Shown here: piece by piece, positions 1 through 64,000 of the stretch
Numbering within the stretch: the stretch's first letter is position 1
Layout of the letters: every line of letters begins with the position of its first letter
Assembly (NCBI GenBank): GCA_008015505.1
Contig: SSFR01000014.1
Coordinates: forward strand, 161,148-225,147
Source of the DNA: Pedobacter sp.
Lineage (GTDB): Bacteria; Bacteroidota; Bacteroidia; Sphingobacteriales; Sphingobacteriaceae
Direction of reading: 5' to 3'
Length of the DNA stretch: 64,000 nt
Program-made: the position numbers and the translations under genes
Notes under the pieces: model-generated
Databases searched by the model: none
What the model was told of the DNA's origin: nothing
What the model saw: the letters and a program-made list of their open reading frames with translations, nothing else

Positions 1-698
1 AATTTTCATCTGACCACTCCATCAAAGATGCCCTAGATTTAGTGAGCAACTTGGGCTGCAGGCACCAAATTATCCCGATTCAAGACTCTGTTACAGCATT
101 CGATAAAATGCTAAAACCATTATTTGGCGATCTACCCTTCGATGTTGCTGAAGAAAATATCCAATCGCGATGCCGTGCGATTACCGTAATGGCACTCTCC
201 AATAAATTCGGCTATATTTTATTAAATACATCAAATAAAAGCGAACTCGCTGTAGGCTATGGAACCCTTTATGGGGATATGGCTGGAGCAATTGCCGTGA
301 TTGGTGATCTTTACAAAACTGGAGTGTACCAGCTCTGTCAACACATCAATCGAAATCGAGAAATTATTCCCAAAAACATACTCGTTAAAGCACCATCTGC
401 CGAACTTCGACCTGGCCAAAAAGATGCTGATTCACTACCAGACTACGCCATCCTAGACAAAATTTTATTCGAATACATCGAATTAAGGAAAAGCCATCAA
501 GATATTATAGCACTAAGTATCGACGAGGCTTTAGTACATCGCATACTTAAGTTAGTTAACCATGCTGAATTTAAGCGACGTCAATCCCCCCCCATCTTAC
601 GGGTATCTCCTAAAGCTTTCGGATTAAGTAGACGAATGCCAATCGTAGGTAAATACCCCACGGGGCAATTACTCGATTTCAGCAAAGAGCTTGTTTAA
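1..698 (+). CDS. nadE: NAD+ synthase, C-terminal part (5' end outside window)
   Basis: The frame is open from base 3, reading SSDHSIKDALDLV before the ORF-track start, so the GTG at 42 is internal and the gene begins left of the window. The product makes NAD+ from deamido-NAD+, ATP and glutamine or ammonia in the cytosol. Diagnostic blocks are SSDHS near the left edge and NTSNKSELAVGYGTLYGDMAG followed by a conserved GDLYKTGVY segment. The C-terminal lobe (RRQSPPILRVSPKAFG) resembles the end of long glutamine-dependent NadE proteins. The amidase half cannot be seen, so the glutamine-dependent form is inferred. A PnuC-type carrier and a NadR-like kinase elsewhere in the window feed the same pathway. 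Confidence 0.9.
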   Translation, partial: FSSDHSIKDALDLVSNLGCRHQIIPIQDSVTAFDKMLKPLFGDLPFDVAEENIQSRCRAITVMALSNKFGYILLNTSNKSELAVGYGTLYGDMAGAIAVIGDLYKTGVYQLCQHINRNREIIPKNILVKAPSAELRPGQKDADSLPDYAILDKILFEYIELRKSHQDIIALSIDEALVHRILKLVNHAEFKRRQSPPILRVSPKAFGLSRRMPIVGKYPTGQLLDFSKELV

Positions 699-737
699 AT
701 AAAGTCAATAACTAAACACACTAATTTGACATGAATT

Positions 738-2312
738 CTAATCAATGCCTAAAGCTTTATCCATTTTAACGATCCCAGCACCCCAATTCGAATTATGATC
801 TGGATTAACTGCCGAAGCTTTTAAAATATCCACTATTTCTGAAGCTGATTTTTTAGGATACCTACTCCAAACCATAGCTGCCATACCGGCCATACTTGCT
901 GTTGCTACAGATGAACCCCCAACGATAGAAGGATTCTCACCATTCATAGCCAAACTAAGCACATGTAATCCGGTAGCGCCTTTTTCCATCACGACAACAA
1001 ATCCTACCTTATCTCCCTCATGACAAACACTACACCTCTCTCTTAAATTATCTTTAATACCAGTAACTGCATTTACATCCGGCATACTTGCTGGAAATGC
1101 CACCCACAGCCAATTAGTCCACTCATTCGATGTTCCCGCAGCACAAAAAACTAACTTACCTCGGTTAATCGCATTTTGCACTGCGTCGGCAACTTGTGAG
1201 ATATAAAATGGATAACCCATACTCATACTAATAATTTTAATATCATCTCTATTTGCCGCTATGTCAAATGCATCTGCCACCCCTTTTTTCTCACGACTCT
1301 CATCCAAAATCACGTCTGCTGAAGCTCTCACTGTCACTAAATCACAGTTATAAGCAATTCCACATGCGCCACCCCTTGTTCCTCTGGGCGCACCAATAAC
1401 ACCCGCCATTGTAGTCCCATGCCCACACATATCTTGAGGTGTTTCCTGTGGCCCATAAGGAACAACACCCATTAAGATATCTCTAGGCAAAGTAACTAGG
1501 TGTTCCATCGTACGACCATAAGATGCCCCTTGATTAAAGCTGCCATTTAAACCTTCTTGATTTAAACTGCACCCCGTATCAACAACCATGACTTTGATTC
1601 CCTTGCCACTACTCACTGGCCATGACTGTTCTATACGATGATGACTGTAATTCCAAGATACTTTAGCCAATGGTGAAATAACACTGTAATCATTATTCAA
1701 AAGCAAATTCCCAAAGTGAGCCAAAGCTCCAGTACAGCCCAGTGTACTTTTCAACTTATCTCCAGTCTCTTTCACTTGGTCTTCGGCTTTATAATTGTAG
1801 CCTATTGGTTCAGCATAACGAACAAGATTGGATTGTCTCAACTTACTTATAGTACTCAAAGACTGGACCTGCACACACATAACTGGCAGATATTTTTCAG
1901 GCCAAACCTCCAGCTTTTCTATTTTTAAATTGGGCTGAGCTTTTCGTTCTTCTTCCCAGATCAGTTGCAACACCGCATCTTTAGCCTCTTGCCACGCTTT
2001 AGATTGCACATTAATAGTATGAATATTTGTATAAACATCGGCAGCAGCCCAACCCGCCGGCTTATATCCTACAGATAGCACTTTATCTGACTGACTCAGT
2101 GCACTCCATACTTGCTCATCACTTGCCTCAGCCCACTTAAAATCACCCTTTGATTTGATTGAATTGGTAATGTAATTATCAATACTTGCCCTACTGATTA
2201 CACTTTTCAAATCTCCAGTAGGCGTAACCATGCCTGAATTTGTGATTGGTTTCTTACAGGCACATAGTAAAAAAAGCAAGCTGCCTGAATACAACAAAGC
2301 ATTTCTTTTCAT
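738..2312 (-). CDS. Lipoprotein subtilase (peptidase family S8)
   Basis: 524 residues. The N-terminus is a lipoprotein signal (LLFLLCAC, then KKP), so the enzyme is probably anchored in the outer membrane or periplasm. Residues about 30-190 look like a propeptide, ending in an I9-like strand pattern. The S8 triad is visible: Asp245 in VMVVDTG, His298 in CGHGTTMAG and Ser468 in GGSSVATAS, where the usual GTSMA reads GSSVA. The segment that normally reads AAGN carries AAGTSNE, so the oxyanion Asn is shifted or replaced. A CSVCHEG motif lies between the oxyanion segment and the catalytic Ser. It is a single gene, convergent with nadE. The family is sure; the substrate is unknown. Confidence 0.88.
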   Translation of the reverse strand: MKRNALLYSGSLLFLLCACKKPITNSGMVTPTGDLKSVISRASIDNYITNSIKSKGDFKWAEASDEQVWSALSQSDKVLSVGYKPAGWAAADVYTNIHTINVQSKAWQEAKDAVLQLIWEEERKAQPNLKIEKLEVWPEKYLPVMCVQVQSLSTISKLRQSNLVRYAEPIGYNYKAEDQVKETGDKLKSTLGCTGALAHFGNLLLNNDYSVISPLAKVSWNYSHHRIEQSWPVSSGKGIKVMVVDTGCSLNQEGLNGSFNQGASYGRTMEHLVTLPRDILMGVVPYGPQETPQDMCGHGTTMAGVIGAPRGTRGGACGIAYNCDLVTVRASADVILDESREKKGVADAFDIAANRDDIKIISMSMGYPFYISQVADAVQNAINRGKLVFCAAGTSNEWTNWLWVAFPASMPDVNAVTGIKDNLRERCSVCHEGDKVGFVVVMEKGATGLHVLSLAMNGENPSIVGGSSVATASMAGMAAMVWSRYPKKSASEIVDILKASAVNPDHNSNWGAGIVKMDKALGID

Positions 2313-2468
2313 AATTATTTTCCTTTGAGAGCAATTGAGTTAAAGCCATCTAATCGATTTTAATTTCCAAGCATTACCCCTAAACACCCTTGCTAAATCA
2401 TAATAATAAATCAAAAATTTTTCTAATCTATAAATATGATTTAACTTAAAAGAAAAATAATTACAATT

Positions 2469-4097
2469 TTATATTAAAAAATTAATTAAAAATTTTATAC
2501 GAAGCAATCCCATAACTAAAATCACTCCAAATAATCCAGCCCCAAGGCAGCCAAAATCAGCAATATAGTCTCCATGTTTGACGTAAAATGTTAGCTCATC
2601 ATTGAGATTAATATTTTCTTTCAAAGCTGTAGTAGTCCACCACTGAGTTTGTTGTACAATATCTCCTCGCCCGTTAATAAAAGCAGAAATTCCTGTATTG
2701 GCAGAACGAGCCACCCAACGCCGACTTTCCACAGCTCTCAATTTAGCATATTCCAAATGCTGATTCTTCCCCGAGGTATTACCCCACCAAGCATCATTGG
2801 TCATAATGGCTATAAACTGAGCTCCCCTTTTGACATAATCAGCCACATATTCTCCCCAGATCGATTCATAACAAATAACAGGAGCACAGCCAATGCCACT
2901 TTGTGAATAAAATACAGAAGGTTCACTTTGCCTACCATATCCCCCAGTTGTTCCACCAAAACCAGCAAATATGGGTTTCAAAAAAGCCAAAGCCGACGCA
3001 AAAGGCAATGTCTCTACACCAGGCACTAGTTTAGATTTATGATAGAATTGCACCTTGGCTTGGTTTTCTATTTGAACAGCTGCATTAAAACTATCCCAAT
3101 ATTTTTGGGAACGCTCATCAAACTGTGCCGTGGGTGTTTTTGCTCGATCATAGAAAAGATAGCTTTCTATGCCAGAAACAACATTTGCGTGCTTGTATTT
3201 ACTCAAAAATTGTCTGGTAGCTAAGTAATTGACATTACTAAAAAAAGTATCCTCATTAGCGGATTCAGGAATGGCCGTCTCTGGCCAAATGAAATATTCT
3301 GTATTTGCTTGTCCAAGCGAATCAGAAAAATGAATCAATTGCTGTGTTTGTACAAAAGGGTTTAATGTGTATTTCACATAAGGGTCCACATTAGGCTGCA
3401 CAACAACCACATTAGTAGGATTTGGTTTTTCATGATATCCCCAATAACGTATCATAGAAATCACCATTGGAATCAGTATAAACCCAATAGGTTTAATACA
3501 CAGGTATATTTTTTTCCAGGTATCGGTCGTCTTTTTAAAAGCCAAATAGGCTTCAAATACCAATATATTAGATATCAAAATCCAAAGTGTCCCCCCATAT
3601 ACGCCTGTATATTCATACCACTGAACTAATTGATGGCTTTGAGCAAAACCATTCCCCAGATTCATCCAAGGAAAAGGGGCATCCCAATTTTGATACAAAT
3701 ACTCATAGCCTATCCAAAAACAAATCAAACCCACATAGCTGCGGGTCTTAGTTATTGTTCGCCGTAACTGATAATACAGCCAGAAAGGAAGTGTCATCAG
3801 TAATGTAGCCGTTCCAAAGGGGAGCAAAATAACCAATATGGCAGCCCAAGTAGGCATAGCTGATGCCAACGAGTTAAAAACCCAATACGTACATGCTCCA
3901 TTCCATATAAAAAAAGTAAGTGCACAAATCCAAAAAACCTGCGCTCCCTTCTTGAGTTGATCAGCCTGTATAATTTGCTCTACAACCACCAATAAAGGCA
4001 CTAAAGCAATTAGTAAGATGGGGCTGGTAAATGGAATCGGAGGCCACGCAAGCCATAAAAGAAAAGCACTCAGCAGTGCCAAAAAACATTTTTTCAT
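2469..4097 (-). CDS. lnt: Apolipoprotein N-acyltransferase
   Basis: 542 residues, normal for the family. It transfers an acyl chain from phospholipid to the N-terminal cysteine of lipoproteins at the inner membrane. The N-terminal ~210 residues hold about seven hydrophobic segments, followed by a nitrilase-like periplasmic domain and a final C-terminal membrane helix. The catalytic triad is recognisable: Glu in WPETAIPE (about 272), Lys in YHKSKLVPG (about 353) and Cys in PVICYES (about 407). It is read in the same direction as the upstream pnuC-like gene, 69 bp away. That gap holds a near-consensus -7 box (CACCTTTG on the minus strand, 4146-4153), so lnt may have its own promoter. Confidence 0.95.
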   Translation of the reverse strand: MKKCFLALLSAFLLWLAWPPIPFTSPILLIALVPLLVVVEQIIQADQLKKGAQVFWICALTFFIWNGACTYWVFNSLASAMPTWAAILVILLPFGTATLLMTLPFWLYYQLRRTITKTRSYVGLICFWIGYEYLYQNWDAPFPWMNLGNGFAQSHQLVQWYEYTGVYGGTLWILISNILVFEAYLAFKKTTDTWKKIYLCIKPIGFILIPMVISMIRYWGYHEKPNPTNVVVVQPNVDPYVKYTLNPFVQTQQLIHFSDSLGQANTEYFIWPETAIPESANEDTFFSNVNYLATRQFLSKYKHANVVSGIESYLFYDRAKTPTAQFDERSQKYWDSFNAAVQIENQAKVQFYHKSKLVPGVETLPFASALAFLKPIFAGFGGTTGGYGRQSEPSVFYSQSGIGCAPVICYESIWGEYVADYVKRGAQFIAIMTNDAWWGNTSGKNQHLEYAKLRAVESRRWVARSANTGISAFINGRGDIVQQTQWWTTTALKENINLNDELTFYVKHGDYIADFGCLGAGLFGVILVMGLLRIKFLINFLI

Positions 4098-4166
4098 TTG
4101 TACTATTTGTTATGATTTAGGATGGCCGATGGTAGCATTTACGCGCAAAGGTGCAATTTTGTCTTC

Positions 4167-4892
4167 CTAATTAACAGGAGTATGATCCTCTAATTGATCA
4201 TTATGGAAATCATATTCTTTACGCCAATCCATATATCCCACAAAAGCAATGTAGATATAAAGTGCATACATCATCGCCGTCAGATCTAAACCTTTATAAG
4301 TATACACTACCACATAAATACCGTCGACAAACATCCAGATTAGCCAATTTTGAATAACCTTACGCGCCAAAAAAAACTGAGCAACTAAACTACAGGCTGT
4401 ACAAAAGCTATCTGTAAATGGAAAAGAGGCATCCGTTTCATGCTTTAACAAAGTACCCAACAACACCGTAAATAAAACAATCGCTCCTACTGAAAGTTGT
4501 ACTTCCCTCTTGGTCATATAACTAACCTTCACTCTTGACACTGCAGTAGATTTTTGACTCCAAAAATACCAGCCATAAACATTGGTAATCATAAAATAAA
4601 GCTGCAAGCCCATATCTGCATATAGCTTGGCTTCCCAAAAAATTACCATATAGATCGCCACGCTAATAATAGCCATAGGCCAGCTAAGAATCTTATTTTT
4701 CGCTGCCAAATAAACACACAACATCCCAGTGACTACACCTATAGTCTCTAATATACTTTGACCTTGCAGCCAATGAAATAAGTTAAGCAACCATGAATCA
4801 CCACTCACAAATCCTAAATGAGCAACCTGATCCATAGTCGCCTCGTGACCAAAAAACAAACCAAGTACATGAAGAAATAATGCCTCCATCAA
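4167..4892 (-). CDS. pnuC: PnuC family nicotinamide riboside (or thiamine) transporter
   Basis: 241 residues with about seven membrane segments and the family signatures NVYGWYFW and, near the end, a WLIWMFVDGIYVVVYTYKGL block. PnuC proteins are facilitators that import nicotinamide riboside, trapped inside by phosphorylation. Close relatives (PnuT) carry thiamine in Bacteroidetes. I found no TPP riboswitch-like sequence in the 189-bp divergent upstream region, and the window also holds nadE and a NadR-like kinase, which favours nicotinamide riboside. Substrate is inferred, family is clear. It is divergent from the 2-oxoglutarate oxygenase gene. Confidence 0.85.
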   Translation of the reverse strand: MMEALFLHVLGLFFGHEATMDQVAHLGFVSGDSWLLNLFHWLQGQSILETIGVVTGMLCVYLAAKNKILSWPMAIISVAIYMVIFWEAKLYADMGLQLYFMITNVYGWYFWSQKSTAVSRVKVSYMTKREVQLSVGAIVLFTVLLGTLLKHETDASFPFTDSFCTACSLVAQFFLARKVIQNWLIWMFVDGIYVVVYTYKGLDLTAMMYALYIYIAFVGYMDWRKEYDFHNDQLEDHTPVN

Positions 4893-5030
4893 TTATCAAT
4901 ACAAAACAGTATTCAATTAATTAACGTCTAATATATAATTAATATAGTTGGCAACAATTATCTCAATCATAAAATATTTCTCGCCTCATCCTTCAACATA
5001 CTACCTCCAACATACTACACACTAATTATT

Positions 5031-5038
5031 TACATTTG
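5031..5038 (+). promoter_or_regulatory. Bacteroidetes-type -7 box (TACATTTG)
   Basis: TACATTTG matches the TAnnTTTG consensus of the Bacteroidetes primary sigma factor and ends 43 bases before the oxygenase ATG. No TTTG is seen at the expected -33 spacing, so it is supported by one element only. Confidence 0.45.
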
Positions 5039-5081
5039 CATTGCCTTTATCATTCTCCAAGTCTTAATCAATAAAAACATA

Positions 5082-6047
5082 ATGACAACAACAATCAACA
5101 TCCCACGCCTTGATTTACAAGACTACACCCAAGGTAGTCCCGAACAAAAAAAGAAATTCTCTGATGCTATTGGACAAGCCTATAAAGACACTGGATTTGT
5201 TTCCATCACCAACCACGGCATGACCCAAGAATTGATGAACGAACTTTATACCGAGGTGAAAAAGTTTTTTGATTTATCTGAAACGACTAAACTAAAGTAT
5301 CAAATACCCGGACTTGCTGGACAACGTGGCTATACCAGTAAAGGAACTGAAAAAGCAAAAGATGCTAAAACTCCCGACCTAAAAGAGTTTTGGCAATCTG
5401 GGCAAGTAGTTACAGATAATGACCCCATTAAAGATCAATATCCTGACAATATTGAAGTAAAAGAGCTTCCCCGGTTCAACACTGTGACTCGGGAAGTATA
5501 CCAGCGCTTGGAACAAGCCGGTAAGCATTTATTACGAGCCATTGCTTTGTACTTGGGATTACCTGAAAACTATTTCGACAACAAAGTCCATAATGGAAAT
5601 TCTATTCTCCGTGCTATTCACTATTTTCCTATTGAAAATCCGGAGGATCTTCCGGCCGATGCAGTTAGAGCGGGGGCTCATGAGGATATAAACTTAATTA
5701 CCCTTTTAATTGGCGCTAGTGCCGATGGCTTAGAAATCTTGACTCGAGATGAACAATGGTTCCCTGTGAAAGCAAATGCAGATGATATTGTAGTCAATGT
5801 AGGTGATATGCTGCAACGCTTGACCAATAATCGACTAAAATCGACCACTCATCGAGTAGTTAACCCGCCTCGAGAACTTATGAAAACTTCTCGTTATTCC
5901 GTCCCATTTTTCTTGCACCCCATCAGTTCGATGGACCTCTCCTGCTTGGATTTATGTATCGATAAAGATCATCCCAAAGCTTATCAGGACATCACTGCCG
6001 GAGAATATTTAGATGAACGCCTCCTGGAAATTGGATTGAAAAAATAA
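5082..6047 (+). CDS. 2-oxoglutarate/Fe(II) oxygenase, isopenicillin N synthase-like
   Basis: 321 residues, the usual length for the IPNS/flavone-synthase-like superfamily. An N-terminal DIOX_N-type domain (residues about 5-120, including GFVSITNHG) precedes the jelly-roll catalytic domain. Iron ligands are visible as His and Asp in GAHEDINLITLL and the distal His in STTHRVVNP. The 2-oxoglutarate-binding Arg/Ser pair appears as RYSVPFFLHP. Soluble cytosolic enzyme expected to hydroxylate or desaturate a small molecule. It is a lone gene, divergent from pnuC and convergent with the tilS-linked membrane-protein gene, so context gives no substrate. Confidence 0.88.
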   Translation: MTTTINIPRLDLQDYTQGSPEQKKKFSDAIGQAYKDTGFVSITNHGMTQELMNELYTEVKKFFDLSETTKLKYQIPGLAGQRGYTSKGTEKAKDAKTPDLKEFWQSGQVVTDNDPIKDQYPDNIEVKELPRFNTVTREVYQRLEQAGKHLLRAIALYLGLPENYFDNKVHNGNSILRAIHYFPIENPEDLPADAVRAGAHEDINLITLLIGASADGLEILTRDEQWFPVKANADDIVVNVGDMLQRLTNNRLKSTTHRVVNPPRELMKTSRYSVPFFLHPISSMDLSCLDLCIDKDHPKAYQDITAGEYLDERLLEIGLKK

Positions 6048-6052
6048 ATCAA

Positions 6053-6071
6053 TGAGCTTTAAACAAGCTCA
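6053..6071. terminator. Short hairpin between convergent genes
   Basis: TGAGCTT - TAAAC - AAGCTCA forms a 7-bp perfect stem just after the oxygenase stop. There is no T-run on either side, so it is a weak terminator candidate. Thirteen of 14 bases of CTTTAAACAAGCTC match the tip of the inverted-repeat element found at 24134-24294, so it may instead be a collapsed remnant of that element. Confidence 0.3.
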
Positions 6072-6115
6072 ATATTAATCACAAGGGTATAATCCCCCTA
6101 TTTGAAGCAAGAGGA

Positions 6116-6607
6116 TTATGCCTTTGTCATTTCTTCCTTAATTTTTTGCGCTAACTCAGCGGGATGCTGTGTACCAATGATATAAATCAGGCCATCACTG
6201 TCCGTTAGCTTAATAGCATATTTACCCCCTGAATAAAAACGAATCGTTCCATTTTTGTGCAAATTATAAACAGGATTATTGATCAAATAGGTGCCATATG
6301 GAATCCTTTCTACCTTGATAATGCTACCTAAATTTATCTTAACAAGCCTAGTAGTCCACAGGCCACTAAGTACCATACTTTTATTTTGAACCAATGTTCG
6401 GAAATGTGGTAAAAACATCATCACCACCGAAACCAACAATATACTACAGCCAACAATCAAGAAAATATGCGCAGTATCTCGTTCATGCTCCTCAGTAAAC
6501 AAATAAGCTACAAAACAAAACAAAGCCATAACCAATCGGACACTGATCCGAACATAATCACGCCCGATATACTGCTTCTCAATAAACGCTCCTGATTTAT
6601 TCTCCAT
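6116..6607 (-). CDS. Small membrane protein with C-terminal PH-like domain
   Basis: Start set at the ATG for MENKSGAFIEKQ (163 residues) because the longer ORF-track start runs 22 residues into tilS with no protein-like sequence. With this start the gene overlaps the end of tilS by 11 bp, suggesting translational coupling. Two hydrophobic helices (SVRLVMALFCFVAYLF and a second near IFLIVGCSILLVSVVMM) are followed by a beta-rich stretch of about 85 residues ending in a helix (HPAELAQKIKEEM). This is the layout of bacterial PH-domain (bPH/DUF304-like) membrane proteins. Function unknown; linkage to tilS is positional only. Confidence 0.65.
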   Translation of the reverse strand: MENKSGAFIEKQYIGRDYVRISVRLVMALFCFVAYLFTEEHERDTAHIFLIVGCSILLVSVVMMFLPHFRTLVQNKSMVLSGLWTTRLVKINLGSIIKVERIPYGTYLINNPVYNLHKNGTIRFYSGGKYAIKLTDSDGLIYIIGTQHPAELAQKIKEEMTKA

Positions 6608-7952
6608 ACGTGTATAATTTCTTGCTGAAAATAAAAACTTTTTGGGTCTGAGGCAGCACTTTGTATCGATCATCTATTCGATAACCCATCACATAAATAA
6701 TATCCCCATTCCCGTTAATCACAATAGGAATGCTCCTTTTATATATCAATGGAATTTTCTGCCCTATAAAAAAATCACTCAACTTTTTTTTCTTTCCATT
6801 CATTCCTAATGGATAGAAAAAATCACCTTCTTGCCAAGTCCTTATTTTTAAAGGAAACTGCAAAATATCTCCATTAAACTGAGCAATAGTTGAATCTTTA
6901 ATTAATTTAAAAGCTTCCATAGATACCCAACGCATATTCCATTCTTCATTTTCCCAGTAAATCTTTTCATCATCTATATGAATCATCACATCCAAAGGAC
7001 TAACTACCCCCTTCTTACTTAAAAAAACATAATGCCGATCAAGAAACAAAACATGTGTCAAGGATTCAAATTTTTTCCCTGGTTCCTTATCCCACGATCT
7101 GGACAAATCAGTTAATACTGCCTCAGTAAATCCAAATGGATGAAATAGACCAAACAGCAACGTATGCAGGGGCTTTAGCCCTTTAAGCGATAATAAACTA
7201 ATTCTGAATTCATCCTTTGACATTTCTTCAAAAAGTGTATGATGCAATTCGCTGATCCGCTCATTGAGTATCACTTCTAGCTCTATAAATCGCTTTCTAT
7301 TTGCTTCAAATGTTTCTTCTAAGCTGGGATTAAGCTCTTTTAACAAAGGAATCACTTGTAGACGAAGTTTATTCCGCGCATATTTAGTGGATAAATTCGA
7401 GCTATCATCTCGGTACTGAATATCCATCGAAGCAATTATTTGATCAATCTCAATCCGACTGAAACAGAGCATTGGTCGAATAAATACATTGCGTTTAGGT
7501 AAAATACCATGCAATCCCGCAATACCAGTTCCACGAACTAGATTCAATAGCATTGTCTCGATTGTATCATTTTGATGATGCGCCAAAGCGATATATTGAA
7601 AGTCAAAATCTTTTCTGATTTGCTCCAACCATCGATAACGCAATTCACGAGCTGCCATTTGAATTGAAATATGTTGATTCTTTGCTTCCTCTTGGGTATC
7701 AAGCTTCGTAGAAAAAAAAGGGACTCCAATTTTTCCCGCAAGCTCAGCAACGAAACGTTCATCAGCATCCGATTCGGCACCACGCAGCATAAAGTTGCAA
7801 TGAGCAATCCCAAAATTAAACCCAGCCTGCTGAAATAAATGGGCTAATAATACTGAATCACGTCCACCGCTTACTGCAAGCAAAACTTGATCCGACGAAT
7901 TGAATAAACCCTGTTCTTGAATAAATAACCGAAAATGCTCGAGAAACATCAT
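6597..7952 (-). CDS. tilS: tRNA(Ile)-lysidine synthase
   Basis: 451 residues. Converts the wobble cytidine of the tRNA-Ile CAU anticodon to lysidine using ATP and lysine, giving the tRNA AUA specificity. The PP-loop motif SGGRDS is at residues about 28-33 in LLAVSGGRDSVLLAHLF. The N-type ATPase core extends through ALAHHQNDTIETMLLNLVRG and the C-terminal domain (WQEGDFFYPLGM, KKLSDFF) is present, so the protein is full length. The gene is divergent from the OstA-like gene with 94 bp between starts. On the minus strand TAGGTTGG lies four bases before the ATG, one mismatch from the -7 consensus. Confidence 0.95.
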   Translation of the reverse strand: MMFLEHFRLFIQEQGLFNSSDQVLLAVSGGRDSVLLAHLFQQAGFNFGIAHCNFMLRGAESDADERFVAELAGKIGVPFFSTKLDTQEEAKNQHISIQMAARELRYRWLEQIRKDFDFQYIALAHHQNDTIETMLLNLVRGTGIAGLHGILPKRNVFIRPMLCFSRIEIDQIIASMDIQYRDDSSNLSTKYARNKLRLQVIPLLKELNPSLEETFEANRKRFIELEVILNERISELHHTLFEEMSKDEFRISLLSLKGLKPLHTLLFGLFHPFGFTEAVLTDLSRSWDKEPGKKFESLTHVLFLDRHYVFLSKKGVVSPLDVMIHIDDEKIYWENEEWNMRWVSMEAFKLIKDSTIAQFNGDILQFPLKIRTWQEGDFFYPLGMNGKKKKLSDFFIGQKIPLIYKRSIPIVINGNGDIIYVMGYRIDDRYKVLPQTQKVFIFSKKLYTYGE

Positions 7953-8034
7953 TGACCCAACCTAGAATATACAATAATACGTAATTAAGACTAGTGCTAC
8001 TTAAATCACTCACGAAATGCTAATTTCAAAAAGC

Positions 8035-8042
8035 TAATTTTG
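8035..8042 (+). promoter_or_regulatory. -7 box abutting a GTG start (TAATTTTG)
   Basis: TAATTTTG matches TAnnTTTG exactly and is followed by only CAAG before the GTG of the OstA-like gene. If it works as a -7 box, transcription would begin at or within a few bases of the start codon and the mRNA would be leaderless or nearly so. No -33 TTTG is visible at 18-20 bp. Confidence 0.45.
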
Positions 8043-8046
8043 CAAG

Positions 8047-9933
8047 GTGAAAAAAATCATCTTTTTAATTGCTGCTTTGCTGACTATCCAAGCAACTTTT
8101 GCACAGCAAGGCAAAAAGGTACGAATCGTCAGCTCTGAACTTTTGAAAGGTTTTAAAGAAGAAGGGTTTATGCGTATCATTAAACCTGTATTTGAACAAG
8201 AAGGCTCAACCCTTGCTGCAGACAGCGCCAATTTTAGTCAGGAAAAAAATACATTCGATGCTTTTGGTCATGTCGTAATTACACAAAGCAATGGAACTAT
8301 TGTATACGCTGATCTATTAAACTTTGATGGAAACAAGAAAGAAGCCCTACTCACCAATAATGTACGTCTAGTAGATAAAGACGCTACACTATATACCAAT
8401 AATCTTACTTATAATACTGGAACCCGTATTGGCACTTATGTCAATGGAGGTAAAATTGTAGACTCCAAAAACGTATTGACCAGTGTAACGGGATACTATT
8501 TTACCAATACACGGGATGCCTACTTCAAAAACAATGTCGTAATTACTTCACCCGATGGGGTGATTAAATCAGATACACTACGCTACAACTCCGGATCAAA
8601 AATTGCCTATTTCTATGGCCCAACACATCTTTATGGTAAAAACGATACCCTTTACACCGAAAATGGCGACTATAATACCCTCACACAGCATGCTCGCTTC
8701 GGTAAAAAAAACCACTATACCCAAAGCAGTAAATCGCTGAAAGGAGATAGTCTTTTTTTCGACAGAAAAACAGGCTATGGACGAGCCATAAAAAATGTCA
8801 CATTTACTGATGCTACTGAAAAAGTGACTTTCAAAGGTGAAATTGGCATTTATCATAAAAAGGATGAGAGTATCTTAGCTACACGTAATGCTTATATAAT
8901 TCTACAAACTGAATCCGATTCATCCAAAGTTGACTCGGTATGGCTAGCTGCTGATACACTGTTTAGTAAGGTTGTACGTGGACATGAGGTGCAACCTATT
9001 CTTAAAGTAAATCTCAAAAAAGACAATGAATTAGAAGATACTTCCGTCAGTAAACCAGATAGTCACCTCTCACCCAATAGTAAGCCTAGTCCTAGTGGCC
9101 ATGCCAAGTTTACAGAAAGCACCGCTCAAGAAGATAAACGTTTAATAAAAGAAGTTATATCGCCGGAACAGAATAATAAAGCTTCAGGCCTAACGAATAC
9201 ACTTACACAAAAAATAAGCAATCTGTCTCCTGACTCTTTAGCTCGAGATACAGCAAAAGTCCGTATTGTGTTTGCCTATCATAAGGCAAAAATATTTAAA
9301 TCAGATTTACAAGCTAAAGCGGATTCCATCTTTTTTAGCTACAAAGACTCGACCATTCGTTGCTATAGTCAACCCATGATTTGGACTCAAGGCTCACAAT
9401 TTTCTGCTGATACTATTTATCTACAAATGAAAAATAAGAAATTGGACAACATGCTTCTTCAACGCAACGGATTTATCGTCGGAACAGAGGCTTCTGATTC
9501 ATCCAAATTCAATCAAGTCAAAGGAAAACTAATCACGGGGTATTTTAAAAACAATAAGCTGAATAACCTCTTCGTTGACGGAAATGCCGAAAGTGTATAT
9601 TATGTCAAAGAAGAAAAAGAGGGCAAAACAGGAAAATACACCGGAATGAATAAAATGCTCAGTAGCCGGATGAAGGTACTATTTGAACATCATATGCTAA
9701 AAGATATCTCATTTATTCGCAAGCCTGAAGGAACTTATTATCCTATTAAACAAATTCCTACTGACCAAACCATTCTACCCGGATTTATCTGGAAACCCAA
9801 AGACAGGCCCAAATCAAAAGACGAAATTATCCCCAGCTTAACAAATGAAGTGCCTATTTTGCCAAAGCAAAAAAACACCAAGACACAGTCAAAATCAACA
9901 AGTAAAATCACGGAACAAAAACATAAACCCTAA
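8047..9933 (+). CDS. OstA/LptA-like LPS-transport family protein
   Basis: 628 residues starting at GTG. This start gives a clean signal peptide (MKKIIFLIAALLTIQATFAQ). The N-terminal ~300 residues carry repeated beta-strand units (SANFSQEKNTFDAFGHVVIT, DTLRYNSGSKIAYFYG) typical of the OstA/LptA jelly-roll that binds and shuttles lipid A-linked LPS across the periplasm. A Ser/Pro/Lys-rich linker (about 320-400) joins a second OstA-like region. It is much longer than E. coli LptA (185 residues), as usual for Bacteroidetes OstA-like proteins. It leads an apparent operon with the SIMPL gene 5 bp downstream. LptB lies far away at 57.8 kb. Family good, exact role inferred. Confidence 0.8.
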   Translation: MKKIIFLIAALLTIQATFAQQGKKVRIVSSELLKGFKEEGFMRIIKPVFEQEGSTLAADSANFSQEKNTFDAFGHVVITQSNGTIVYADLLNFDGNKKEALLTNNVRLVDKDATLYTNNLTYNTGTRIGTYVNGGKIVDSKNVLTSVTGYYFTNTRDAYFKNNVVITSPDGVIKSDTLRYNSGSKIAYFYGPTHLYGKNDTLYTENGDYNTLTQHARFGKKNHYTQSSKSLKGDSLFFDRKTGYGRAIKNVTFTDATEKVTFKGEIGIYHKKDESILATRNAYIILQTESDSSKVDSVWLAADTLFSKVVRGHEVQPILKVNLKKDNELEDTSVSKPDSHLSPNSKPSPSGHAKFTESTAQEDKRLIKEVISPEQNNKASGLTNTLTQKISNLSPDSLARDTAKVRIVFAYHKAKIFKSDLQAKADSIFFSYKDSTIRCYSQPMIWTQGSQFSADTIYLQMKNKKLDNMLLQRNGFIVGTEASDSSKFNQVKGKLITGYFKNNKLNNLFVDGNAESVYYVKEEKEGKTGKYTGMNKMLSSRMKVLFEHHMLKDISFIRKPEGTYYPIKQIPTDQTILPGFIWKPKDRPKSKDEIIPSLTNEVPILPKQKNTKTQSKSTSKITEQKHKP

Positions 9934-9938
9934 ATCCT

Positions 9939-10637
9939 ATGAAACAGTTAATCCTGTCCTTATTAATTGGCACACAAGCACTAATTTCCCATGCTCAAAC
10001 GATTGATGTACGTAAAAAAATTGATGTCGTAGGCACTGCTGAAACAGAAGTAACCCCCGATATCATCTATCTAAACATCTCTCTAAAAGAATACGTCACG
10101 AATAATGGAAAAAAGAAGGTAGAAATTGAAGAATTAGAACACCAACTACAAACTGCTGTTCTCGGGGCCGGTCTTCCCAAAGAAGACCTGATGATCAATA
10201 ACATTGCCAGTTATAATTGGGACTGGACAGGTAAAAAAAACCTTGATTTCCTTGCTAGAAAACAATACAGAATTAAAGTAGCTGACCTGAGCAAAGTAAA
10301 CCAACTCATCAGTGCCATCGATCCTAAAGGCATAGAATACAGTGGAATCGATGGCTATGATTATTCAAAAATTGAAACATTAAAAAAAGATCTTAAAATT
10401 AAAGCGCTACAAAATGCCAAAGAAAAGGCTAATTATCTACTTGAAGCCATTGGAGAAAAGCTAGGTGGCCCAATAGATATTCAAGAAATCAATGACGAAT
10501 ATTACCCAACACCCAGATACCGAGCCGTTACAATGAATGCCATGGCCGCTGACGCAACTTCAGCATCCATGCCGGATATTGACTTCAAAAAAATAAAACT
10601 AAAATATCAAATGCACACCGTTTTTGAGGTTAAATAA
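9939..10637 (+). CDS. SIMPL (DUF541) domain periplasmic protein
   Basis: 232 residues with a signal peptide (MKQLILSLLIGTQALISHAQ). The mature part begins IDVVGTAETEVTPDIIYLNI, the typical opening of SIMPL/BP26 domains, continues with the paired-helix and strand pattern of the family and ends with KIKLKYQMHTVFEV. Members are periplasmic or outer-membrane oligomeric proteins of poorly defined function, sometimes linked to oxidative stress or envelope channels. It sits 5 bp after the OstA-like gene and is probably co-transcribed, which suggests an envelope role. Confidence 0.82.
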   Translation: MKQLILSLLIGTQALISHAQTIDVRKKIDVVGTAETEVTPDIIYLNISLKEYVTNNGKKKVEIEELEHQLQTAVLGAGLPKEDLMINNIASYNWDWTGKKNLDFLARKQYRIKVADLSKVNQLISAIDPKGIEYSGIDGYDYSKIETLKKDLKIKALQNAKEKANYLLEAIGEKLGGPIDIQEINDEYYPTPRYRAVTMNAMAADATSASMPDIDFKKIKLKYQMHTVFEVK

Positions 10638-10679
10638 AAAAGATCACACGCATCCTTTTCCAAGCCGTTAAAAGCTCCC

Positions 10680-11729
10680 ATGAAAAAAATCGACCGAAGC
10701 GATATTCCATCCAAAAAAAAAATATCCTATGCTATCCGGCCGGAATTACGTTCTTATTTATTGCAATATGGTCGAGAACGGGTACTGCCTGTCCGCTATA
10801 CAGACTTGCTCCGCTTCAATTTAAGTACTCCGCTGATCGATAAAGATGGACAAGACACGCTTTGGCACACCGTCTACTATAACGAACATGAAATGGAGGA
10901 CCTCTTTCCTAATCTTACCTACATTTATGCCTTGATGCATACCGATGGAGACATTAAAGTCATGGAGCATCTGTCGGTAGCTCGCATCGATTATTGCACT
11001 TTTGGTAATTCTAAGCCTTTCCGCGTACGTATCATCAATCGCTTGAACGATAACTATGATCACTTCTATATCAAAGTTGCAGATGCCTCGCGTGTTTATG
11101 GATTAGAGCTCGAAAACCTTTTATCACCCAATACTATTTTATATCTCACAGATAATAATACACTTATTGAAGAGCATATTCCAGGTCTACCTGGTGATAT
11201 CTTTGTAAATAGTGTTTCAAATGCGACCAAATTTGACCAAATCCGAATCTGCAAAGAATTTGTCAAGTTTAATGAGCGATGCTTTGTCCGTCTTTTAGGT
11301 GATATGCGCTCCTATAACTTTGTGGTTGATATTACACCAGATATTGAAGGCAATCAATATCGTTTACGGGCAGTTGATTTTGATCAGCAATCATATGAAG
11401 GTCGCTTGAAATTATATCTCCCTCAATTTTTCAAGGAAAATCTCAAGCTAGTCCAACTAAGTATGCAGTACATGAATAATGCCACAATCCGTCAATATCA
11501 GGAAGAGGAACGTACCCTAATCTCCAATCGCATACGCGCTGAACATCATCGCCTCAATGATTTATTTAATGTGATGTGTATGGATGAGATAGCTCCCATC
11601 CCGAAAGTCCAACAACTGAAAAAAGAGCTCACTAACCACCATCAAACCACTGTTTTTAATAACTGCGAAAATATGGGACAGATTGTCTATGAGTGTTTAA
11701 GTTTGGTTGTGGGTAAACGATTGAATTAG
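10680..11729 (+). CDS. Conserved hypothetical protein with kinase-like motifs
   Basis: 349 residues, no signal peptide or membrane helix. I do not recognise a named family. The sequence has an order of motifs resembling aminoglycoside-phosphotransferase/kinase folds: HFYIKVADASRVYGLELE (possible ATP-binding Lys and helix-C Glu, about 130-147), EEHIPGLPGDIF at a hinge-like place, GDMRSYNFVVD (about 207-217) resembling the HGDxxxxN catalytic loop with the His replaced, and AVDFDQQS (about 231-238) resembling the metal-binding DFD/IDFD. It lies 42 bp after the SIMPL gene in the same direction. The kinase-like reading is inference; the gene itself is well supported by length and operon position. 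Confidence 0.6.
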   Translation: MKKIDRSDIPSKKKISYAIRPELRSYLLQYGRERVLPVRYTDLLRFNLSTPLIDKDGQDTLWHTVYYNEHEMEDLFPNLTYIYALMHTDGDIKVMEHLSVARIDYCTFGNSKPFRVRIINRLNDNYDHFYIKVADASRVYGLELENLLSPNTILYLTDNNTLIEEHIPGLPGDIFVNSVSNATKFDQIRICKEFVKFNERCFVRLLGDMRSYNFVVDITPDIEGNQYRLRAVDFDQQSYEGRLKLYLPQFFKENLKLVQLSMQYMNNATIRQYQEEERTLISNRIRAEHHRLNDLFNVMCMDEIAPIPKVQQLKKELTNHHQTTVFNNCENMGQIVYECLSLVVGKRLN

Positions 11730-11734
11730 CTTAA

Positions 11735-14700
11735 CTAACCCATTGCTCCTAAAGAGCTCAACTCCAAGACCAAATCATCCGTATTTACTAAAGTCCCAGA
11801 TGAAAGAATCACATGTTTAATTTCTCCATCTGTAACAGCGGAGATACAAGTTTCCATTTTCATCGCCTCAATCATAAACAGCGGCTGATTTTTATTCACC
11901 TTATCATTGGGTTTAACAAACACTTTAGATAACATCCCCTGTAATGGCGAACCCACATGATTCGGATTCCCTTTATCTACTTTACGATTTTCTAACCGAA
12001 CAACTTTAGTGGTTTTGTCTTTGATCCGGATATTTCGCGTTTGCCCATTTAGCTCAAAAAATACCGTACGCATCCCCTTTTCATCGGCTGGACCAATTGA
12101 TAACAAACGAATAAGCAGCGTTTTCCCACGGGATATTTCAATAGTCGTTTCCTCACCAGGCTTCATACCAAAGAAAAAATTGCAGGTTGGAATAACTGAG
12201 ATATCCCCATATTGACGAAACATTTTGAGATAACCTTCAGTTACTTTCGGATAAAATTGATAAGATAAATAAGTCGTATACGATAAATCTTTACCAAACT
12301 GCTTTTTGAATGCTTTAAAATCAGCCTCTAAATCAAGTGGGGAAAGATATTGATTCGGCCGTCCTGTATGTGCCTTTTTATCTTTTAAAATAATACGTTG
12401 CAGCTCTCTCGGAAAACCTCCCTCAGGCTGGCCAAGTTCTCCCATAAACAGGGAAACAACCGAATCTGGGAACGAAATTTGCGCCCCACGAGTAAATAAA
12501 TCCGCTTTACTAAGCTGATTGGCGACCATATATTGAGCCATATCACCCACAACCTTGGAACTTGGTGTCACTTTCACCAGATCTCCAAATAAATCATTGA
12601 CTTCAGCATAACGCTCCTTGATCTGTTCAAACTGATCCCCCAAACCTAAAGCAATAGCCTGTGGCTTTAAATTGGAATACTGCCCACCCGGAATTTCATG
12701 CTGAAAAACTTCCGCAGAGCCCGCCTTCATTCCCGACTCAAATGGATAGTAATACTCCCGAACAGTTTCCCAATAGGTGCTAAATTGATTAAGTGACCTA
12801 ATATCATATGGGTTTTCCCGCTGATGAAAACGCATCATTTCAACAATTGCATTCAGATTGGGCTGAGAGGTAAGACCTGATAAAGCCCCCAAAGCACAAT
12901 CAACCACATCTACACCTGCATCAATAGCCATCATATACGTAGCCGATTGCAAAGATGAGGTGTCATGCGTATGTAAGTGAATAGGAATTTTTACAGTGTC
13001 TTTCAAAGCCTGAATCAATATTTTTGCAGCATACGGCTTGAGTAAGCCCGACATATCTTTGATACCCAAAATATGGGACCCCGCATCCTCGAGTTCCTTA
13101 GCCAAACGCAAATAATAGTTTAAATCATATTTGGTTCGTTTGGGGTCTAAGATATCTCCAGTATAACACAATGCCCCTTCGGCAATTCCTCCCGTTTTGT
13201 TCCGCACCATATCGATACAGGGTGCAATATTTGGCATCCAATTCAACGAGTCGAATATGCGAAAGACATCGACCCCTTTCTCCCAACTGGTTTGTACAAA
13301 CGATTCAATGAGATTATCTGGATAAGCCGAATAGCCCACTCCATTACATCCCCTAATCAACATTTGGATCAACATATTGGGTACTGCTGCACGCAATTTT
13401 TCCAAACGCATCCAAGGGTCCTCGTGTAAGAAGCGAAGACAAACATCAAATGTAGCACCTCCCCAAGCTTCTATACTGAAGGTTTGGGGATGACATCTAG
13501 CAAATGCTTCAGCGACCTTCAGCATGTCATAAGTGCGCATACGCGTAGCTAATAATGACTGATGTCCATCACGCAGGGTCGTATCGGTATAATAAATCTT
13601 CTCCTCTTTCTTTAGCCACTGGCAAAACCCCTCAGGACCTAATTCATTAAGCAAATCTTTGGTTCCCTTAGGATAATCTGCATGATGATCAAAATGAGGA
13701 ATGATTGATTTTTCTAAACGCTTATCTGCATCGACCTTTTTCACATCTAGATTTCCATTAACAGCAACCTCTCCCAGAAAAGAAAGCATACGTGTGCCTC
13801 TATCAAGTCTGGTTTTAGTCTGAAATAGGTCTGGGTGTTCCTGAATGAAATTAACCGTTGCCATCCCTTCAATCAAGGTGGGATGATTGATCAGATTTTC
13901 TAAGAACTGAATATTATTCTTTACACCACGGATACGAAATTCACGCAAGGCCCGATTCATCTTTCGAGAGGCATCAAACAAAGTCGTCCCCCAGGTACTC
14001 ACTTTCACCAACATGGAATCAAAAAACGGGCTAATTTGCATGCCTGAATAGGTACTCCCCTCGTCCAAACGAACCCCAAAACCCGCCGCATTGCGATAAG
14101 TAATCAACGTACCATAGTCTGGCTTAAAATCATTAGCGGGATCTTCCGTAGTAATACGACATTGCATAGCAAAGCCATTCTTAGTAATCGCTGATTGATC
14201 ACCCAAGCCTATTTCCGGATCGTTTAAATGATAACCATCGGCAATATAGATCTGGGTTTTGATCAGATCAATTCCCGTAATCATTTCCGTAACCGTATGT
14301 TCAACCTGAATACGTGGATTAACTTCAATAAAATAAATACGCTCATCCGTATCGACCAAAAATTCGACCGTCCCTACGTTATTATAGCCAACCGCTCTGG
14401 CAATACGTATCGCATACTCGTATAATTTCCCGCGAGTTTTATCCTTCAAGTTCAAGGACGGAGCAATTTCAACAACTTTCTGAAACCTACGCTGCACAGA
14501 ACAGTCCCGCTCATACAGATGAACTACATTTTGATGATTATCAGCCACAATTTGCACCTCAATATGTCGGGGGCTTTCGATGAATTTCTCTAAAAAAATA
14601 GTACCATCGCCAAAAGCGTTTTTTGCTTCGCTGCGTGCTTCATTAAACGACTTTTCCAATTCTACAGGCGTTCGAACCACACGCATGCCACGCCCACCCC

Positions 14701-15193
14701 CACCAGAGGCCGCCTTTAAAATCACAGGATAGCCAATACGAACAGCCTCGCTTAAAGCCTCATCGGGTGTATTCAAAGTTCCCTCGTTACTTTCAATAAT
14801 GGGAATATGATTCTGCTTAGCAACACTTTTGGCAATCACCTTATCTCCCAAGGCATTCATCACATCCGGACGAGGGCCAATAAAAATGACCCCATTTTGC
14901 GCACATCTTTTAGCAAACTCTTGATTTTCAGATAAAAATCCATAACCAGGATGAATGGCATCAACCGCACTATATTTTGCTACTGCAATAATTGCATCGA
15001 TATCTAAATAGGGCTTCAGTGGATCTTTATCTGCTCCAATTTGGTAAGCCTCATCAGCCTTATACCGATGCAAGGAATAACGATCCTCGTATGTATAAAT
15101 GGCAACTGTTTGAATATCCAGTTCATTACACGCACGGCTAATACGTATGGCAATCTCTCCCCGATTGGCAATCAATATTTTTTTAATATTCAT
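11735..15193 (-). CDS. pyc: Pyruvate carboxylase
   Basis: 1152 residues, full-length single-chain enzyme that makes oxaloacetate from pyruvate, bicarbonate and ATP for anaplerosis and gluconeogenesis. Order of domains: biotin carboxylase (residues 1 to about 460; KILIANRGEIAIRISRA at the start, ASGGGGRGMRVV glycine loop, FIEVNPRIQVEHTVTE), carboxyltransferase (about 535-800; DTTLRDGHQSLLATRMRT, HLHTHDTS metal site), a linker/allosteric region and the C-terminal biotinyl carrier domain with EAMKMET (Lys about 1109). It is convergent with the kinase-like gene with only 5 bp between stops. An inverted-repeat element lies about 165 bp upstream of its start. Confidence 0.97.
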   Translation of the reverse strand: MNIKKILIANRGEIAIRISRACNELDIQTVAIYTYEDRYSLHRYKADEAYQIGADKDPLKPYLDIDAIIAVAKYSAVDAIHPGYGFLSENQEFAKRCAQNGVIFIGPRPDVMNALGDKVIAKSVAKQNHIPIIESNEGTLNTPDEALSEAVRIGYPVILKAASGGGGRGMRVVRTPVELEKSFNEARSEAKNAFGDGTIFLEKFIESPRHIEVQIVADNHQNVVHLYERDCSVQRRFQKVVEIAPSLNLKDKTRGKLYEYAIRIARAVGYNNVGTVEFLVDTDERIYFIEVNPRIQVEHTVTEMITGIDLIKTQIYIADGYHLNDPEIGLGDQSAITKNGFAMQCRITTEDPANDFKPDYGTLITYRNAAGFGVRLDEGSTYSGMQISPFFDSMLVKVSTWGTTLFDASRKMNRALREFRIRGVKNNIQFLENLINHPTLIEGMATVNFIQEHPDLFQTKTRLDRGTRMLSFLGEVAVNGNLDVKKVDADKRLEKSIIPHFDHHADYPKGTKDLLNELGPEGFCQWLKKEEKIYYTDTTLRDGHQSLLATRMRTYDMLKVAEAFARCHPQTFSIEAWGGATFDVCLRFLHEDPWMRLEKLRAAVPNMLIQMLIRGCNGVGYSAYPDNLIESFVQTSWEKGVDVFRIFDSLNWMPNIAPCIDMVRNKTGGIAEGALCYTGDILDPKRTKYDLNYYLRLAKELEDAGSHILGIKDMSGLLKPYAAKILIQALKDTVKIPIHLHTHDTSSLQSATYMMAIDAGVDVVDCALGALSGLTSQPNLNAIVEMMRFHQRENPYDIRSLNQFSTYWETVREYYYPFESGMKAGSAEVFQHEIPGGQYSNLKPQAIALGLGDQFEQIKERYAEVNDLFGDLVKVTPSSKVVGDMAQYMVANQLSKADLFTRGAQISFPDSVVSLFMGELGQPEGGFPRELQRIILKDKKAHTGRPNQYLSPLDLEADFKAFKKQFGKDLSYTTYLSYQFYPKVTEGYLKMFRQYGDISVIPTCNFFFGMKPGEETTIEISRGKTLLIRLLSIGPADEKGMRTVFFELNGQTRNIRIKDKTTKVVRLENRKVDKGNPNHVGSPLQGMLSKVFVKPNDKVNKNQPLFMIEAMKMETCISAVTDGEIKHVILSSGTLVNTDDLVLELSSLGAMG

Positions 15194-15357
15194 CAGAATT
15201 GAATTATTCTATGGCATTAATTAGACTATACAGAGACTAGATTAAAAACAAAAAGAAGCTTTGGAATTAAGAAAATAAAACATTCTTTGGTATTACCGCC
15301 TGGAAACAAATGTGATAAAAAATGCCCTAAAAATAAATGCAATTCAAAACTATCACT

Positions 15358-15552
15358 GAGTCGGTCTAAAATTTATTTTATAAAGCTATTGCCGGTTATT
15401 TTTGAGCGGAATGAGATAGATTTTTCAAAGATATTCAGCTGCTCGCTTCGCTCGGGTTTGGAGCAATAGTGAGAGGCCATTGCGAATAATCTAACAAAAT
15501 TATAGCCAAAAAGAAACAAAAGAATGAAATGAAATAAACTTTAGATTGGCTC
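15358..15552. repeat. Inverted-repeat (MITE-like) element, diverged copy
   Basis: About 195 bp with imperfect terminal inverted repeats: GAGTCGGTCTAAAATTTATT at the left and the complement of GAGCCAATCTAAAGTTTATT at the right. Internally it shares AAGCTATTGCCGGTTATTTT and neighbouring sequence with the element at 24134-24294, plus a related AGCCAAAAAGAA.CAAAAGA block near the right end. It contains no gene of its own. The rest of the 480-bp gap between pyc and the DUF4403-like gene (15194-15674) shows no other feature except a TAGTAGTT/AACTACTA hairpin at 15646-15666 without a clear T-run. Confidence 0.75.
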
Positions 15553-15674
15553 GCTATAAAGCGGCGCTCAAAATCATAGGCAGTAAATCAAGGCGTCACG
15601 AATTTTCTAGAACGTTAGAATGAAAACGAATAGTTGCTTTACCAGTAGTAGTTACCAAAACTACTATTTCGTTT

Positions 15675-17249
15675 TTAGTGAAATTTATTTTTTTTTAGAG
15701 AAAGTTTAGCTACCTCAATCCCAACAATATTCCTTATGGCTGGAGTCATTTTAAGATAGTCATTCACAGAACTAAGTGTTTTGTCCATGTGAGGTCTAAG
15801 AGGTATAACTAAATGCCGCTTAATTAGCTTCAAAATATCGTCGTGAAAAAAAACATCTGCTAGTTTTAATAAACTACCTCGAATGCCCAATCTATGGTCC
15901 ATAACAGGACCACTCTGATCAAGCTTATAATCGTCAAAACGTATTTCCTCCTTTTGAACATCATATATAGGAGAAAAAGCTAACTTATACTTACCATTAA
16001 AACTTCCCTTTAATTTCAACTCAACAACTATCGAAGATCCTGACCCTTTATACACATGCACACCATGTATACAGGATACCCCCACTGCTTTTTTAGCAAT
16101 TTTTTTAGTGATCTTTTTGCGTACACTGTCAATATGAGTGGAAGCAGATACCTCGTTTGTGAATATGCCATCCAAACCATCTTTATCCTCCAACCCATTA
16201 GCTGTAATATATCTTCCAAGCATTTTATGTTGAACAATACCGGTTATACCAAAGTAAGAAATGCACACTGGCATACATGCCTTAAATTCCCCAACGGGGA
16301 CAATACTCCGACTTGCTATCCTTATATTGTCTCTATTGAAACGCAAGTAGGGCTTTTGTCCTATACTGGTCTCAAATTCAGCATGCATTTCTAAATTGAC
16401 TTTTATTTTTCCTTCAGAAATAATGGGTTGATTTGTATAAATCGTTCGTGGCTGAATCACATACCAAATACCATAATCTGAATTTACCTCTGTGGCCTTA
16501 CATACCTCATATAGTCTTGTTGTTACAGCTTGCTTACTACAATAATTTTCGGCAACATAACCAAATATGTAATCATTCAGATATCTAGGTATTATCACAC
16601 TGTTAAAAATGGGGGGTGCGGCAATCTTACCGGCGTTTGAAAAAACACTTACAACACTATCTTTAGTATAATTCAAAACACTTGTAGCACTACCCATCAA
16701 ATAGATCCACCAATCATTAGCTGGCTGAGGCTGAGCAATAGGAGCAGCTTGAAAAGATGATTGAGTGCCCCAATCAATGATTTTTTCAATTTCAAACCTG
16801 GTTGACGAAGAATTTAGCTCTAAATTATCAGACAAAGCCAAAGAGCTAATCATCTTTATTTTTGCACTACCGGATACTTCATAATCAGCGCTCCCAAGGA
16901 TCGCACTTGCATGTTGCACTCTAGCTTCCAGTCTAATGTGAATAGTTACGTGTAATAATCCTCCAACCTCCGCAATTATTAAGTCCGATACCTTATAAAC
17001 CCGAACACAAGAAACACCAGTAGTCTGATTTATTTTAAAAAAATCAGGCATGTCAACTATTCTAGTCCCATTTTGAATCTCCCTGTTTAATTTATCCTGT
17101 AAGGACCTCAAATTAATTTCAATTGGAAAATGAATATGAGAATCATTAGTATCGTGTATACCAGATACTTCTACTGCCTCTATACCGAGTGGAATTCCCT
17201 CAATGATAGTTGACACCGGGTGCTGACTTTTAGTAAAATATTTCCACAT
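15675..17249 (-). CDS. DUF4403-like protein (possible lipid-binding TULIP-type fold)
   Basis: 524 residues. The N-terminal block SHIHFPIEINLRSLQDKLN and the later repeat of an amphipathic beta/helix layout (KLIKRHLVIPLRPHMDKTLS) resemble DUF4403, a Bacteroidetes family of long beta-rich proteins. The sequence looks like two similar halves joined near a hydrophobic central stretch (about 175-230). There is no obvious signal peptide (MWKYFTKSQHP), unlike what I would expect for a secreted relative, so localisation is unclear. Five or more cysteines are scattered. It stands alone between pyc and serS with repeat sequences on both sides. The family call is tentative; the gene is real by its length and composition. 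Confidence 0.5.
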   Translation of the reverse strand: MWKYFTKSQHPVSTIIEGIPLGIEAVEVSGIHDTNDSHIHFPIEINLRSLQDKLNREIQNGTRIVDMPDFFKINQTTGVSCVRVYKVSDLIIAEVGGLLHVTIHIRLEARVQHASAILGSADYEVSGSAKIKMISSLALSDNLELNSSSTRFEIEKIIDWGTQSSFQAAPIAQPQPANDWWIYLMGSATSVLNYTKDSVVSVFSNAGKIAAPPIFNSVIIPRYLNDYIFGYVAENYCSKQAVTTRLYEVCKATEVNSDYGIWYVIQPRTIYTNQPIISEGKIKVNLEMHAEFETSIGQKPYLRFNRDNIRIASRSIVPVGEFKACMPVCISYFGITGIVQHKMLGRYITANGLEDKDGLDGIFTNEVSASTHIDSVRKKITKKIAKKAVGVSCIHGVHVYKGSGSSIVVELKLKGSFNGKYKLAFSPIYDVQKEEIRFDDYKLDQSGPVMDHRLGIRGSLLKLADVFFHDDILKLIKRHLVIPLRPHMDKTLSSVNDYLKMTPAIRNIVGIEVAKLSLKKNKFH

Positions 17250-17348
17250 AAATGCATAAATAGGCCATTAGAAACCTAAATTTAATATTTTTATTAAATT
17301 AAAACAACATTAAAATAAAAATATTAACACAATTAATGTCGAATAAAG

Positions 17349-17371
17349 TAACCTAAACTTTAGACCAGCTC
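17349..17371. repeat. Solo end of the inverted-repeat element
   Basis: This stretch matches 20 of 23 bases of the right terminal inverted repeat of the 24134-24294 element (shared core CTAAACTTTAGACCAGCTC versus ATAAACTTTAGACAAGCTC). No interior or partner end is seen nearby, so it is probably a degraded remnant in the gap upstream of the DUF4403-like gene. Confidence 0.5.
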
Positions 17372-17420
17372 ATTAATTAAACATGGCACCTAATGTCTAT
17401 TTAACATCAGATATAGTGTA

Positions 17421-18692
17421 CTAGTCAATCCATTCAAATTTGGTATAAGGAACCAAGACTTTTGGAATACGAATTCCTTTTTCAGTTTGATTATTTTCTA
17501 AAAGTGAAGCAACAATCCGAGGTAAAGCCAACGCACTCCCATTAAGCGTATGTGCTAGTTGAGCTTTGCCCTCTTTACCCTTAAAACGCAATTTGAGACG
17601 ATTACTCTGAAAGGTTTCAAAATTAGAAACTGAAGATACTTCTAACCATCGAGCTTGAGCTGCACACCAAACCTCCATATCGAATGTTAAAGCTGCATGA
17701 GAGCTCATATCACCCCCACACAAACGAAGCACACGATAAGGCAATTCAAGCGCTTGTAACAGATTTTGAATGTATTTGCTCATCTCATCGTGCACTTGAT
17801 ATGACTGATCAGGGTGCGCTACTTGTACAATTTCTACTTTATCGAACTGGTGTAAACGATTTAAACCTCGAACATGAGCACCATAAGAACCTGCTTCACG
17901 ACGAAAACAAGGCGTATATCCACAATTTTTGATAGGTAAATCTTCTTCTTTCACAATCACATCGCGATATAAATTCGTGATAGGTACTTCGGCCGTTGGT
18001 ATTAAATATAAATTGTCTAGACCGACATGATACATTTGGCCTTCTTTATCGGGAAGCTGAGCTGTTCCAAAGCCTGAAGCTTCATTGACCAAAATAGGTG
18101 GCTGCACTTCACTATAACCCGCAGCTTCTGCACGATCTAAAAAGAAATTAATCAGTGCGCGCTGCAACTTAGCTCCTTTTCCTTTATAAACTGGAAAACC
18201 AGCGCCTGTAATTTTATTCCCCAATTCAAAATCGATAATATCATATTTGACCGCAAGCTCCCAATGAGGAAGTGCATTCGTAGCCAAAGTAGGCTTAACA
18301 CCATGTTCAAAAATGATCTCATTATCATCTGCACCAACTCCTTTAGGAACAGAAATATGAGGTAAATTGGGTAATAATACGAGCTGTTGCTGCAATTGCT
18401 CCTCCAATTTAGTAAGCTCATCACCCAAGGTTTTAATCTGCTCTTTTAATGCTGATGTATTTATTTTAATGACTTCCACCGCTTCTTTTTTCCCTTGACG
18501 CATCAAATCGCCCACTTGTTTAGCAGCAAGATTCGCTTCTGCAGAAATAGCATCCAATTTCGACTGTGTTTGTCTACGATTTTCATCCAGGTGAATAATT
18601 TCATCAACCAAATTGAAATTTTTGAAATTTTTGATTGCTAAACGCGCAAGAACTTGTTCTTTATTCTCGCGGATGTAATTAATTTGAAGCAT
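17421..18692 (-). CDS. serS: Seryl-tRNA synthetase
   Basis: 423 residues, normal length. Charges tRNA-Ser (and tRNA-Sec where present). The N-terminal long coiled-coil arm (about 30-100, with LDAISAEANLAAKQVGDL) is intact. Class II motif 2 is FRREAGSYGAHVRGLNRLHQ and motif 3 lies in HTLNGSALALPRIVASLLEN. Ends with KFEWID. Single gene. The 241 bp between it and the next gene (18693-18933) show no recognisable element. Confidence 0.97.
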   Translation of the reverse strand: MLQINYIRENKEQVLARLAIKNFKNFNLVDEIIHLDENRRQTQSKLDAISAEANLAAKQVGDLMRQGKKEAVEVIKINTSALKEQIKTLGDELTKLEEQLQQQLVLLPNLPHISVPKGVGADDNEIIFEHGVKPTLATNALPHWELAVKYDIIDFELGNKITGAGFPVYKGKGAKLQRALINFFLDRAEAAGYSEVQPPILVNEASGFGTAQLPDKEGQMYHVGLDNLYLIPTAEVPITNLYRDVIVKEEDLPIKNCGYTPCFRREAGSYGAHVRGLNRLHQFDKVEIVQVAHPDQSYQVHDEMSKYIQNLLQALELPYRVLRLCGGDMSSHAALTFDMEVWCAAQARWLEVSSVSNFETFQSNRLKLRFKGKEGKAQLAHTLNGSALALPRIVASLLENNQTEKGIRIPKVLVPYTKFEWID

Positions 18693-18933
18693 TTTAGTCG
18701 ATTTTCTTAAAATTTATAACGCTGATTAGAACAAACTTCCTTCACCTTCCGTGTTAGCTATAGCCAAATACGGAGAAGTTTGTATGCTGCTCCCGCGAAT
18801 ATAACCAATTTGAAAAACCTCGATTAAATAATACCAAATTTAAGATTGCAGTTACTCTCGTATCCCTTCGACTAGGACTAAAAACTCAGGACTCTAACTG
18901 CAGAAGATTTGTTAAAAGCAAAATTTCCAAATA

Positions 18934-19764
18934 CTAATTGACATCTATATCCACTGAATCTAAGATATAGGCCTTCAAATGCGTGCGGATTTGGAGAATA
19001 AAATTTTGTAACTTATCAACCCTACTCTCTAATTCACCTAATGCTTCTTGGAAATTATCAACCATAAGATCAACTTTTTCAGCATAATACAAGGCTTCTG
19101 TCGTTGCACGAAGTGCATCCTCCATGGCTTTGAACTTTTCTTCCTCCAATGCCTCCGGTCTTGATAACACAAGCATCAATTCTTGTATAGCTGGCTCGAC
19201 TTTTTTGTTAGCATCTTTCATTTTAACCAAATTCCGGTCGATAAGCAATAATGGATCCTCTTTTTCAAGTTGCTTTAATTGACGTTTAATCTGTTTTCGG
19301 ATGGCCTCTTCAATTTCCGGTGACATTGACTTTTCTCCCCCAAATGTATTATATGCACTATGTGTAGCCTTAACTGCATCTTTAGTTATAATCCAAGTAA
19401 GTATCTCTGTAAAAGTTGTGACCATTGATTTACCTACTTGAGTAAAAAATGCTCCCACCGCAACAGTTCCAACAGGAACTACTTCCCCCGCATGTGGAAA
19501 AGCTAATGATACAGTATCACCCGCAAGCTTCCCAACCAATTGAAGCAAATTCTTTGGAGCGTTCCGAATTACCTTTCTCATTCCCTTCCCTTTACCCATA
19601 GTTGCAATAACAATATTGGGAAGGGCTTTAAATACATTACCAGCACCTTTAATGGCCTCTGTCCGACCACCATACCAAAAAGCACGCTTAAACGAACCTT
19701 TCTTTCGATTATTAGTTACTTCCTCAACTTCCTGCCAAATACGATCAAAGTCAGCTTTATTCAT
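18934..19764 (-). CDS. Unrecognised protein, tandem paralog A
   Basis: I do not recognise the family. The start is set at MNKADFD (276 residues): from there it aligns without gaps to paralog B over the first 25 residues up to NRKKGSF. The ORF-track GTG at 19806 adds 14 residues absent from B, although it would give a GTGA overlap with B. Shared blocks are NRKKGSF.RA.WYGGRTE (about 20-37), GKGKGMRKVIRNAP (about 58-71) and LIDRNLVKMKDA. A hydrophobic, Gly/Ala/Val-rich centre (about 75-145) is followed by a charged, helix-forming C-terminal half with coiled-coil-like heptads. No signal peptide. The layout (basic N-terminus, hydrophobic centre, coiled-coil end) could suit a membrane-associated or pore-type protein, but that is speculation. 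Confidence 0.6.
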   Translation of the reverse strand: MNKADFDRIWQEVEEVTNNRKKGSFKRAFWYGGRTEAIKGAGNVFKALPNIVIATMGKGKGMRKVIRNAPKNLLQLVGKLAGDTVSLAFPHAGEVVPVGTVAVGAFFTQVGKSMVTTFTEILTWIITKDAVKATHSAYNTFGGEKSMSPEIEEAIRKQIKRQLKQLEKEDPLLLIDRNLVKMKDANKKVEPAIQELMLVLSRPEALEEEKFKAMEDALRATTEALYYAEKVDLMVDNFQEALGELESRVDKLQNFILQIRTHLKAYILDSVDIDVN

Positions 19765-19802
19765 ATGCTTCAATACTTTAAACAAGCTCTTTATTAAATT
19801 GA

Positions 19803-20651
19803 TCACCCCCCCATAGAATGACTCTCCTCAATCACCATTTTAATATAGTTTTTCAGGTCATTATCTACTTTTCTTACATGATCACGGAAAGGTTTCAGAC
19901 TGTTTACAGAAAGCTTACCCAATGGGGCCTGAATATCGGCTAATAGCCCTTTTATTTTCTTGGTATAATACACCGTTTCAGCAACATTGCGCAAAGCAGA
20001 AAATGTAGCCTCATATAGCTCTTCTTCTGAAGAAATAGATGCTGTATTTAATTCTTCAAGATGTTCAATACTGGACGCAATCCGCTGTTGGGCATCTTTC
20101 AATTTGACCAAATTCCGATCTACAATACGCATACCCATCCCCTTTTTTAGATCTTTTATTTCATGTTTAATAGTTTTTCGGAGGCTTTCACTTTCTGTGA
20201 CAGGTTTTTTACGTGGCCACATCTTCCGATAGTTAGACTCTTCTCCAGCTATATAAGAGTAAGAAATAGATTCTTCAATGGAATCCACAATAACCATAGC
20301 CAAATCTTGAGTAATACCCATCACCGCATCAAAAGCTAGCTTAGTAGCCTGCTTGGCCAACTCTCCTGCTAGTGCCGCTGCCGGTAAAGCTGCAGGCGTC
20401 CCAAAGACAACAATAGGCGCCCCAACTGCTATACCTACTGTACTTGCAACAATAGCTCTCGGAGCATTCCGTATCGCCTTCCGAAGCCCCTTTCCCTTGC
20501 CAAAATGCCCCACAATACCATTAGGAATGCCTCTAAATCCCTCGGTTCGACCACCATACCATAACGCACGCAAAAATGAGCCCTTCTTACGGTTATATAC
20601 CTCTGCTTTTATTTTAGCACATATTTCGTCGAAACTTCGCTCATTCATCAC
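19803..20651 (-). CDS. Unrecognised protein, tandem paralog B
   Basis: 282 residues, likely starting at the first or second Met of MMNERSFDE. It shares with paralog A the blocks NRKKGSFLRALWYGGRTE, GKGKGLRKAIRNAP and IVDRNLVKLKDA in the same order and spacing, so the two arose by gene duplication. The centre (about 70-135) is strongly Ala/Gly/Val-rich and hydrophobic (STVGIAVGAPIVVFGTPAAL) and the C-terminus is charged and probably helical. B lies upstream of A on the same strand and the two are almost certainly one transcription unit. The centre and C-terminal halves have diverged far more than the N-terminal block, which suggests that block has a shared partner or membrane site. Function unknown. 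Confidence 0.6.
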   Translation of the reverse strand: MMNERSFDEICAKIKAEVYNRKKGSFLRALWYGGRTEGFRGIPNGIVGHFGKGKGLRKAIRNAPRAIVASTVGIAVGAPIVVFGTPAALPAAALAGELAKQATKLAFDAVMGITQDLAMVIVDSIEESISYSYIAGEESNYRKMWPRKKPVTESESLRKTIKHEIKDLKKGMGMRIVDRNLVKLKDAQQRIASSIEHLEELNTASISSEEELYEATFSALRNVAETVYYTKKIKGLLADIQAPLGKLSVNSLKPFRDHVRKVDNDLKNYIKMVIEESHSMGG

Positions 20652-20787
20652 TCCTAAATAATAAAAATACTATAACCTAATTTAATAAATTAAAATAAGA
20701 TTATAAAATAATTAATAAATAGATGAACTAAATAAAAGAAATACGCAATAACAATACAATACGCAACATCCCTAAACAGGCTCATTA

Positions 20788-21177
20788 TCACTTTTCATAT
20801 AATTCAATGGGCAAATCGTCTGGATCAAAAATAAAAGTGAATCGTTTATTGGTGGCTTTATCCATTCGAATAGGCTCTGATTGTATCTGTGCTTGATCTA
20901 AGAAGCTCAAAGACTCTTCAAGATTATCCACTTCAAAAGCAATATGTCGTAATCCTGTAGCCTCTGGTCTAGACACACGCTTAGGTGGATTTGGGAATGA
21001 AAAAAGCTCTATCATATATGTTCCATTCAATGCCAAGTCTACTTTATAAGAATCACTATCCGGACGATAGATTTCGCGTAGGATAGAAAACCCCAGAACA
21101 GCAGTATAAAAACACTTCGACTGTTCCAAATCCGAACAAATGATTGCAATATGATGACAACGATTGAATCGTAACAT
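20788..21177 (-). CDS. VOC (glyoxalase/bleomycin-resistance) family protein, YaeR-like
   Basis: 129 residues, one full vicinal-oxygen-chelate domain with two beta-alpha-beta-beta-beta halves. Putative metal ligands are His in CHHIAIIC, Glu in YMIELFSF, His in GLRHIAFEV and Glu in LPIELYEK. PNPPKRVSRPEATGLRHIAF is the signature of the YaeR/GloA2 group. The substrate is unknown; glyoxalase activity has not been established for this subgroup. It is the last gene before a short pseudogene region on the other strand. A perfect -7 box lies about 20 bp upstream. Confidence 0.85.
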   Translation of the reverse strand: MLRFNRCHHIAIICSDLEQSKCFYTAVLGFSILREIYRPDSDSYKVDLALNGTYMIELFSFPNPPKRVSRPEATGLRHIAFEVDNLEESLSFLDQAQIQSEPIRMDKATNKRFTFIFDPDDLPIELYEK

Positions 21178-21196
21178 AACGAGATATTTAAGGGCA

Positions 21197-21204
21197 CAAA
21201 AATA
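21197..21204 (-). promoter_or_regulatory. -7 box for the YaeR-like gene (TATTTTTG)
   Basis: Minus-strand TATTTTTG fits TAnnTTTG and lies 19 bases upstream of the ATG. It is part of the left copy of a 21-bp direct repeat that flanks the pseudogene. No -33 element is visible. Confidence 0.4.
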
Positions 21205-21221
21205 AAAATCAGTTCCTCGTA
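21201..21221. repeat. Direct repeat, left copy, flanking a gene fragment
   Basis: AATAAAAATCAGTTCCTCGT plus one base matches 20 of 21 positions with the copy at 21653-21673. The two copies bracket the frameshifted Asp-box fragment, as expected if the fragment arrived with a duplication or was joined by recombination at a repeat. Confidence 0.6.
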
Positions 21222-21652
21222 GAAAAACTGCTCACTCCCTAAAAATCTCCCACACTTAACACAACAAATAATTGGAATGTATGATTTATGCATTGTAGTT
21301 TCAGCACAAAATGCGGATAAGCTAATGGTCGCCGCAGGGTCTGTATTTAGATCTACTGATGGGGTGGGCTAATTTTTATGGCCCAGGTAGTAGTCTTGAT
21401 CTCACCACGCCTCATAATATTTACGTCACACATACAGATATTCAATCCATGCATGCTATACAAAATTCAGATGGTAGTACTGACACCTACATCACTACAG
21501 ATGGTGGGGTGACTTATTCCTCCGATTTTTTTTCAGATATAAATAATGTAGATATCCGAAATAAAGGAATTTCATCTGCTGAATTTGATGGTTTTGGACA
21601 AGGCTGGGATCAAGATATCATAGTGATACACAGACGTATAAAAAATCAAATA

Positions 21653-21673
21653 AATAAAAATCAGTTTCTCGTA
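21653..21673. repeat. Direct repeat, right copy, flanking a gene fragment
   Basis: AATAAAAATCAGTTTCTCGT plus one base is the partner of 21201-21221, with one mismatch (C/T). It borders the rsmI promoter box. Confidence 0.6.
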
Positions 21674-21679
21674 ATTTTG
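21672..21679 (+). promoter_or_regulatory. -7 box for rsmI (TAATTTTG)
   Basis: TAATTTTG matches TAnnTTTG exactly, 41 bases before the rsmI ATG. No -33 TTTG at the usual distance. It implies rsmI is transcribed independently of the upstream gene fragment. Confidence 0.45.
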
Positions 21680-21720
21680 CCATCAATAGTAGCAACTTAC
21701 TACAAAACAATATTAAACGA

Positions 21721-22392
21721 ATGAATGGCAAACTTTACCTCGTCCCTACGCCTATAGGTAATCTGGAAGATATCACCCTACGCGCTATACGCGTTTTGAA
21801 AGAGGTAGATCTAATTTTAGCTGAAGATACACGCACCAGCATAACCCTACTCAAGCATTTTGATATCAGTAAGAAACTACTAGCGCATCATCAACATAAT
21901 GAACACAAAGCCTTAAATGAAATTATCCGCTTCTTAAAAGAAGGTAAAAAAGTTGCTTTGATCAGCGATGCCGGCACCCCAGCTATCTCAGACCCCGGTT
22001 TTTTATTGGTCAGAGAAGTATTAAAAAATCAAATAACAATAGAATGTTTACCCGGAGCCACTGCTTTTGTTCCTGCTTTAGTTAGTTCTGGACTTAGCTG
22101 CGATCGATTCGCATTTGAAGGATTCTTACCCCAAAAAAAGGGACGACAAACACGTTTAAAAGAATTAGTCGAAGAAAAACGAACCATCATCTTTTACGAA
22201 TCTCCACACCGACTACTAAAAACTCTTGAAGAGTTTATTCACTATTTTGGAGCAAATAGGCCCGCCTCTGTATCCAGAGAACTTACCAAACTATTTGAAG
22301 AAACTATTCGTGGTACATTGGCAGAAATAAAGATGCACTTCGAAACACATACTTTAAAAGGAGAATTTGTTATTTGCATCCAAGGAAAATAA
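21721..22392 (+). CDS. rsmI: 16S rRNA 2'-O-ribose C1402 methyltransferase
   Basis: 223 residues. Methylates the ribose of C1402 in the decoding centre of 16S rRNA using SAM. The start KLYLVPTPIGNLEDITLRA, AEDTRTSITLLKHF, the HQHNEHKA block, SDAGTPAISDPGFLLVRE and the GATAFVPALVSSGL segment are the tetrapyrrole-methylase fold signatures of this family. It is shorter than E. coli RsmI (286 residues) and lacks the extra C-terminal domain. Start chosen at the ATG immediately before GKLYLVP. The NadR-like gene follows 37 bp downstream in the same direction. Confidence 0.95.
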   Translation: MNGKLYLVPTPIGNLEDITLRAIRVLKEVDLILAEDTRTSITLLKHFDISKKLLAHHQHNEHKALNEIIRFLKEGKKVALISDAGTPAISDPGFLLVREVLKNQITIECLPGATAFVPALVSSGLSCDRFAFEGFLPQKKGRQTRLKELVEEKRTIIFYESPHRLLKTLEEFIHYFGANRPASVSRELTKLFEETIRGTLAEIKMHFETHTLKGEFVICIQGK

Positions 22393-22429
22393 ATAAGCTC
22401 AAACACCAAACATATCCGTTATTAAAGGA

Positions 22430-22960
22430 ATGAACATCAAGAAGATAGCCATCGTTGGTCCAGAGTCTACAGGAAAATCTACCCTATCGGCCCAATTAGC
22501 AGCCCATTATAAAACCATTTGGGTTCCTGAATATGCCCGAGAATATTGCGAAAAATTGGCCGAACCTTGTAGCTGGCAAGACGAAATCAATATGTTTAAA
22601 GGGCAGCTAGAGCTAGAAAATCGTTTACTCCCTCAAGCCAATGCCCTTTTGATTTGCGATACCACGTTTATCACAGTTAAAATTTGGAGTGATCATATTT
22701 TCGGCAAATCTCCACAAGAAGTTTTAGACGAATTACCAAAACATCCCTATGACTTCTATCTATTGATGAATATTGATCTACCATGGGAAGACGATCCCTT
22801 ACGAGACTTCCCTAACCAACGTAAACATTTCATGGGAATTTGGCATGCTGAACTAAAAGCGCTACACGCACATTATGCTGTCATTTCAGGCTCAAAACAG
22901 GCCCGCTTCCAAAATGCGGTACAAGCTATCGATCAATTTCTTATCACAAAACCTAACTAA
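22430..22960 (+). CDS. NadR-like P-loop kinase (probable ribosylnicotinamide kinase)
   Basis: 176 residues. Walker A is GPESTGKSTLS at residues about 9-19. VPEYAREYCEKL and the DTTFITVKIWSDHIFG and WEDDPLRDFPNQRKHF blocks are typical of the kinase domain at the C-terminus of NadR. The NMN adenylyltransferase and repressor domains of E. coli NadR are absent. Expected to phosphorylate nicotinamide riboside to NMN in the cytosol, trapping substrate brought in by PnuC. The PnuC-type gene is 17 kb away, not adjacent as in many relatives. Family strong, substrate inferred. Confidence 0.82.
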   Translation: MNIKKIAIVGPESTGKSTLSAQLAAHYKTIWVPEYAREYCEKLAEPCSWQDEINMFKGQLELENRLLPQANALLICDTTFITVKIWSDHIFGKSPQEVLDELPKHPYDFYLLMNIDLPWEDDPLRDFPNQRKHFMGIWHAELKALHAHYAVISGSKQARFQNAVQAIDQFLITKPN

Positions 22961-22973
22961 TGAAGTTAATTAA

Positions 22974-23921
22974 TCACCGAATGACGCGTTTCTTTCCTTG
23001 CCCCCTTATTTTCATCATTCGCTCAGGACAATCTGTATAAATTGCATCCGCACCTAGTTCCAAAGCCAACCGATAATCTTCTTCCGTATTAATACCAAAT
23101 AAAGCTACTTTACTTTTACTCTTAGCCTCCCCCTTTATACACTGCATTGACTTTTTATTCCAAAGACGATGAATATCTACTTCCGTACTCCCCTGCCCGA
23201 GCTGCAGTTTCTCTACCAAAGTCATAGTACGACGCAATTCAAAGCCCACCCAAGGATAGTATATCGATGATCGAACACAGTCGGCATTGAGCATAAGCTG
23301 TAATAAATGCGAGCGGGTCTGGTTTCTGGGTTCAAAAACAATTGCCCGGCTTTCTTTCGTCAGGATAGCTGTATGCTCATCACTTGTTGAGTAAAACAGT
23401 ACACGATCCCACTCATGATTAGCATCTACAACCTCAAACACAGCATCAACTAGTGGCTTTGCCGGTAATGATTTAAGATCGATAATAATAAATAAGTGCT
23501 TAGGAATACACTTAAAAGCCTCTTCTAACGTCGGAATATGTAAATCAATTTGTTGCATATTCCGATAAGGAAAGACCACTTGATCGAGTGTGAACCTATA
23601 GCCTGCATTAAACTGTCTAAGCGCTGAAACACTAAACGAACTAATAACACCTTCTCCATTTGTTCTGATATTCAAATCACTGGGATGATACAATACCGGC
23701 ACACTATCCTTCGATAGCTGTACATCTAACTCAATACCATCTACACCAAGCTCGATGGCCTTTTTGAACGCGTATAACGTGTTTTCTGGCATCTCCAATT
23801 GACCCCCACGATGAGCAATAATCATGGGAAAAACAGCTCCAGATACCCTATAAACGTGTTTTGTACAAGAGTTTATAGCAACAAATCCTACTATTAAACA
23901 AATTAAAAATTTCATCTTCAT
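22974..23921 (-). CDS. Glycerophosphodiester phosphodiesterase lipoprotein
   Basis: 315 residues. Lipoprotein signal with cysteine in VAINSCTKHV. GDPD-family active-site blocks are IIAHRGGQLEMPENTLYAF (His, Glu), DGIELDVQLSKDSVPVLYHP (Glu, Asp, second His) and, at the end, ELGADAIYTDCPERM. It hydrolyses glycerophosphodiesters to sn-glycerol-3-phosphate and alcohol in the periplasm or at the outer membrane. The codon before MKMKF is also ATG, so the start could be two residues later. It is convergent with the NadR-like gene (13 bp apart). Confidence 0.92.
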   Translation of the reverse strand: MKMKFLICLIVGFVAINSCTKHVYRVSGAVFPMIIAHRGGQLEMPENTLYAFKKAIELGVDGIELDVQLSKDSVPVLYHPSDLNIRTNGEGVISSFSVSALRQFNAGYRFTLDQVVFPYRNMQQIDLHIPTLEEAFKCIPKHLFIIIDLKSLPAKPLVDAVFEVVDANHEWDRVLFYSTSDEHTAILTKESRAIVFEPRNQTRSHLLQLMLNADCVRSSIYYPWVGFELRRTMTLVEKLQLGQGSTEVDIHRLWNKKSMQCIKGEAKSKSKVALFGINTEEDYRLALELGADAIYTDCPERMMKIRGQGKKRVIR

Positions 23922-24133
23922 GCGCCTGATTTATTCCTTTTAGAAAATAAATGAGATGGTTTATTCAAAGAGCTTGTCTACTTTTACCGGCTCATAATAC
24001 TCTAGTACAGCTAGCACTAATCTTCAAAGTGTAGACTGTATCTTGAATTCCAAATTGGCCCAGAGCAGTGGGAGTATATTAATTGAATTTTCACAAAACA
24101 AAATTAGGCCCTTATCGTCTTCTTTTTTCTAAA

Positions 24134-24294
24134 GAGCTTGTCTAAAGTTTATTTTATGAAGCTATTGCCGGTTATTTTTGAGCGAAATAAGACGGATTTT
24201 GGAGCCATAGCAGGGCACTATGGTGAAAAAATTCAACGAAATTGCAGCCAAAAAGAACCAAAAGAGCAAGATAAAATAAACTTTAGACAAGCTC
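24134..24294. repeat. MITE-like element with perfect 23-bp terminal inverted repeats
   Basis: 161 bp. The left end GAGCTTGTCTAAAGTTTATT(TTA) is the exact reverse complement of the right end over 23 bases. The interior is shared in part with the element at 15358-15552 (AAGCTATTGCCGGTTATTTT and the AGCCAAAAAGAACCAAAAGA block). No transposase is encoded; the ORF-track line at 24138-24362 only reads through it. The right end lies 11 bp from the sdhB stop, so the transcript could form a hairpin that acts on sdh mRNA 3' end formation or stability. No certain target-site duplication is visible. The rest of the gap 23922-24305 holds nothing else apart from an 11-base match to the element tip at 23970-23980. 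Confidence 0.85.
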
Positions 24295-24305
24295 AATTCA
24301 ATAAC

Positions 24306-25058
24306 TCATCTGAGCACACCACCTGTTTTATTAAACTCCCAATTCATGCGAGCAATATTTAATATGGAGATATTCTGTGGACACTTGACTTCACATGCTT
24401 CCGTATTACTGCAATGACCAAACCCCTCTATATCCATTTGTCTTACCATATTTAAAACTCTTTTTGTAGCTTCCTTTTTTCCCTGTGGAAGTTTTACCAA
24501 ATGAGCAATTTTGGCAGATGTGAATAAAGCAGCACTTGAATTTTTGCAGGTAGCCACACAAGCTCCGCAACCTATACAAGCTGCCGAATCAAAAGCTGAT
24601 TCTGCTGTCTCATGGGTGATGAGTAGCGTATTCGCTTCGACTGCTTGACCAGTGCTGACAGAAATAAATCCCCCTGATTGTACAATACGATCAAATGCTG
24701 ACCGATCTATTCTCAAATCTCGTTTTATAGGAAAAGCTTTAGCCCGAAAAGGTTCAATATAGATAGTGGCTTCATCTTTAAATTCTCGCATATGCAGTTG
24801 ACAAACCGTTAAGCCGGCTACCGGGCCATGGGCCTGTCCATTAATCATCATGCCACAGGAACCACAAATTCCTTCACGGCAGTCATGATCAAATTCAATT
24901 GGCGTTTCTCCCCTTAAGATTAAACTTTCATTAAGTGTATCCATCATCTCCAAAAACGACATATGAGGATCGATATTTTTTAGTTCATAATCCACTAACT
25001 TTCCCTTGCTCATGGCATTTTTCTGACGCCATACCTTAAGATTTATTTTCATCATCAA
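24306..25058 (-). CDS. sdhB: Succinate dehydrogenase/fumarate reductase iron-sulfur subunit
   Basis: 250 residues. Carries electrons from the flavin of SdhA to quinone at SdhC. Cluster ligands: [2Fe-2S] in CREGICGSCGMM plus C in LTVCQLH; the [4Fe-4S] motif CIGCGACVATCKN; and a last motif of the [3Fe-4S]/second cluster type in CSNTEACEVKCPQ. It is the last gene of sdhCAB, 9 bp after sdhA. The SdhB of this type pairs with a single-subunit membrane cytochrome (type B enzyme). Confidence 0.95.
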   Translation of the reverse strand: MMMKINLKVWRQKNAMSKGKLVDYELKNIDPHMSFLEMMDTLNESLILRGETPIEFDHDCREGICGSCGMMINGQAHGPVAGLTVCQLHMREFKDEATIYIEPFRAKAFPIKRDLRIDRSAFDRIVQSGGFISVSTGQAVEANTLLITHETAESAFDSAACIGCGACVATCKNSSAALFTSAKIAHLVKLPQGKKEATKRVLNMVRQMDIEGFGHCSNTEACEVKCPQNISILNIARMNWEFNKTGGVLR

Positions 25059-25067
25059 CTATATTCG

Positions 25068-26984
25068 TTACCTATATGATCTTACCGAAGGTTTCATGAA
25101 CTCAAATACAAGTGGTTCTTTATGAAGAATGGGTTTGGCATTAACTTTAGACCACTCCCAAGCCGACACATAACAGAATTTTTCATCATTTCTTAAAGCT
25201 TCACCTTCGGAAGTTTGATATTCTTCTCGAAAATGTGCACCGCACGACTCTTCTCGACTTAAAGCATCGTAGCACATTAAATTAGCCATCTCTAGATAGT
25301 CTGCAACCCTAGCGGCTTTCTCTAGTTCCGCGTTTATTTCATTTACAGAACCCGAGACCCTTAAATCTTGATAGAATTCCTCAGTGTATTGTTTTATCTC
25401 TTCGATAGCTTCCATTAATCCCTTGGCAGAACGAGATAAACCGCACTGATGGTAGAGCAATTTTCCCAATTTTTTATGAAAATAATCACTGCTTTTATTA
25501 CCCCTAATATTGATGAGTGTTTTTAATCTATCGGAGACTTCCGTTTCTATCAAAGCAAATTCTGAATTAGAAATGTCTGCTTTTTTGTTTTTTAATTCTC
25601 CTGAAAGATAATTTGCGATTGTGTAGGGAATAATAAAATATCCATCTACTGAAGCCTGTAATAACGAGTTAGCTCCTAAACGATTAGCCCCATGATCTGC
25701 AAAATTGGCTTCTCCAATAGCAAATAAACCTGGTATGGTAGTCATGAGTTCATAATCTACCCATAATCCTCCCATAGAAAAATGAGCGGCCGGAGAAATT
25801 CTCATCGGTTCTTGGTAAGCATCATCATCTGTTATCTTTTTATACATGGAGAATAAATTTCCATATTTCTCTTCGATCTTATGTTTACCCTGTTCTTTAA
25901 TTGCTTTAGAAAAGTCTAAATAAACAGCATTTTTCAATACCCCCACTCCTAATCCAGCATCAATTCTTTCTTTAGCTGCTCTTGAAGAAATATCTCGTGG
26001 AGCAAGATTTCCGAAAGAAGGGTATTTTCTTTCCAGATAATAATCTCTTTCACTTTCTGGAATATCATTAGCAGCCCTACTCTCATTATTAAGCTTAGGT
26101 ACCCAAATTCTACCATCATTACGAAGAGATTCGGACATAAGAGTTAATTTAGACTGATAATCACCTGCTTGAGATAAACAAGTAGGGTGAAATTGTATCC
26201 AACTGGGACAGGCCATAAATGCACCTCGTTTATGAGCTCGCCATATAGCTGAAGCATTACAACCCATTGCTAGGGTGGATAAATAATAAATTTTACCGAA
26301 CCCTCCTGTAGCCATTACTACTGCATCGGCTGCAAAGCGTTCGATTTTCCCATCATCGAGATTACGTACTATGATGCCTTTCGCTTTTCCATCAATCAAC
26401 ACCAAATCCAGCATTTCATGTCGGGCATATAAATTCACTTTTCCCAGACTGACTTGCCTCATCAGCGCTTGATAAGCTCCTAGAAGAAGTTGCTGACCGG
26501 ATTGTCCCCTAGCGTAAAAAGTGCGACTGACTTGTACCCCACCGAAAGAACGATTGCTCAGGTATCCTCCATATTCTCTGGCAAATGGAACACCTTGTGC
26601 AACTGCTTGATCAATAAGATTTAGAGAACATTCTGCTAACCGATAAACATTTGCCTCTCTTGACCTAAAATCACCGCCTTTTATGGTATCATAAAACATA
26701 CGATACACTGAATCCCCATCATTCTGATAATTTTTTGCCGCATTCACACCACCTTGAGCTGCTACAGAGTGAGCTCGCCGGGCAGAATCCTGAAAACAAA
26801 AAGAGGATACATGATAACCCAATTCAGCTAATGAAGCTGCTGCCGAAGACCCCGCCAAACCAGTACCTACAACAATTACTTTCAGCTTTTTGCGATTTGC
26901 AGGATTAATCAGTTTAGCTGCAGCTTTATATTTACTCCACTTTTTTTCCAAAGGCCCTTCAGGTATTTTTGCATCTACCATCAT
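25068..26984 (-). CDS. sdhA: Succinate dehydrogenase/fumarate reductase flavoprotein subunit
   Basis: 638 residues. FAD-binding Rossmann motif [20 protein letters not shown] near residue 37. The covalent-flavin region is [20 protein letters not shown] and the active-site blocks are [19 protein letters not shown] and [32 protein letters not shown] closes the FAD site. Oxidises succinate to fumarate on the cytoplasmic face. Its ATG overlaps the sdhC stop as ATGA (26981-26984), so the two are translationally coupled. The length and HPTC block fit the Bacteroidetes/Bacillus type B enzyme. Confidence 0.96.
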
Positions 26985-27664
26985 GGGATAAATTGTTTAA
27001 AGTACACATAAAGAGGAATCATAGAAAATCCTATGGTAATTGTATAACTATAAATCACTCCAAAAGTATTGACATATTTGGCATAGCGAGGATGATACAA
27101 GCCTAAAGTTCTCACTGCGCTTTTAAAACCATGCAATAAATGATAACCTAAAGCTAACATAGATACTACATATATACAGACATACCACCCGGACTCAAAA
27201 GCATTTACTACAATAGTATATAAATCTTTGTGCCCATTTTGGTCATAGGGAAGTGATCCGAATTTATATATATACCAAAAATCTTTAAAATGAATCACTA
27301 AAAATAAAAGCAAAACTGTTCCAAGAAACCACATATTTCTTGAATACCATTTGCTAGCTCTTTTACGATCATCATATGCATACTTAATCGTTGATTTTCT
27401 GTTTTTTATAATAATCCAAAACGCATCTAAAGCATGAGAAAGAAGGACAAAATAAAGTACATAAGAAATAATTTTAATAAAGGTATTTCCAGCAAGTAGC
27501 GCTGAATAGCTGTTATAGTTAATCATGGCCTCTTCTTTAGGCATTAACAGTTGGAGGTTTCCTAATAAATGAATCACCAGAAATAAACAAAGGAATAATC
27601 CTGTCAAAGCCATTAGATTTTTTCTACCTAAGGTGCTTTGTAGAAAAGCTAATTTAGCGGGCAT
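26981..27664 (-). CDS. sdhC: Succinate dehydrogenase cytochrome b subunit (b558-type)
   Basis: Start chosen at [20 protein letters not shown] (227 residues). The ORF-track start 16 residues earlier would overlap the upstream transporter gene and adds a sequence unlike the family. Five hydrophobic segments, beginning [20 protein letters not shown], with His residues in helices placed for two haems. Anchors SdhAB and reduces menaquinone. Read downstream of the DASS carrier gene after a 13-bp gap. Confidence 0.92.
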
Positions 27665-27677
27665 AAGTACAAAAATA

Positions 27678-29153
27678 TTAATATATACCAATAACCTTCC
27701 ACCACAATCCACCTAATCCCATCCAAATAATCATTAAAGCCCCACCAACAATTAAACCTATTACCCACCAATGTTTTATATCGACATACCCGCTTCCAAA
27801 AAAGACAGGTGCCGTACCGTGGGCATAATGAGTAATAGTCCCATATAAAGAACCAGTGAAAGCTAACATTAAAGCTAATAGCATAGAAGGAACCTGCATA
27901 GTAATTCCTATCCCTAATAAGGCCCCATACATGGCCGCAACATGAGCAGTTGCACTAGCAAATAGATAATGGCTCAAAAAATAAGTTAAGACAATAATTG
28001 GAAAAGCTAGAGTCCACGATATTCCTAAAAGTTTTTCCTGAATTAAATGACTAAACCAAGAAATAAATCCTAATTCGTTTAAGGAACCAGCCATCATCAC
28101 TAAAGCAGCAAACCAGACAATAGTATCCCAGGCACCTTTTTCTGCCTTTACATCTTCCCAACTCAGCACCTGGGTTAGTAGTAAAATCGCTAACCCAACA
28201 AAGGCAGCAGTAGTTGCATCAATTTTTAAAAAATCCCCGGTAATCCAAAGTATCAGTAAAATAACGAAAGCTAGAATCATGAACCACTCATCACGACTTA
28301 TTGACCCCATTTCCTTTAATTTTGAAGAGGCCATTCTTGGAGCTTCAGGAGTTTTTTTCAGTTCAGGAGGAAAGATTTTATAAAGTACTAAGGGAATTAA
28401 AATTAAAGATGCAAAGCCCGGTACAATAGCGGCCCAGAACCAAGATACCCAACTTATATTTATACCCATGTCTGCGGCAAATTTTTGACACATGGGATTA
28501 CTGGCAGTGGCGGTTAAAAACATAGCCGAAGTAATCAAATTCATATAATAACTATTTAATGTTAGAAAGGCTCCAACTTTACGATGTGTCTTAGGCTGAT
28601 CTGCCGCAGAGCCCAGGCTCAAAGACATAGCCTTCATTATTGGATAAATAATACCCCCTCCTCTTGCTGTATTAGAAGGAATAGCAGGTGCTAATAGTAA
28701 ATCGGCAACGCCCAGACTATAGGCTAATCCTAAAGAATTTTTCCCAAACAATCTAATAAATAGATAAGCCACTCTACTACCTAATCCTGTTTTTATAAAC
28801 CCCCGTGCAATAAAAAAGCTGATCCCAATCAACCAAATTACTTTATCACCAAAGCCCCTTAAAGCAAGCATGATAGATTTACTGGGATCGCCTGGCGGCG
28901 CCAACACCCCACTTAATGCTACCAAAGCAATAGCTAGGATGCAGAGGGTGCCCATGCTAGCTGCCTTTAAAATAATACCCAGAATTGTCGCTAAAAAAAT
29001 AGCTAATAAATGCCAAGCTTCTTGTTTCACTCCTTCGGGAGGTGGAATAAACCAAATAACTAATCCACTTAGTACAGTAGCGAGCAAAGGAACCACTTGA
29101 ATTTCTTTTGTAGGTATTCTATGTGTAATCGATGTACTTCTCTCTATGCTCAT
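27678..29153 (-). CDS. DASS (SLC13) family dicarboxylate transporter
   Basis: 491 residues with about 12 membrane segments. SNTARGGGIIYPIMKA and the last third (FASATAHVAAMYGALLG, TGSLYGTITHYAHGTAPVFF) match the 2-oxoglutarate/malate (SodiT1/YflS-like) branch of the divalent-anion:Na+ symporters. It is placed between a porin gene and sdhCAB on the same strand, so its cargo is probably succinate, fumarate or malate. Substrate is inferred from context and family. Confidence 0.88.
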   Translation of the reverse strand: MSIERSTSITHRIPTKEIQVVPLLATVLSGLVIWFIPPPEGVKQEAWHLLAIFLATILGIILKAASMGTLCILAIALVALSGVLAPPGDPSKSIMLALRGFGDKVIWLIGISFFIARGFIKTGLGSRVAYLFIRLFGKNSLGLAYSLGVADLLLAPAIPSNTARGGGIIYPIMKAMSLSLGSAADQPKTHRKVGAFLTLNSYYMNLITSAMFLTATASNPMCQKFAADMGINISWVSWFWAAIVPGFASLILIPLVLYKIFPPELKKTPEAPRMASSKLKEMGSISRDEWFMILAFVILLILWITGDFLKIDATTAAFVGLAILLLTQVLSWEDVKAEKGAWDTIVWFAALVMMAGSLNELGFISWFSHLIQEKLLGISWTLAFPIIVLTYFLSHYLFASATAHVAAMYGALLGIGITMQVPSMLLALMLAFTGSLYGTITHYAHGTAPVFFGSGYVDIKHWWVIGLIVGGALMIIWMGLGGLWWKVIGIY

Positions 29154-29400
29154 GCTTATTTTTATTAAAAAAACCTTACAGATCTCATGTCAAGAATCCT
29201 TTTTTGTTCTAAAAATTCAAGAATGCTACAGCTATTCTTCTTTCTTCTCTTGTATCAAAACAATTATATAGTATCTTATCCATATTTGGTAGTGTGTCAC
29301 AAGGATTGATGGAAATTTGTAAAAGTGCGTACATTTTAAGAGCTATGTTTCAAACATAATAAGAACTTAAAACTATCCACTATTTAAACACACTACCGAA

Positions 29401-30534
29401 CTAAAATCTGGATTGAATCTGTAGTATAAAAAGCTGGCTATTATATTGGGTACTTGCTGGAATATCTTTGTCGTACACGTTAATATTTGCTCCAACCTGA
29501 ATACGAAAATTATAGGTTTTTATAAATTCGGCGCTGACCATAGGAGTATAAACTTGCTTGAAATTACCTGCATGTTTAAAATCAGGATCAAAGTATTCGT
29601 ATCTACATGAAAATTCTAAGGACTTCAAATAGTGAGAATTAATTACATATCGCAAATTAGGAAGGATATAGAACCCCCGCATCTGATAACTCATCAAATT
29701 TCCATCACGTTTATTGGTATCAAGACTATAAAATAAAGTATGATTATTGCCTTGTTTAGCCTCGGCTTCAATTTCCAAAAACCACCCTTTATTCAATAAA
29801 ATTATTCCACTTAAATCAATACCGACTGCGTACACCTTATTTCTAAAAGCTTGTCCTACGCCCCCGTTTAAAGCCACTTTAATAGGTAACTTAGTTGGGT
29901 TACTCACTTCCAGCCTGGAAGAGAAATATTTTCCATTATCATTATCCATCACTTGATTGCGGTTATTCCCATTTACTACAGTGACTTCATACTTTAAAGG
30001 ATACCTTCCTTTTATTCCGCCATAAATACTTGCACCAATTTGAAAGCTTTGCCAACCATTATTACCGAAAGCAGTATACTGATTAGAATAGTCCATAGAT
30101 TTTATCATATCAACAGGATACATATCCTCAAGGCCAAACGCGGGTCTAAATTGACCCATCCTAAAATTGACATAAGGGTTTATTTGATAGGTAAAAGAAG
30201 CATTTTCTAAGACCTTATTTTTGGGATCTAATTTAAAATCTGACATATTGAGCAATAAGTTCACGTCCACATGTTCAGAAATTTTAGAGGTTACCTGAAT
30301 TCTAGCTCTTTTAATATCAAAAGTATTATTAACCGATTCTTCATTAATATGATGCAGACCACTAACATCTACCCCATTACTAACACTCATAATGAACCTA
30401 GTTTGAAGTAAACCCTTTATAACAACATTTACCTTATTAGAATCCGTTTGCAAGTTTTCCTGAGCAATAGTCGAAGAGAGATTATAAGACATAAAACAAC
30501 ATAAAACTAGAAAATGTTTCATACCATAAGTCAA
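29401..30534 (-). CDS. Outer-membrane porin, OprP/OprO-like family
   Basis: 377 residues with a signal peptide (MKHFLVLCCFMSYNLSSTIAQ). The rest is alternating aromatic/polar beta-strand sequence ending in an aromatic residue (QIQSRF), as needed for outer-membrane barrels. RMGQFRPAFGLEDMYP is the typical block of phosphate-selective porin O/P-like proteins. First gene of the run porin - DASS - sdhCAB, 247 bp upstream of the carrier gene, so it probably lets dicarboxylates into the periplasm. The 247-bp gap (29154-29400) has no recognisable terminator. Confidence 0.82.
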   Translation of the reverse strand: MTYGMKHFLVLCCFMSYNLSSTIAQENLQTDSNKVNVVIKGLLQTRFIMSVSNGVDVSGLHHINEESVNNTFDIKRARIQVTSKISEHVDVNLLLNMSDFKLDPKNKVLENASFTYQINPYVNFRMGQFRPAFGLEDMYPVDMIKSMDYSNQYTAFGNNGWQSFQIGASIYGGIKGRYPLKYEVTVVNGNNRNQVMDNDNGKYFSSRLEVSNPTKLPIKVALNGGVGQAFRNKVYAVGIDLSGIILLNKGWFLEIEAEAKQGNNHTLFYSLDTNKRDGNLMSYQMRGFYILPNLRYVINSHYLKSLEFSCRYEYFDPDFKHAGNFKQVYTPMVSAEFIKTYNFRIQVGANINVYDKDIPASTQYNSQLFILQIQSRF

Positions 30535-31016
30535 TTTTAACTTTTTTAGACTCTGGAGATATATAGTCCGTCGTCAAAAGGTGCTTGTGAAGTTTAGAGG
30601 TATGTTCCGCTTTTTACTAGATAAAAGTTCAGCTTAGTAATTTATAATAAAGGAATTTTGGCTTTAACTCACCTCTTACCTGACCTTAAAAGTGACAATA
30701 ATCGATGTTCCATGCTGTTTTTGTGTAAACAATTTGCTTATTTGCGCTACAAAACTGTATCTCCTTTAGAAATATTTTCTTTTTACTTAAAAAGAAGTTT
30801 AAAGAAGTTCGATGTAAAAAGTGCAAAAATTGTATCAAAGTGGGTAGTTTCCACCAGCGTTCAAATTCTGATATAAAGCCTTTGCAAGCAGAATTCTTAT
30901 TCGGGGTCTAGTACACGATATATTGTTTATGTTTTTCTATTCAGTAGGAATTCTATTTCATAATTGCTTAAAATCAATATTATAGAGAAGAAAATTAAAT
31001 AAAGCAGAAAATCTAC
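30535..31016. other. Gene-free stretch upstream of the porin gene
   Basis: About 480 bp, AT-rich, no protein-like frame on either strand (the 72-residue ORF at 30658 has no family look). It must hold the promoter of the dicarboxylate module, but I see no clear TAnnTTTG box close to the porin start. A small TTGTGTAAACAA palindrome near 30720 could be an operator; support is weak. Confidence 0.3.
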
Positions 31017-31057
31017 AAAAAACTAAAGGAATCAATTTTCAGCCGTTTCCTTTAGTT
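31017..31057 (-). terminator. Rho-independent terminator of the tRNA-Val pair
   Basis: On the minus strand AACTAAAGGAA and TTCCTTTAGTT form an 11-bp perfect stem around a 15-base loop, followed directly by a T-run (TTTTTTG). It lies 12 bp past the CCA end of the second tRNA. Confidence 0.8.
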
Positions 31058-31072
31058 CTTTATTGTATTTGG

Positions 31073-31147
31073 TGGAGGCTACTGGATTCGAACCAGTGAC
31101 CCTCTGCTTGTAAGGCAGATGCTCTGAACCAGCTGAGCTAAGCCTCC
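31073..31147 (-). tRNA. tRNA-Val (anticodon TAC), CCA encoded
   Basis: 75 nt plus an encoded CCA at 31070-31072. Acceptor GGAGGCT pairs with AGCCTCC. The anticodon arm CTGC-CTTACAA-GCAG gives UAC, reading GUA/GUG valine codons. D arm GCTCAGCTGGTTCAGAGC and T arm ACTGGTTCGAATCCAGT are regular. It is the second gene of the pair in the direction of transcription. Confidence 0.97.
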
Positions 31148-31240
31148 ATAAACTTCTTCAAATGCGCCCACAAAATAGCGCATCGAGACAAATGGAAAAT
31201 AAAAATCCCACGAGAGCAATACTCAAATGGGATTAATTAG

Positions 31241-31315
31241 TGGAGGCTACTGGATTCGAACCAGTGACCCTCTGCTTGTAAGGCAGATGCTCTGAACCAG
31301 CTGAGCTAAGCCTCC
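31241..31315 (-). tRNA. tRNA-Val (anticodon TAC), CCA not encoded
   Basis: Identical over the whole 75-nt body to the copy at 31073-31147, with the same anticodon UAC. The three bases after the discriminator read CTA instead of CCA, so this copy needs CCA addition by nucleotidyltransferase. It is first in the pair and lies directly behind the promoter at 31336-31366. Confidence 0.97.
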
Positions 31316-31335
31316 ATTCCCGCCGTTTGGGAGTG

Positions 31336-31366
31336 CAAATATAGCCTCAGTATTCAATACTGCAAA
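31336..31366 (-). promoter_or_regulatory. Complete Bacteroidetes promoter for the tRNA-Val pair
   Basis: Minus strand: TTTG (31363-31366), 19 bases, TATATTTG (31336-31343), an exact match to the consensus TTTG-N19-TAnnTTTG. The first tRNA begins 20 bases after the -7 box. It lies within the 67 bp between recO and the tRNA. Confidence 0.85.
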
Positions 31367-31382
31367 ATATTTTTTTCAGTTT

Positions 31383-32108
31383 TTATCTAAACAATTCTTT
31401 TAGAACAGCATAAGATTTAATCTGACCAAATCCTTCTAAGTGCAGCTGATAATAGGCTATTAACTTATCTAACAAAACACTTCGATCCACTACAGGAATA
31501 ACTATCTTCTCTAAATCATTGAAATGACATTCCAATAAACTAATCCAGAAGGAAGTATATGGCTGCTGCAAAACCCATGTATGTGGCGGTAAATCAAGTG
31601 TATAACATCCATTTTTAAGATCAAAATAATCAGCTGATTGAGCCCTTGTTGTGTCTGGATAAAAACCTAAAAAACGGGTCAATCGCAATAAAAAACACAA
31701 ATGAAAATTAGCCATCCCACCTTCCTGCTGATCCAACACCTCAATGGCATAAAATAAGAAGTCAAATAAAGCCTCGTCAGCCCCAGACTGACGAATAGAT
31801 TTATAAAGCATCTCATTCAGGAATATGGCTATCGAACTCTTGGCAATATCATAAGGAATACTTTGAAAGATAGGCTGATGACGTAATTCTGACACCCGCT
31901 GCATGATGCTTCCCGGCTTATGATAAACCACCATATCCAATAAATGTAAAGGCTGCAACAAATTCAATTTGATCCTCGCTTTTGGCTTTTTTGCCCCTTG
32001 AATTAAATATGATTGCAATCCAAATTTTTCTGTAAATACCTGAGCAATGACACTTGTTTCTGAATAATCTGTTGTTTTTAATGCAATCCCTCGTGTTTTA
32101 TGTAACAT
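31383..32108 (-). CDS. recO: DNA repair protein RecO
   Basis: 241 residues from MLHKTRGIALKTTDYSETS, the usual RecO opening; the ORF-track start adds six residues (MLANNN) that are not family-like. RecO binds single-stranded DNA and with RecR loads RecA in gap repair. The N-terminal OB fold (TDYSETSVIAQVFTEKFG...YLIQGAKKPKAR) and helical C-terminal domain are present. The zinc-finger cysteines of some RecO proteins are not all evident. Followed on the same strand by the tRNA-Val pair. Confidence 0.92.
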   Translation of the reverse strand: MLHKTRGIALKTTDYSETSVIAQVFTEKFGLQSYLIQGAKKPKARIKLNLLQPLHLLDMVVYHKPGSIMQRVSELRHQPIFQSIPYDIAKSSIAIFLNEMLYKSIRQSGADEALFDFLFYAIEVLDQQEGGMANFHLCFLLRLTRFLGFYPDTTRAQSADYFDLKNGCYTLDLPPHTWVLQQPYTSFWISLLECHFNDLEKIVIPVVDRSVLLDKLIAYYQLHLEGFGQIKSYAVLKELFR

Positions 32109-32292
32109 ATTATTATTTGCTAACATAGGGCCCGTCTACCTGATGCCCAAGTTTTTCGGACGAAAGAGTTCGTAAAAATGCCGTTATTTTGCAATAAATT
32201 GTGATGTATCTCGTAATTAAATACCAAAAGTTAGGTTAACGAACCACCTACTGCATACGCACTAATCCTAACAAATCCCAACACGAGTTTTG

Positions 32293-32300
32293 TACCTTTG
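32293..32300 (+). promoter_or_regulatory. -7 box upstream of the MMPL gene (TACCTTTG)
   Basis: TACCTTTG fits TAnnTTTG exactly, 26 bases before the ATG. The expected -33 TTTG is not evident. Confidence 0.5.
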
Positions 32301-32326
32301 ATTCCTATCTAAAAAATTGCAATCAC

Positions 32327-34636
32327 ATGTGGGAGAAATTCTCAAAGTTAGTATTAACCAACCGTCTACTTGTTCTGGCTTTATTCTTCTTGTTGACCAC
32401 ATGGATGGCCTGGCAAGCTAAACATGTAAAACTGGCCTTTAATGCTGTTAAAGTCTTACCTAAGACAGATTCAGCTTATACCAAATACAATGATTTTAAA
32501 GATAAATTTGGAGAAGATGGCAATATCATGGTTCTTGGGGCACCACCAGACATATTTTTTAAGCATCAAATATTCAACGATTGGCAAACACTCAGCAGCG
32601 ACATTGGGCATATCAAAGGAATAAAACAAGTCCTGTCAATAGGAAAACTGCTGGATCTTCGCAAAGATACCGCCAATCATAGATTTATATTTACTCCTCT
32701 AAGTCCTGCCCCAGTCCAAAATGATATAGAAATGAATCATTTGCGACAACAAATGCATAATATACCCTTTTATAATGGTCTAATTTTCAATGATAAAAAT
32801 CATACTTCACTACTCGCCATCACTTTTGACAACCAAATCTTAAACTCCCCTAAACGAGTCCCCATCATCAATACCATTCTCGAAAAAAGCAAGGCTTTTA
32901 GCAAAAAAAATAATATCAAACTACACTATTCAGGTCTGCCTTATATCAGAACAGTGATTAGTAAGAAGATATACGACGAGTTCACTCTGTTTTCCATCTT
33001 ATCTATTACTGTGGCGGCCCTCATTCTATTTGCTTTTTTCCGGTCTTTCCAGGCTGTATTCTTTCCAATAATCCTGGTGATTGCAGGTTTGATTTGGAGC
33101 TTAGGAACCCTGGGCATTTTAGGATACGATATTACAATGCTTACTGGTTTGATTCCCCCACTGATTGTCATTATTGGGATACCCAATAGCATTTTACTGA
33201 TTAACAAATACCATCACGAGTTTCGAAAAGAAGGTAACAAGCTTAAAGCCATGCAAACCTCCATGGAACGCACTGCCTTCACCACCTTGATTGCCAATCT
33301 AACGACAGCCACTGGTTTTGGTGTACTTTATTTTACCAAAAGTGAACTATTAATGCAATTTGGGATTGTCGCTTCACTCAACATTATGGGTACTTGGATT
33401 ATCTGCCTTTGCATGATCCCTATTATTTTCAGCTATCTCCCCAATCCCGAAGCACACCATATCAAACACTTAGAAAGTAAACCAATGAATGCCTTCTTAG
33501 ACCGAATAAACTGGCTTGTTCAAACAAAACGTCAGTGGATTTACCTCATCACTCTAGGCCTAATTATCATTGCTGTACTAGGAATTACCTACATTCAGGT
33601 GAATGGTTATGTTGTAGACGATCTGCCTAAAAAGGATTCTGTTTATCAAGACATGTCCTTTTTCAATAAAAATTTTGATGGCGTATTACCACTAGAGGTT
33701 ACTATTGATACCAAACGCAAAAATGGCATCATGAACTTATCAACCATCAAAAAAGTAGATCAGATGCAGAACATGGTCACCACATATCCAGAGTTTTCTC
33801 GGGGGATTTCAATCGTAGATATCCTTAAATTCTCCTCACAAGCCTTTTATGGAGGTAATCCAGCTTTTTATCGTCTTCCTAATGATATGGACAAAAGCTT
33901 TGTATTAAGCTATATGACCAGTTCTGGAGCCAACCAAACCATGCTCAAAAACCTGGTTGATCATAACAAACAAATTATTCGTGTGGGCTTCCAAATGAAG
34001 GATGTGGGTTCAAGCCGAATGAACCAATTGATTAAAGAACTCAAACCTCGTATTGATTCCATTTTTAGCCCGAAAAAAAACCAAGTAGAGCTCACTGGCT
34101 CAAGCATCATTTTTATTAAAGGGACCAATTACCTCGTCAAGAATTTAAGAGATAGTTTATTACTAGCTATTGGTTTAATTACGCTCATTATGTGGGTACT
34201 ATTTAGAGGACTTAAAATGATACTAATTTCTCTGCTTCCTAATCTCATCCCATTAATTATTACGGCAGGCATTATGGGTTTTTGTGGCGTTCCACTCAAA
34301 CCATCCACCATTCTTATTTTTAGCATTGCTTTCGGTATTGCCTCAGACCAAACAATTTATTTTTTAACACGTTATCGACACGAATTACGCACCACACAGT
34401 GGACAATTACCCAAATTGTTTCCAACACACTAAAAGAAACTGGACGTAGCATGATATATATTGCATTTATTCTATTCTTTGGATTTGGCATCTTTGCCGC
34501 TTCGTCCTTTGGGGGCACAGCAGCACTAGGCATACTCATTTCCATTACTTTATTGATGGCACTGATTTTTAACCTAACCCTATTACCAGCCATGCTGCTG
34601 TCGTTGGAAGGATATTTAAATGGGCGGAAAAATTAA
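32327..34636 (+). CDS. RND-superfamily (MMPL-type) exporter
   Basis: 769 residues in two similar halves, each with one N-terminal helix, a periplasmic domain of about 150-200 residues and a cluster of five helices, about 12 membrane segments in all. Sterol-sensing-type segment TTLIANLTTATGFGVLYFTKSE (first half) and IFSIAFGIASDQTIYFLTRYRHE (second half, with the proton-relay Asp) are conserved. Substrates of relatives are lipids, polyketides or hopanoids. It precedes the glycosyltransferase run by 33 bp to the next start, so it may export a glycolipid or pigment precursor, but this is only positional. Confidence 0.88.
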   Translation: MWEKFSKLVLTNRLLVLALFFLLTTWMAWQAKHVKLAFNAVKVLPKTDSAYTKYNDFKDKFGEDGNIMVLGAPPDIFFKHQIFNDWQTLSSDIGHIKGIKQVLSIGKLLDLRKDTANHRFIFTPLSPAPVQNDIEMNHLRQQMHNIPFYNGLIFNDKNHTSLLAITFDNQILNSPKRVPIINTILEKSKAFSKKNNIKLHYSGLPYIRTVISKKIYDEFTLFSILSITVAALILFAFFRSFQAVFFPIILVIAGLIWSLGTLGILGYDITMLTGLIPPLIVIIGIPNSILLINKYHHEFRKEGNKLKAMQTSMERTAFTTLIANLTTATGFGVLYFTKSELLMQFGIVASLNIMGTWIICLCMIPIIFSYLPNPEAHHIKHLESKPMNAFLDRINWLVQTKRQWIYLITLGLIIIAVLGITYIQVNGYVVDDLPKKDSVYQDMSFFNKNFDGVLPLEVTIDTKRKNGIMNLSTIKKVDQMQNMVTTYPEFSRGISIVDILKFSSQAFYGGNPAFYRLPNDMDKSFVLSYMTSSGANQTMLKNLVDHNKQIIRVGFQMKDVGSSRMNQLIKELKPRIDSIFSPKKNQVELTGSSIIFIKGTNYLVKNLRDSLLLAIGLITLIMWVLFRGLKMILISLLPNLIPLIITAGIMGFCGVPLKPSTILIFSIAFGIASDQTIYFLTRYRHELRTTQWTITQIVSNTLKETGRSMIYIAFILFFGFGIFAASSFGGTAALGILISITLLMALIFNLTLLPAMLLSLEGYLNGRKN

Positions 34637-34669
34637 TCAAAAAAGCTCATAGACAAAAGATTGCTACAG

Positions 34670-35392
34670 ATGAAATATCTTATAAAATATCTAAAAACCA
34701 TCAACCAAGAGCATAGAAAAACTCCTAATCAATTTTCAAAAATCCAGACGCTATCCTATTACTTTAAATGGAAGAATACTATAAAAAGCAATGGAGGACC
34801 TTTGGCGGATGAGCTTCCATGGATGAATTTCCTGGCCATCGATTTTTTAGAAAAGATTGCCCATAAAAAGATGAAAGTCTTTGAATACGGCTCGGGTGGC
34901 TCTACACTTTTTTGGGCACGGAGGGTTCAAGAGGTGTATAGTGTGGAACATGACCCGACCTGGGTAAAAGACGTAGCGGAACAACTCAAGCGTAAAAAGA
35001 TTCAAAACGTACAGCTAATGCAGGTTGCTCCCCAAAAGGAAAACTATTTTCAAGGTAAAATAATCTCAAACCCGTACGATTATATTTCAGATGATTATTC
35101 CTTTCATGGGTACCATTTCGAGGAATATGTAAAAACCATCGACCAATATCCAGATAACTATTTTGATGTAGTGGTGGTTGATGGTAGAGCTAGGCCCTCC
35201 TGTCTCCTCAATGCCCGCCGAAAGGTAAAATCTAACGGATACCTGCTAATTGATAACACAGAAAGGACCTATTATTTTGAAAAAACCCTTCCCACGCTAT
35301 TAGCAGAAAAGTGGGAACAGCAAGATTTTTATGGGCCAGTGCCATATCTAGATCACTTTTGTCAAACTACCGTATTTAAAAAACGTGAATAA
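34670..35392 (+). CDS. Class I SAM-dependent methyltransferase-like protein
   Basis: 240 residues, start at ATG of MKYLIKYLKTINQ (the track start is an upstream TTG). A Rossmann-type motif I is visible in KVFEYGSGGSTLFWARRV, with acidic loop VYSVEHDPTWV, and later YFDVVVVDGRARPSCLLNA and GYLLIDNTERTYYF, as in FkbM-like or small-molecule methyltransferases linked to glycan clusters. Overlaps the next gene by 8 bp. Target unknown; could methylate a sugar. Confidence 0.72.
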   Translation: MKYLIKYLKTINQEHRKTPNQFSKIQTLSYYFKWKNTIKSNGGPLADELPWMNFLAIDFLEKIAHKKMKVFEYGSGGSTLFWARRVQEVYSVEHDPTWVKDVAEQLKRKKIQNVQLMQVAPQKENYFQGKIISNPYDYISDDYSFHGYHFEEYVKTIDQYPDNYFDVVVVDGRARPSCLLNARRKVKSNGYLLIDNTERTYYFEKTLPTLLAEKWEQQDFYGPVPYLDHFCQTTVFKKRE

Positions 35393-36302
35393 CTTCAAGA
35401 ACTTAGCTCCAGTTGTGTTGTTTGTGTATAATAGACCTTATCATACAATTCAAACCATCAATAGTCTAAAGAATAATATTCTTGCAGACCAAAGTGACTT
35501 AGTTATATACGCTGATGGGCCAAAAGATGAACAAAATAGTATTCAGGTCCAAGAGGTTGTAAATTATCTCCAAACAATTGACGGATTTAAAACGATTCAT
35601 ATTCATGAGAGAAAAACCAATTATGGTCTAGCTCAAAACATCATTGATGGGGTAAGTCAAACACTTGTTAAGTACAATAAAGCCATAATCGTAGAAGACG
35701 ACCTAGTTACTTCCCCCTATTTTCTTCAATACATGAATGAAGCACTCGACTACTATGCAGAAAAAGAAGATGTAGCATGTATTCATGGCTATGTTTATCC
35801 GCTTGATAAAACCCTGCCGAAGCCATTCTTTTTGAAAGGTGCAGACTGCTGGGGTTGGGGTACTTGGAAAAGGGCTTGGGATCTATTTAAACCTGATGGA
35901 CAAATACTTCTTGATCGAATTATTGAAAAAGGCCTAGCAAAAGAATTTGATTTTGATAATTCCTACCCCTATCTCCAGATGCTAAAAGATCAAATAGCTG
36001 GACTAAATAATTCGTGGGCCATTCGGTGGTATGCTTCTGCTTTTTTGAAAAACAAATTGGTGCTCTATCCCAATCATTCGCTGGTGCAAAATATTGGACA
36101 TGATTCCAGTGGCACCCACAGTGGTGTCACTTCTAAGTTTGATATTCGTCTTTCTACTTCAAAAGTACCAGTAGAGGTAGAGATCGCTGTAAGTAAAGCG
36201 GGTTACAAGGCTTTTGTTAACTATTTCAATTCCATTAAAGCTCCAAACAAAATGAGTTTTGGTAAAAAAATCAAAAATTCACTTAAGAATCTACTTAAAT
36301 AA
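35385..36302 (+). CDS. GT-A glycosyltransferase (GNT-I-like)
   Basis: 305 residues from a GTG overlapping the previous stop by 8 bp. Opens APVVLFVYNRPYHTIQTINSL, a GT-A nucleotide-binding start. The EDD in IVEDDLVTSPYFLQYMNEAL is the DxD-type metal site typical of the GNT-I/GT13-like and related families. FFLKGADCWGWGTWKRAWDLF is the acceptor-side block. Transfers a sugar to a surface glycan. Acceptor and donor unknown. Confidence 0.8.
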   Translation: MNNFKNLAPVVLFVYNRPYHTIQTINSLKNNILADQSDLVIYADGPKDEQNSIQVQEVVNYLQTIDGFKTIHIHERKTNYGLAQNIIDGVSQTLVKYNKAIIVEDDLVTSPYFLQYMNEALDYYAEKEDVACIHGYVYPLDKTLPKPFFLKGADCWGWGTWKRAWDLFKPDGQILLDRIIEKGLAKEFDFDNSYPYLQMLKDQIAGLNNSWAIRWYASAFLKNKLVLYPNHSLVQNIGHDSSGTHSGVTSKFDIRLSTSKVPVEVEIAVSKAGYKAFVNYFNSIKAPNKMSFGKKIKNSLKNLLK

Positions 36303-36314
36303 TTCGATTCTGAA

Positions 36315-37139
36315 ATGAAAAAATTAATCAAGAAAATATTTGGAAAAGACATTAAAAGGAACCAGTATGGCTGGTTTGGCGATTATCCAAATTGGCAAAT
36401 GGCAGTGAATAATACGAGCGGATATGCTTCCAAAAATATTCTTGAAAAAACCAAAAATGCACTATTGAAAATAAAAGCAGGAGAAGCAATATATGAGCGC
36501 GATTCTGTTTTGTTTGACAAAAAGCAATATCCCTTTCCCTTGATTTCTTGTTTGCTTCATATTGCCAGTGGGAATAATAACAAATTAAATGTGATAGACT
36601 TTGGAGGGTCACTAGGAAGTAGCTGGTTTCAAGTCAAAGATTTCTTGAAATATCTAACGAAAGTAAACTGGCATGTGGTAGAGCAAAAAGAATACGTCAG
36701 TTGTGGAAAGGAGCTATTTAAAAATGATGAACTAGATTTCTTTTATAACATCGATGAAAGTATAACTATACAAAAACCGAATGTAATCGTCCTATCAAGT
36801 GTTATACAATACTTAGAGAAACCACATGATTTTATAAACAAGCTTATTGATTATAACATTGATTATATCCTTTTTGATCGTACGGCATTCGTTCTGCGAG
36901 AAAAAGATAGATTGACCAAACAGATTGTCCCTCCAGAAATATATGAGGCATCCTATCCAGCCTGGTTTTTCAATGAAAAAAATTTCTTAAAGCCTTTCCT
37001 ACATAAATACGATCTCATAGCAGAGTTCACTTCATATGTTGAAGGCGAATCAATGATGAACATCGATAACCAACCAATCGGATACGATAAAGGATTTCTA
37101 TTAAAAAAATTAGATGCTCAACTTTTGCACACTCTTTAA
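36315..37139 (+). CDS. Putative methyltransferase, TIGR04325 type
   Basis: 274 residues. The opening GWFGDYPNWQMAVNNTSGYA and the SAM-binding-like LNVIDFGGSLGSSWFQVKDF mark the TIGR04325 group of methyltransferases found in polysaccharide clusters. An NVIVLSSVIQYLEKPHDF segment follows as in class I enzymes. Its last 26 bp overlap the next glycosyltransferase gene, so the pair is coupled. It probably caps or modifies a sugar. Confidence 0.78.
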   Translation: MKKLIKKIFGKDIKRNQYGWFGDYPNWQMAVNNTSGYASKNILEKTKNALLKIKAGEAIYERDSVLFDKKQYPFPLISCLLHIASGNNNKLNVIDFGGSLGSSWFQVKDFLKYLTKVNWHVVEQKEYVSCGKELFKNDELDFFYNIDESITIQKPNVIVLSSVIQYLEKPHDFINKLIDYNIDYILFDRTAFVLREKDRLTKQIVPPEIYEASYPAWFFNEKNFLKPFLHKYDLIAEFTSYVEGESMMNIDNQPIGYDKGFLLKKLDAQLLHTL

Positions 37140-38106
37140 CACAACCTATATTTCTCGAGGTGTGGCCATGTATGAATCGTTAGAAAGGCAATGTCCCTCT
37201 TTTAACTTATACATCTTCGCCTTTGACCAGGTCTGTTTTGATACATTAACAAGACTATCGCTAAAAAATGCGATTATCATCTCGCTTAGTGAATTTGAAG
37301 ACAAAGAATTATTAGCCATAAAACCCACTCGATCACCAGGCGAATACTGCTGGACTTGTACACCATCAACAATATTATATTGTATTAAGAAATATAATAT
37401 TGATAAGTGCACGTATATCGATGCAGACTTATTATTTTTCGCCGATCCAACAATATTGATTGAAGAACTTGGTGAGACCCATTCAGTACTTATCACCGAA
37501 CATCGATACACCCAGAAGTATGATCAAAGAACTACTAGTGGAAAATACTGTGTTCAGTTTATTACATTTAAAAATGACCGGAATGGCTTAACCGCACTAA
37601 ACTGGTGGAGAAATGCTTGTTTGGAATGGTGCTTCAATCGCCTTGAAGACAATAAGTTTGGCGATCAAAAGTATTTGGATGACTGGTTAACCAGATTTGA
37701 AGGAGTAAAGGAATTACAAAATTTGGGTGGTGGTGTAGCCCCCTGGAATGTACAACAATATGTCTTCAAACGTAGCAACAATCGAGTTGTAGGAAAAGAA
37801 CTAAGTAGCGGAAAAGATTTTAATCTGGTTTTTTATCATTTTCATGACTTTAAGTATGCTGTAAGTAATATTTTCCTCTTTACGAACTCCTATGAACTAA
37901 CTAACTATGTGGTTAAACTTATCTATAAGCCATACGCCACTAGTCTAACACACGCAGAAGCTAAACTCAAAACTGTGAATCCTACCATAAAGCCGCATGA
38001 AGAAATTAATATTAACTGGCTCGGACGTTCATTACAAAAAACCTTAAGAATTACTTTATTGGGTCACTACAAAAACTATTACCGCAAAAACTATTTATTA
38101 AAATAA
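37114..38106 (+). CDS. Glycosyltransferase, GT8/nucleotide-diphosphosugar type
   Basis: 330 residues. Starts FCTLFNTTYISRGVAMYESL, with the DxD metal motif in CTYIDADLLFFADP and a conserved pattern FGDQKYLDDWLTRFEGV. GGVAPWN later fits acceptor binding. The ATG lies 26 bp inside the end of the previous gene. Last plus-strand gene of this block; the next three run in the opposite direction. Confidence 0.78.
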   Translation: MLNFCTLFNTTYISRGVAMYESLERQCPSFNLYIFAFDQVCFDTLTRLSLKNAIIISLSEFEDKELLAIKPTRSPGEYCWTCTPSTILYCIKKYNIDKCTYIDADLLFFADPTILIEELGETHSVLITEHRYTQKYDQRTTSGKYCVQFITFKNDRNGLTALNWWRNACLEWCFNRLEDNKFGDQKYLDDWLTRFEGVKELQNLGGGVAPWNVQQYVFKRSNNRVVGKELSSGKDFNLVFYHFHDFKYAVSNIFLFTNSYELTNYVVKLIYKPYATSLTHAEAKLKTVNPTIKPHEEININWLGRSLQKTLRITLLGHYKNYYRKNYLLK

Positions 38107-38129
38107 TGGCCTATCTAATCACCTCACCC

Positions 38130-38900
38130 CTATTTGAGCAAATGAATTTTTTTCAACCATTTAACTATTCGTTGTTTATTCCATCTATCAAATTCAGTAT
38201 AGTCAGGCATAAATGTGGGAAAGCTTGAGGATAGACATTCTTTTTGTTCTTTAAATATAATATCCGCACCTTGTCTCGAAGAGCTAATTCCGTTTAGGAG
38301 AAAACATGCTAGTACCATATCTAGGTGTTTGTAACTCACATTGTGTTTACATATCGCCTCAATAAAGAATTTCCAATCGGCGCAAATCCTTAAACTTTCA
38401 TCGTAGCCTCCATACTTTGTAAATAACTCCCTTTTAATAAAAGAACCTGGATGAGGTAAAGTATCAGATAGGAAATATTTGAATGAAAGTATGGCTGGAT
38501 AGTTTTTTATATAATTTCCTGTGTCTGCAACAATTTCTAGATCCGTATAAATGATATCAAAATAATTATCTAGCTGAGAAATTGCTTCTTGTACCACAGT
38601 TGGCTCCCTCAAAAAGTCTCCACTGTTTAAAAATAGCAAATATGCCCCAGAAGCGATTTTAATGCCTTTATTCATCGCGTGATAAATACCCTGATCCGGC
38701 TCACTCACCCAATGGGTCAACCGATCTGCATATTGCAAAATCACATCTTTACTTTTATCGGTGGAACCTCCATCCACAACGATATGCTCAAAATCTTGCC
38801 AGCTTTGCCCTATAACACTCTGCATCGTTTTGACTAAACCAGAAGCATTATTATAATTGATTGTGATAATAGAAAGTATTGGATTAGCTATCTGCCTCAT
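38130..38900 (-). CDS. GT2 family glycosyltransferase
   Basis: 256 residues. SIITINYNNASGLVKTMQSV, the HIVVDGGSTDKSKDVI block, EPDQGIYHAMNKGI and LFLNSGDFL are the typical motifs of WcaA-like GT2 enzymes (two metal-binding acidic clusters). Third of three minus-strand genes. Its start touches the stop of the GT4 gene upstream (shared base 38900), a tight operon. Adds a sugar to a growing surface chain. Confidence 0.88.
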   Translation of the reverse strand: MRQIANPILSIITINYNNASGLVKTMQSVIGQSWQDFEHIVVDGGSTDKSKDVILQYADRLTHWVSEPDQGIYHAMNKGIKIASGAYLLFLNSGDFLREPTVVQEAISQLDNYFDIIYTDLEIVADTGNYIKNYPAILSFKYFLSDTLPHPGSFIKRELFTKYGGYDESLRICADWKFFIEAICKHNVSYKHLDMVLACFLLNGISSSRQGADIIFKEQKECLSSSFPTFMPDYTEFDRWNKQRIVKWLKKIHLLK

Positions 38901-39970
38901 TACTTATGATTTATAAATAAATTCTCTAACCTATTTGCTGATTGTTCACAAGAAAATTGAGCCACACGCTGAATACCTTGATACGCAAGATGCATCCTAT
39001 AACTAGAGTCTTCCATGAGCCTACATATTCCAGCAATTAGCCCTTGAACATCTCTCGGATTCACCAAAACAGCTGTCTGCTCGTCCATAAATTCTGTGTG
39101 CCCTTGAATACGCGTACAAACACAAGCACAGCCACAAGCCATAGCCTCCATAGGTGGCAGTCCCCACCCTTCCTGCAAACTGGGTGATACAAAAATCGCT
39201 GACTGATTATACAGCTCTAACAAATTAGTCGGATTGCAATGATAGGTAAACCCATCGGGTAAATTCTTCGGAGGATTGGAGTAAACTCCAAATAATGTTA
39301 CCTGCAAATGCGGATACCTCTTTGCGACTTGTATTAAAGCTTCCAATCCATATTGAGTGCCTTTACCTATTTCCTCAGAATACAACATAATAACTCTTGA
39401 CCCTAAACGAGCTTCAATAGGCGCCCGCACAAAAAACTCCCGATGGTCAAGACCATTAGGAATAATGGGTATAGTTTTCTGAGTGTGTTGGAAGACAAGC
39501 TTCTGAATATGGCTTGAAATTGCTAAATATTGAATTGGAAGATGATATGATTGCTGAATTTCCATTTTATGTTCGGGGTGATGACTGCCATCATCCTGAA
39601 TCAAATTGTATTTCGTTCCCTTACTTGGACTCAAAGCTGTCATTTCAGTCGCGGTAGCCCACCAAGTGGAAAATACAATATCCGCATCCCGTATAAGATG
39701 ATTACTTACCCATGCGATCTGAACACTTTGAATAAGCTCACTTAAGGAAAACCACATCGGTCGCTTAGTCACTCTTTTACTTAAAAAGCGCTGCAATAAA
39801 TATAAGCACCATGAGCGTAAGCTTTTTCGATTTAGACCACGTGTCTTCTTTGCATGATAAACCACTACATCATGCCCCCGCTCTGCCAACAAATTAGCAT
39901 ATTGATACATAACCTTAACTCCTCCTCCCGGACGTTCTATAAAAAAAGGAAGTAATATATTGATTCTCAT
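38900..39970 (-). CDS. GT4 family glycosyltransferase
   Basis: 356 residues, GT-B fold. Starts MRINILLPFFIERPGGGVKVM, with GEGxxK-like SEEIGKGTQYGLEALIQVAK and the nucleotide-sugar site SPSLQEGWGLPPMEAMACG followed by GHTEFM. It overlaps the upstream gene by 4 bp (39967-39970) and abuts the GT2 gene downstream. Soluble retaining glycosyltransferase, probably for a capsule or O-antigen unit. Confidence 0.9.
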   Translation of the reverse strand: MRINILLPFFIERPGGGVKVMYQYANLLAERGHDVVVYHAKKTRGLNRKSLRSWCLYLLQRFLSKRVTKRPMWFSLSELIQSVQIAWVSNHLIRDADIVFSTWWATATEMTALSPSKGTKYNLIQDDGSHHPEHKMEIQQSYHLPIQYLAISSHIQKLVFQHTQKTIPIIPNGLDHREFFVRAPIEARLGSRVIMLYSEEIGKGTQYGLEALIQVAKRYPHLQVTLFGVYSNPPKNLPDGFTYHCNPTNLLELYNQSAIFVSPSLQEGWGLPPMEAMACGCACVCTRIQGHTEFMDEQTAVLVNPRDVQGLIAGICRLMEDSSYRMHLAYQGIQRVAQFSCEQSANRLENLFINHK

Positions 39971-40791
39971 GGAAGCCCTAAATAATCTGTCTTTTTAGTA
40001 AAAAATTTATAGTACTGCCTAGCCAAAAAAAGTCCTAAACGCGTATTCCAAAGCAAACTAGCCCAATTACATCCCGAAATATAAAATCGGGTAATCGTTG
40101 TCAATATAAATCGACTTCTGAAAGCCCTTCGATACTTATTAATTAAATCTCCCCTTAGCTTGTAGAAAGAGGCATCTGCATTGCCTTCACTTTTATGAAG
40201 CAAATTAAAATCAATTACGTAAGACCTATAACCCAATGTATCAGCAATCAAACATATATCCGACCCATACATATGGAAACCCCTCAAATCCCGAGACAAA
40301 GCTAGATTGGCATCTTTCCTTACCACCATCCAATTTTCGTCTACACTCATCACCCGTAAAGGCAATAGCGTTTCCACATGCCTCTCACCAGATAAACTAG
40401 TGATATGCCTTGCCAGCCATTTCAAATTCACACCACCTGCATTTCCTAAAACGCCCCAATGCGGATCAACTCGATCCATTTGCTTGATACATTGAATCAA
40501 ATCATCTTTGCCATGATCCTGCAGCAACACATCCTGATGACATAATATGATATACTTCCCCTGTGCCTGCTGCAAAAAAAGATTTAAGCCACTAAAAGCA
40601 TCATACCTGCACCCTTCCGAATTATCTATATATAAATACTCACAACAATCATGTGTAAAACCACGACTGACAAAAGAACACATCATTTGGCCATACTCTT
40701 CCTTTCTTGTCACCAAAGTACAAACAGAAAATTCGTATGGATAAGTTACTTCTTCCGTTAAAGCTTTTGCCTGATGAATAAAATCGAGCAT
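39967..40791 (-). CDS. GT-A-like glycosyltransferase
   Basis: 274 residues. FSVCTLVTRKEEYGQMMCSF resembles a GT2 opening and GKYIILCHQDVLLQDHG carries the acidic metal-site motif in the variant HQDV seen in some GT2-like enzymes. HMYGSDICLIADTLG may be the second acidic site. First gene of a minus-strand operon of three, coupled by a 4-bp overlap to the GT4 gene. Family member by pattern, less typical than its neighbours. Confidence 0.68.
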   Translation of the reverse strand: MLDFIHQAKALTEEVTYPYEFSVCTLVTRKEEYGQMMCSFVSRGFTHDCCEYLYIDNSEGCRYDAFSGLNLFLQQAQGKYIILCHQDVLLQDHGKDDLIQCIKQMDRVDPHWGVLGNAGGVNLKWLARHITSLSGERHVETLLPLRVMSVDENWMVVRKDANLALSRDLRGFHMYGSDICLIADTLGYRSYVIDFNLLHKSEGNADASFYKLRGDLINKYRRAFRSRFILTTITRFYISGCNWASLLWNTRLGLFLARQYYKFFTKKTDYLGLP

Positions 40792-40860
40792 ATAGATATC
40801 TAGTATAGAGTTGCGAAAGTAGTTATTTAAACCCTAAATAAGCCATTTAATACTTTTATT

Positions 40861-40868
40861 TAGCTTTG
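40861..40868 (+). promoter_or_regulatory. -7 box abutting an ATG (TAGCTTTG)
   Basis: TAGCTTTG fits TAnnTTTG exactly and is followed by only CCCA before the ATG of the GT2 gene. This is the same spacing as the box in front of the OstA-like gene and would give a leaderless mRNA. No -33 partner is seen. Confidence 0.45.
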
Positions 40869-40872
40869 CCCA

Positions 40873-41814
40873 ATGACACTTAATCCTCCTAACCTACCCT
40901 TAGTTTCTATCGTTTTGGCTACCTACAATGGAGAAAAATATCTAAAACAACAGTTAGATAGTATTCTACAACAGGACTATCCCAATATTGAACTGGTCAT
41001 TACCGACGACTGCTCCTCAGACCGTACACTTTCTATACTTAAAGAATATGCTAGCCATCATTCCCATATCCACGTATATACCAACGATTCTACCCTGGGA
41101 CTAAACAAAAATTTTGAGAAGGGTATGCTTCTTGCCCAGGGAGAGTATATTGCCATATCTGATCAGGATGATATTTGGAAAAGTGAAAAAATAAGTGTAC
41201 TCATGAGCGAATTAGAGCACCATATGATTGTTTATCATGACTCTGAACTCATCGATGCTACCGGTTCTCCCCTAAATAGAAAATTATCAGAAATCAATCG
41301 ACTGAGTAATTTTACCAGCTGCTTGAACTATGCCATTGCCACTCGTGTGCCTGGTCATACTATGCTGTTCAGAAGAGAACTTATTGCCCAATGTGTTCCA
41401 TTCCCTCAGCATACACTTTACGATCACTGGTTGGCGTTTGTGGCCACTTTTAACTCAGACATCAAATTTATCCCCGAAACATTGGTTTCTTATAGACAAC
41501 ATGAAAACAACACCTTCGGAGCTGATTTTACCAAACGAACAAAAAAGATTAAAAAAAAGAAACACTCATCCAATAAACACCAACTCACCAGAGAACGAAT
41601 CCAACTCTTCTATGATAAATGCCCTCCAACATTAAGCGAACAAAAAAAAGTATTACACGATTTATTAATGAGTTATGAGGATTTTTCCTTGAAAAACAAC
41701 TTCCGACGAATGATACTTTTCTTTAAGTATCACCCCATTTTCCTAGCTCACAAAAAATATGGACCAATCAGAAAATGGCTTTATTGCTTAAAAACATTTA
41801 TCAAGATGCCGTAA
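40873..41814 (+). CDS. GT2 glycosyltransferase, rhamnosyltransferase-like
   Basis: 313 residues. LVSIVLATYNGEKYLKQQLDSI, ITDDCSSDRTLSI and AISDQDDIWKSEKI are the exact motif order of GT2 enzymes annotated as rhamnosyl- or fucosyltransferases. A highly basic stretch (TKRTKKIKKKKHSS) precedes the C-terminal helices, possibly for membrane contact. Lone plus-strand gene between minus-strand transferase genes. Confidence 0.87.
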   Translation: MTLNPPNLPLVSIVLATYNGEKYLKQQLDSILQQDYPNIELVITDDCSSDRTLSILKEYASHHSHIHVYTNDSTLGLNKNFEKGMLLAQGEYIAISDQDDIWKSEKISVLMSELEHHMIVYHDSELIDATGSPLNRKLSEINRLSNFTSCLNYAIATRVPGHTMLFRRELIAQCVPFPQHTLYDHWLAFVATFNSDIKFIPETLVSYRQHENNTFGADFTKRTKKIKKKKHSSNKHQLTRERIQLFYDKCPPTLSEQKKVLHDLLMSYEDFSLKNNFRRMILFFKYHPIFLAHKKYGPIRKWLYCLKTFIKMP

Positions 41815-41829
41815 CTATAAACAGCCTTT

Positions 41830-42897
41830 CTACGATCCCAAACACCTGTCATATAAGTCTAGATACTGGTCAGCAGCCCTATCCCAAGAAAATTGCGAAG
41901 CATGCTCCATTACCGCTTTTTGAAGATTATTTCTTCGAAAATTGTTAAGTCCTTCAATAAAGACCTCTTGCATGGCTTCAGGATTGAAACTATCGAAATA
42001 AAAAGCCACGTCCCCCCCAATTTCAGGTAAGGATGTTTTGTTAGAAAGAAAGACGGGTTTACCAAAATGCATCGCCTCTAGTACTGGCAAGCCAAAGCCT
42101 TCAGCAATTGAAGGAAAAACAAAAGCCAAACAATGTTGATAGTACCAAGCTTTATCAGCATCAGTAATCGGTCCAATTAATTTAACACGACCTACACAAC
42201 CAAACCGACGCGCCTCCTCCAGTATTTGTTTCCGATAACCAGAATCAATCCCAGCGATAATTAATTCAAAGTCATTATCTGCCAACAAGGCTGGTAAAAC
42301 ATGAAAATTTTTTTTAGGACGAACCACCCCGACTGTGAACAGAAATGGACTACCAGGACGATACAAAGGCTCGTAAAATGGAGGCACTGTAAGCTTATCT
42401 GCACCATTGTGAATAACCTGGATTTTGCTGGCAACATGAGGAAAGTAACTAAGTACTTCATTTTTGACAAAATGAGAAATCGTCACTACTTGGTCACATG
42501 CATCCATATTTCGCCTAATTCGCTTGAGATATCGATTTATCCTCGAGGCATGACCAGGAGTTTGATGCAGAAAATTAAAATCATGAATGGTTAAAATTTT
42601 TTTACCTCTGACCTGTCCGGGTCTCAACTCACAAAGCTGATCGGTATGATGAACAAGCTGAAAACGACTCTCTGGCAAGAAAAAAATTTTATGAAGTGGA
42701 GACACACGAATGACATCTACTTTGCCTTTAAAATCACTATATGTACTCCTAGGAAGATAATAAGTCAGCTTAAACTGCCTATTATACTTCAATAAAGCAT
42801 ACCCTAAACCTTTCCCAAAATGATAAAAACCCGTATTCCGACTTTTCATCGAAGAGAAAGCAACTAATACAGAAGGCTTTTTATTAATATTTAGCAT
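41830..42897 (-). CDS. GT4 family glycosyltransferase
   Basis: 355 residues, GT-B fold. KILTIHDFNFLHQTP, FTVGVVRPKKNFHVLPAL and FVFPSIAEGFGLPVLEAMHFGKP followed by LPEIGGDVAFYFD are standard GT4 (mannosyl/galactosyltransferase-like) motifs. It is the last transferase of the 34.7-42.9 kb run. No flippase, polymerase or export gene is seen in the window, so this run is not a complete capsule locus. Confidence 0.9.
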   Translation of the reverse strand: MLNINKKPSVLVAFSSMKSRNTGFYHFGKGLGYALLKYNRQFKLTYYLPRSTYSDFKGKVDVIRVSPLHKIFFLPESRFQLVHHTDQLCELRPGQVRGKKILTIHDFNFLHQTPGHASRINRYLKRIRRNMDACDQVVTISHFVKNEVLSYFPHVASKIQVIHNGADKLTVPPFYEPLYRPGSPFLFTVGVVRPKKNFHVLPALLADNDFELIIAGIDSGYRKQILEEARRFGCVGRVKLIGPITDADKAWYYQHCLAFVFPSIAEGFGLPVLEAMHFGKPVFLSNKTSLPEIGGDVAFYFDSFNPEAMQEVFIEGLNNFRRNNLQKAVMEHASQFSWDRAADQYLDLYDRCLGS

Positions 42898-42957
42898 GGG
42901 TCCTAAGAGATCAACTTATAGCGTTTGTTTAACGTTTTAATCTTGGGCCAATTTATA

Positions 42958-42985
42958 ATCCCCCCCTTTTTTGGAGAGGGGGATT
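42958..42985 (-). terminator. Terminator hairpin after the YbhB-like gene
   Basis: AATCCCCC and GGGGGATT pair around a 12-base loop within the 110 bp after the YbhB-like gene. On the minus strand the stem is followed by ATAAATT, only a weak T-run. Confidence 0.5.
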
Positions 42986-43007
42986 TGTTGTGAAAACTGG
43001 CAGTCAA

Positions 43008-43556
43008 TTATCGTTTGTAATAAGCAACAATGGAGGCTTTTTCAATGGTATTGGCATTAAGAACATAACCTACCGTAGCAGGTCCTGCTTGTTGATCTAA
43101 GCCCAGCTTCTCTTTTTTGAGCGCATAAATCGTGATGATATACTGATGAAACCCATGTCCTTCCGGTGGGCATGGCCCACCATAACCTGGTTTTCCAAAA
43201 TCGGTCATACCTTGAATACTTCCTGAGGGTAAAAGGCTGCTACTCGGATTTCCGGCATTAGCTGGTACAAAATTAGCTGTTGCAGGAATATCAAAGACGA
43301 CCCAGTGCCACCAACCACTACCTGTAGGAGCTAATGGATCGTACACAGTGATCGCATACGACTGAGTTCCCTTAGGTGGATTTACCCATGATAGCTGAGG
43401 GGATATGTTTTCTCCTTTGCAACCAAATCCATTAAATTCTTGTTTGGGAGACATTTGCCCACCAAGATCATCACTTTTTAGTGTAAAAGTATTTTGGGCT
43501 TGGCTAACAGTGGCCAAACCAACTAAAGCGATTAATGTTAAGCGTAATTTTTTCAT
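43008..43556 (-). CDS. YbhB/YbcL family PEBP-like protein
   Basis: 182 residues with a signal peptide (MKKLRLTLIALVGLATVSQAQ). Phosphatidylethanolamine-binding-protein fold: CKGENISPQLSWVNPPKGTQ, the DPLAPTGSGWWHWVVFDIPA block and GPCPPEGHGFHQYIITIYAL form the conserved anion pocket. Periplasmic; physiological ligand unknown. It is a single gene with its own upstream gap of 267 bp to the SusC gene. Confidence 0.92.
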   Translation of the reverse strand: MKKLRLTLIALVGLATVSQAQNTFTLKSDDLGGQMSPKQEFNGFGCKGENISPQLSWVNPPKGTQSYAITVYDPLAPTGSGWWHWVVFDIPATANFVPANAGNPSSSLLPSGSIQGMTDFGKPGYGGPCPPEGHGFHQYIITIYALKKEKLGLDQQAGPATVGYVLNANTIEKASIVAYYKR

Positions 43557-43758
43557 GTTTTCGTTTTTTAGTAGTGTGCTGAAATATATGATAATTCTGG
43601 ATGGGGCAAAGGTGGTAAAAAATGGACGGAAGAAGAATGGGATACAAACCTATTTGTGTAAAAACTATGATAAAGCCAGTCTAAAGTTTTTTACCGAATC
43701 AAAACCTCAGACCATCTTATAAATAAAAAAATAAAATTTTTGATTTAAAGTTTATTTA

Positions 43759-43789
43759 TTGACATTTAGCGCCTATTCGCGCTTATTAT
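43759..43789 (+). promoter_or_regulatory. Possible promoter of the SusC/SusD pair
   Basis: TTGACA, 19 bases, TATTAT, about 35 bases before the SusC ATG. This resembles the general sigma70 layout more than the Bacteroidetes TTTG/TAnnTTTG form, so it is only a candidate. Confidence 0.3.
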
Positions 43790-43823
43790 ACCTGTTTCAC
43801 CTACTGTTAGCAACTGATTATTT

Positions 43824-46800
43824 ATGAAAAAAATTCTTAAAAGCTTATTTTTTTTATTTTTTGCAACCATTCAAGTAGTTGCTCAAAATCGAACGATTAC
43901 AGGAGTGGTTACGTCCCAGGAAGATGGGGGGCCAATTCCTGGAGTAAGTATTCTAGTTTCGGGAACTAAAACAGGTACTCAAACAGGCTTAGATGGACGA
44001 TTTTCGATTAATGTGCCACCTACAGCCAAACAATTAGAATTTGAGTTTGTGGGCTATGCCAAACAGAAGATCACAATTGGCAAGAGCAATGTTATCAACG
44101 TAATCTTAGTTCAGGGGAGCAAGGAGCTAAAAGAGGTAGTGGTAACGGCACTTGGCTTTCAAGTAGAGAAGGATAAACTAGGTACCAGTCAGTCTACTGT
44201 AAAAGGAGATGCATTAATGAAGTCTGGCGAGACAAGTGTTTTAAATGCTTTATCTAGCAAAGCATCTGGTGTTCAAATAGCACGTAGTGGTGGCGATCCT
44301 GGAGCGAGTACATACATTCAAATTAGAGGACAAAGTACCATTACTGGCGATTTACAGCCTCTTTTCGTTATTGATGGTGTACCTGTATCCAATAGCTCAT
44401 ATGGTTCTGGTGACGGGTCTCAGGGAGCAACAGCTAGTGGGGCTGTTCTTACACAGGGGACTTCACAACAATCTCGTTTAAATGACCTAAATCCTGATGA
44501 TATTGAAAACATAGAAGTGCTTAAAGGAACAGCGGCAGCAGCACTTTGGGGTACCCGTGCAGCCAATGGGGTTGTTATCATTACCACTAAAAGAGGAAAA
44601 GCAAACTCTGCGAAAATTAATATTTCGTTAAATAGCACCTATTCTATTGATGTTCTGAATAAAAGTGTTCCTCTTCAAACCGCTTTTGGTCAGGGTGAGG
44701 GTGGAATATTTATAGCTAGTGGAAGAGAGCGTTATTCGTGGGGAGATAAAATAGCAGATCGCAGTGGTGCAGGCTTGATCAATGGTCAAGGTGGCTATGT
44801 AATCTTGCCGGATGGAAGCAGACGATATCCCTATGTAGATGGAACTATTACCAATCCGCATGGTGGTCAGGCTTCTCAAAATGTGTATGATCATGCCAAA
44901 GAGCTATTCCACAACGGATATTATTTAGATAATACACTAACCTTAAGCGGAGGGGACGATAAGACATTGTACTATGTCAGTTTATCAAATTTAGATCAGA
45001 AGGGCATTTTAAAAGCCAATTCAGACTACCATCGCAAATCGTTTAATATTAATGCAGATCGTCATTTTGGAGATAATTTAAAGATCTCTACCAATTTGAG
45101 CTACGTGAATACAACATCCAATAGGGCTCAGCAAGGATCCAATCTCTCAGGTCTATTCTTGGGGGGGTTACGAACCCCACCAGATTTTGATAACAGTTCT
45201 TATCAAGGAACCTATGTCGATCCCACAGGGGCTTTATTCCCCAACCGTCAGATCGCGTATCGTAACCCAATTGGAGCAAATGTGAATTCCGGCTACGATA
45301 ATCCATTCTGGTCTTTAAATCAAATAACAAGTACATCTGAAACAGATCGCTTTCTAGGTTCTTTCGAAACCAAATATGATCCAAAGTCTTGGTTATACTT
45401 CATTCTTCGTGCTGGTGTTGATTATTACTCAGATAGTAGGACAGATAATTATCCGGTGTTTTCTTCCACTTACAACACTGGTAGCTTGACCTTACAAGAA
45501 ATATCGGAATTGCAATTTAATAGTGATTTTATTGGTAAAGTAACCAAGCCCTTGTCTAAGAATGTAAATTTCACAGGATTACTAGGGTTTAATTATAACA
45601 ACCGAACGTATCAGAATATGGGTGCTACAGCACAGAATTTTATTTTACCAAATGCCCCATTCAATTTAACGAACTCAGCAGGCTCGGCACGTTTTCCATT
45701 TAATGAACAAACGCTTATACGAACGACAGCCACATACACACAACTATCTTTTGAATTATATGACCAGCTATTTGCTGACCTGACGGGAAGGGCAGAACAA
45801 GCATCAACATTTGCTAATACATTCTTTTACCCATCCATTTCTCTAGCATGGCAGTTCAATAAATTGAAATCTTTGGAAAGCCTTAATAGCTGGTTATCGT
45901 TTGGTAAGCTGAGAGCCTCATATGGAGAGGTTGGGGTCCAACCTAAGCCTTATTTAAACGCAACATATTATTATCCAGCTGCAATAACTGAAGGTTATGG
46001 TCCAAGCTTAAACTCTTCCTCGTCTGTTTATGGCAGCGGTGGTTACTTACGTGGTTACCCTTCTCCTGCAGGGACTGCATTAGAAGGCAATCCAGACCTT
46101 AAACCAGAACGAAAAAGAGAGATTGAATTTGGCACAGATCTGCGTTTTTTATCAAACAAATTGAGTTTCAGCGCAGTATATTATGCAAATAAAACTACAG
46201 GAGCTATTTTCCCCGTGCAGGTCCCTGCTACTACAGGTTTTACGTTTAAAAATGACAATGCAGCGGAAATGCGAAATAGGGGAGTAGAGTTAGAATTGGG
46301 AGCAAATGAGTGGTATAAGAATAAAGGCTTCAGTATTAGCAGTAATGCAACTTGGTCGACCAACAGAAACAAGGTGCTCAGTTTAAAAGGTGTAAATACC
46401 ATTTTTTTGAATGGTTTTTCTGCACCGTCTTCCAATGCAGTAGTAGGGCAGCAACTTGGGGTATTTTGGGGTACAGATTTTCTGAAAGATGGAAATGGAA
46501 AATTGATATTAGATGCAAACGGATTTCCTCAAGCAGCCCCAAATCCAAGTGTAATTGGAGACCCAAACCCAGACTGGATTGCTTCGCTAGGAACTACCTT
46601 TCGTTACAAACAATTTAGTATGTCTGTCCTATTTGATCATGTGCAAGGCGGGGATGTATGGAATGGAACCAAAGGTGCTTTAATCAATTTTGGTACACAT
46701 GCCAGCACTGGAAACGAAATAATAGCACCATCCAATTTAAAAGCCTGGGATGGAAGTATAATTAGTGCCGGAGCTACATTTCGTGGATCAATAGCCGATT

Positions 46801-47153
46801 TTGGAGGTGGTCCGGTTGCTCTGAATCAGGCTTGGTATAGTACGGCTGGGGCAGGAGGCGGCTTAGGGAGTGGATTTGGTCCAGTCGCCTCACAATTTAT
46901 TGAAAAGGGAACCCGTACTCGTTTAAGAGAGATAACACTGTCCTATTTATTAACTGGACCGAAGTTTAAAATTAAAACCAAGCTGCAGTCGATCAACTTT
47001 TCTATCACCGGGAGAAATTTGATACTATGGACATCCTACTCAGGTATTGATCCAGAAACTAACTTAACGGGTGTCACCAATGGTCGCGGGCTAGACTATT
47101 TTAACAATCCAAGTACTCGATCTTATTTATTCTCTATTAAAGTTAACTACTAA
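43824..47153 (+). CDS. SusC/RagA family TonB-linked outer-membrane protein
   Basis: 1109 residues. Signal peptide ending VVAQ, then a carboxypeptidase-regulatory-like domain (ITGVVTSQEDGGPIPGVSILV), the plug domain (STVKGDALMKSGETSVLNAL; the SusC signature DIENIEVLKGTAAAALWG, ANGVVIITTKRGK) and a 22-strand-type barrel ending in YLFSIKVNY with a terminal aromatic residue. Imports an oligomer across the outer membrane with TonB energy and its SusD lid. The SusD gene follows 11 bp later. No glycoside hydrolase or regulator is next to the pair, so the substrate cannot be assigned. Confidence 0.96.
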   Translation: MKKILKSLFFLFFATIQVVAQNRTITGVVTSQEDGGPIPGVSILVSGTKTGTQTGLDGRFSINVPPTAKQLEFEFVGYAKQKITIGKSNVINVILVQGSKELKEVVVTALGFQVEKDKLGTSQSTVKGDALMKSGETSVLNALSSKASGVQIARSGGDPGASTYIQIRGQSTITGDLQPLFVIDGVPVSNSSYGSGDGSQGATASGAVLTQGTSQQSRLNDLNPDDIENIEVLKGTAAAALWGTRAANGVVIITTKRGKANSAKINISLNSTYSIDVLNKSVPLQTAFGQGEGGIFIASGRERYSWGDKIADRSGAGLINGQGGYVILPDGSRRYPYVDGTITNPHGGQASQNVYDHAKELFHNGYYLDNTLTLSGGDDKTLYYVSLSNLDQKGILKANSDYHRKSFNINADRHFGDNLKISTNLSYVNTTSNRAQQGSNLSGLFLGGLRTPPDFDNSSYQGTYVDPTGALFPNRQIAYRNPIGANVNSGYDNPFWSLNQITSTSETDRFLGSFETKYDPKSWLYFILRAGVDYYSDSRTDNYPVFSSTYNTGSLTLQEISELQFNSDFIGKVTKPLSKNVNFTGLLGFNYNNRTYQNMGATAQNFILPNAPFNLTNSAGSARFPFNEQTLIRTTATYTQLSFELYDQLFADLTGRAEQASTFANTFFYPSISLAWQFNKLKSLESLNSWLSFGKLRASYGEVGVQPKPYLNATYYYPAAITEGYGPSLNSSSSVYGSGGYLRGYPSPAGTALEGNPDLKPERKREIEFGTDLRFLSNKLSFSAVYYANKTTGAIFPVQVPATTGFTFKNDNAAEMRNRGVELELGANEWYKNKGFSISSNATWSTNRNKVLSLKGVNTIFLNGFSAPSSNAVVGQQLGVFWGTDFLKDGNGKLILDANGFPQAAPNPSVIGDPNPDWIASLGTTFRYKQFSMSVLFDHVQGGDVWNGTKGALINFGTHASTGNEIIAPSNLKAWDGSIISAGATFRGSIADFGGGPVALNQAWYSTAGAGGGLGSGFGPVASQFIEKGTRTRLREITLSYLLTGPKFKIKTKLQSINFSITGRNLILWTSYSGIDPETNLTGVTNGRGLDYFNNPSTRSYLFSIKVNY

Positions 47154-47164
47154 TTAAAAGGAAT

Positions 47165-48529
47165 ATGAAACGATTCACGAAATATGGTCTTCTTATAATA
47201 CTGCTTCCAATTTTATCCTGTAAAAAAGCAACAAATGGATTGAACGTTAGTCCCAACAGCCCGACATCTGCTCCACTAGACTTGGTACTCAATGGCGCAC
47301 AAGTTGCCAGTATTGTGTCTTACGAAGGGAATGCTGCACGTATGGCAGGTATATTTGCTCAGTCGTTCGCAGGTTCAGCGAATCAGTATGCCAGTCTAAA
47401 TAATTATGTGACCACAACAGCAGATTATAGCGAAACTTGGAATAATTTGTATACAATAGTAATTACCCAAACTCAAATCATACAATCCCAAGCTCTGGCA
47501 GTAAATAATAAAACAGTTTTAGGTATTGCACAAGTTATGCAGGCTCAGGCTTTCGGTTTGGCGGCTGATTTATGGGGAGATGTTCCTTTTTCACAGGTGG
47601 GTGATCCTATCAGTTTCCCTCAACCTAAATTCGATACACAAACACAGGTTTATGCTGGGGTACAAAACTTATTATCGACAGCTATCACCAATCTTCAGGC
47701 AAATGTAGGAACGAGTCCCGGTGTTAAAGATATTTTTTATGGCGGCAATACCGGGCAATGGATCGCTGCAGCAAATACATTGAAAGCGCGCTTTTATTTG
47801 CACGTAAAAGATTATACAAATGCAATCACCTATGCAAATCAAGGCATTAATGATGCTACTGGTCAGAGTGATATGATGGCCAAACATGGTGGTACATATC
47901 TAGTGGATATGAATCTTTATAATTCATTTCTAGATAATGATAGGTCTGGAGATTTAACAGCAGCATCACCTGCCTTTGCTCCCAGTTTTTTAGCCGGACG
48001 CAACAATTCGAAAACAAATGAGACAGATAGACTAGGCTACATATACATGAATGCACCCGGGGCAAGTGCAAATTTAAATGACGTTGGTCTTTTTGGGCCA
48101 AGTACGCCATTTCCGTTAATCACTTATTCAGAAAATCAACTTATACTAGCAGAAGCGTATTTAAAACAAAGTGCCCCCAATTTTAATAGTGCACTGACAG
48201 CTCTAAATAATCATAGAGCTTACCTTAATACAATCTACCCAGGGAGCTATCAAGCTTATGTAGCTAGTGATTTCTCTTCCAATAATAGTTTGCTATTGAA
48301 GGAAATACAGGGAGAGCGCTATGTAACTTTCATTGGGCAGATTGAGCAGTTTAATGATGTACGTAGAAATCAAAACGCACTAGGCATCACACCTACAGTA
48401 ACAACAACAACGCTTTTGCCACAACGTTTTTTATATCCACAAGATGAGCAAAATACCAACCCGAATACGCCTCTAGTAGGTGCCGGTGATTTCTTTAAGC
48501 CAACAACAGCTAATGCTAGTACCTATTAG
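47165..48529 (+). CDS. SusD/RagB family nutrient-binding lipoprotein
   Basis: 454 residues. Lipoprotein signal with Cys in LLPILSCKKATNG. The helical SusD fold opens with NVSPNSPTSAPLDLVLNGAQ, contains AQAFGLAADLWGDVPFS and has the C-terminal pattern ITYSENQLILAEAYLKQ. It resembles the SusD-like_2 subgroup. It forms the lid on the adjacent SusC transporter. The 178 bp after it (48530-48707) contain only a short open stretch (48546-48642, ending MGYTLKHIPQ) that may be the tail of a lost gene. Confidence 0.95.
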   Translation: MKRFTKYGLLIILLPILSCKKATNGLNVSPNSPTSAPLDLVLNGAQVASIVSYEGNAARMAGIFAQSFAGSANQYASLNNYVTTTADYSETWNNLYTIVITQTQIIQSQALAVNNKTVLGIAQVMQAQAFGLAADLWGDVPFSQVGDPISFPQPKFDTQTQVYAGVQNLLSTAITNLQANVGTSPGVKDIFYGGNTGQWIAAANTLKARFYLHVKDYTNAITYANQGINDATGQSDMMAKHGGTYLVDMNLYNSFLDNDRSGDLTAASPAFAPSFLAGRNNSKTNETDRLGYIYMNAPGASANLNDVGLFGPSTPFPLITYSENQLILAEAYLKQSAPNFNSALTALNNHRAYLNTIYPGSYQAYVASDFSSNNSLLLKEIQGERYVTFIGQIEQFNDVRRNQNALGITPTVTTTTLLPQRFLYPQDEQNTNPNTPLVGAGDFFKPTTANASTY

Positions 48530-48707
48530 TAAAATTATTGTTTTTATTATGTCGGCATCTGGATACTCCGATGGAAGAGATGAAAAAGGAGATTAGTCCA
48601 CTGGATCGAATGGGATATACCTTGAAGCACATACCACAATAAACTAAAAAACACCACTAAATCTTAAAAATTAGATATAACACTCAAATTAAACCAAAAA
48701 CGTTACT

Positions 48708-49796
48708 ATGAAGAAATTAACGCTTATTCTTACAACTATAGCCTTTAGCATTGCTACTGCTCACTCACAGACACAAAACACATCAAATGATATAGGTAAA
48801 CTGAAATTAGTCGCCCAACTGAATATACGACCCGGAAATGTTACAGTTTCTAAATACGGACGTATTTTTTCTACCATACATCCATTGGGAGGAAATTCAC
48901 TACAACTAGTAGAAATTACAGGAACGAAATCGTTTGTCCCCTTTCCAAACAACTCCTACCAAAAATTTGGTAAACCAGCCTCTAATGACAAGCTTGATTC
49001 CCCATTGGGGTTAGTATTTGACTCACATGATCATCTATGGGCCATTGATATGGGCCTAGAACTAGGTCAAACACGTCTCTGGTGCTTCGACATACACAAC
49101 AAAAAAGTAATCAAAAAAATTACATTGCCAGAGAATATAGCACCTAAAGGTAGCTTTATCCAAGACCTTGTTGTAGATGATCAAAATGGCTGGGCCTATC
49201 TTGCCGATATCAACAATCCGGGTATCATCGCTGTTAATCTAAAAACTAAAGAAGCTCGTAGATTTAGCAATCACCCTTCGTTGCAAGCAGAAAACATAGA
49301 TATGATCATTGATGGAAAAACAGCTTATTTCAATGGTAAACCACTGCGAGTTGGTATCGATCCCATTACCTTATCAGCAGACAATCAAACACTGTACTAT
49401 GGTGCAATGTCTGGCAACACTTGGTATGAAGTTCCAACAAGACCCTTTAGAGAAGGGTTAAATGATAGTTTGATTAGCTCCATGATTAAAGTCAATGGAA
49501 AAAAACCGCTATGCGATGGTGCTACTACTGCTACCAGTGGCAATCATTATTTCACTGATTTGCAAGGACACGCTATTAGTAAGTTATCATCCGATGGCAC
49601 ATTAAGTACCTTAATCCAAGATGAAAACAAACTACTTTGGCCCGACGGCATACACTTTGGGCCCAATCAGTGGCTTTACATATCCACTAACCAATTAAAT
49701 ACAACTCCCGCTTTTACGGGACAAAAAGATGAAGGGCACCCCCCATATTATATTCTAAAAGTATTTACAGGGGAAAATGGAGTGAGTGGTCGCTAG
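48708..49796 (+). CDS. Secreted MRJP/SMP-30-like beta-propeller protein
   Basis: 362 residues with signal peptide (MKKLTLILTTIAFSIATAHSQ). The sequence follows the major-royal-jelly/yellow-protein layout of bacterial members: LDSPLGLVFDSHDHLWAIDMG, the DIHNKKVIKKITLPENIAP block, FIQDLVVDDQNGWAYLADI and LRVGIDPITLSADNQTLYYG. Such six-bladed propellers are calcium-dependent lactonase or dehydratase-like, and their role in bacteria is uncertain. It is followed by katG 24 bp downstream, so the two are likely co-transcribed. Confidence 0.82.
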   Translation: MKKLTLILTTIAFSIATAHSQTQNTSNDIGKLKLVAQLNIRPGNVTVSKYGRIFSTIHPLGGNSLQLVEITGTKSFVPFPNNSYQKFGKPASNDKLDSPLGLVFDSHDHLWAIDMGLELGQTRLWCFDIHNKKVIKKITLPENIAPKGSFIQDLVVDDQNGWAYLADINNPGIIAVNLKTKEARRFSNHPSLQAENIDMIIDGKTAYFNGKPLRVGIDPITLSADNQTLYYGAMSGNTWYEVPTRPFREGLNDSLISSMIKVNGKKPLCDGATTATSGNHYFTDLQGHAISKLSSDGTLSTLIQDENKLLWPDGIHFGPNQWLYISTNQLNTTPAFTGQKDEGHPPYYILKVFTGENGVSGR

Positions 49797-52040
<2,244 letters not shown>

Positions 52041-52071
52041 GTAAATAGGCCAGCCGCCCCCACTTAGTTAA

Positions 52072-52116
52072 AATTAGTAGTTAAATGACTTATTGAAAGT
52101 CATTTAACTACTAATT
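52072..52116. terminator. Bidirectional terminator between katG and the YfhO gene
   Basis: A 20-bp perfect inverted repeat (AATTAGTAGTTAAATGACTT, 5-base loop, complement) lies exactly between the convergent genes. Its last base overlaps the YfhO stop codon, and the stem is AT-rich on both sides so it could end transcription in both directions. Confidence 0.75.
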
Positions 52117-54569
52117 CAAGCAAATCTCCATTCTCGATAAACAACTAAACACAATCCACCAATTAAGACAATGGATGCAATTAAAGAAATCCGCTCACCT
52201 ATATAATAAGACACTGGTTCAAATTTAAATTCAAATCGATGATTCCCTGCAGGTAAAACAGCCGATCGCAAAATATAATCCGCCCTAAAATGAGGGATCT
52301 TCCGTCCATCCACATAGGCATTCCAACCTTTATCATACCATATTTCTGAGAATACAGTCACTACATCGCTAGCAGCAGAATAGGTATAAACGAGATGATC
52401 TGGCCGATAATTAACTAGTTTAATACGCGCATTGGAATCAAATCCGATTTTATTTCGGGGAATGAGTGATTTGAATTTTTCATCAACAAAAGCTGTTTTT
52501 TTAGGATCAAAACTATCAATGGCCTGCATTTCTTGATCTGCATTTTTAACAAAGCTCACATCCTGAACCATCCACGCATTACCACAAGCCGTTGCTCTGG
52601 GCTGTACATTTTCAGTTTGACTCTTTTCATCACCATAAATTACATACTTCGTATTGAGCATATCCAAAACATCTTCATTGATAGTACGATTAAACTGCTT
52701 ATCTAGTACCTCCTGGAAACGCTTCAGTTTTGCTGCATGATACCCCCCTACCGTCTTGTGAAAATAAGAAGCACTTGCACTCGAAAAAGTTGGAATGGTC
52801 AAATCAAGCACACGATAATCTAGGCTTGTATCACGCAAAATAAGCCTATCTACATCTCGCGCCTGAAACTGCTGATCAATCACATGCCCATCGACAAAGT
52901 TTTCATTATTTAAATATCGACGATCCACATTCCATAGATCTATTAATATTATCAAACCCAACAAAGCAAAGGTGGTTTGTACCCCAATTTTTTTCTTAAT
53001 CAAAGCCCAAATCAAGCCCGCTCCAAGCAATACAAATAGTAAAGATCGAATAGCATCCATACGTGCCATTGCTACACGATCTTGAACTAAAGCACCAGCA
53101 ATCTTATCGGCAAAATTTCGATCATCACCGATCACCTGCATCAACTGCTTAATAAACTCTTGGTGATTAGGGGCCCTAAAACTCAAAAACAGAGTAGGCA
53201 CTAGAATTAATAACAGCAAAATACCAGCTGTGATGTACAGAGAATACAGCAGTTTTTGGATTATTTTCCGGGAATCTGCCGCAGATACCGCAACCTCTTT
53301 AACTGCCAATACCGCCAAAACTGGAACCAATAATGCTGCAATCACCAAGGTAGACTCAACCGCTCGAAATTTATTATATAATGGAAAGTAGTCAAAAAAC
53401 AGATCCGAAATCAGCGGGAAATTTTTTCCAAAGGACAGAAACAAGCTAAGCAAAACTGCTCCTAGTATCCACCACTTGAACCGATCACGAACAATAAAGA
53501 GTCCAAAAACAAAAAGAAAACAAACAACAGCCCCAAAATACCAAGGACCTGATGTACCTGGCTTATTTCCCCAATAAGCAGGTAACTGGCTAGCAAACCC
53601 AACAGCTTGATTCATATTCACTCCCTGTTCGGTTAACACCTTTACAACTTCAGAATTTTCATCAGCTTGCGATACCGAAGCTCCGCCATAAGCATTAGGA
53701 ACCAGAAACGTAATACTTTCACCAAGTCCCTGGCTCCATTGATAAGCATACGTTTTGTCTAATCCAGTACTAGGCTCTACCCTACCCGCACTCAAATTTG
53801 ACTTTCCACGAAGTGATTCTTGCCCATACTCGTAGGTTGTCCAAAGCATACTTGCATTCACTGCAATGGCTAGAATTGCTGCTATTACTAAATGCACACA
53901 AGACCGAACAAAATTTTTCAGCTCCTTAGCTCTCATCGCATAAACTAGTTCAATCCCGATGAAGATGAGCAGGGCAATGAACAAGTAGTAAGTCATCTGA
54001 ATATGATTACTCCTAATTTCGAGTGCAAGAAACAGTGCTGTTAATGCTGCTCCTAAAATATATTTTCCTCTGAGCGTAAGTATAATTCCAGCCAAAACGG
54101 GTGCAAAAAAAGCAATAGCCATGGCCTTATTACCATGCCCGGCCTCAATAATAATGAAGTTATACGACGAAAATGCAAAAGCAATAGCTCCCGCAGCGGC
54201 AAGCAGGGGATTAATCCGCAATACACAAAACAAAAGATAGGCACCCAATAGATACAACAGAACGACATCGATGGGATTTGGGAAAACCGTTTTGAAGAAA
54301 GAAATCACATAGGTGGTAACATTATTGGGATATTGCACCCAAATTTGATAAGCAGGCATACCCCCAAACATAGAATTGGTCCAAAGAGGGGCTTTTCCTT
54401 CTTTTTCTTTATAAGTCATGAGCTCTTTTTGCATCGCCTGTGCTTGTTGCACATCCTGCTGAATAAGCGATTTACCCTGCAGCGCTGGAGCGAAATACAT
54501 CAAGCAGAGTGTAACAAAAATTACGATGATGGCTAAGTGGATACCATAATGTTTAAACCAATGATTCAT
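52116..54569 (-). CDS. YfhO family membrane protein
   Basis: 817 residues with about 13 hydrophobic helices. The N-terminal block FAPALQGKSLIQQDVQQAQAM and the later PLWTNSMFGGMPAYQIW fit the YfhO family, GT-C-like proteins implicated in lipoteichoic acid glycosylation in Firmicutes and of unclear role in Bacteroidota. A periplasmic domain near the C-terminus (about 590-770) precedes the last helix (LIASIVLIGGLCLVVY). Single gene with its own -7 box. Could glycosylate an envelope polymer or lipid. Confidence 0.85.
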   Translation of the reverse strand: MNHWFKHYGIHLAIIVIFVTLCLMYFAPALQGKSLIQQDVQQAQAMQKELMTYKEKEGKAPLWTNSMFGGMPAYQIWVQYPNNVTTYVISFFKTVFPNPIDVVLLYLLGAYLLFCVLRINPLLAAAGAIAFAFSSYNFIIIEAGHGNKAMAIAFFAPVLAGIILTLRGKYILGAALTALFLALEIRSNHIQMTYYLFIALLIFIGIELVYAMRAKELKNFVRSCVHLVIAAILAIAVNASMLWTTYEYGQESLRGKSNLSAGRVEPSTGLDKTYAYQWSQGLGESITFLVPNAYGGASVSQADENSEVVKVLTEQGVNMNQAVGFASQLPAYWGNKPGTSGPWYFGAVVCFLFVFGLFIVRDRFKWWILGAVLLSLFLSFGKNFPLISDLFFDYFPLYNKFRAVESTLVIAALLVPVLAVLAVKEVAVSAADSRKIIQKLLYSLYITAGILLLLILVPTLFLSFRAPNHQEFIKQLMQVIGDDRNFADKIAGALVQDRVAMARMDAIRSLLFVLLGAGLIWALIKKKIGVQTTFALLGLIILIDLWNVDRRYLNNENFVDGHVIDQQFQARDVDRLILRDTSLDYRVLDLTIPTFSSASASYFHKTVGGYHAAKLKRFQEVLDKQFNRTINEDVLDMLNTKYVIYGDEKSQTENVQPRATACGNAWMVQDVSFVKNADQEMQAIDSFDPKKTAFVDEKFKSLIPRNKIGFDSNARIKLVNYRPDHLVYTYSAASDVVTVFSEIWYDKGWNAYVDGRKIPHFRADYILRSAVLPAGNHRFEFKFEPVSYYIGERISLIASIVLIGGLCLVVYREWRFA

Positions 54570-54594
54570 TCGACTATTGTTTGAAGATGAAGGT

Positions 54595-54602
54595 CAAAAA
54601 TA
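54595..54602 (-). promoter_or_regulatory. -7 box for the YfhO gene (TATTTTTG)
   Basis: Minus-strand TATTTTTG fits TAnnTTTG exactly, 25 bases before the ATG. The nearest TTTG lies 23 bases further upstream, longer than the usual 18-20. Confidence 0.45.
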
Positions 54603-54707
54603 GGAAAATGAAGGTTAGTACGTTGCAAATTATTTAGCTGCAAATACCTAAGAGCAATAGAAAAACTGAGAAGAAAAGACGTTTAAGAAAAATTAGGCGG
54701 AAGAGAT

Positions 54708-54959
54708 TTACTTAATCTCTTCATAATCTACAAAATCGCCCACAGTATCAGCTTTAGAATTTTTTTGATTTGGCGGGATATAGTCAACCCGTATATTACC
54801 ATCAGGTTGGCGATAATTTTTATAACTATAGGTTTGACCAGCTTGATTTTGAGCCTTGTGAACTATCTTCTGAATCAAAAAGGGAAATAACAAGCGTATC
54901 AGTTGTTTAATCAACCAAAAGATAGCCATAGCGGTCAATAAAAATCTCAATAATCCCAT
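54708..54959 (-). CDS. DUF4834 family small membrane protein
   Basis: 83 residues. One N-terminal helix (GLLRFLLTAMAIFWLIKQLIRLLF) and a polar C-terminal tail with YRQPDGNIRVDYIP and a final DFVDYEEIK, the pattern of DUF4834, a small Bacteroidetes family of unknown function. The promoter directly upstream has both boxes, so it is transcribed on its own. Too short for firm calls but the pattern is characteristic. Confidence 0.75.
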   Translation of the reverse strand: MGLLRFLLTAMAIFWLIKQLIRLLFPFLIQKIVHKAQNQAGQTYSYKNYRQPDGNIRVDYIPPNQKNSKADTVGDFVDYEEIK

Positions 54960-54976
54960 AAATATTGATTTTGATG

Positions 54977-55006
54977 CAAAGATACGGGATATTTCTTTTC
55001 ACCAAA
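54977..55006 (-). promoter_or_regulatory. Complete Bacteroidetes promoter for the DUF4834 gene
   Basis: Minus strand: TTTG (55003-55006), 18 bases, TATCTTTG (54977-54984). Both boxes match the consensus, and the -7 box ends 17 bases before the ATG, giving a very short leader. Confidence 0.7.
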
Positions 55007-55069
55007 AAGACGTAGGTATATTTCAAACCCACAAGCCAAACCTAATCACCCCAAACTTAAAAACAGTGT

Positions 55070-55840
55070 TTAAATGGGAAGTATCTTAAACTTCTGATCT
55101 TCAAAAGCCACTTGAGCAATTGCATTGGACCGAGCATGATAAAATAGGCAAATCCACTTTTCCGCTGCTGCACGCTGTCCATACTCCTGACGAAGCTCCA
55201 TCGCTTTGTGACCATCAAAATCATATTTTGCAATAAACTTCCGCAGTAACTGTACAGACTCTGGCAAAACATCACCTCCAAAAAACACTATTTCCCCTTT
55301 CTCTTGGATCCAAAATACCTGATGAAACTGACAATGCCCACCCGTAAGCTCGTAACGAATGTCTTCGTTCAAATTCCCACTACCTTCTACCAATTGAACA
55401 CAACCATACTCCTGCAACACCATTAACATTTTAGGATTGTATGACGCCGAAGGATAGTTAAGCGCCATATTCCACTCTTCTTTTTGGATAACATAGGTGG
55501 CCTTGGGAAAACTCGGCCTTAGCTGGCCATCACACTCAAAGACCATTCCTCCAGCATGATCAATATGCAGATGCGACATCAATACCCATGTTACCTCACC
55601 TGGGTCAAAACCCGCCTGACGAATTTGCCCATGAATAACCAACTCACCCTGTTCATCTTTATATCCTAGGCCCGTATCCAAAACAATCAATTCATTAGCC
55701 GTTTTAACTAGAAATGGCTGCACATGAATAAATAAAGAAGCTGGCCGATCCTTAATTTGATGAATAGCCGGATCAAAAGGAATAAATTCTTTGGAAATAT
55801 CTACTGAATAGGAACCTTCGTGTAAAGCAATAATTTTCAT
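55070..55840 (-). CDS. Metallo-beta-lactamase fold hydrolase
   Basis: 256 residues from MKIIALHEGSYSVDIS; the ORF-track start 22 residues earlier is poorly protein-like. The zinc motif HxHxDH is present in LMSHLHIDHAGGM, followed by a His in TGGHCQFHQVF and Asp in FFGGDVLPE. Overall layout fits the lactonase/glyoxalase II-like MBL group, but the substrate is unknown. The gene is separate from neighbours, with a -7 box (TACTTTTG, 55884-55891) about 43 bases upstream. Confidence 0.82.
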   Translation of the reverse strand: MKIIALHEGSYSVDISKEFIPFDPAIHQIKDRPASLFIHVQPFLVKTANELIVLDTGLGYKDEQGELVIHGQIRQAGFDPGEVTWVLMSHLHIDHAGGMVFECDGQLRPSFPKATYVIQKEEWNMALNYPSASYNPKMLMVLQEYGCVQLVEGSGNLNEDIRYELTGGHCQFHQVFWIQEKGEIVFFGGDVLPESVQLLRKFIAKYDFDGHKAMELRQEYGQRAAAEKWICLFYHARSNAIAQVAFEDQKFKILPI

Positions 55841-55883
55841 AAGACTAGTTGTTCTATTCTCTTTTCCAAATTCTAATACGACA

Positions 55884-55891
55884 CAAAAGTA
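55884..55891 (-). promoter_or_regulatory. -7 box for the MBL-fold gene (TACTTTTG)
   Basis: Minus-strand TACTTTTG fits TAnnTTTG exactly. No TTTG lies at the expected spacing (nearest at 12 bases), so only one element supports it. Confidence 0.4.
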
Positions 55892-56007
55892 AATTATCAC
55901 AATCAAAGATTAATAAGTGATAAATAGATGTTCTAAAGAATAGATATCACTAACTCCTCTATTGAAATTTAAACAGGCTCCAAGTAGACACCCAAATTGA
56001 ATCAATG

Positions 56008-56015
56008 TATATTTG
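56008..56015 (+). promoter_or_regulatory. -7 box for recJ (TATATTTG)
   Basis: TATATTTG fits TAnnTTTG exactly, 21 bases before the recJ ATG. The ORF-track TTG start at 56013 falls inside this box, further reason to take the ATG as start. Confidence 0.5.
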
Positions 56016-56036
56016 CGGCCGATTTTGAATAAGCCT

Positions 56037-57767
56037 ATGGAAAAAAGATGGATCAAACGACCGATTAAAGATTATTCAGCAATAAAGACCTTACAAAAGT
56101 CACTACAAATTGATGAGATATTGGCCACTCTACTTGCCCATCGAGGGGTCAATACCTTTGAGGAAGCCCGAGCTTTTTTCAGACCACAACTCGATCATTT
56201 ACATGATCCTTTTTTAATGAAAGATATGGACAGAGCCATCGATCGCATCGAACAAGCACTAGCCAAACAAGAAAGGATCCTTGTTTATGGTGATTATGAT
56301 GTAGATGGAACAACCTCGGTAGCTCTGGTCTATCATTTCTTTAGGAAAATTTATACGAACATCGATTTTTATATTCCTAATCGCTACACAGAAGGATATG
56401 GTATTTCTACACAAGGAATTGATTATGCTGTAACAAATTGCTTTTCACTCATTATTGCGCTGGATTGTGGTATTAAATCTGTGGATAAAATTGCCTATGC
56501 CAATCAACAAGGTGTCGATTTCATTATTTGTGACCACCATCTTCCGGGCGAACAACTACCCCAGGCAATTGCCATCTTAGACCCTAAACGAACAGACTGC
56601 CCCTACCCCTACAAAGAGCTTTCAGGATGTGGCATCGGGTTTAAATTAATCCATGCCTTTTCGCTACGAAATCATCTTCCCTTAGATAATATTTATTACT
56701 ATTTAGATTTAGTTGCAGTGAGCATTGCATCGGACATTGTACCCATCACTGGAGAAAATCGCGTCTTGGCTTGGTACGGATTAGAGCGTCTAAACACCAT
56801 GCCCTGCAAAGGGTTACTGGCCCTAAAGGATTCCACCGGAAAAAAACATGACTATACCATTACTGATATCGTCTTCCAAATTGGCCCTCGCATCAATGCC
56901 GCAGGCCGAATAGACGATGCCAAACACGCTGTCAAATTGCTAATCTCGGATGATTATGACGATGCCACTCAAAAAAGTGAGATCATCAATCTGCAAAATG
57001 ACGAGCGTAAAACATACGACCTGGATATCACCGAACAAGCTCTAGCAATGCTGAATCATCCACATCATCAAACACGCAAAACAACAGTTGTATTCCATGA
57101 AGACTGGCACAAAGGAGTAATTGGTATTGTAGCCTCCCGCTTAACCGAGACCTATTATCGGCCCACAGTCGTGTTAACTAAATCAAATGATCTGGTTGCA
57201 GGATCGGCACGATCAGTATTAGATTTTGATCTCTATGAAGCCTTGTATGCCTGTGGTGACTTACTCGAACAATTCGGCGGGCATAAATATGCTGCTGGGC
57301 TCACCATGAAAGCAGAAAATATTCCCCTATTTCAACAGCGTTTCGAGGAGGTAGTTAGCGCTAGCATTACCGACGACCTACTCGTGCAACGCATACTGAT
57401 TGATGCCGAAATTAATCTCGACCAAATTCAAGGTAAATTCATTCGAATATTGAATCAATTAGCCCCATTTGGTCCACAAAACATGGCCCCCATATTTACT
57501 ACTAAGCAAGTTTATGTCTATGGACAGGCAAGCCTTGTTGGAAACAATCACCTGAAGATGAGTATTAAGCAAGCAAACTCAACTATATTTGTTGGTTGCA
57601 TTGGCTTTGGTTTGGGCGACTATTTGTCAGAAATTAATCAAGGTCAGCCTTTTGATATTTGTTATTGCATCGAAGAGAACATCTTCCGAGAGCAACGCTC
57701 CTTGCAATTAAACATTAAAGGAATAAAAACCTCACCCCAACCCTTTCCAAAGGAGACAATTGGATGA
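56037..57767 (+). CDS. recJ: Single-stranded-DNA-specific exonuclease RecJ
   Basis: 576 residues from [17 protein letters not shown], the usual opening. 5'-3' exonuclease in RecF-pathway and mismatch repair. DHH-family motifs are [42 protein letters not shown] and, in the DHHA1 domain, [12 protein letters not shown]. The C-terminal OB-like domain is present ([16 protein letters not shown]). The next gene starts near its stop, so recJ, lptB and perhaps GH3 form one unit. Confidence 0.96.
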
Positions 57768-57792
57768 GACTCTACTTTATAAGGCAAACCAA

Positions 57793-58530
57793 ATGATACT
57801 AAGAGCAGAAAATCTAATCAAAAAATATAGTCAACGCAGTGTGGTAAACAACGTCTCTTTCCATGTTTCACGGGGAGAAATTGTGGGGCTACTCGGACCA
57901 AATGGTGCGGGTAAAACTACCTCCTTTTACATGATTGTTGGACTCATTAAACCCAATGAAGGCCATGTTTACTTGGACGATGAAGATATCACAGCTGACC
58001 CTATGTACAAAAGAGCACAAAAAGGAGTCGGTTACTTGGCACAAGAAGCCTCTGTTTTTAGAAAACTGTCTGTTGAGGATAATATCAAAGCAGTTCTCGA
58101 GATGTCTAAGCTAACCAAGATAGCACAGCAAGAAAAGTTAGAGGAACTAATCAGTGAGTTCAGCTTACATAAGGTGCGTCATAATCGGGGTGATCTACTC
58201 TCAGGTGGGGAACGCAGACGCACGGAGATTGCTCGTGCACTAGCCGCTGATCCTAACTTTATTTTACTCGATGAACCTTTTGCTGGTGTAGACCCCATTG
58301 CTGTCGAAGAAATACAAACGATTGTGGCCCGTCTAAAACTCAAAAATATTGGTATACTCATTACTGATCATAATGTCCAAGAAACGCTTTCCATTACTGA
58401 CAGAGCCTATTTACTTACCGAAGGAAAGATCATGCTCACTGGTACACCCCATGAAATAGCTGGTAACGAGATGGCCAGGAAATACTACTTGGGGCAACAA
58501 TTCGAATTGCGCAAGAAAAATCTGACTTAA
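57793..58530 (+). CDS. lptB: LPS export ABC transporter ATPase
   Basis: 245 residues from [18 protein letters not shown], the family's usual start; the ORF-track start (57760) overlaps recJ by 8 bp and adds 11 atypical residues. Powers LPS extraction from the inner membrane with LptFG. Walker [11 protein letters not shown]-loop [13 protein letters not shown], signature [16 protein letters not shown], Walker [14 protein letters not shown] and the H-loop [11 protein letters not shown] are complete. No lptF/G in the window. Confidence 0.95.
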
Positions 58531-58584
58531 AATCCCAACTAACCTTTTCTAAAAAAGACAACTAATTATCCTTTACTAACACAT

Positions 58585-60135
58585 ATGACGCTAGTCAATT
58601 CCTTCTTTACCTGGATCATGAAAAAACGAATGCACCAAATTGAGCTATTCGTTAAATACCCCCACGAAGTACAAGAAGAATGGTTTCAAAAGCTCATTAC
58701 AGCTGCTAAGTATACAGAATGGGGCAAACAGTATGATTATTCATCATTAGCCAATCAGCAACGATTTAAAGAAAGAGTTCCATTGCAAGATTACGATAGT
58801 CTAAAGCCCTATATCAACCGAATGCTTAGGGGCGAACAAAATGTACTCTGGCCCTCCGAAGTCAAATGGTTTGCCAAATCATCAGGAACTACAAGCGATC
58901 GGAGCAAATTCATTCCCGTAAGTGAAGAATCGCTAGAAGAATGCCATTTCAAAGGAGGCAAAGACTTACTCTCTATCTATTGTCACAATCGCCCAAACAC
59001 CAAAATATTCACTGGAAAATGTTTGGTCTTGGGAGGAAGTCATCATATCAATCAATTAAATACAGACTCTTGGTACGGAGATCTTTCTGCCATACTTATC
59101 AAGAACTTGCCTTTTTGGGCCGAATTTTATCGTACGCCTGATTTATCAATCACACTGCTAGATAATTTTGAAGAAAAAGTCGAAAAAATGGCCAGGGCAA
59201 CCATCGATGTCAACGTAACCAATATTTCGGGAGTCCCTACCTGGAATCTTGTCTTAGCCAAACGAATACTTGAAATAACAGGCAAAAAACACCTATTAGA
59301 AGTATGGCCTCATTTGGAATTTTACTCTCATGGAGCCGTTAGCTTCAAACCTTACCGTGAGCAGTTTAAAAAGCTGATTCCTTCGGATACCATGTACTAC
59401 CTGGAAACTTATAATGCCTCAGAAGGTTTTTTCGGAATACAAGACCAACCCAACTCAGAAGAAATGCTACTCATGCTCGATTATGGCATCTATTATGAGT
59501 TCATTCCTATGGAAGATTTTGGAAAAGAAAACCCAGCTTCACTGAATTTAAATCAGGTAAAACTCGATCAAAACTATGCAATTGTCATTTCTACCAATGC
59601 AGGTTTATGGCGATACATCATTGGTGATACTATTAGATTTACATCATTATCCCCATTTCGCATTCAAATCACAGGTCGCACCAAACATTTCATCAATGCT
59701 TTTGGCGAAGAATTAATCGTTGATAATGCTGAAAAAGCATTGGTGAAAGCCTGTGAACAAACCCAAGCTAGTATTGGCGAATACACTGCATGCCCCATCT
59801 ATTTTGGAGAAAATCAGCCCGGAGGGCATGAGTGGGTTATTGAATTTGAACAACAGCCCAATAGTCTAGGAAACTTTACAGAAGTATTTGATCAGACTTT
59901 GAAAGAAATTAATTCAGATTATGAAGCAAAACGGTTCAATAACATGGCTATGCAGCCACCACTAATTCATTCCGTACCAAAAGGAACTTTTTTCAACTGG
60001 ATGAAAAAAAGAGGCAAGCTAGGTGGGCAACATAAAGTACCCCGCCTGTTTAACGAGCGAACCTATGTGGATGATATTTTAGCTCTACATAACGCACATC
60101 TTGCTTCTCAAAGGAATTCCAAAATCTGTCCATAA
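58585..60135 (+). CDS. GH3 family acyl-adenylate/amido-synthetase-like protein
   Basis: 516 residues. GH3 proteins activate carboxylates with ATP and join them to amines in plants; bacterial members have undefined substrates. The ATP-binding motif FAKSSGTTSDRSKFIPVSEE, the YLETYNASEGFFGIQDQ block, WRYIIGDTIRFTS and the C-terminal YEAKRFNNMAM segment match the fold. It starts 54 bp after lptB in the same direction. Role unknown here. Confidence 0.86.
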   Translation: MTLVNSFFTWIMKKRMHQIELFVKYPHEVQEEWFQKLITAAKYTEWGKQYDYSSLANQQRFKERVPLQDYDSLKPYINRMLRGEQNVLWPSEVKWFAKSSGTTSDRSKFIPVSEESLEECHFKGGKDLLSIYCHNRPNTKIFTGKCLVLGGSHHINQLNTDSWYGDLSAILIKNLPFWAEFYRTPDLSITLLDNFEEKVEKMARATIDVNVTNISGVPTWNLVLAKRILEITGKKHLLEVWPHLEFYSHGAVSFKPYREQFKKLIPSDTMYYLETYNASEGFFGIQDQPNSEEMLLMLDYGIYYEFIPMEDFGKENPASLNLNQVKLDQNYAIVISTNAGLWRYIIGDTIRFTSLSPFRIQITGRTKHFINAFGEELIVDNAEKALVKACEQTQASIGEYTACPIYFGENQPGGHEWVIEFEQQPNSLGNFTEVFDQTLKEINSDYEAKRFNNMAMQPPLIHSVPKGTFFNWMKKRGKLGGQHKVPRLFNERTYVDDILALHNAHLASQRNSKICP

Positions 60136-60197
60136 AAAAACCTCCTTTTAAATTGATCAATGTCTTCCTAGAAACTCCCTATACAATTACACCCCCT

Positions 60198-63100
60198 TTA
60201 TTGTGGTCCCCGCTCTTCAAAGAATTTATAATACTTTTCTTCCTTAGTATTTTCCTTATCCTTAGTCTTATCAATCAAGGTAAGAACATAATAATATGTA
60301 CCATCTCTAAGATGATAGGGTGACGGTCCATCAGCATTCGACATACCACAGAAAGAAACATCTGCATTGTTATAGTGCGCAATAGAAAAAACTGTCACTC
60401 CCTGTCTGTTTACAATATCCAATCGATTATCTGGATACTTCTCTATATTCGATACTGTCAAACAATCATTTATTCCATCTCCATTATCCGATACTCCTAT
60501 GATAATATCTATTTTCCTATTCAGCACTGTGATAAATCCAGGATTAACCGTAAAGCTTACACTAGACCCTTCAACTTGAATATGCGTTGGTACATCGCTA
60601 CTGCTCGAGGCCGTTATGCTAAACGAACCCCTGCCACTTCCCGCAGGAATAACCACAATTGGATCTATAACTGGAGGGCCACCCAACAGCGATAGATCAC
60701 TTGAACTACCTATACTCAAGCTTACTGTAACTGCATGAGCTACACTTATCCCCACTGGCAAACTCACTCCTATCTCCGCTGTACCATCTTGAAATATCGT
60801 ACCATTTCCTATCGTAATTACCAAATTCCCAGAATTTTGTGCCGTCGTATCCAATAGCATCAACGTACTGCTCACCGTATTCAAATAAACATTACTTGCC
60901 ATAACTACCAAGGGCTCACTATCAAACAAAATCGTGTCACTCAACGCTTCTAATTCAAAATTTACACTAGTCTGGCCACCTACTAAAGTCACGCTCGGTG
61001 GCAAATGATAGTGCTCTGGATTAGCTAAAGAGCCCGATAAATCGAAAACTACATCTCGAGGCAATATTATACCTGTCGGTACCAGACTCAGACTCATCGC
61101 CGTATTGCTACCCTCTGATACATTACTACTAGCTGCTTGCATACGCAAACTAACTATCGTGATCGTTTGACTCACTGAGGCTGCTAAATAACTCGAATCT
61201 CCTGATATCATCGCCGTCAATAACACCTGACCCTCTTGACTAGCGGTAATGTTATTGTTCACATCTATCGTGGCTATTCCTGTGATCGGAGTCAACGTAA
61301 AGCTAATCACACCACCATGTCCAGATCCTGCTGTCGTTGTCGCTGTAGCTGCTATAATGCTGCTCAGTGACATCATATCTATCGAATTAATACGCAGTGT
61401 TTGTGAACCCGCATTGATCATGATCGTCAACGTCGCTGGAAGAGGCGCGTAATAATTCGCATCTCCACCCTGACTTACCTCAACAACTATTGTTCCTGAG
61501 CCATAAGCCGTGATCAACCCCTGAGAACTAATCGTTGCATTAGACCCCCCACTTAACAATGAATAAACAAGTGCACTACTGGGTGTAATACCTCCTAATG
61601 GTCCTTGACTTGATCCATAAACAGGCATGGTCGTACCCACATTCATCGTCGTAACAGTCGAAGTTAAAGATAGCGTCGGCGTGCCCTTGCCTATAGTAAT
61701 GGTTTGACTTAATGTAGCCCCATTATAATTGGCATCTCCAACAGTACTTGCCTGCAAGGTAACCAACCCTGCTCGATAACCTATTAACAAACCAGTAATC
61801 GGATTAATTGTTGCCGAACCACTACCCCCTAACAATGAATAAACAATCTGACCACCACTACTAACTGTGGCCGTACTAGTAGCACTCGCTGTTAAACTCC
61901 CCCCAACAAACGTTTCATTAGTAGAAACTATCGTTAAAGTTTGACCCCCTCTTATAATGGTGATAATCTGACTCAATGAAGACCCATTGTAATCCGAGTC
62001 TCCAGAAATGTTCACTATTAATGTCACTGTTCCTGCACTGAGCGCACTAACAAGACCTAAACCATTTACTGTGGCCGAACCACTTCCTATACTCGTAATA
62101 CCATAACTAACTAATCCTCCACGAATACCCGCAGTAGTTGTAGTGCTCAGCTGTAAAGTTGTACCGGCTAACATCGTATTAGTTGCTGGACTAATTGTTA
62201 AGGTTTGTGATCCCTTATTAATTGTCAGAACCTGGGAAATACTTGCTGCTGTATAATTAACATTACCTGAGATATAAGCTGTTACTAAAACTGTACCAGC
62301 ATTAAATGCCTGTACAAAACCTGTATTGGCATTGATGGTAGCCGAGCCACTACCTGACGATAAGCTATATGTAATTGAACCTCCCGAACTACCTACATTA
62401 CTCATAGCTGTAACTGTCAAACTACCATCAACTACTGTTACATAGCTACCTGTACTTGAACTCAAAGACAAACTTTGTAAACCTGCCCCAATCGTAATCG
62501 TCAAGTTAACTGGAACTGGTGCATTGTAGTTCACATCCCCTCCCTGCATCGCTTGAACTACAATACTACCCGAGCCTATAGCTGTAATCATCCCTGTACT
62601 GCCGTTGATCGTGGCACTACCACTTCCCGATATGATACTATATGTAATACCGCCTGTGCTTGACACTCCTCCAACCAATGGTGGCACACTCAATCCTGAT
62701 ACCGTGGCCGTGCTCCCTACAACCATACTTAAGGTCGTACTCGTGATCGATAACGTCGGCGTACCTTTATTTATCGTAATGGTGATACTTATCGGTAAGG
62801 CTGAATTATAATTCACGTCCGAAGCCTGACTCACTTGAACTACCACCTGACCACTACGTGTACCAGTCAAAGTGCCACCCGATGCATCCAACGTTGCACT
62901 CGTACTCCCTGATCCCAATAAACTATAGCTAATTCCACCCGTACTGGCTAAAATACCTGGCGACGTACTAAGCCCCGTAATAACTATACTACCACCTACC
63001 GTAGTGGCTGTCAAAGTATTGGTAAACGACAAACTCGGAGTACTCTTATTTATCGTAATCGTAATGCTGATCGGAACCGGTGAATTATAGTTCGAATCTG

Positions 63101-64000
63101 AACCCTGACTCACCTGAACTACTACCTGACCACTACGTATACCCGTCAACACCCCACTCGATGAATCTATACTCGCACTTGTACTTCCTGTACCCAATAA
63201 ACTATAGCTAATTCCGCCCGTACTGGCTAAAATACCTGGCGACGTACTAAGCCCCGTAATAACTATACTGCCACCTACTGTAGTTGACGTCAATGTATTG
63301 GTAAACGACAAACTCGGTGTGCCCTTACCAATCGTGATCGTCTGATTAATCACCGCTGATGTATAGTTTGAATTACCTAAAGTAGCTGCTCTTAACGTCA
63401 CTGTTCCAGATCCTATAGCCGTAATAAAGCCCGTGTTCAAATCAACCGTCGCTGAACCACTACCCGAACTTATACTATATGTAATTGCACCACCACCTAT
63501 CACATTACTGCTTGCCGTCGCTGTCAAACTACTACCTACTGTCATGTCGTAATTCCCTGTACTTGAACTCAAAGACAAGCTCTGGACACCTGCTCCAATC
63601 GTAATAGTCAAGCTAACAGGTACCGGTGCATTGTAGTTCACATCTCCTCCCTGCATCGCTTGAACTACAATACTACCCGAGCCTGTAGCTGTAAGTTGAC
63701 CCGTAACAGCACTAAGCGTTGCACTACCACTTCCCGATACTATACTATACGTAATACTACCTGTACTAGATATACCCCCTAACAAGGGCGGAATACTCAC
63801 TGCCGATACCGTGGCTGTACTTCCTACAACCATACTTAAGGTCGTACTCGTGATCGATAAGGTCGGGGTACCCTTGCCTATCGTAATGGTGATACTTATC
63901 GGCAAGGGCGAATTATAATTCACATCCGAAGCCTGACTCACTTGAACTACCACCTCACCACTTTGAGTACCCGTCAATGTGCCGCCGGATGAATCCAACG
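60198..64000 (-). CDS. Giant secreted repeat protein with T9SS type-B signal (5' end outside window)
   Basis: At least 1266 residues visible, open through the right edge, so the start and N-terminal part are missing. It consists of ten complete Ig-like repeats and one partial repeat of about 88-96 residues each (typical ends ...VNYNAPVPVSLTITIGAG and ...DVNYNSALPISITITINKG), then two Calx-beta-like segments (AMSLSLVPTGIILPRDVVFD) and a C-terminal type IX type-B sorting/gliding-type domain (SDNGDGINDCLTVSNIEKYP, RLDIVNRQGVTVF, LRDGTYYYVLTL). The C-terminus carries an unusual charged tail (KDKENTKEEKYYKF). Probably secreted and attached to the cell surface as an adhesin. Confidence 0.85.
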   Translation of the reverse strand, partial: LDSSGGTLTGTQSGEVVVQVSQASDVNYNSPLPISITITIGKGTPTLSITSTTLSMVVGSTATVSAVSIPPLLGGISSTGSITYSIVSGSGSATLSAVTGQLTATGSGSIVVQAMQGGDVNYNAPVPVSLTITIGAGVQSLSLSSSTGNYDMTVGSSLTATASSNVIGGGAITYSISSGSGSATVDLNTGFITAIGSGTVTLRAATLGNSNYTSAVINQTITIGKGTPSLSFTNTLTSTTVGGSIVITGLSTSPGILASTGGISYSLLGTGSTSASIDSSSGVLTGIRSGQVVVQVSQGSDSNYNSPVPISITITINKSTPSLSFTNTLTATTVGGSIVITGLSTSPGILASTGGISYSLLGSGSTSATLDASGGTLTGTRSGQVVVQVSQASDVNYNSALPISITITINKGTPTLSITSTTLSMVVGSTATVSGLSVPPLVGGVSSTGGITYSIISGSGSATINGSTGMITAIGSGSIVVQAMQGGDVNYNAPVPVNLTITIGAGLQSLSLSSSTGSYVTVVDGSLTVTAMSNVGSSGGSITYSLSSGSGSATINANTGFVQAFNAGTVLVTAYISGNVNYTAASISQVLTINKGSQTLTISPATNTMLAGTTLQLSTTTTAGIRGGLVSYGITSIGSGSATVNGLGLVSALSAGTVTLIVNISGDSDYNGSSLSQIITIIRGGQTLTIVSTNETFVGGSLTASATSTATVSSGGQIVYSLLGGSGSATINPITGLLIGYRAGLVTLQASTVGDANYNGATLSQTITIGKGTPTLSLTSTVTTMNVGTTMPVYGSSQGPLGGITPSSALVYSLLSGGSNATISSQGLITAYGSGTIVVEVSQGGDANYYAPLPATLTIMINAGSQTLRINSIDMMSLSSIIAATATTTAGSGHGGVISFTLTPITGIATIDVNNNITASQEGQVLLTAMISGDSSYLAASVSQTITIVSLRMQAASSNVSEGSNTAMSLSLVPTGIILPRDVVFDLSGSLANPEHYHLPPSVTLVGGQTSVNFELEALSDTILFDSEPLVVMASNVYLNTVSSTLMLLDTTAQNSGNLVITIGNGTIFQDGTAEIGVSLPVGISVAHAVTVSLSIGSSSDLSLLGGPPVIDPIVVIPAGSGRGSFSITASSSSDVPTHIQVEGSSVSFTVNPGFITVLNRKIDIIIGVSDNGDGINDCLTVSNIEKYPDNRLDIVNRQGVTVFSIAHYNNADVSFCGMSNADGPSPYHLRDGTYYYVLTLIDKTKDKENTKEEKYYKFFEERGPQ
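61158..64000 (-). repeat. Tandem repeat array inside the giant secreted protein
   Basis: Ten full plus one partial unit of about 265-285 bp. The repeat order shows a higher-order period of 1107 bp: the block beginning near 63650 matches the block near 62545 almost base for base, as do several units around 62941 and 63222. This implies recent duplication of whole groups of units. The array runs off the window edge. Confidence 0.88.

Follow-up and report, generated by a model that had tools for sequence, protein, structure and literature searches.

A high-copy MITE family in a Pedobacter genome, very likely mobilised in trans by an IS5-family transposase

The element and its relatives in the window

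The window, that is the whole 64,000-nucleotide stretch of DNA analysed here, contains a 161-bp element with inverted ends and several shorter or more diverged family members. The features are listed below.

6054..6070, no strand assigned: 17-bp tip-to-tip remnant GAGCTTTAAACAAGCTC, with AAT on either side
15358..15552, + strand: long form (195 bp) of the MITE family, flanks ACT/GCT, one base off an exact duplication
17349..17371, − strand: solo family end, 20/23 match, partner not recognised
23970..23980, + strand: 11-base tip match GAGCTTGTCTA, remnant or chance
24131..24133, no strand assigned: left flank AAA, presumed target duplication (3-bp rule taken from other copies)
24134..24294, + strand: 161-bp MITE copy, belonging to the youngest subfamily and as much as 99% identical to copies elsewhere in the genome
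24134..24157, + strand: left terminal inverted repeat GAGCTTGTCTAAAGTTTATTTTAT, its outer 17 bases equal to the ends of an IS5-family element on contig C1 of the same genome (G000)
24271..24294, − strand: right terminal inverted repeat, reverse complement of the left repeat without a mismatch
24295..24297, no strand assigned: right flank AAT, presumed decayed target duplication (same rule)

The original prediction described perfect 23-bp terminal inverted repeats at 24134–24294. The element is real and its repeats are indeed exact, but they run over 24 bp. The statement that no transposase is encoded is correct for the 161-bp element itself, the interior of which is gene-free. Its flanks share two of three bases and are one base off an exact duplication.

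Alignment with the 161-bp element bears out the predicted relationship of the 195-bp copy through common interior blocks. Common to both are 67 bp on the left and ~60 bp on the right, and an extra internal module of approximately TTTTCAAAGGTATTCAACTGTTCGCTTCGCTCGGGT, carrying TTCGCTTCGCTCG-like sequence, is located between them. Each end of the long form differs from that of the 161-bp element at 4 of 23 positions. The module also occurs in at least 7 other examined copies of 209–217 bp each. The solo end at 17349–17371 was found as predicted, and no partner was seen within 110 bp upstream of it. A tip match had been reported at 6057–6070; this is family sequence, but its extent had to be revised to the 17-bp remnant. 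The short match announced at 23970 is present over 11 bases.

Apart from the family, the window harbors two tRNA genes on the − strand (31073–31147 and 31241–31315) which have the same score and model span and start 168 bp apart; they are likely a tandem duplication. These two tRNAs were the only results of an Rfam search across the window.

Copy number, insertion sites and subfamilies

The window belongs to a draft genome of 2.34 Mb in 26 contigs. A profile built from 35 copies yielded 137 hits in it, including mirror-strand hits produced by the near-palindrome, and merging reduced these to 83 distinct family places. At least 130 bp are preserved in 68 of them, and the family totals 12.65 kb, or 0.54% of the genome. 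BLAST against the same genome (best 40 of 123 candidates scored) gave at least 76 matches with a best E-value of 9.5e-80, the matches listed comprising 40 places along with hits on the mirror strand. The tip pattern, allowing three mismatches at most, was found 267 times as compared with 49 times for the reversed control pattern. Given this E-value and this excess of tips, a chance origin of the family matches is excluded. The predicted genome-wide, high-copy family is thus present, and confinement of the sequence to the window, which the original prediction had named as evidence against mobility, is not what was found: copies occur throughout the genome.

Alignment of copies with their flanks, proposed as a search for target-site duplications, revealed exact duplications of 3 bp in 25 of 55 extracted elements. 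In 500 trials in which the right flanks were permuted among elements, 2.2 were expected and the maximum was 8. Since the 55 elements include a few false tip pairings, this count somewhat understates the true rate. No element of the 55 had a duplication exceeding 3 bp, and the duplicated triplets include GAT, GCT, ATT, AAG, TTA, ATA, TGT and CTT. A MITE is expected to be short (about 50–1000 bp) and without a transposase gene, to end in terminal inverted repeats, to be dispersed in many copies and to duplicate a target site of fixed length. Here, copies span 161–217 bp with no gene inside, the repeats of the window copy and the number of places are as given above, and the duplicated length is 3 bp.

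Candidate empty sites, the lack of which in close relatives the original prediction had likewise named as evidence against mobility, were considered in congeners. One copy (L009) is located between a secreted-protein-like gene and a PorP-like gene which are 228 bp apart. A similar gene pair abuts without the element in the congener G014 and is 146 bp apart, with no element detected, in G005; in both cases orthology is uncertain as PorP genes are paralogous. Porin_O_P and PorP-like genes are part of the gene content of the present genome, and this content, together with the hosts in which related IS elements occur, places the organism in Bacteroidota. No paralogous empty sites were found within the genome's own loci. 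On contig C8 (168732–169107), a MITE end adjoins a broken IS5-type copy which itself contains a 161-bp MITE flanked by GAT/GAT. This nested arrangement was rejected as an empty site because the IS apparently has a large deletion there.

Among 19 other genomes of the genus, only G008 (two copies) and G012 (one copy) contain the family, as old and diverged copies; one of the G008 copies was detected only with a G008 copy as query. Hits of 24–33 bp in G037 and G039 fell within unrelated sequence and were discounted as chance matches. Neither the plasmid collection nor the viral contigs contained a match to the family, and the exact end pattern had none across named genomes; all three collections cover organisms other than the present genome and its nearest kin. 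On these searches, the MITE family seems confined to the present lineage. The few old copies in G008 and G012, set against the 83 places here, indicate that it is probably older than the species but was amplified in the present lineage.

Amplification probably came in several waves, for which we infer the order of the subfamilies GAGCCGGTCTAAA, GAGCTTGTTTAAA and, youngest, GAGCTTGTCTAAA, with short and long interiors. When long copies are aligned with short ones, the subfamily types of the ends are seen to combine in several ways with interiors that have or lack the extra module. This pattern suggests that copies have recombined or that the module was lost repeatedly. Minimal derivatives of 49 bp, in which tip meets tip, are present on C9 (flanks AAA/AAA) and C24 (TTT/TTT). 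A perfect 46-bp palindrome on C15 (141361–141406) consists of two facing family ends with zero interior.

The symmetry of the two arms deserves separate mention. Over 35 copies, arm pairing amounts to 94.3% versus 90.2% in shuffles, and 36 cells are changed on both arms versus 10.8 in shuffles. Most of this covariation reflects subfamilies. In two young copies, private changes are mirrored exactly in the other arm: two in L004 (alignment positions 7/158 and 14/151) and one in L013 (16/149), beside eight or so private changes which are unmirrored. We tentatively consider that the two arms of a single copy might change in step, as would be compatible with hairpin-templated (quasi-palindrome) correction, although this is rather doubtful and descent from an unseen master copy would also explain the mirrored changes. 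If true, such correction would keep the MITE ends symmetrical and hence mobile.

IS5-family elements with the same or related ends

Three near-full-length IS5-family copies were identified in the same genome, each with a 3-bp duplication.

Contig C1, 948 bp: ends GAGCTTGTCTAAAGTTTT, duplication AGA/AGA, gene split by two frameshifts
Contig C15, 927 bp: ends GAGGTGATCTAAAGTTTT, duplication ATC/ATC, stops and one frameshift
Contig C13, 940 bp: ends (T/G)AGGTGAT(T/C)TAAA, duplication ATT/ATT, several frameshifts

Matching the MITE ends to transposase-bearing elements of the genome, another check that had been proposed, showed that the outer 17 of 17 bases (GAGCTTGTCTAAAGTTT) are common to the MITE and the C1 IS at both ends. 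The ends of the C15 and C13 copies are related to those of the MITE, not the same. In length and 3-bp duplication, these elements would fit the ISL2 or IS1031 subgroup of IS5.

The transposase genes of all three copies are broken. Pfam DDE_Tnp_1 was detected at one place of the genome, on C1, and DDE_Tnp_1_2 at another, on C15. Searches of the genome yielded no element with these ends that still has an intact transposase; tblastn gave further fragments only. The contig ends that were read (all except the far ends of six small contigs) showed no IS5-type end running off a contig and no hidden intact IS copy. Other repeats reach these contig ends. At the right end of C10 (677–1500 of locus L106), a tandem array of ~310-bp units, which matches the left end of C25, continues as far as the contig boundary. 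A repeat of 255–360 bp with 94–100% identity, in which no IS5-type end was seen, breaks several contigs (ends of C3, C11, C24, C11 and C26; L079, L087, L094, L107 and L116).

Transposases of this IS5 group score above the cut-off for NCBIfam NF033580 (IS5 family transposase) and contain Pfam DUF4096 and DDE_Tnp_1. Relatives in G022 and G029 (51% and 44% identical) exceed the NF033580 cut-off, while a 201-aa fragment of a broken copy from the present genome reaches 72 bits, below the cut-off of 110. Transposase relatives from the same taxonomic family and class that are intact or nearly so match NF033580 and both Pfam domains. Some IS5 elements use programmed frameshifting (PMC3196728) and, by analogy, one frameshift in the C1 gene might be of this kind. 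Because two frameshifts are present in one gene, decay is the likelier reading.

A scan of named genomes for the transposase retained the best 80 of 150 relatives, of which 40 were examined for ends. Recognisable ends were present in 37 of these 40, mostly from named Bacteroidota. They are mostly of the form GA(A/G)N(C/T)TGT(C/T)TAAA(G/C)TT and delimit elements of 875–949 bp. An exact 3-bp duplication accompanies 24 of the 37, a count slightly favoured by the ranking used. The MITE ends conform to the GA(A/G)-N-(C/T)TGT(C/T)TAAA motif of these related IS5 elements, and the end motif is a property of a widespread IS group. IS5-family elements of Dyadobacter, Spirosoma, Emticicia, Saprospira grandis and Chryseobacterium have the same outer-end type and 3-bp duplications. 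In contrast to the MITE, which has no gene and an unrelated interior, they carry a DDE transposase gene within their 875–949 bp.

Origin and significance of the family

We consider it very likely that the 161-bp element is a type II MITE (naming as in PMC10969869) mobilised in trans by an IS5-family transposase. The copy number, the 3-bp duplications and the IS5-family ends of the same genome all support this reading, which was one of the two offered originally. The assignment to type II is based on the finding that only the ends are common to MITE and IS: a BLAST comparison of the interior with the IS, using 7-base words, gave no convincing match. For mobilisation, a DDE transposase of the IS5 family, supplied from elsewhere in the cell, would bind the GAGCTTGTCTAAAGTTT ends, excise or copy the 161-bp passenger and insert it at a new site, where 3 bp would be duplicated. 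We infer the action of such a transposase on the MITE ends, and the chemistry of transposition likewise. As the transposase copies detected in the genome are all broken, the family is now probably immobile or nearly so.

Could the copies instead be recent, simple internal-deletion derivatives of an IS5 element, i.e. type I MITEs? The matching ends would be expected, and the genome does hold an IS deletion derivative, a ~236-bp internal-deletion form of an IS5-type element on C18 (74050–74450) with ends GGGTCGGTCTAAAGTT and AAAATTTTAGATCACCTC, itself possibly a proto-MITE of type I. However, the MITE interior has no IS similarity beyond the outer 17 bases, and interiors are instead common to the MITE subfamilies and an old G008 copy, which makes a type I origin very unlikely.

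The second reading offered originally, that the element was maintained and spread as a transcription terminator or structured RNA, appears extremely improbable. The + strand folds into a long hairpin (−61 kcal/mol), for the interior alone, folding is somewhat stronger than in shuffled sequences (z −2.6 and −1.7), the arms covary and nearly all copies are intergenic. Yet a hairpin is expected from inverted repeats, the better-than-shuffle score is mainly due to the inverted ends, and selection against gene disruption accounts for the intergenic bias. A rho-independent terminator comprises a hairpin followed by a T tract, whereas neither a T tract nor a terminator-like site is present in 23900–24400, and the element has no Rfam match. 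Copies are located between tandem genes in 26 of 46 cases, divergent genes in 12 and convergent genes in only 4, the remaining four having been called ‘inside’ at 21–73 bp from an ORF end. This order, with divergent pairs exceeding convergent ones, is the reverse of terminator expectation; the counts reflect intergenic insertion tolerated by selection. Moreover, neither a terminator nor an RNA explains the exact 3-bp duplications and the IS-matching ends. A regulatory role acquired after insertion is a different matter and is compatible with a MITE origin. For other bacterial MITEs, regulatory roles have been reported or suggested (PMC10969869), and many copies of the present family are only tens of bases away from the start or end of a gene, so that some could act on neighbouring genes by providing a promoter, a hairpin affecting mRNA stability or a source of sRNA. 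Such exaptation is unlikely here, as no positional or orientation rule was seen and the family, nearly absent from congeners, shows no hint of a conserved function.

A type II MITE moved by an IS5-family transposase has close parallels. The IS5-family MITEs of Porphyromonas gingivalis (BrickBuilt, MITE293 and MITE700) are likewise non-autonomous, intergenic elements of a member of the Bacteroidota, with ends matching IS5-family elements of the same genome and no transposase remnant inside. They differ in their parents (ISPg1/3/4/9, with full-length parents present), in their lower copy number (19 for BrickBuilt) and in their internal 23-nt tandem repeats (PMC4596501). According to PMC4596501, ATR of Neisseria meningitidis is a type II MITE whose terminal repeats led to the proposal that it derives from ISNme1, an IS5-family element, and the ISNme1 ends equal those of BrickBuilt. 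On that account, ATR resembles the present family in being linked to an IS5-family parent through its ends alone and differs in host and parent. Many apparently inactive IS5 elements are known from Amoebophilus, a symbiont of the Bacteroidota (PMC3196728). A description of the present MITE family was not found in the open-licence literature.

The family is a well-documented fresh example of an ordinary kind of genome parasite. It adds a well-resolved IS5-linked MITE family for Bacteroidota, the parent type of which is identified but broken. Its copies could be used as strain-typing markers, and annotators are cautioned that such hairpins might be mistaken for regulatory RNAs or terminators. 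With the end motif and the 3-bp rule, similar passengers can be located in other Bacteroidota. The family captures a non-autonomous burst at a stage where it has seemingly outlasted its transposase.
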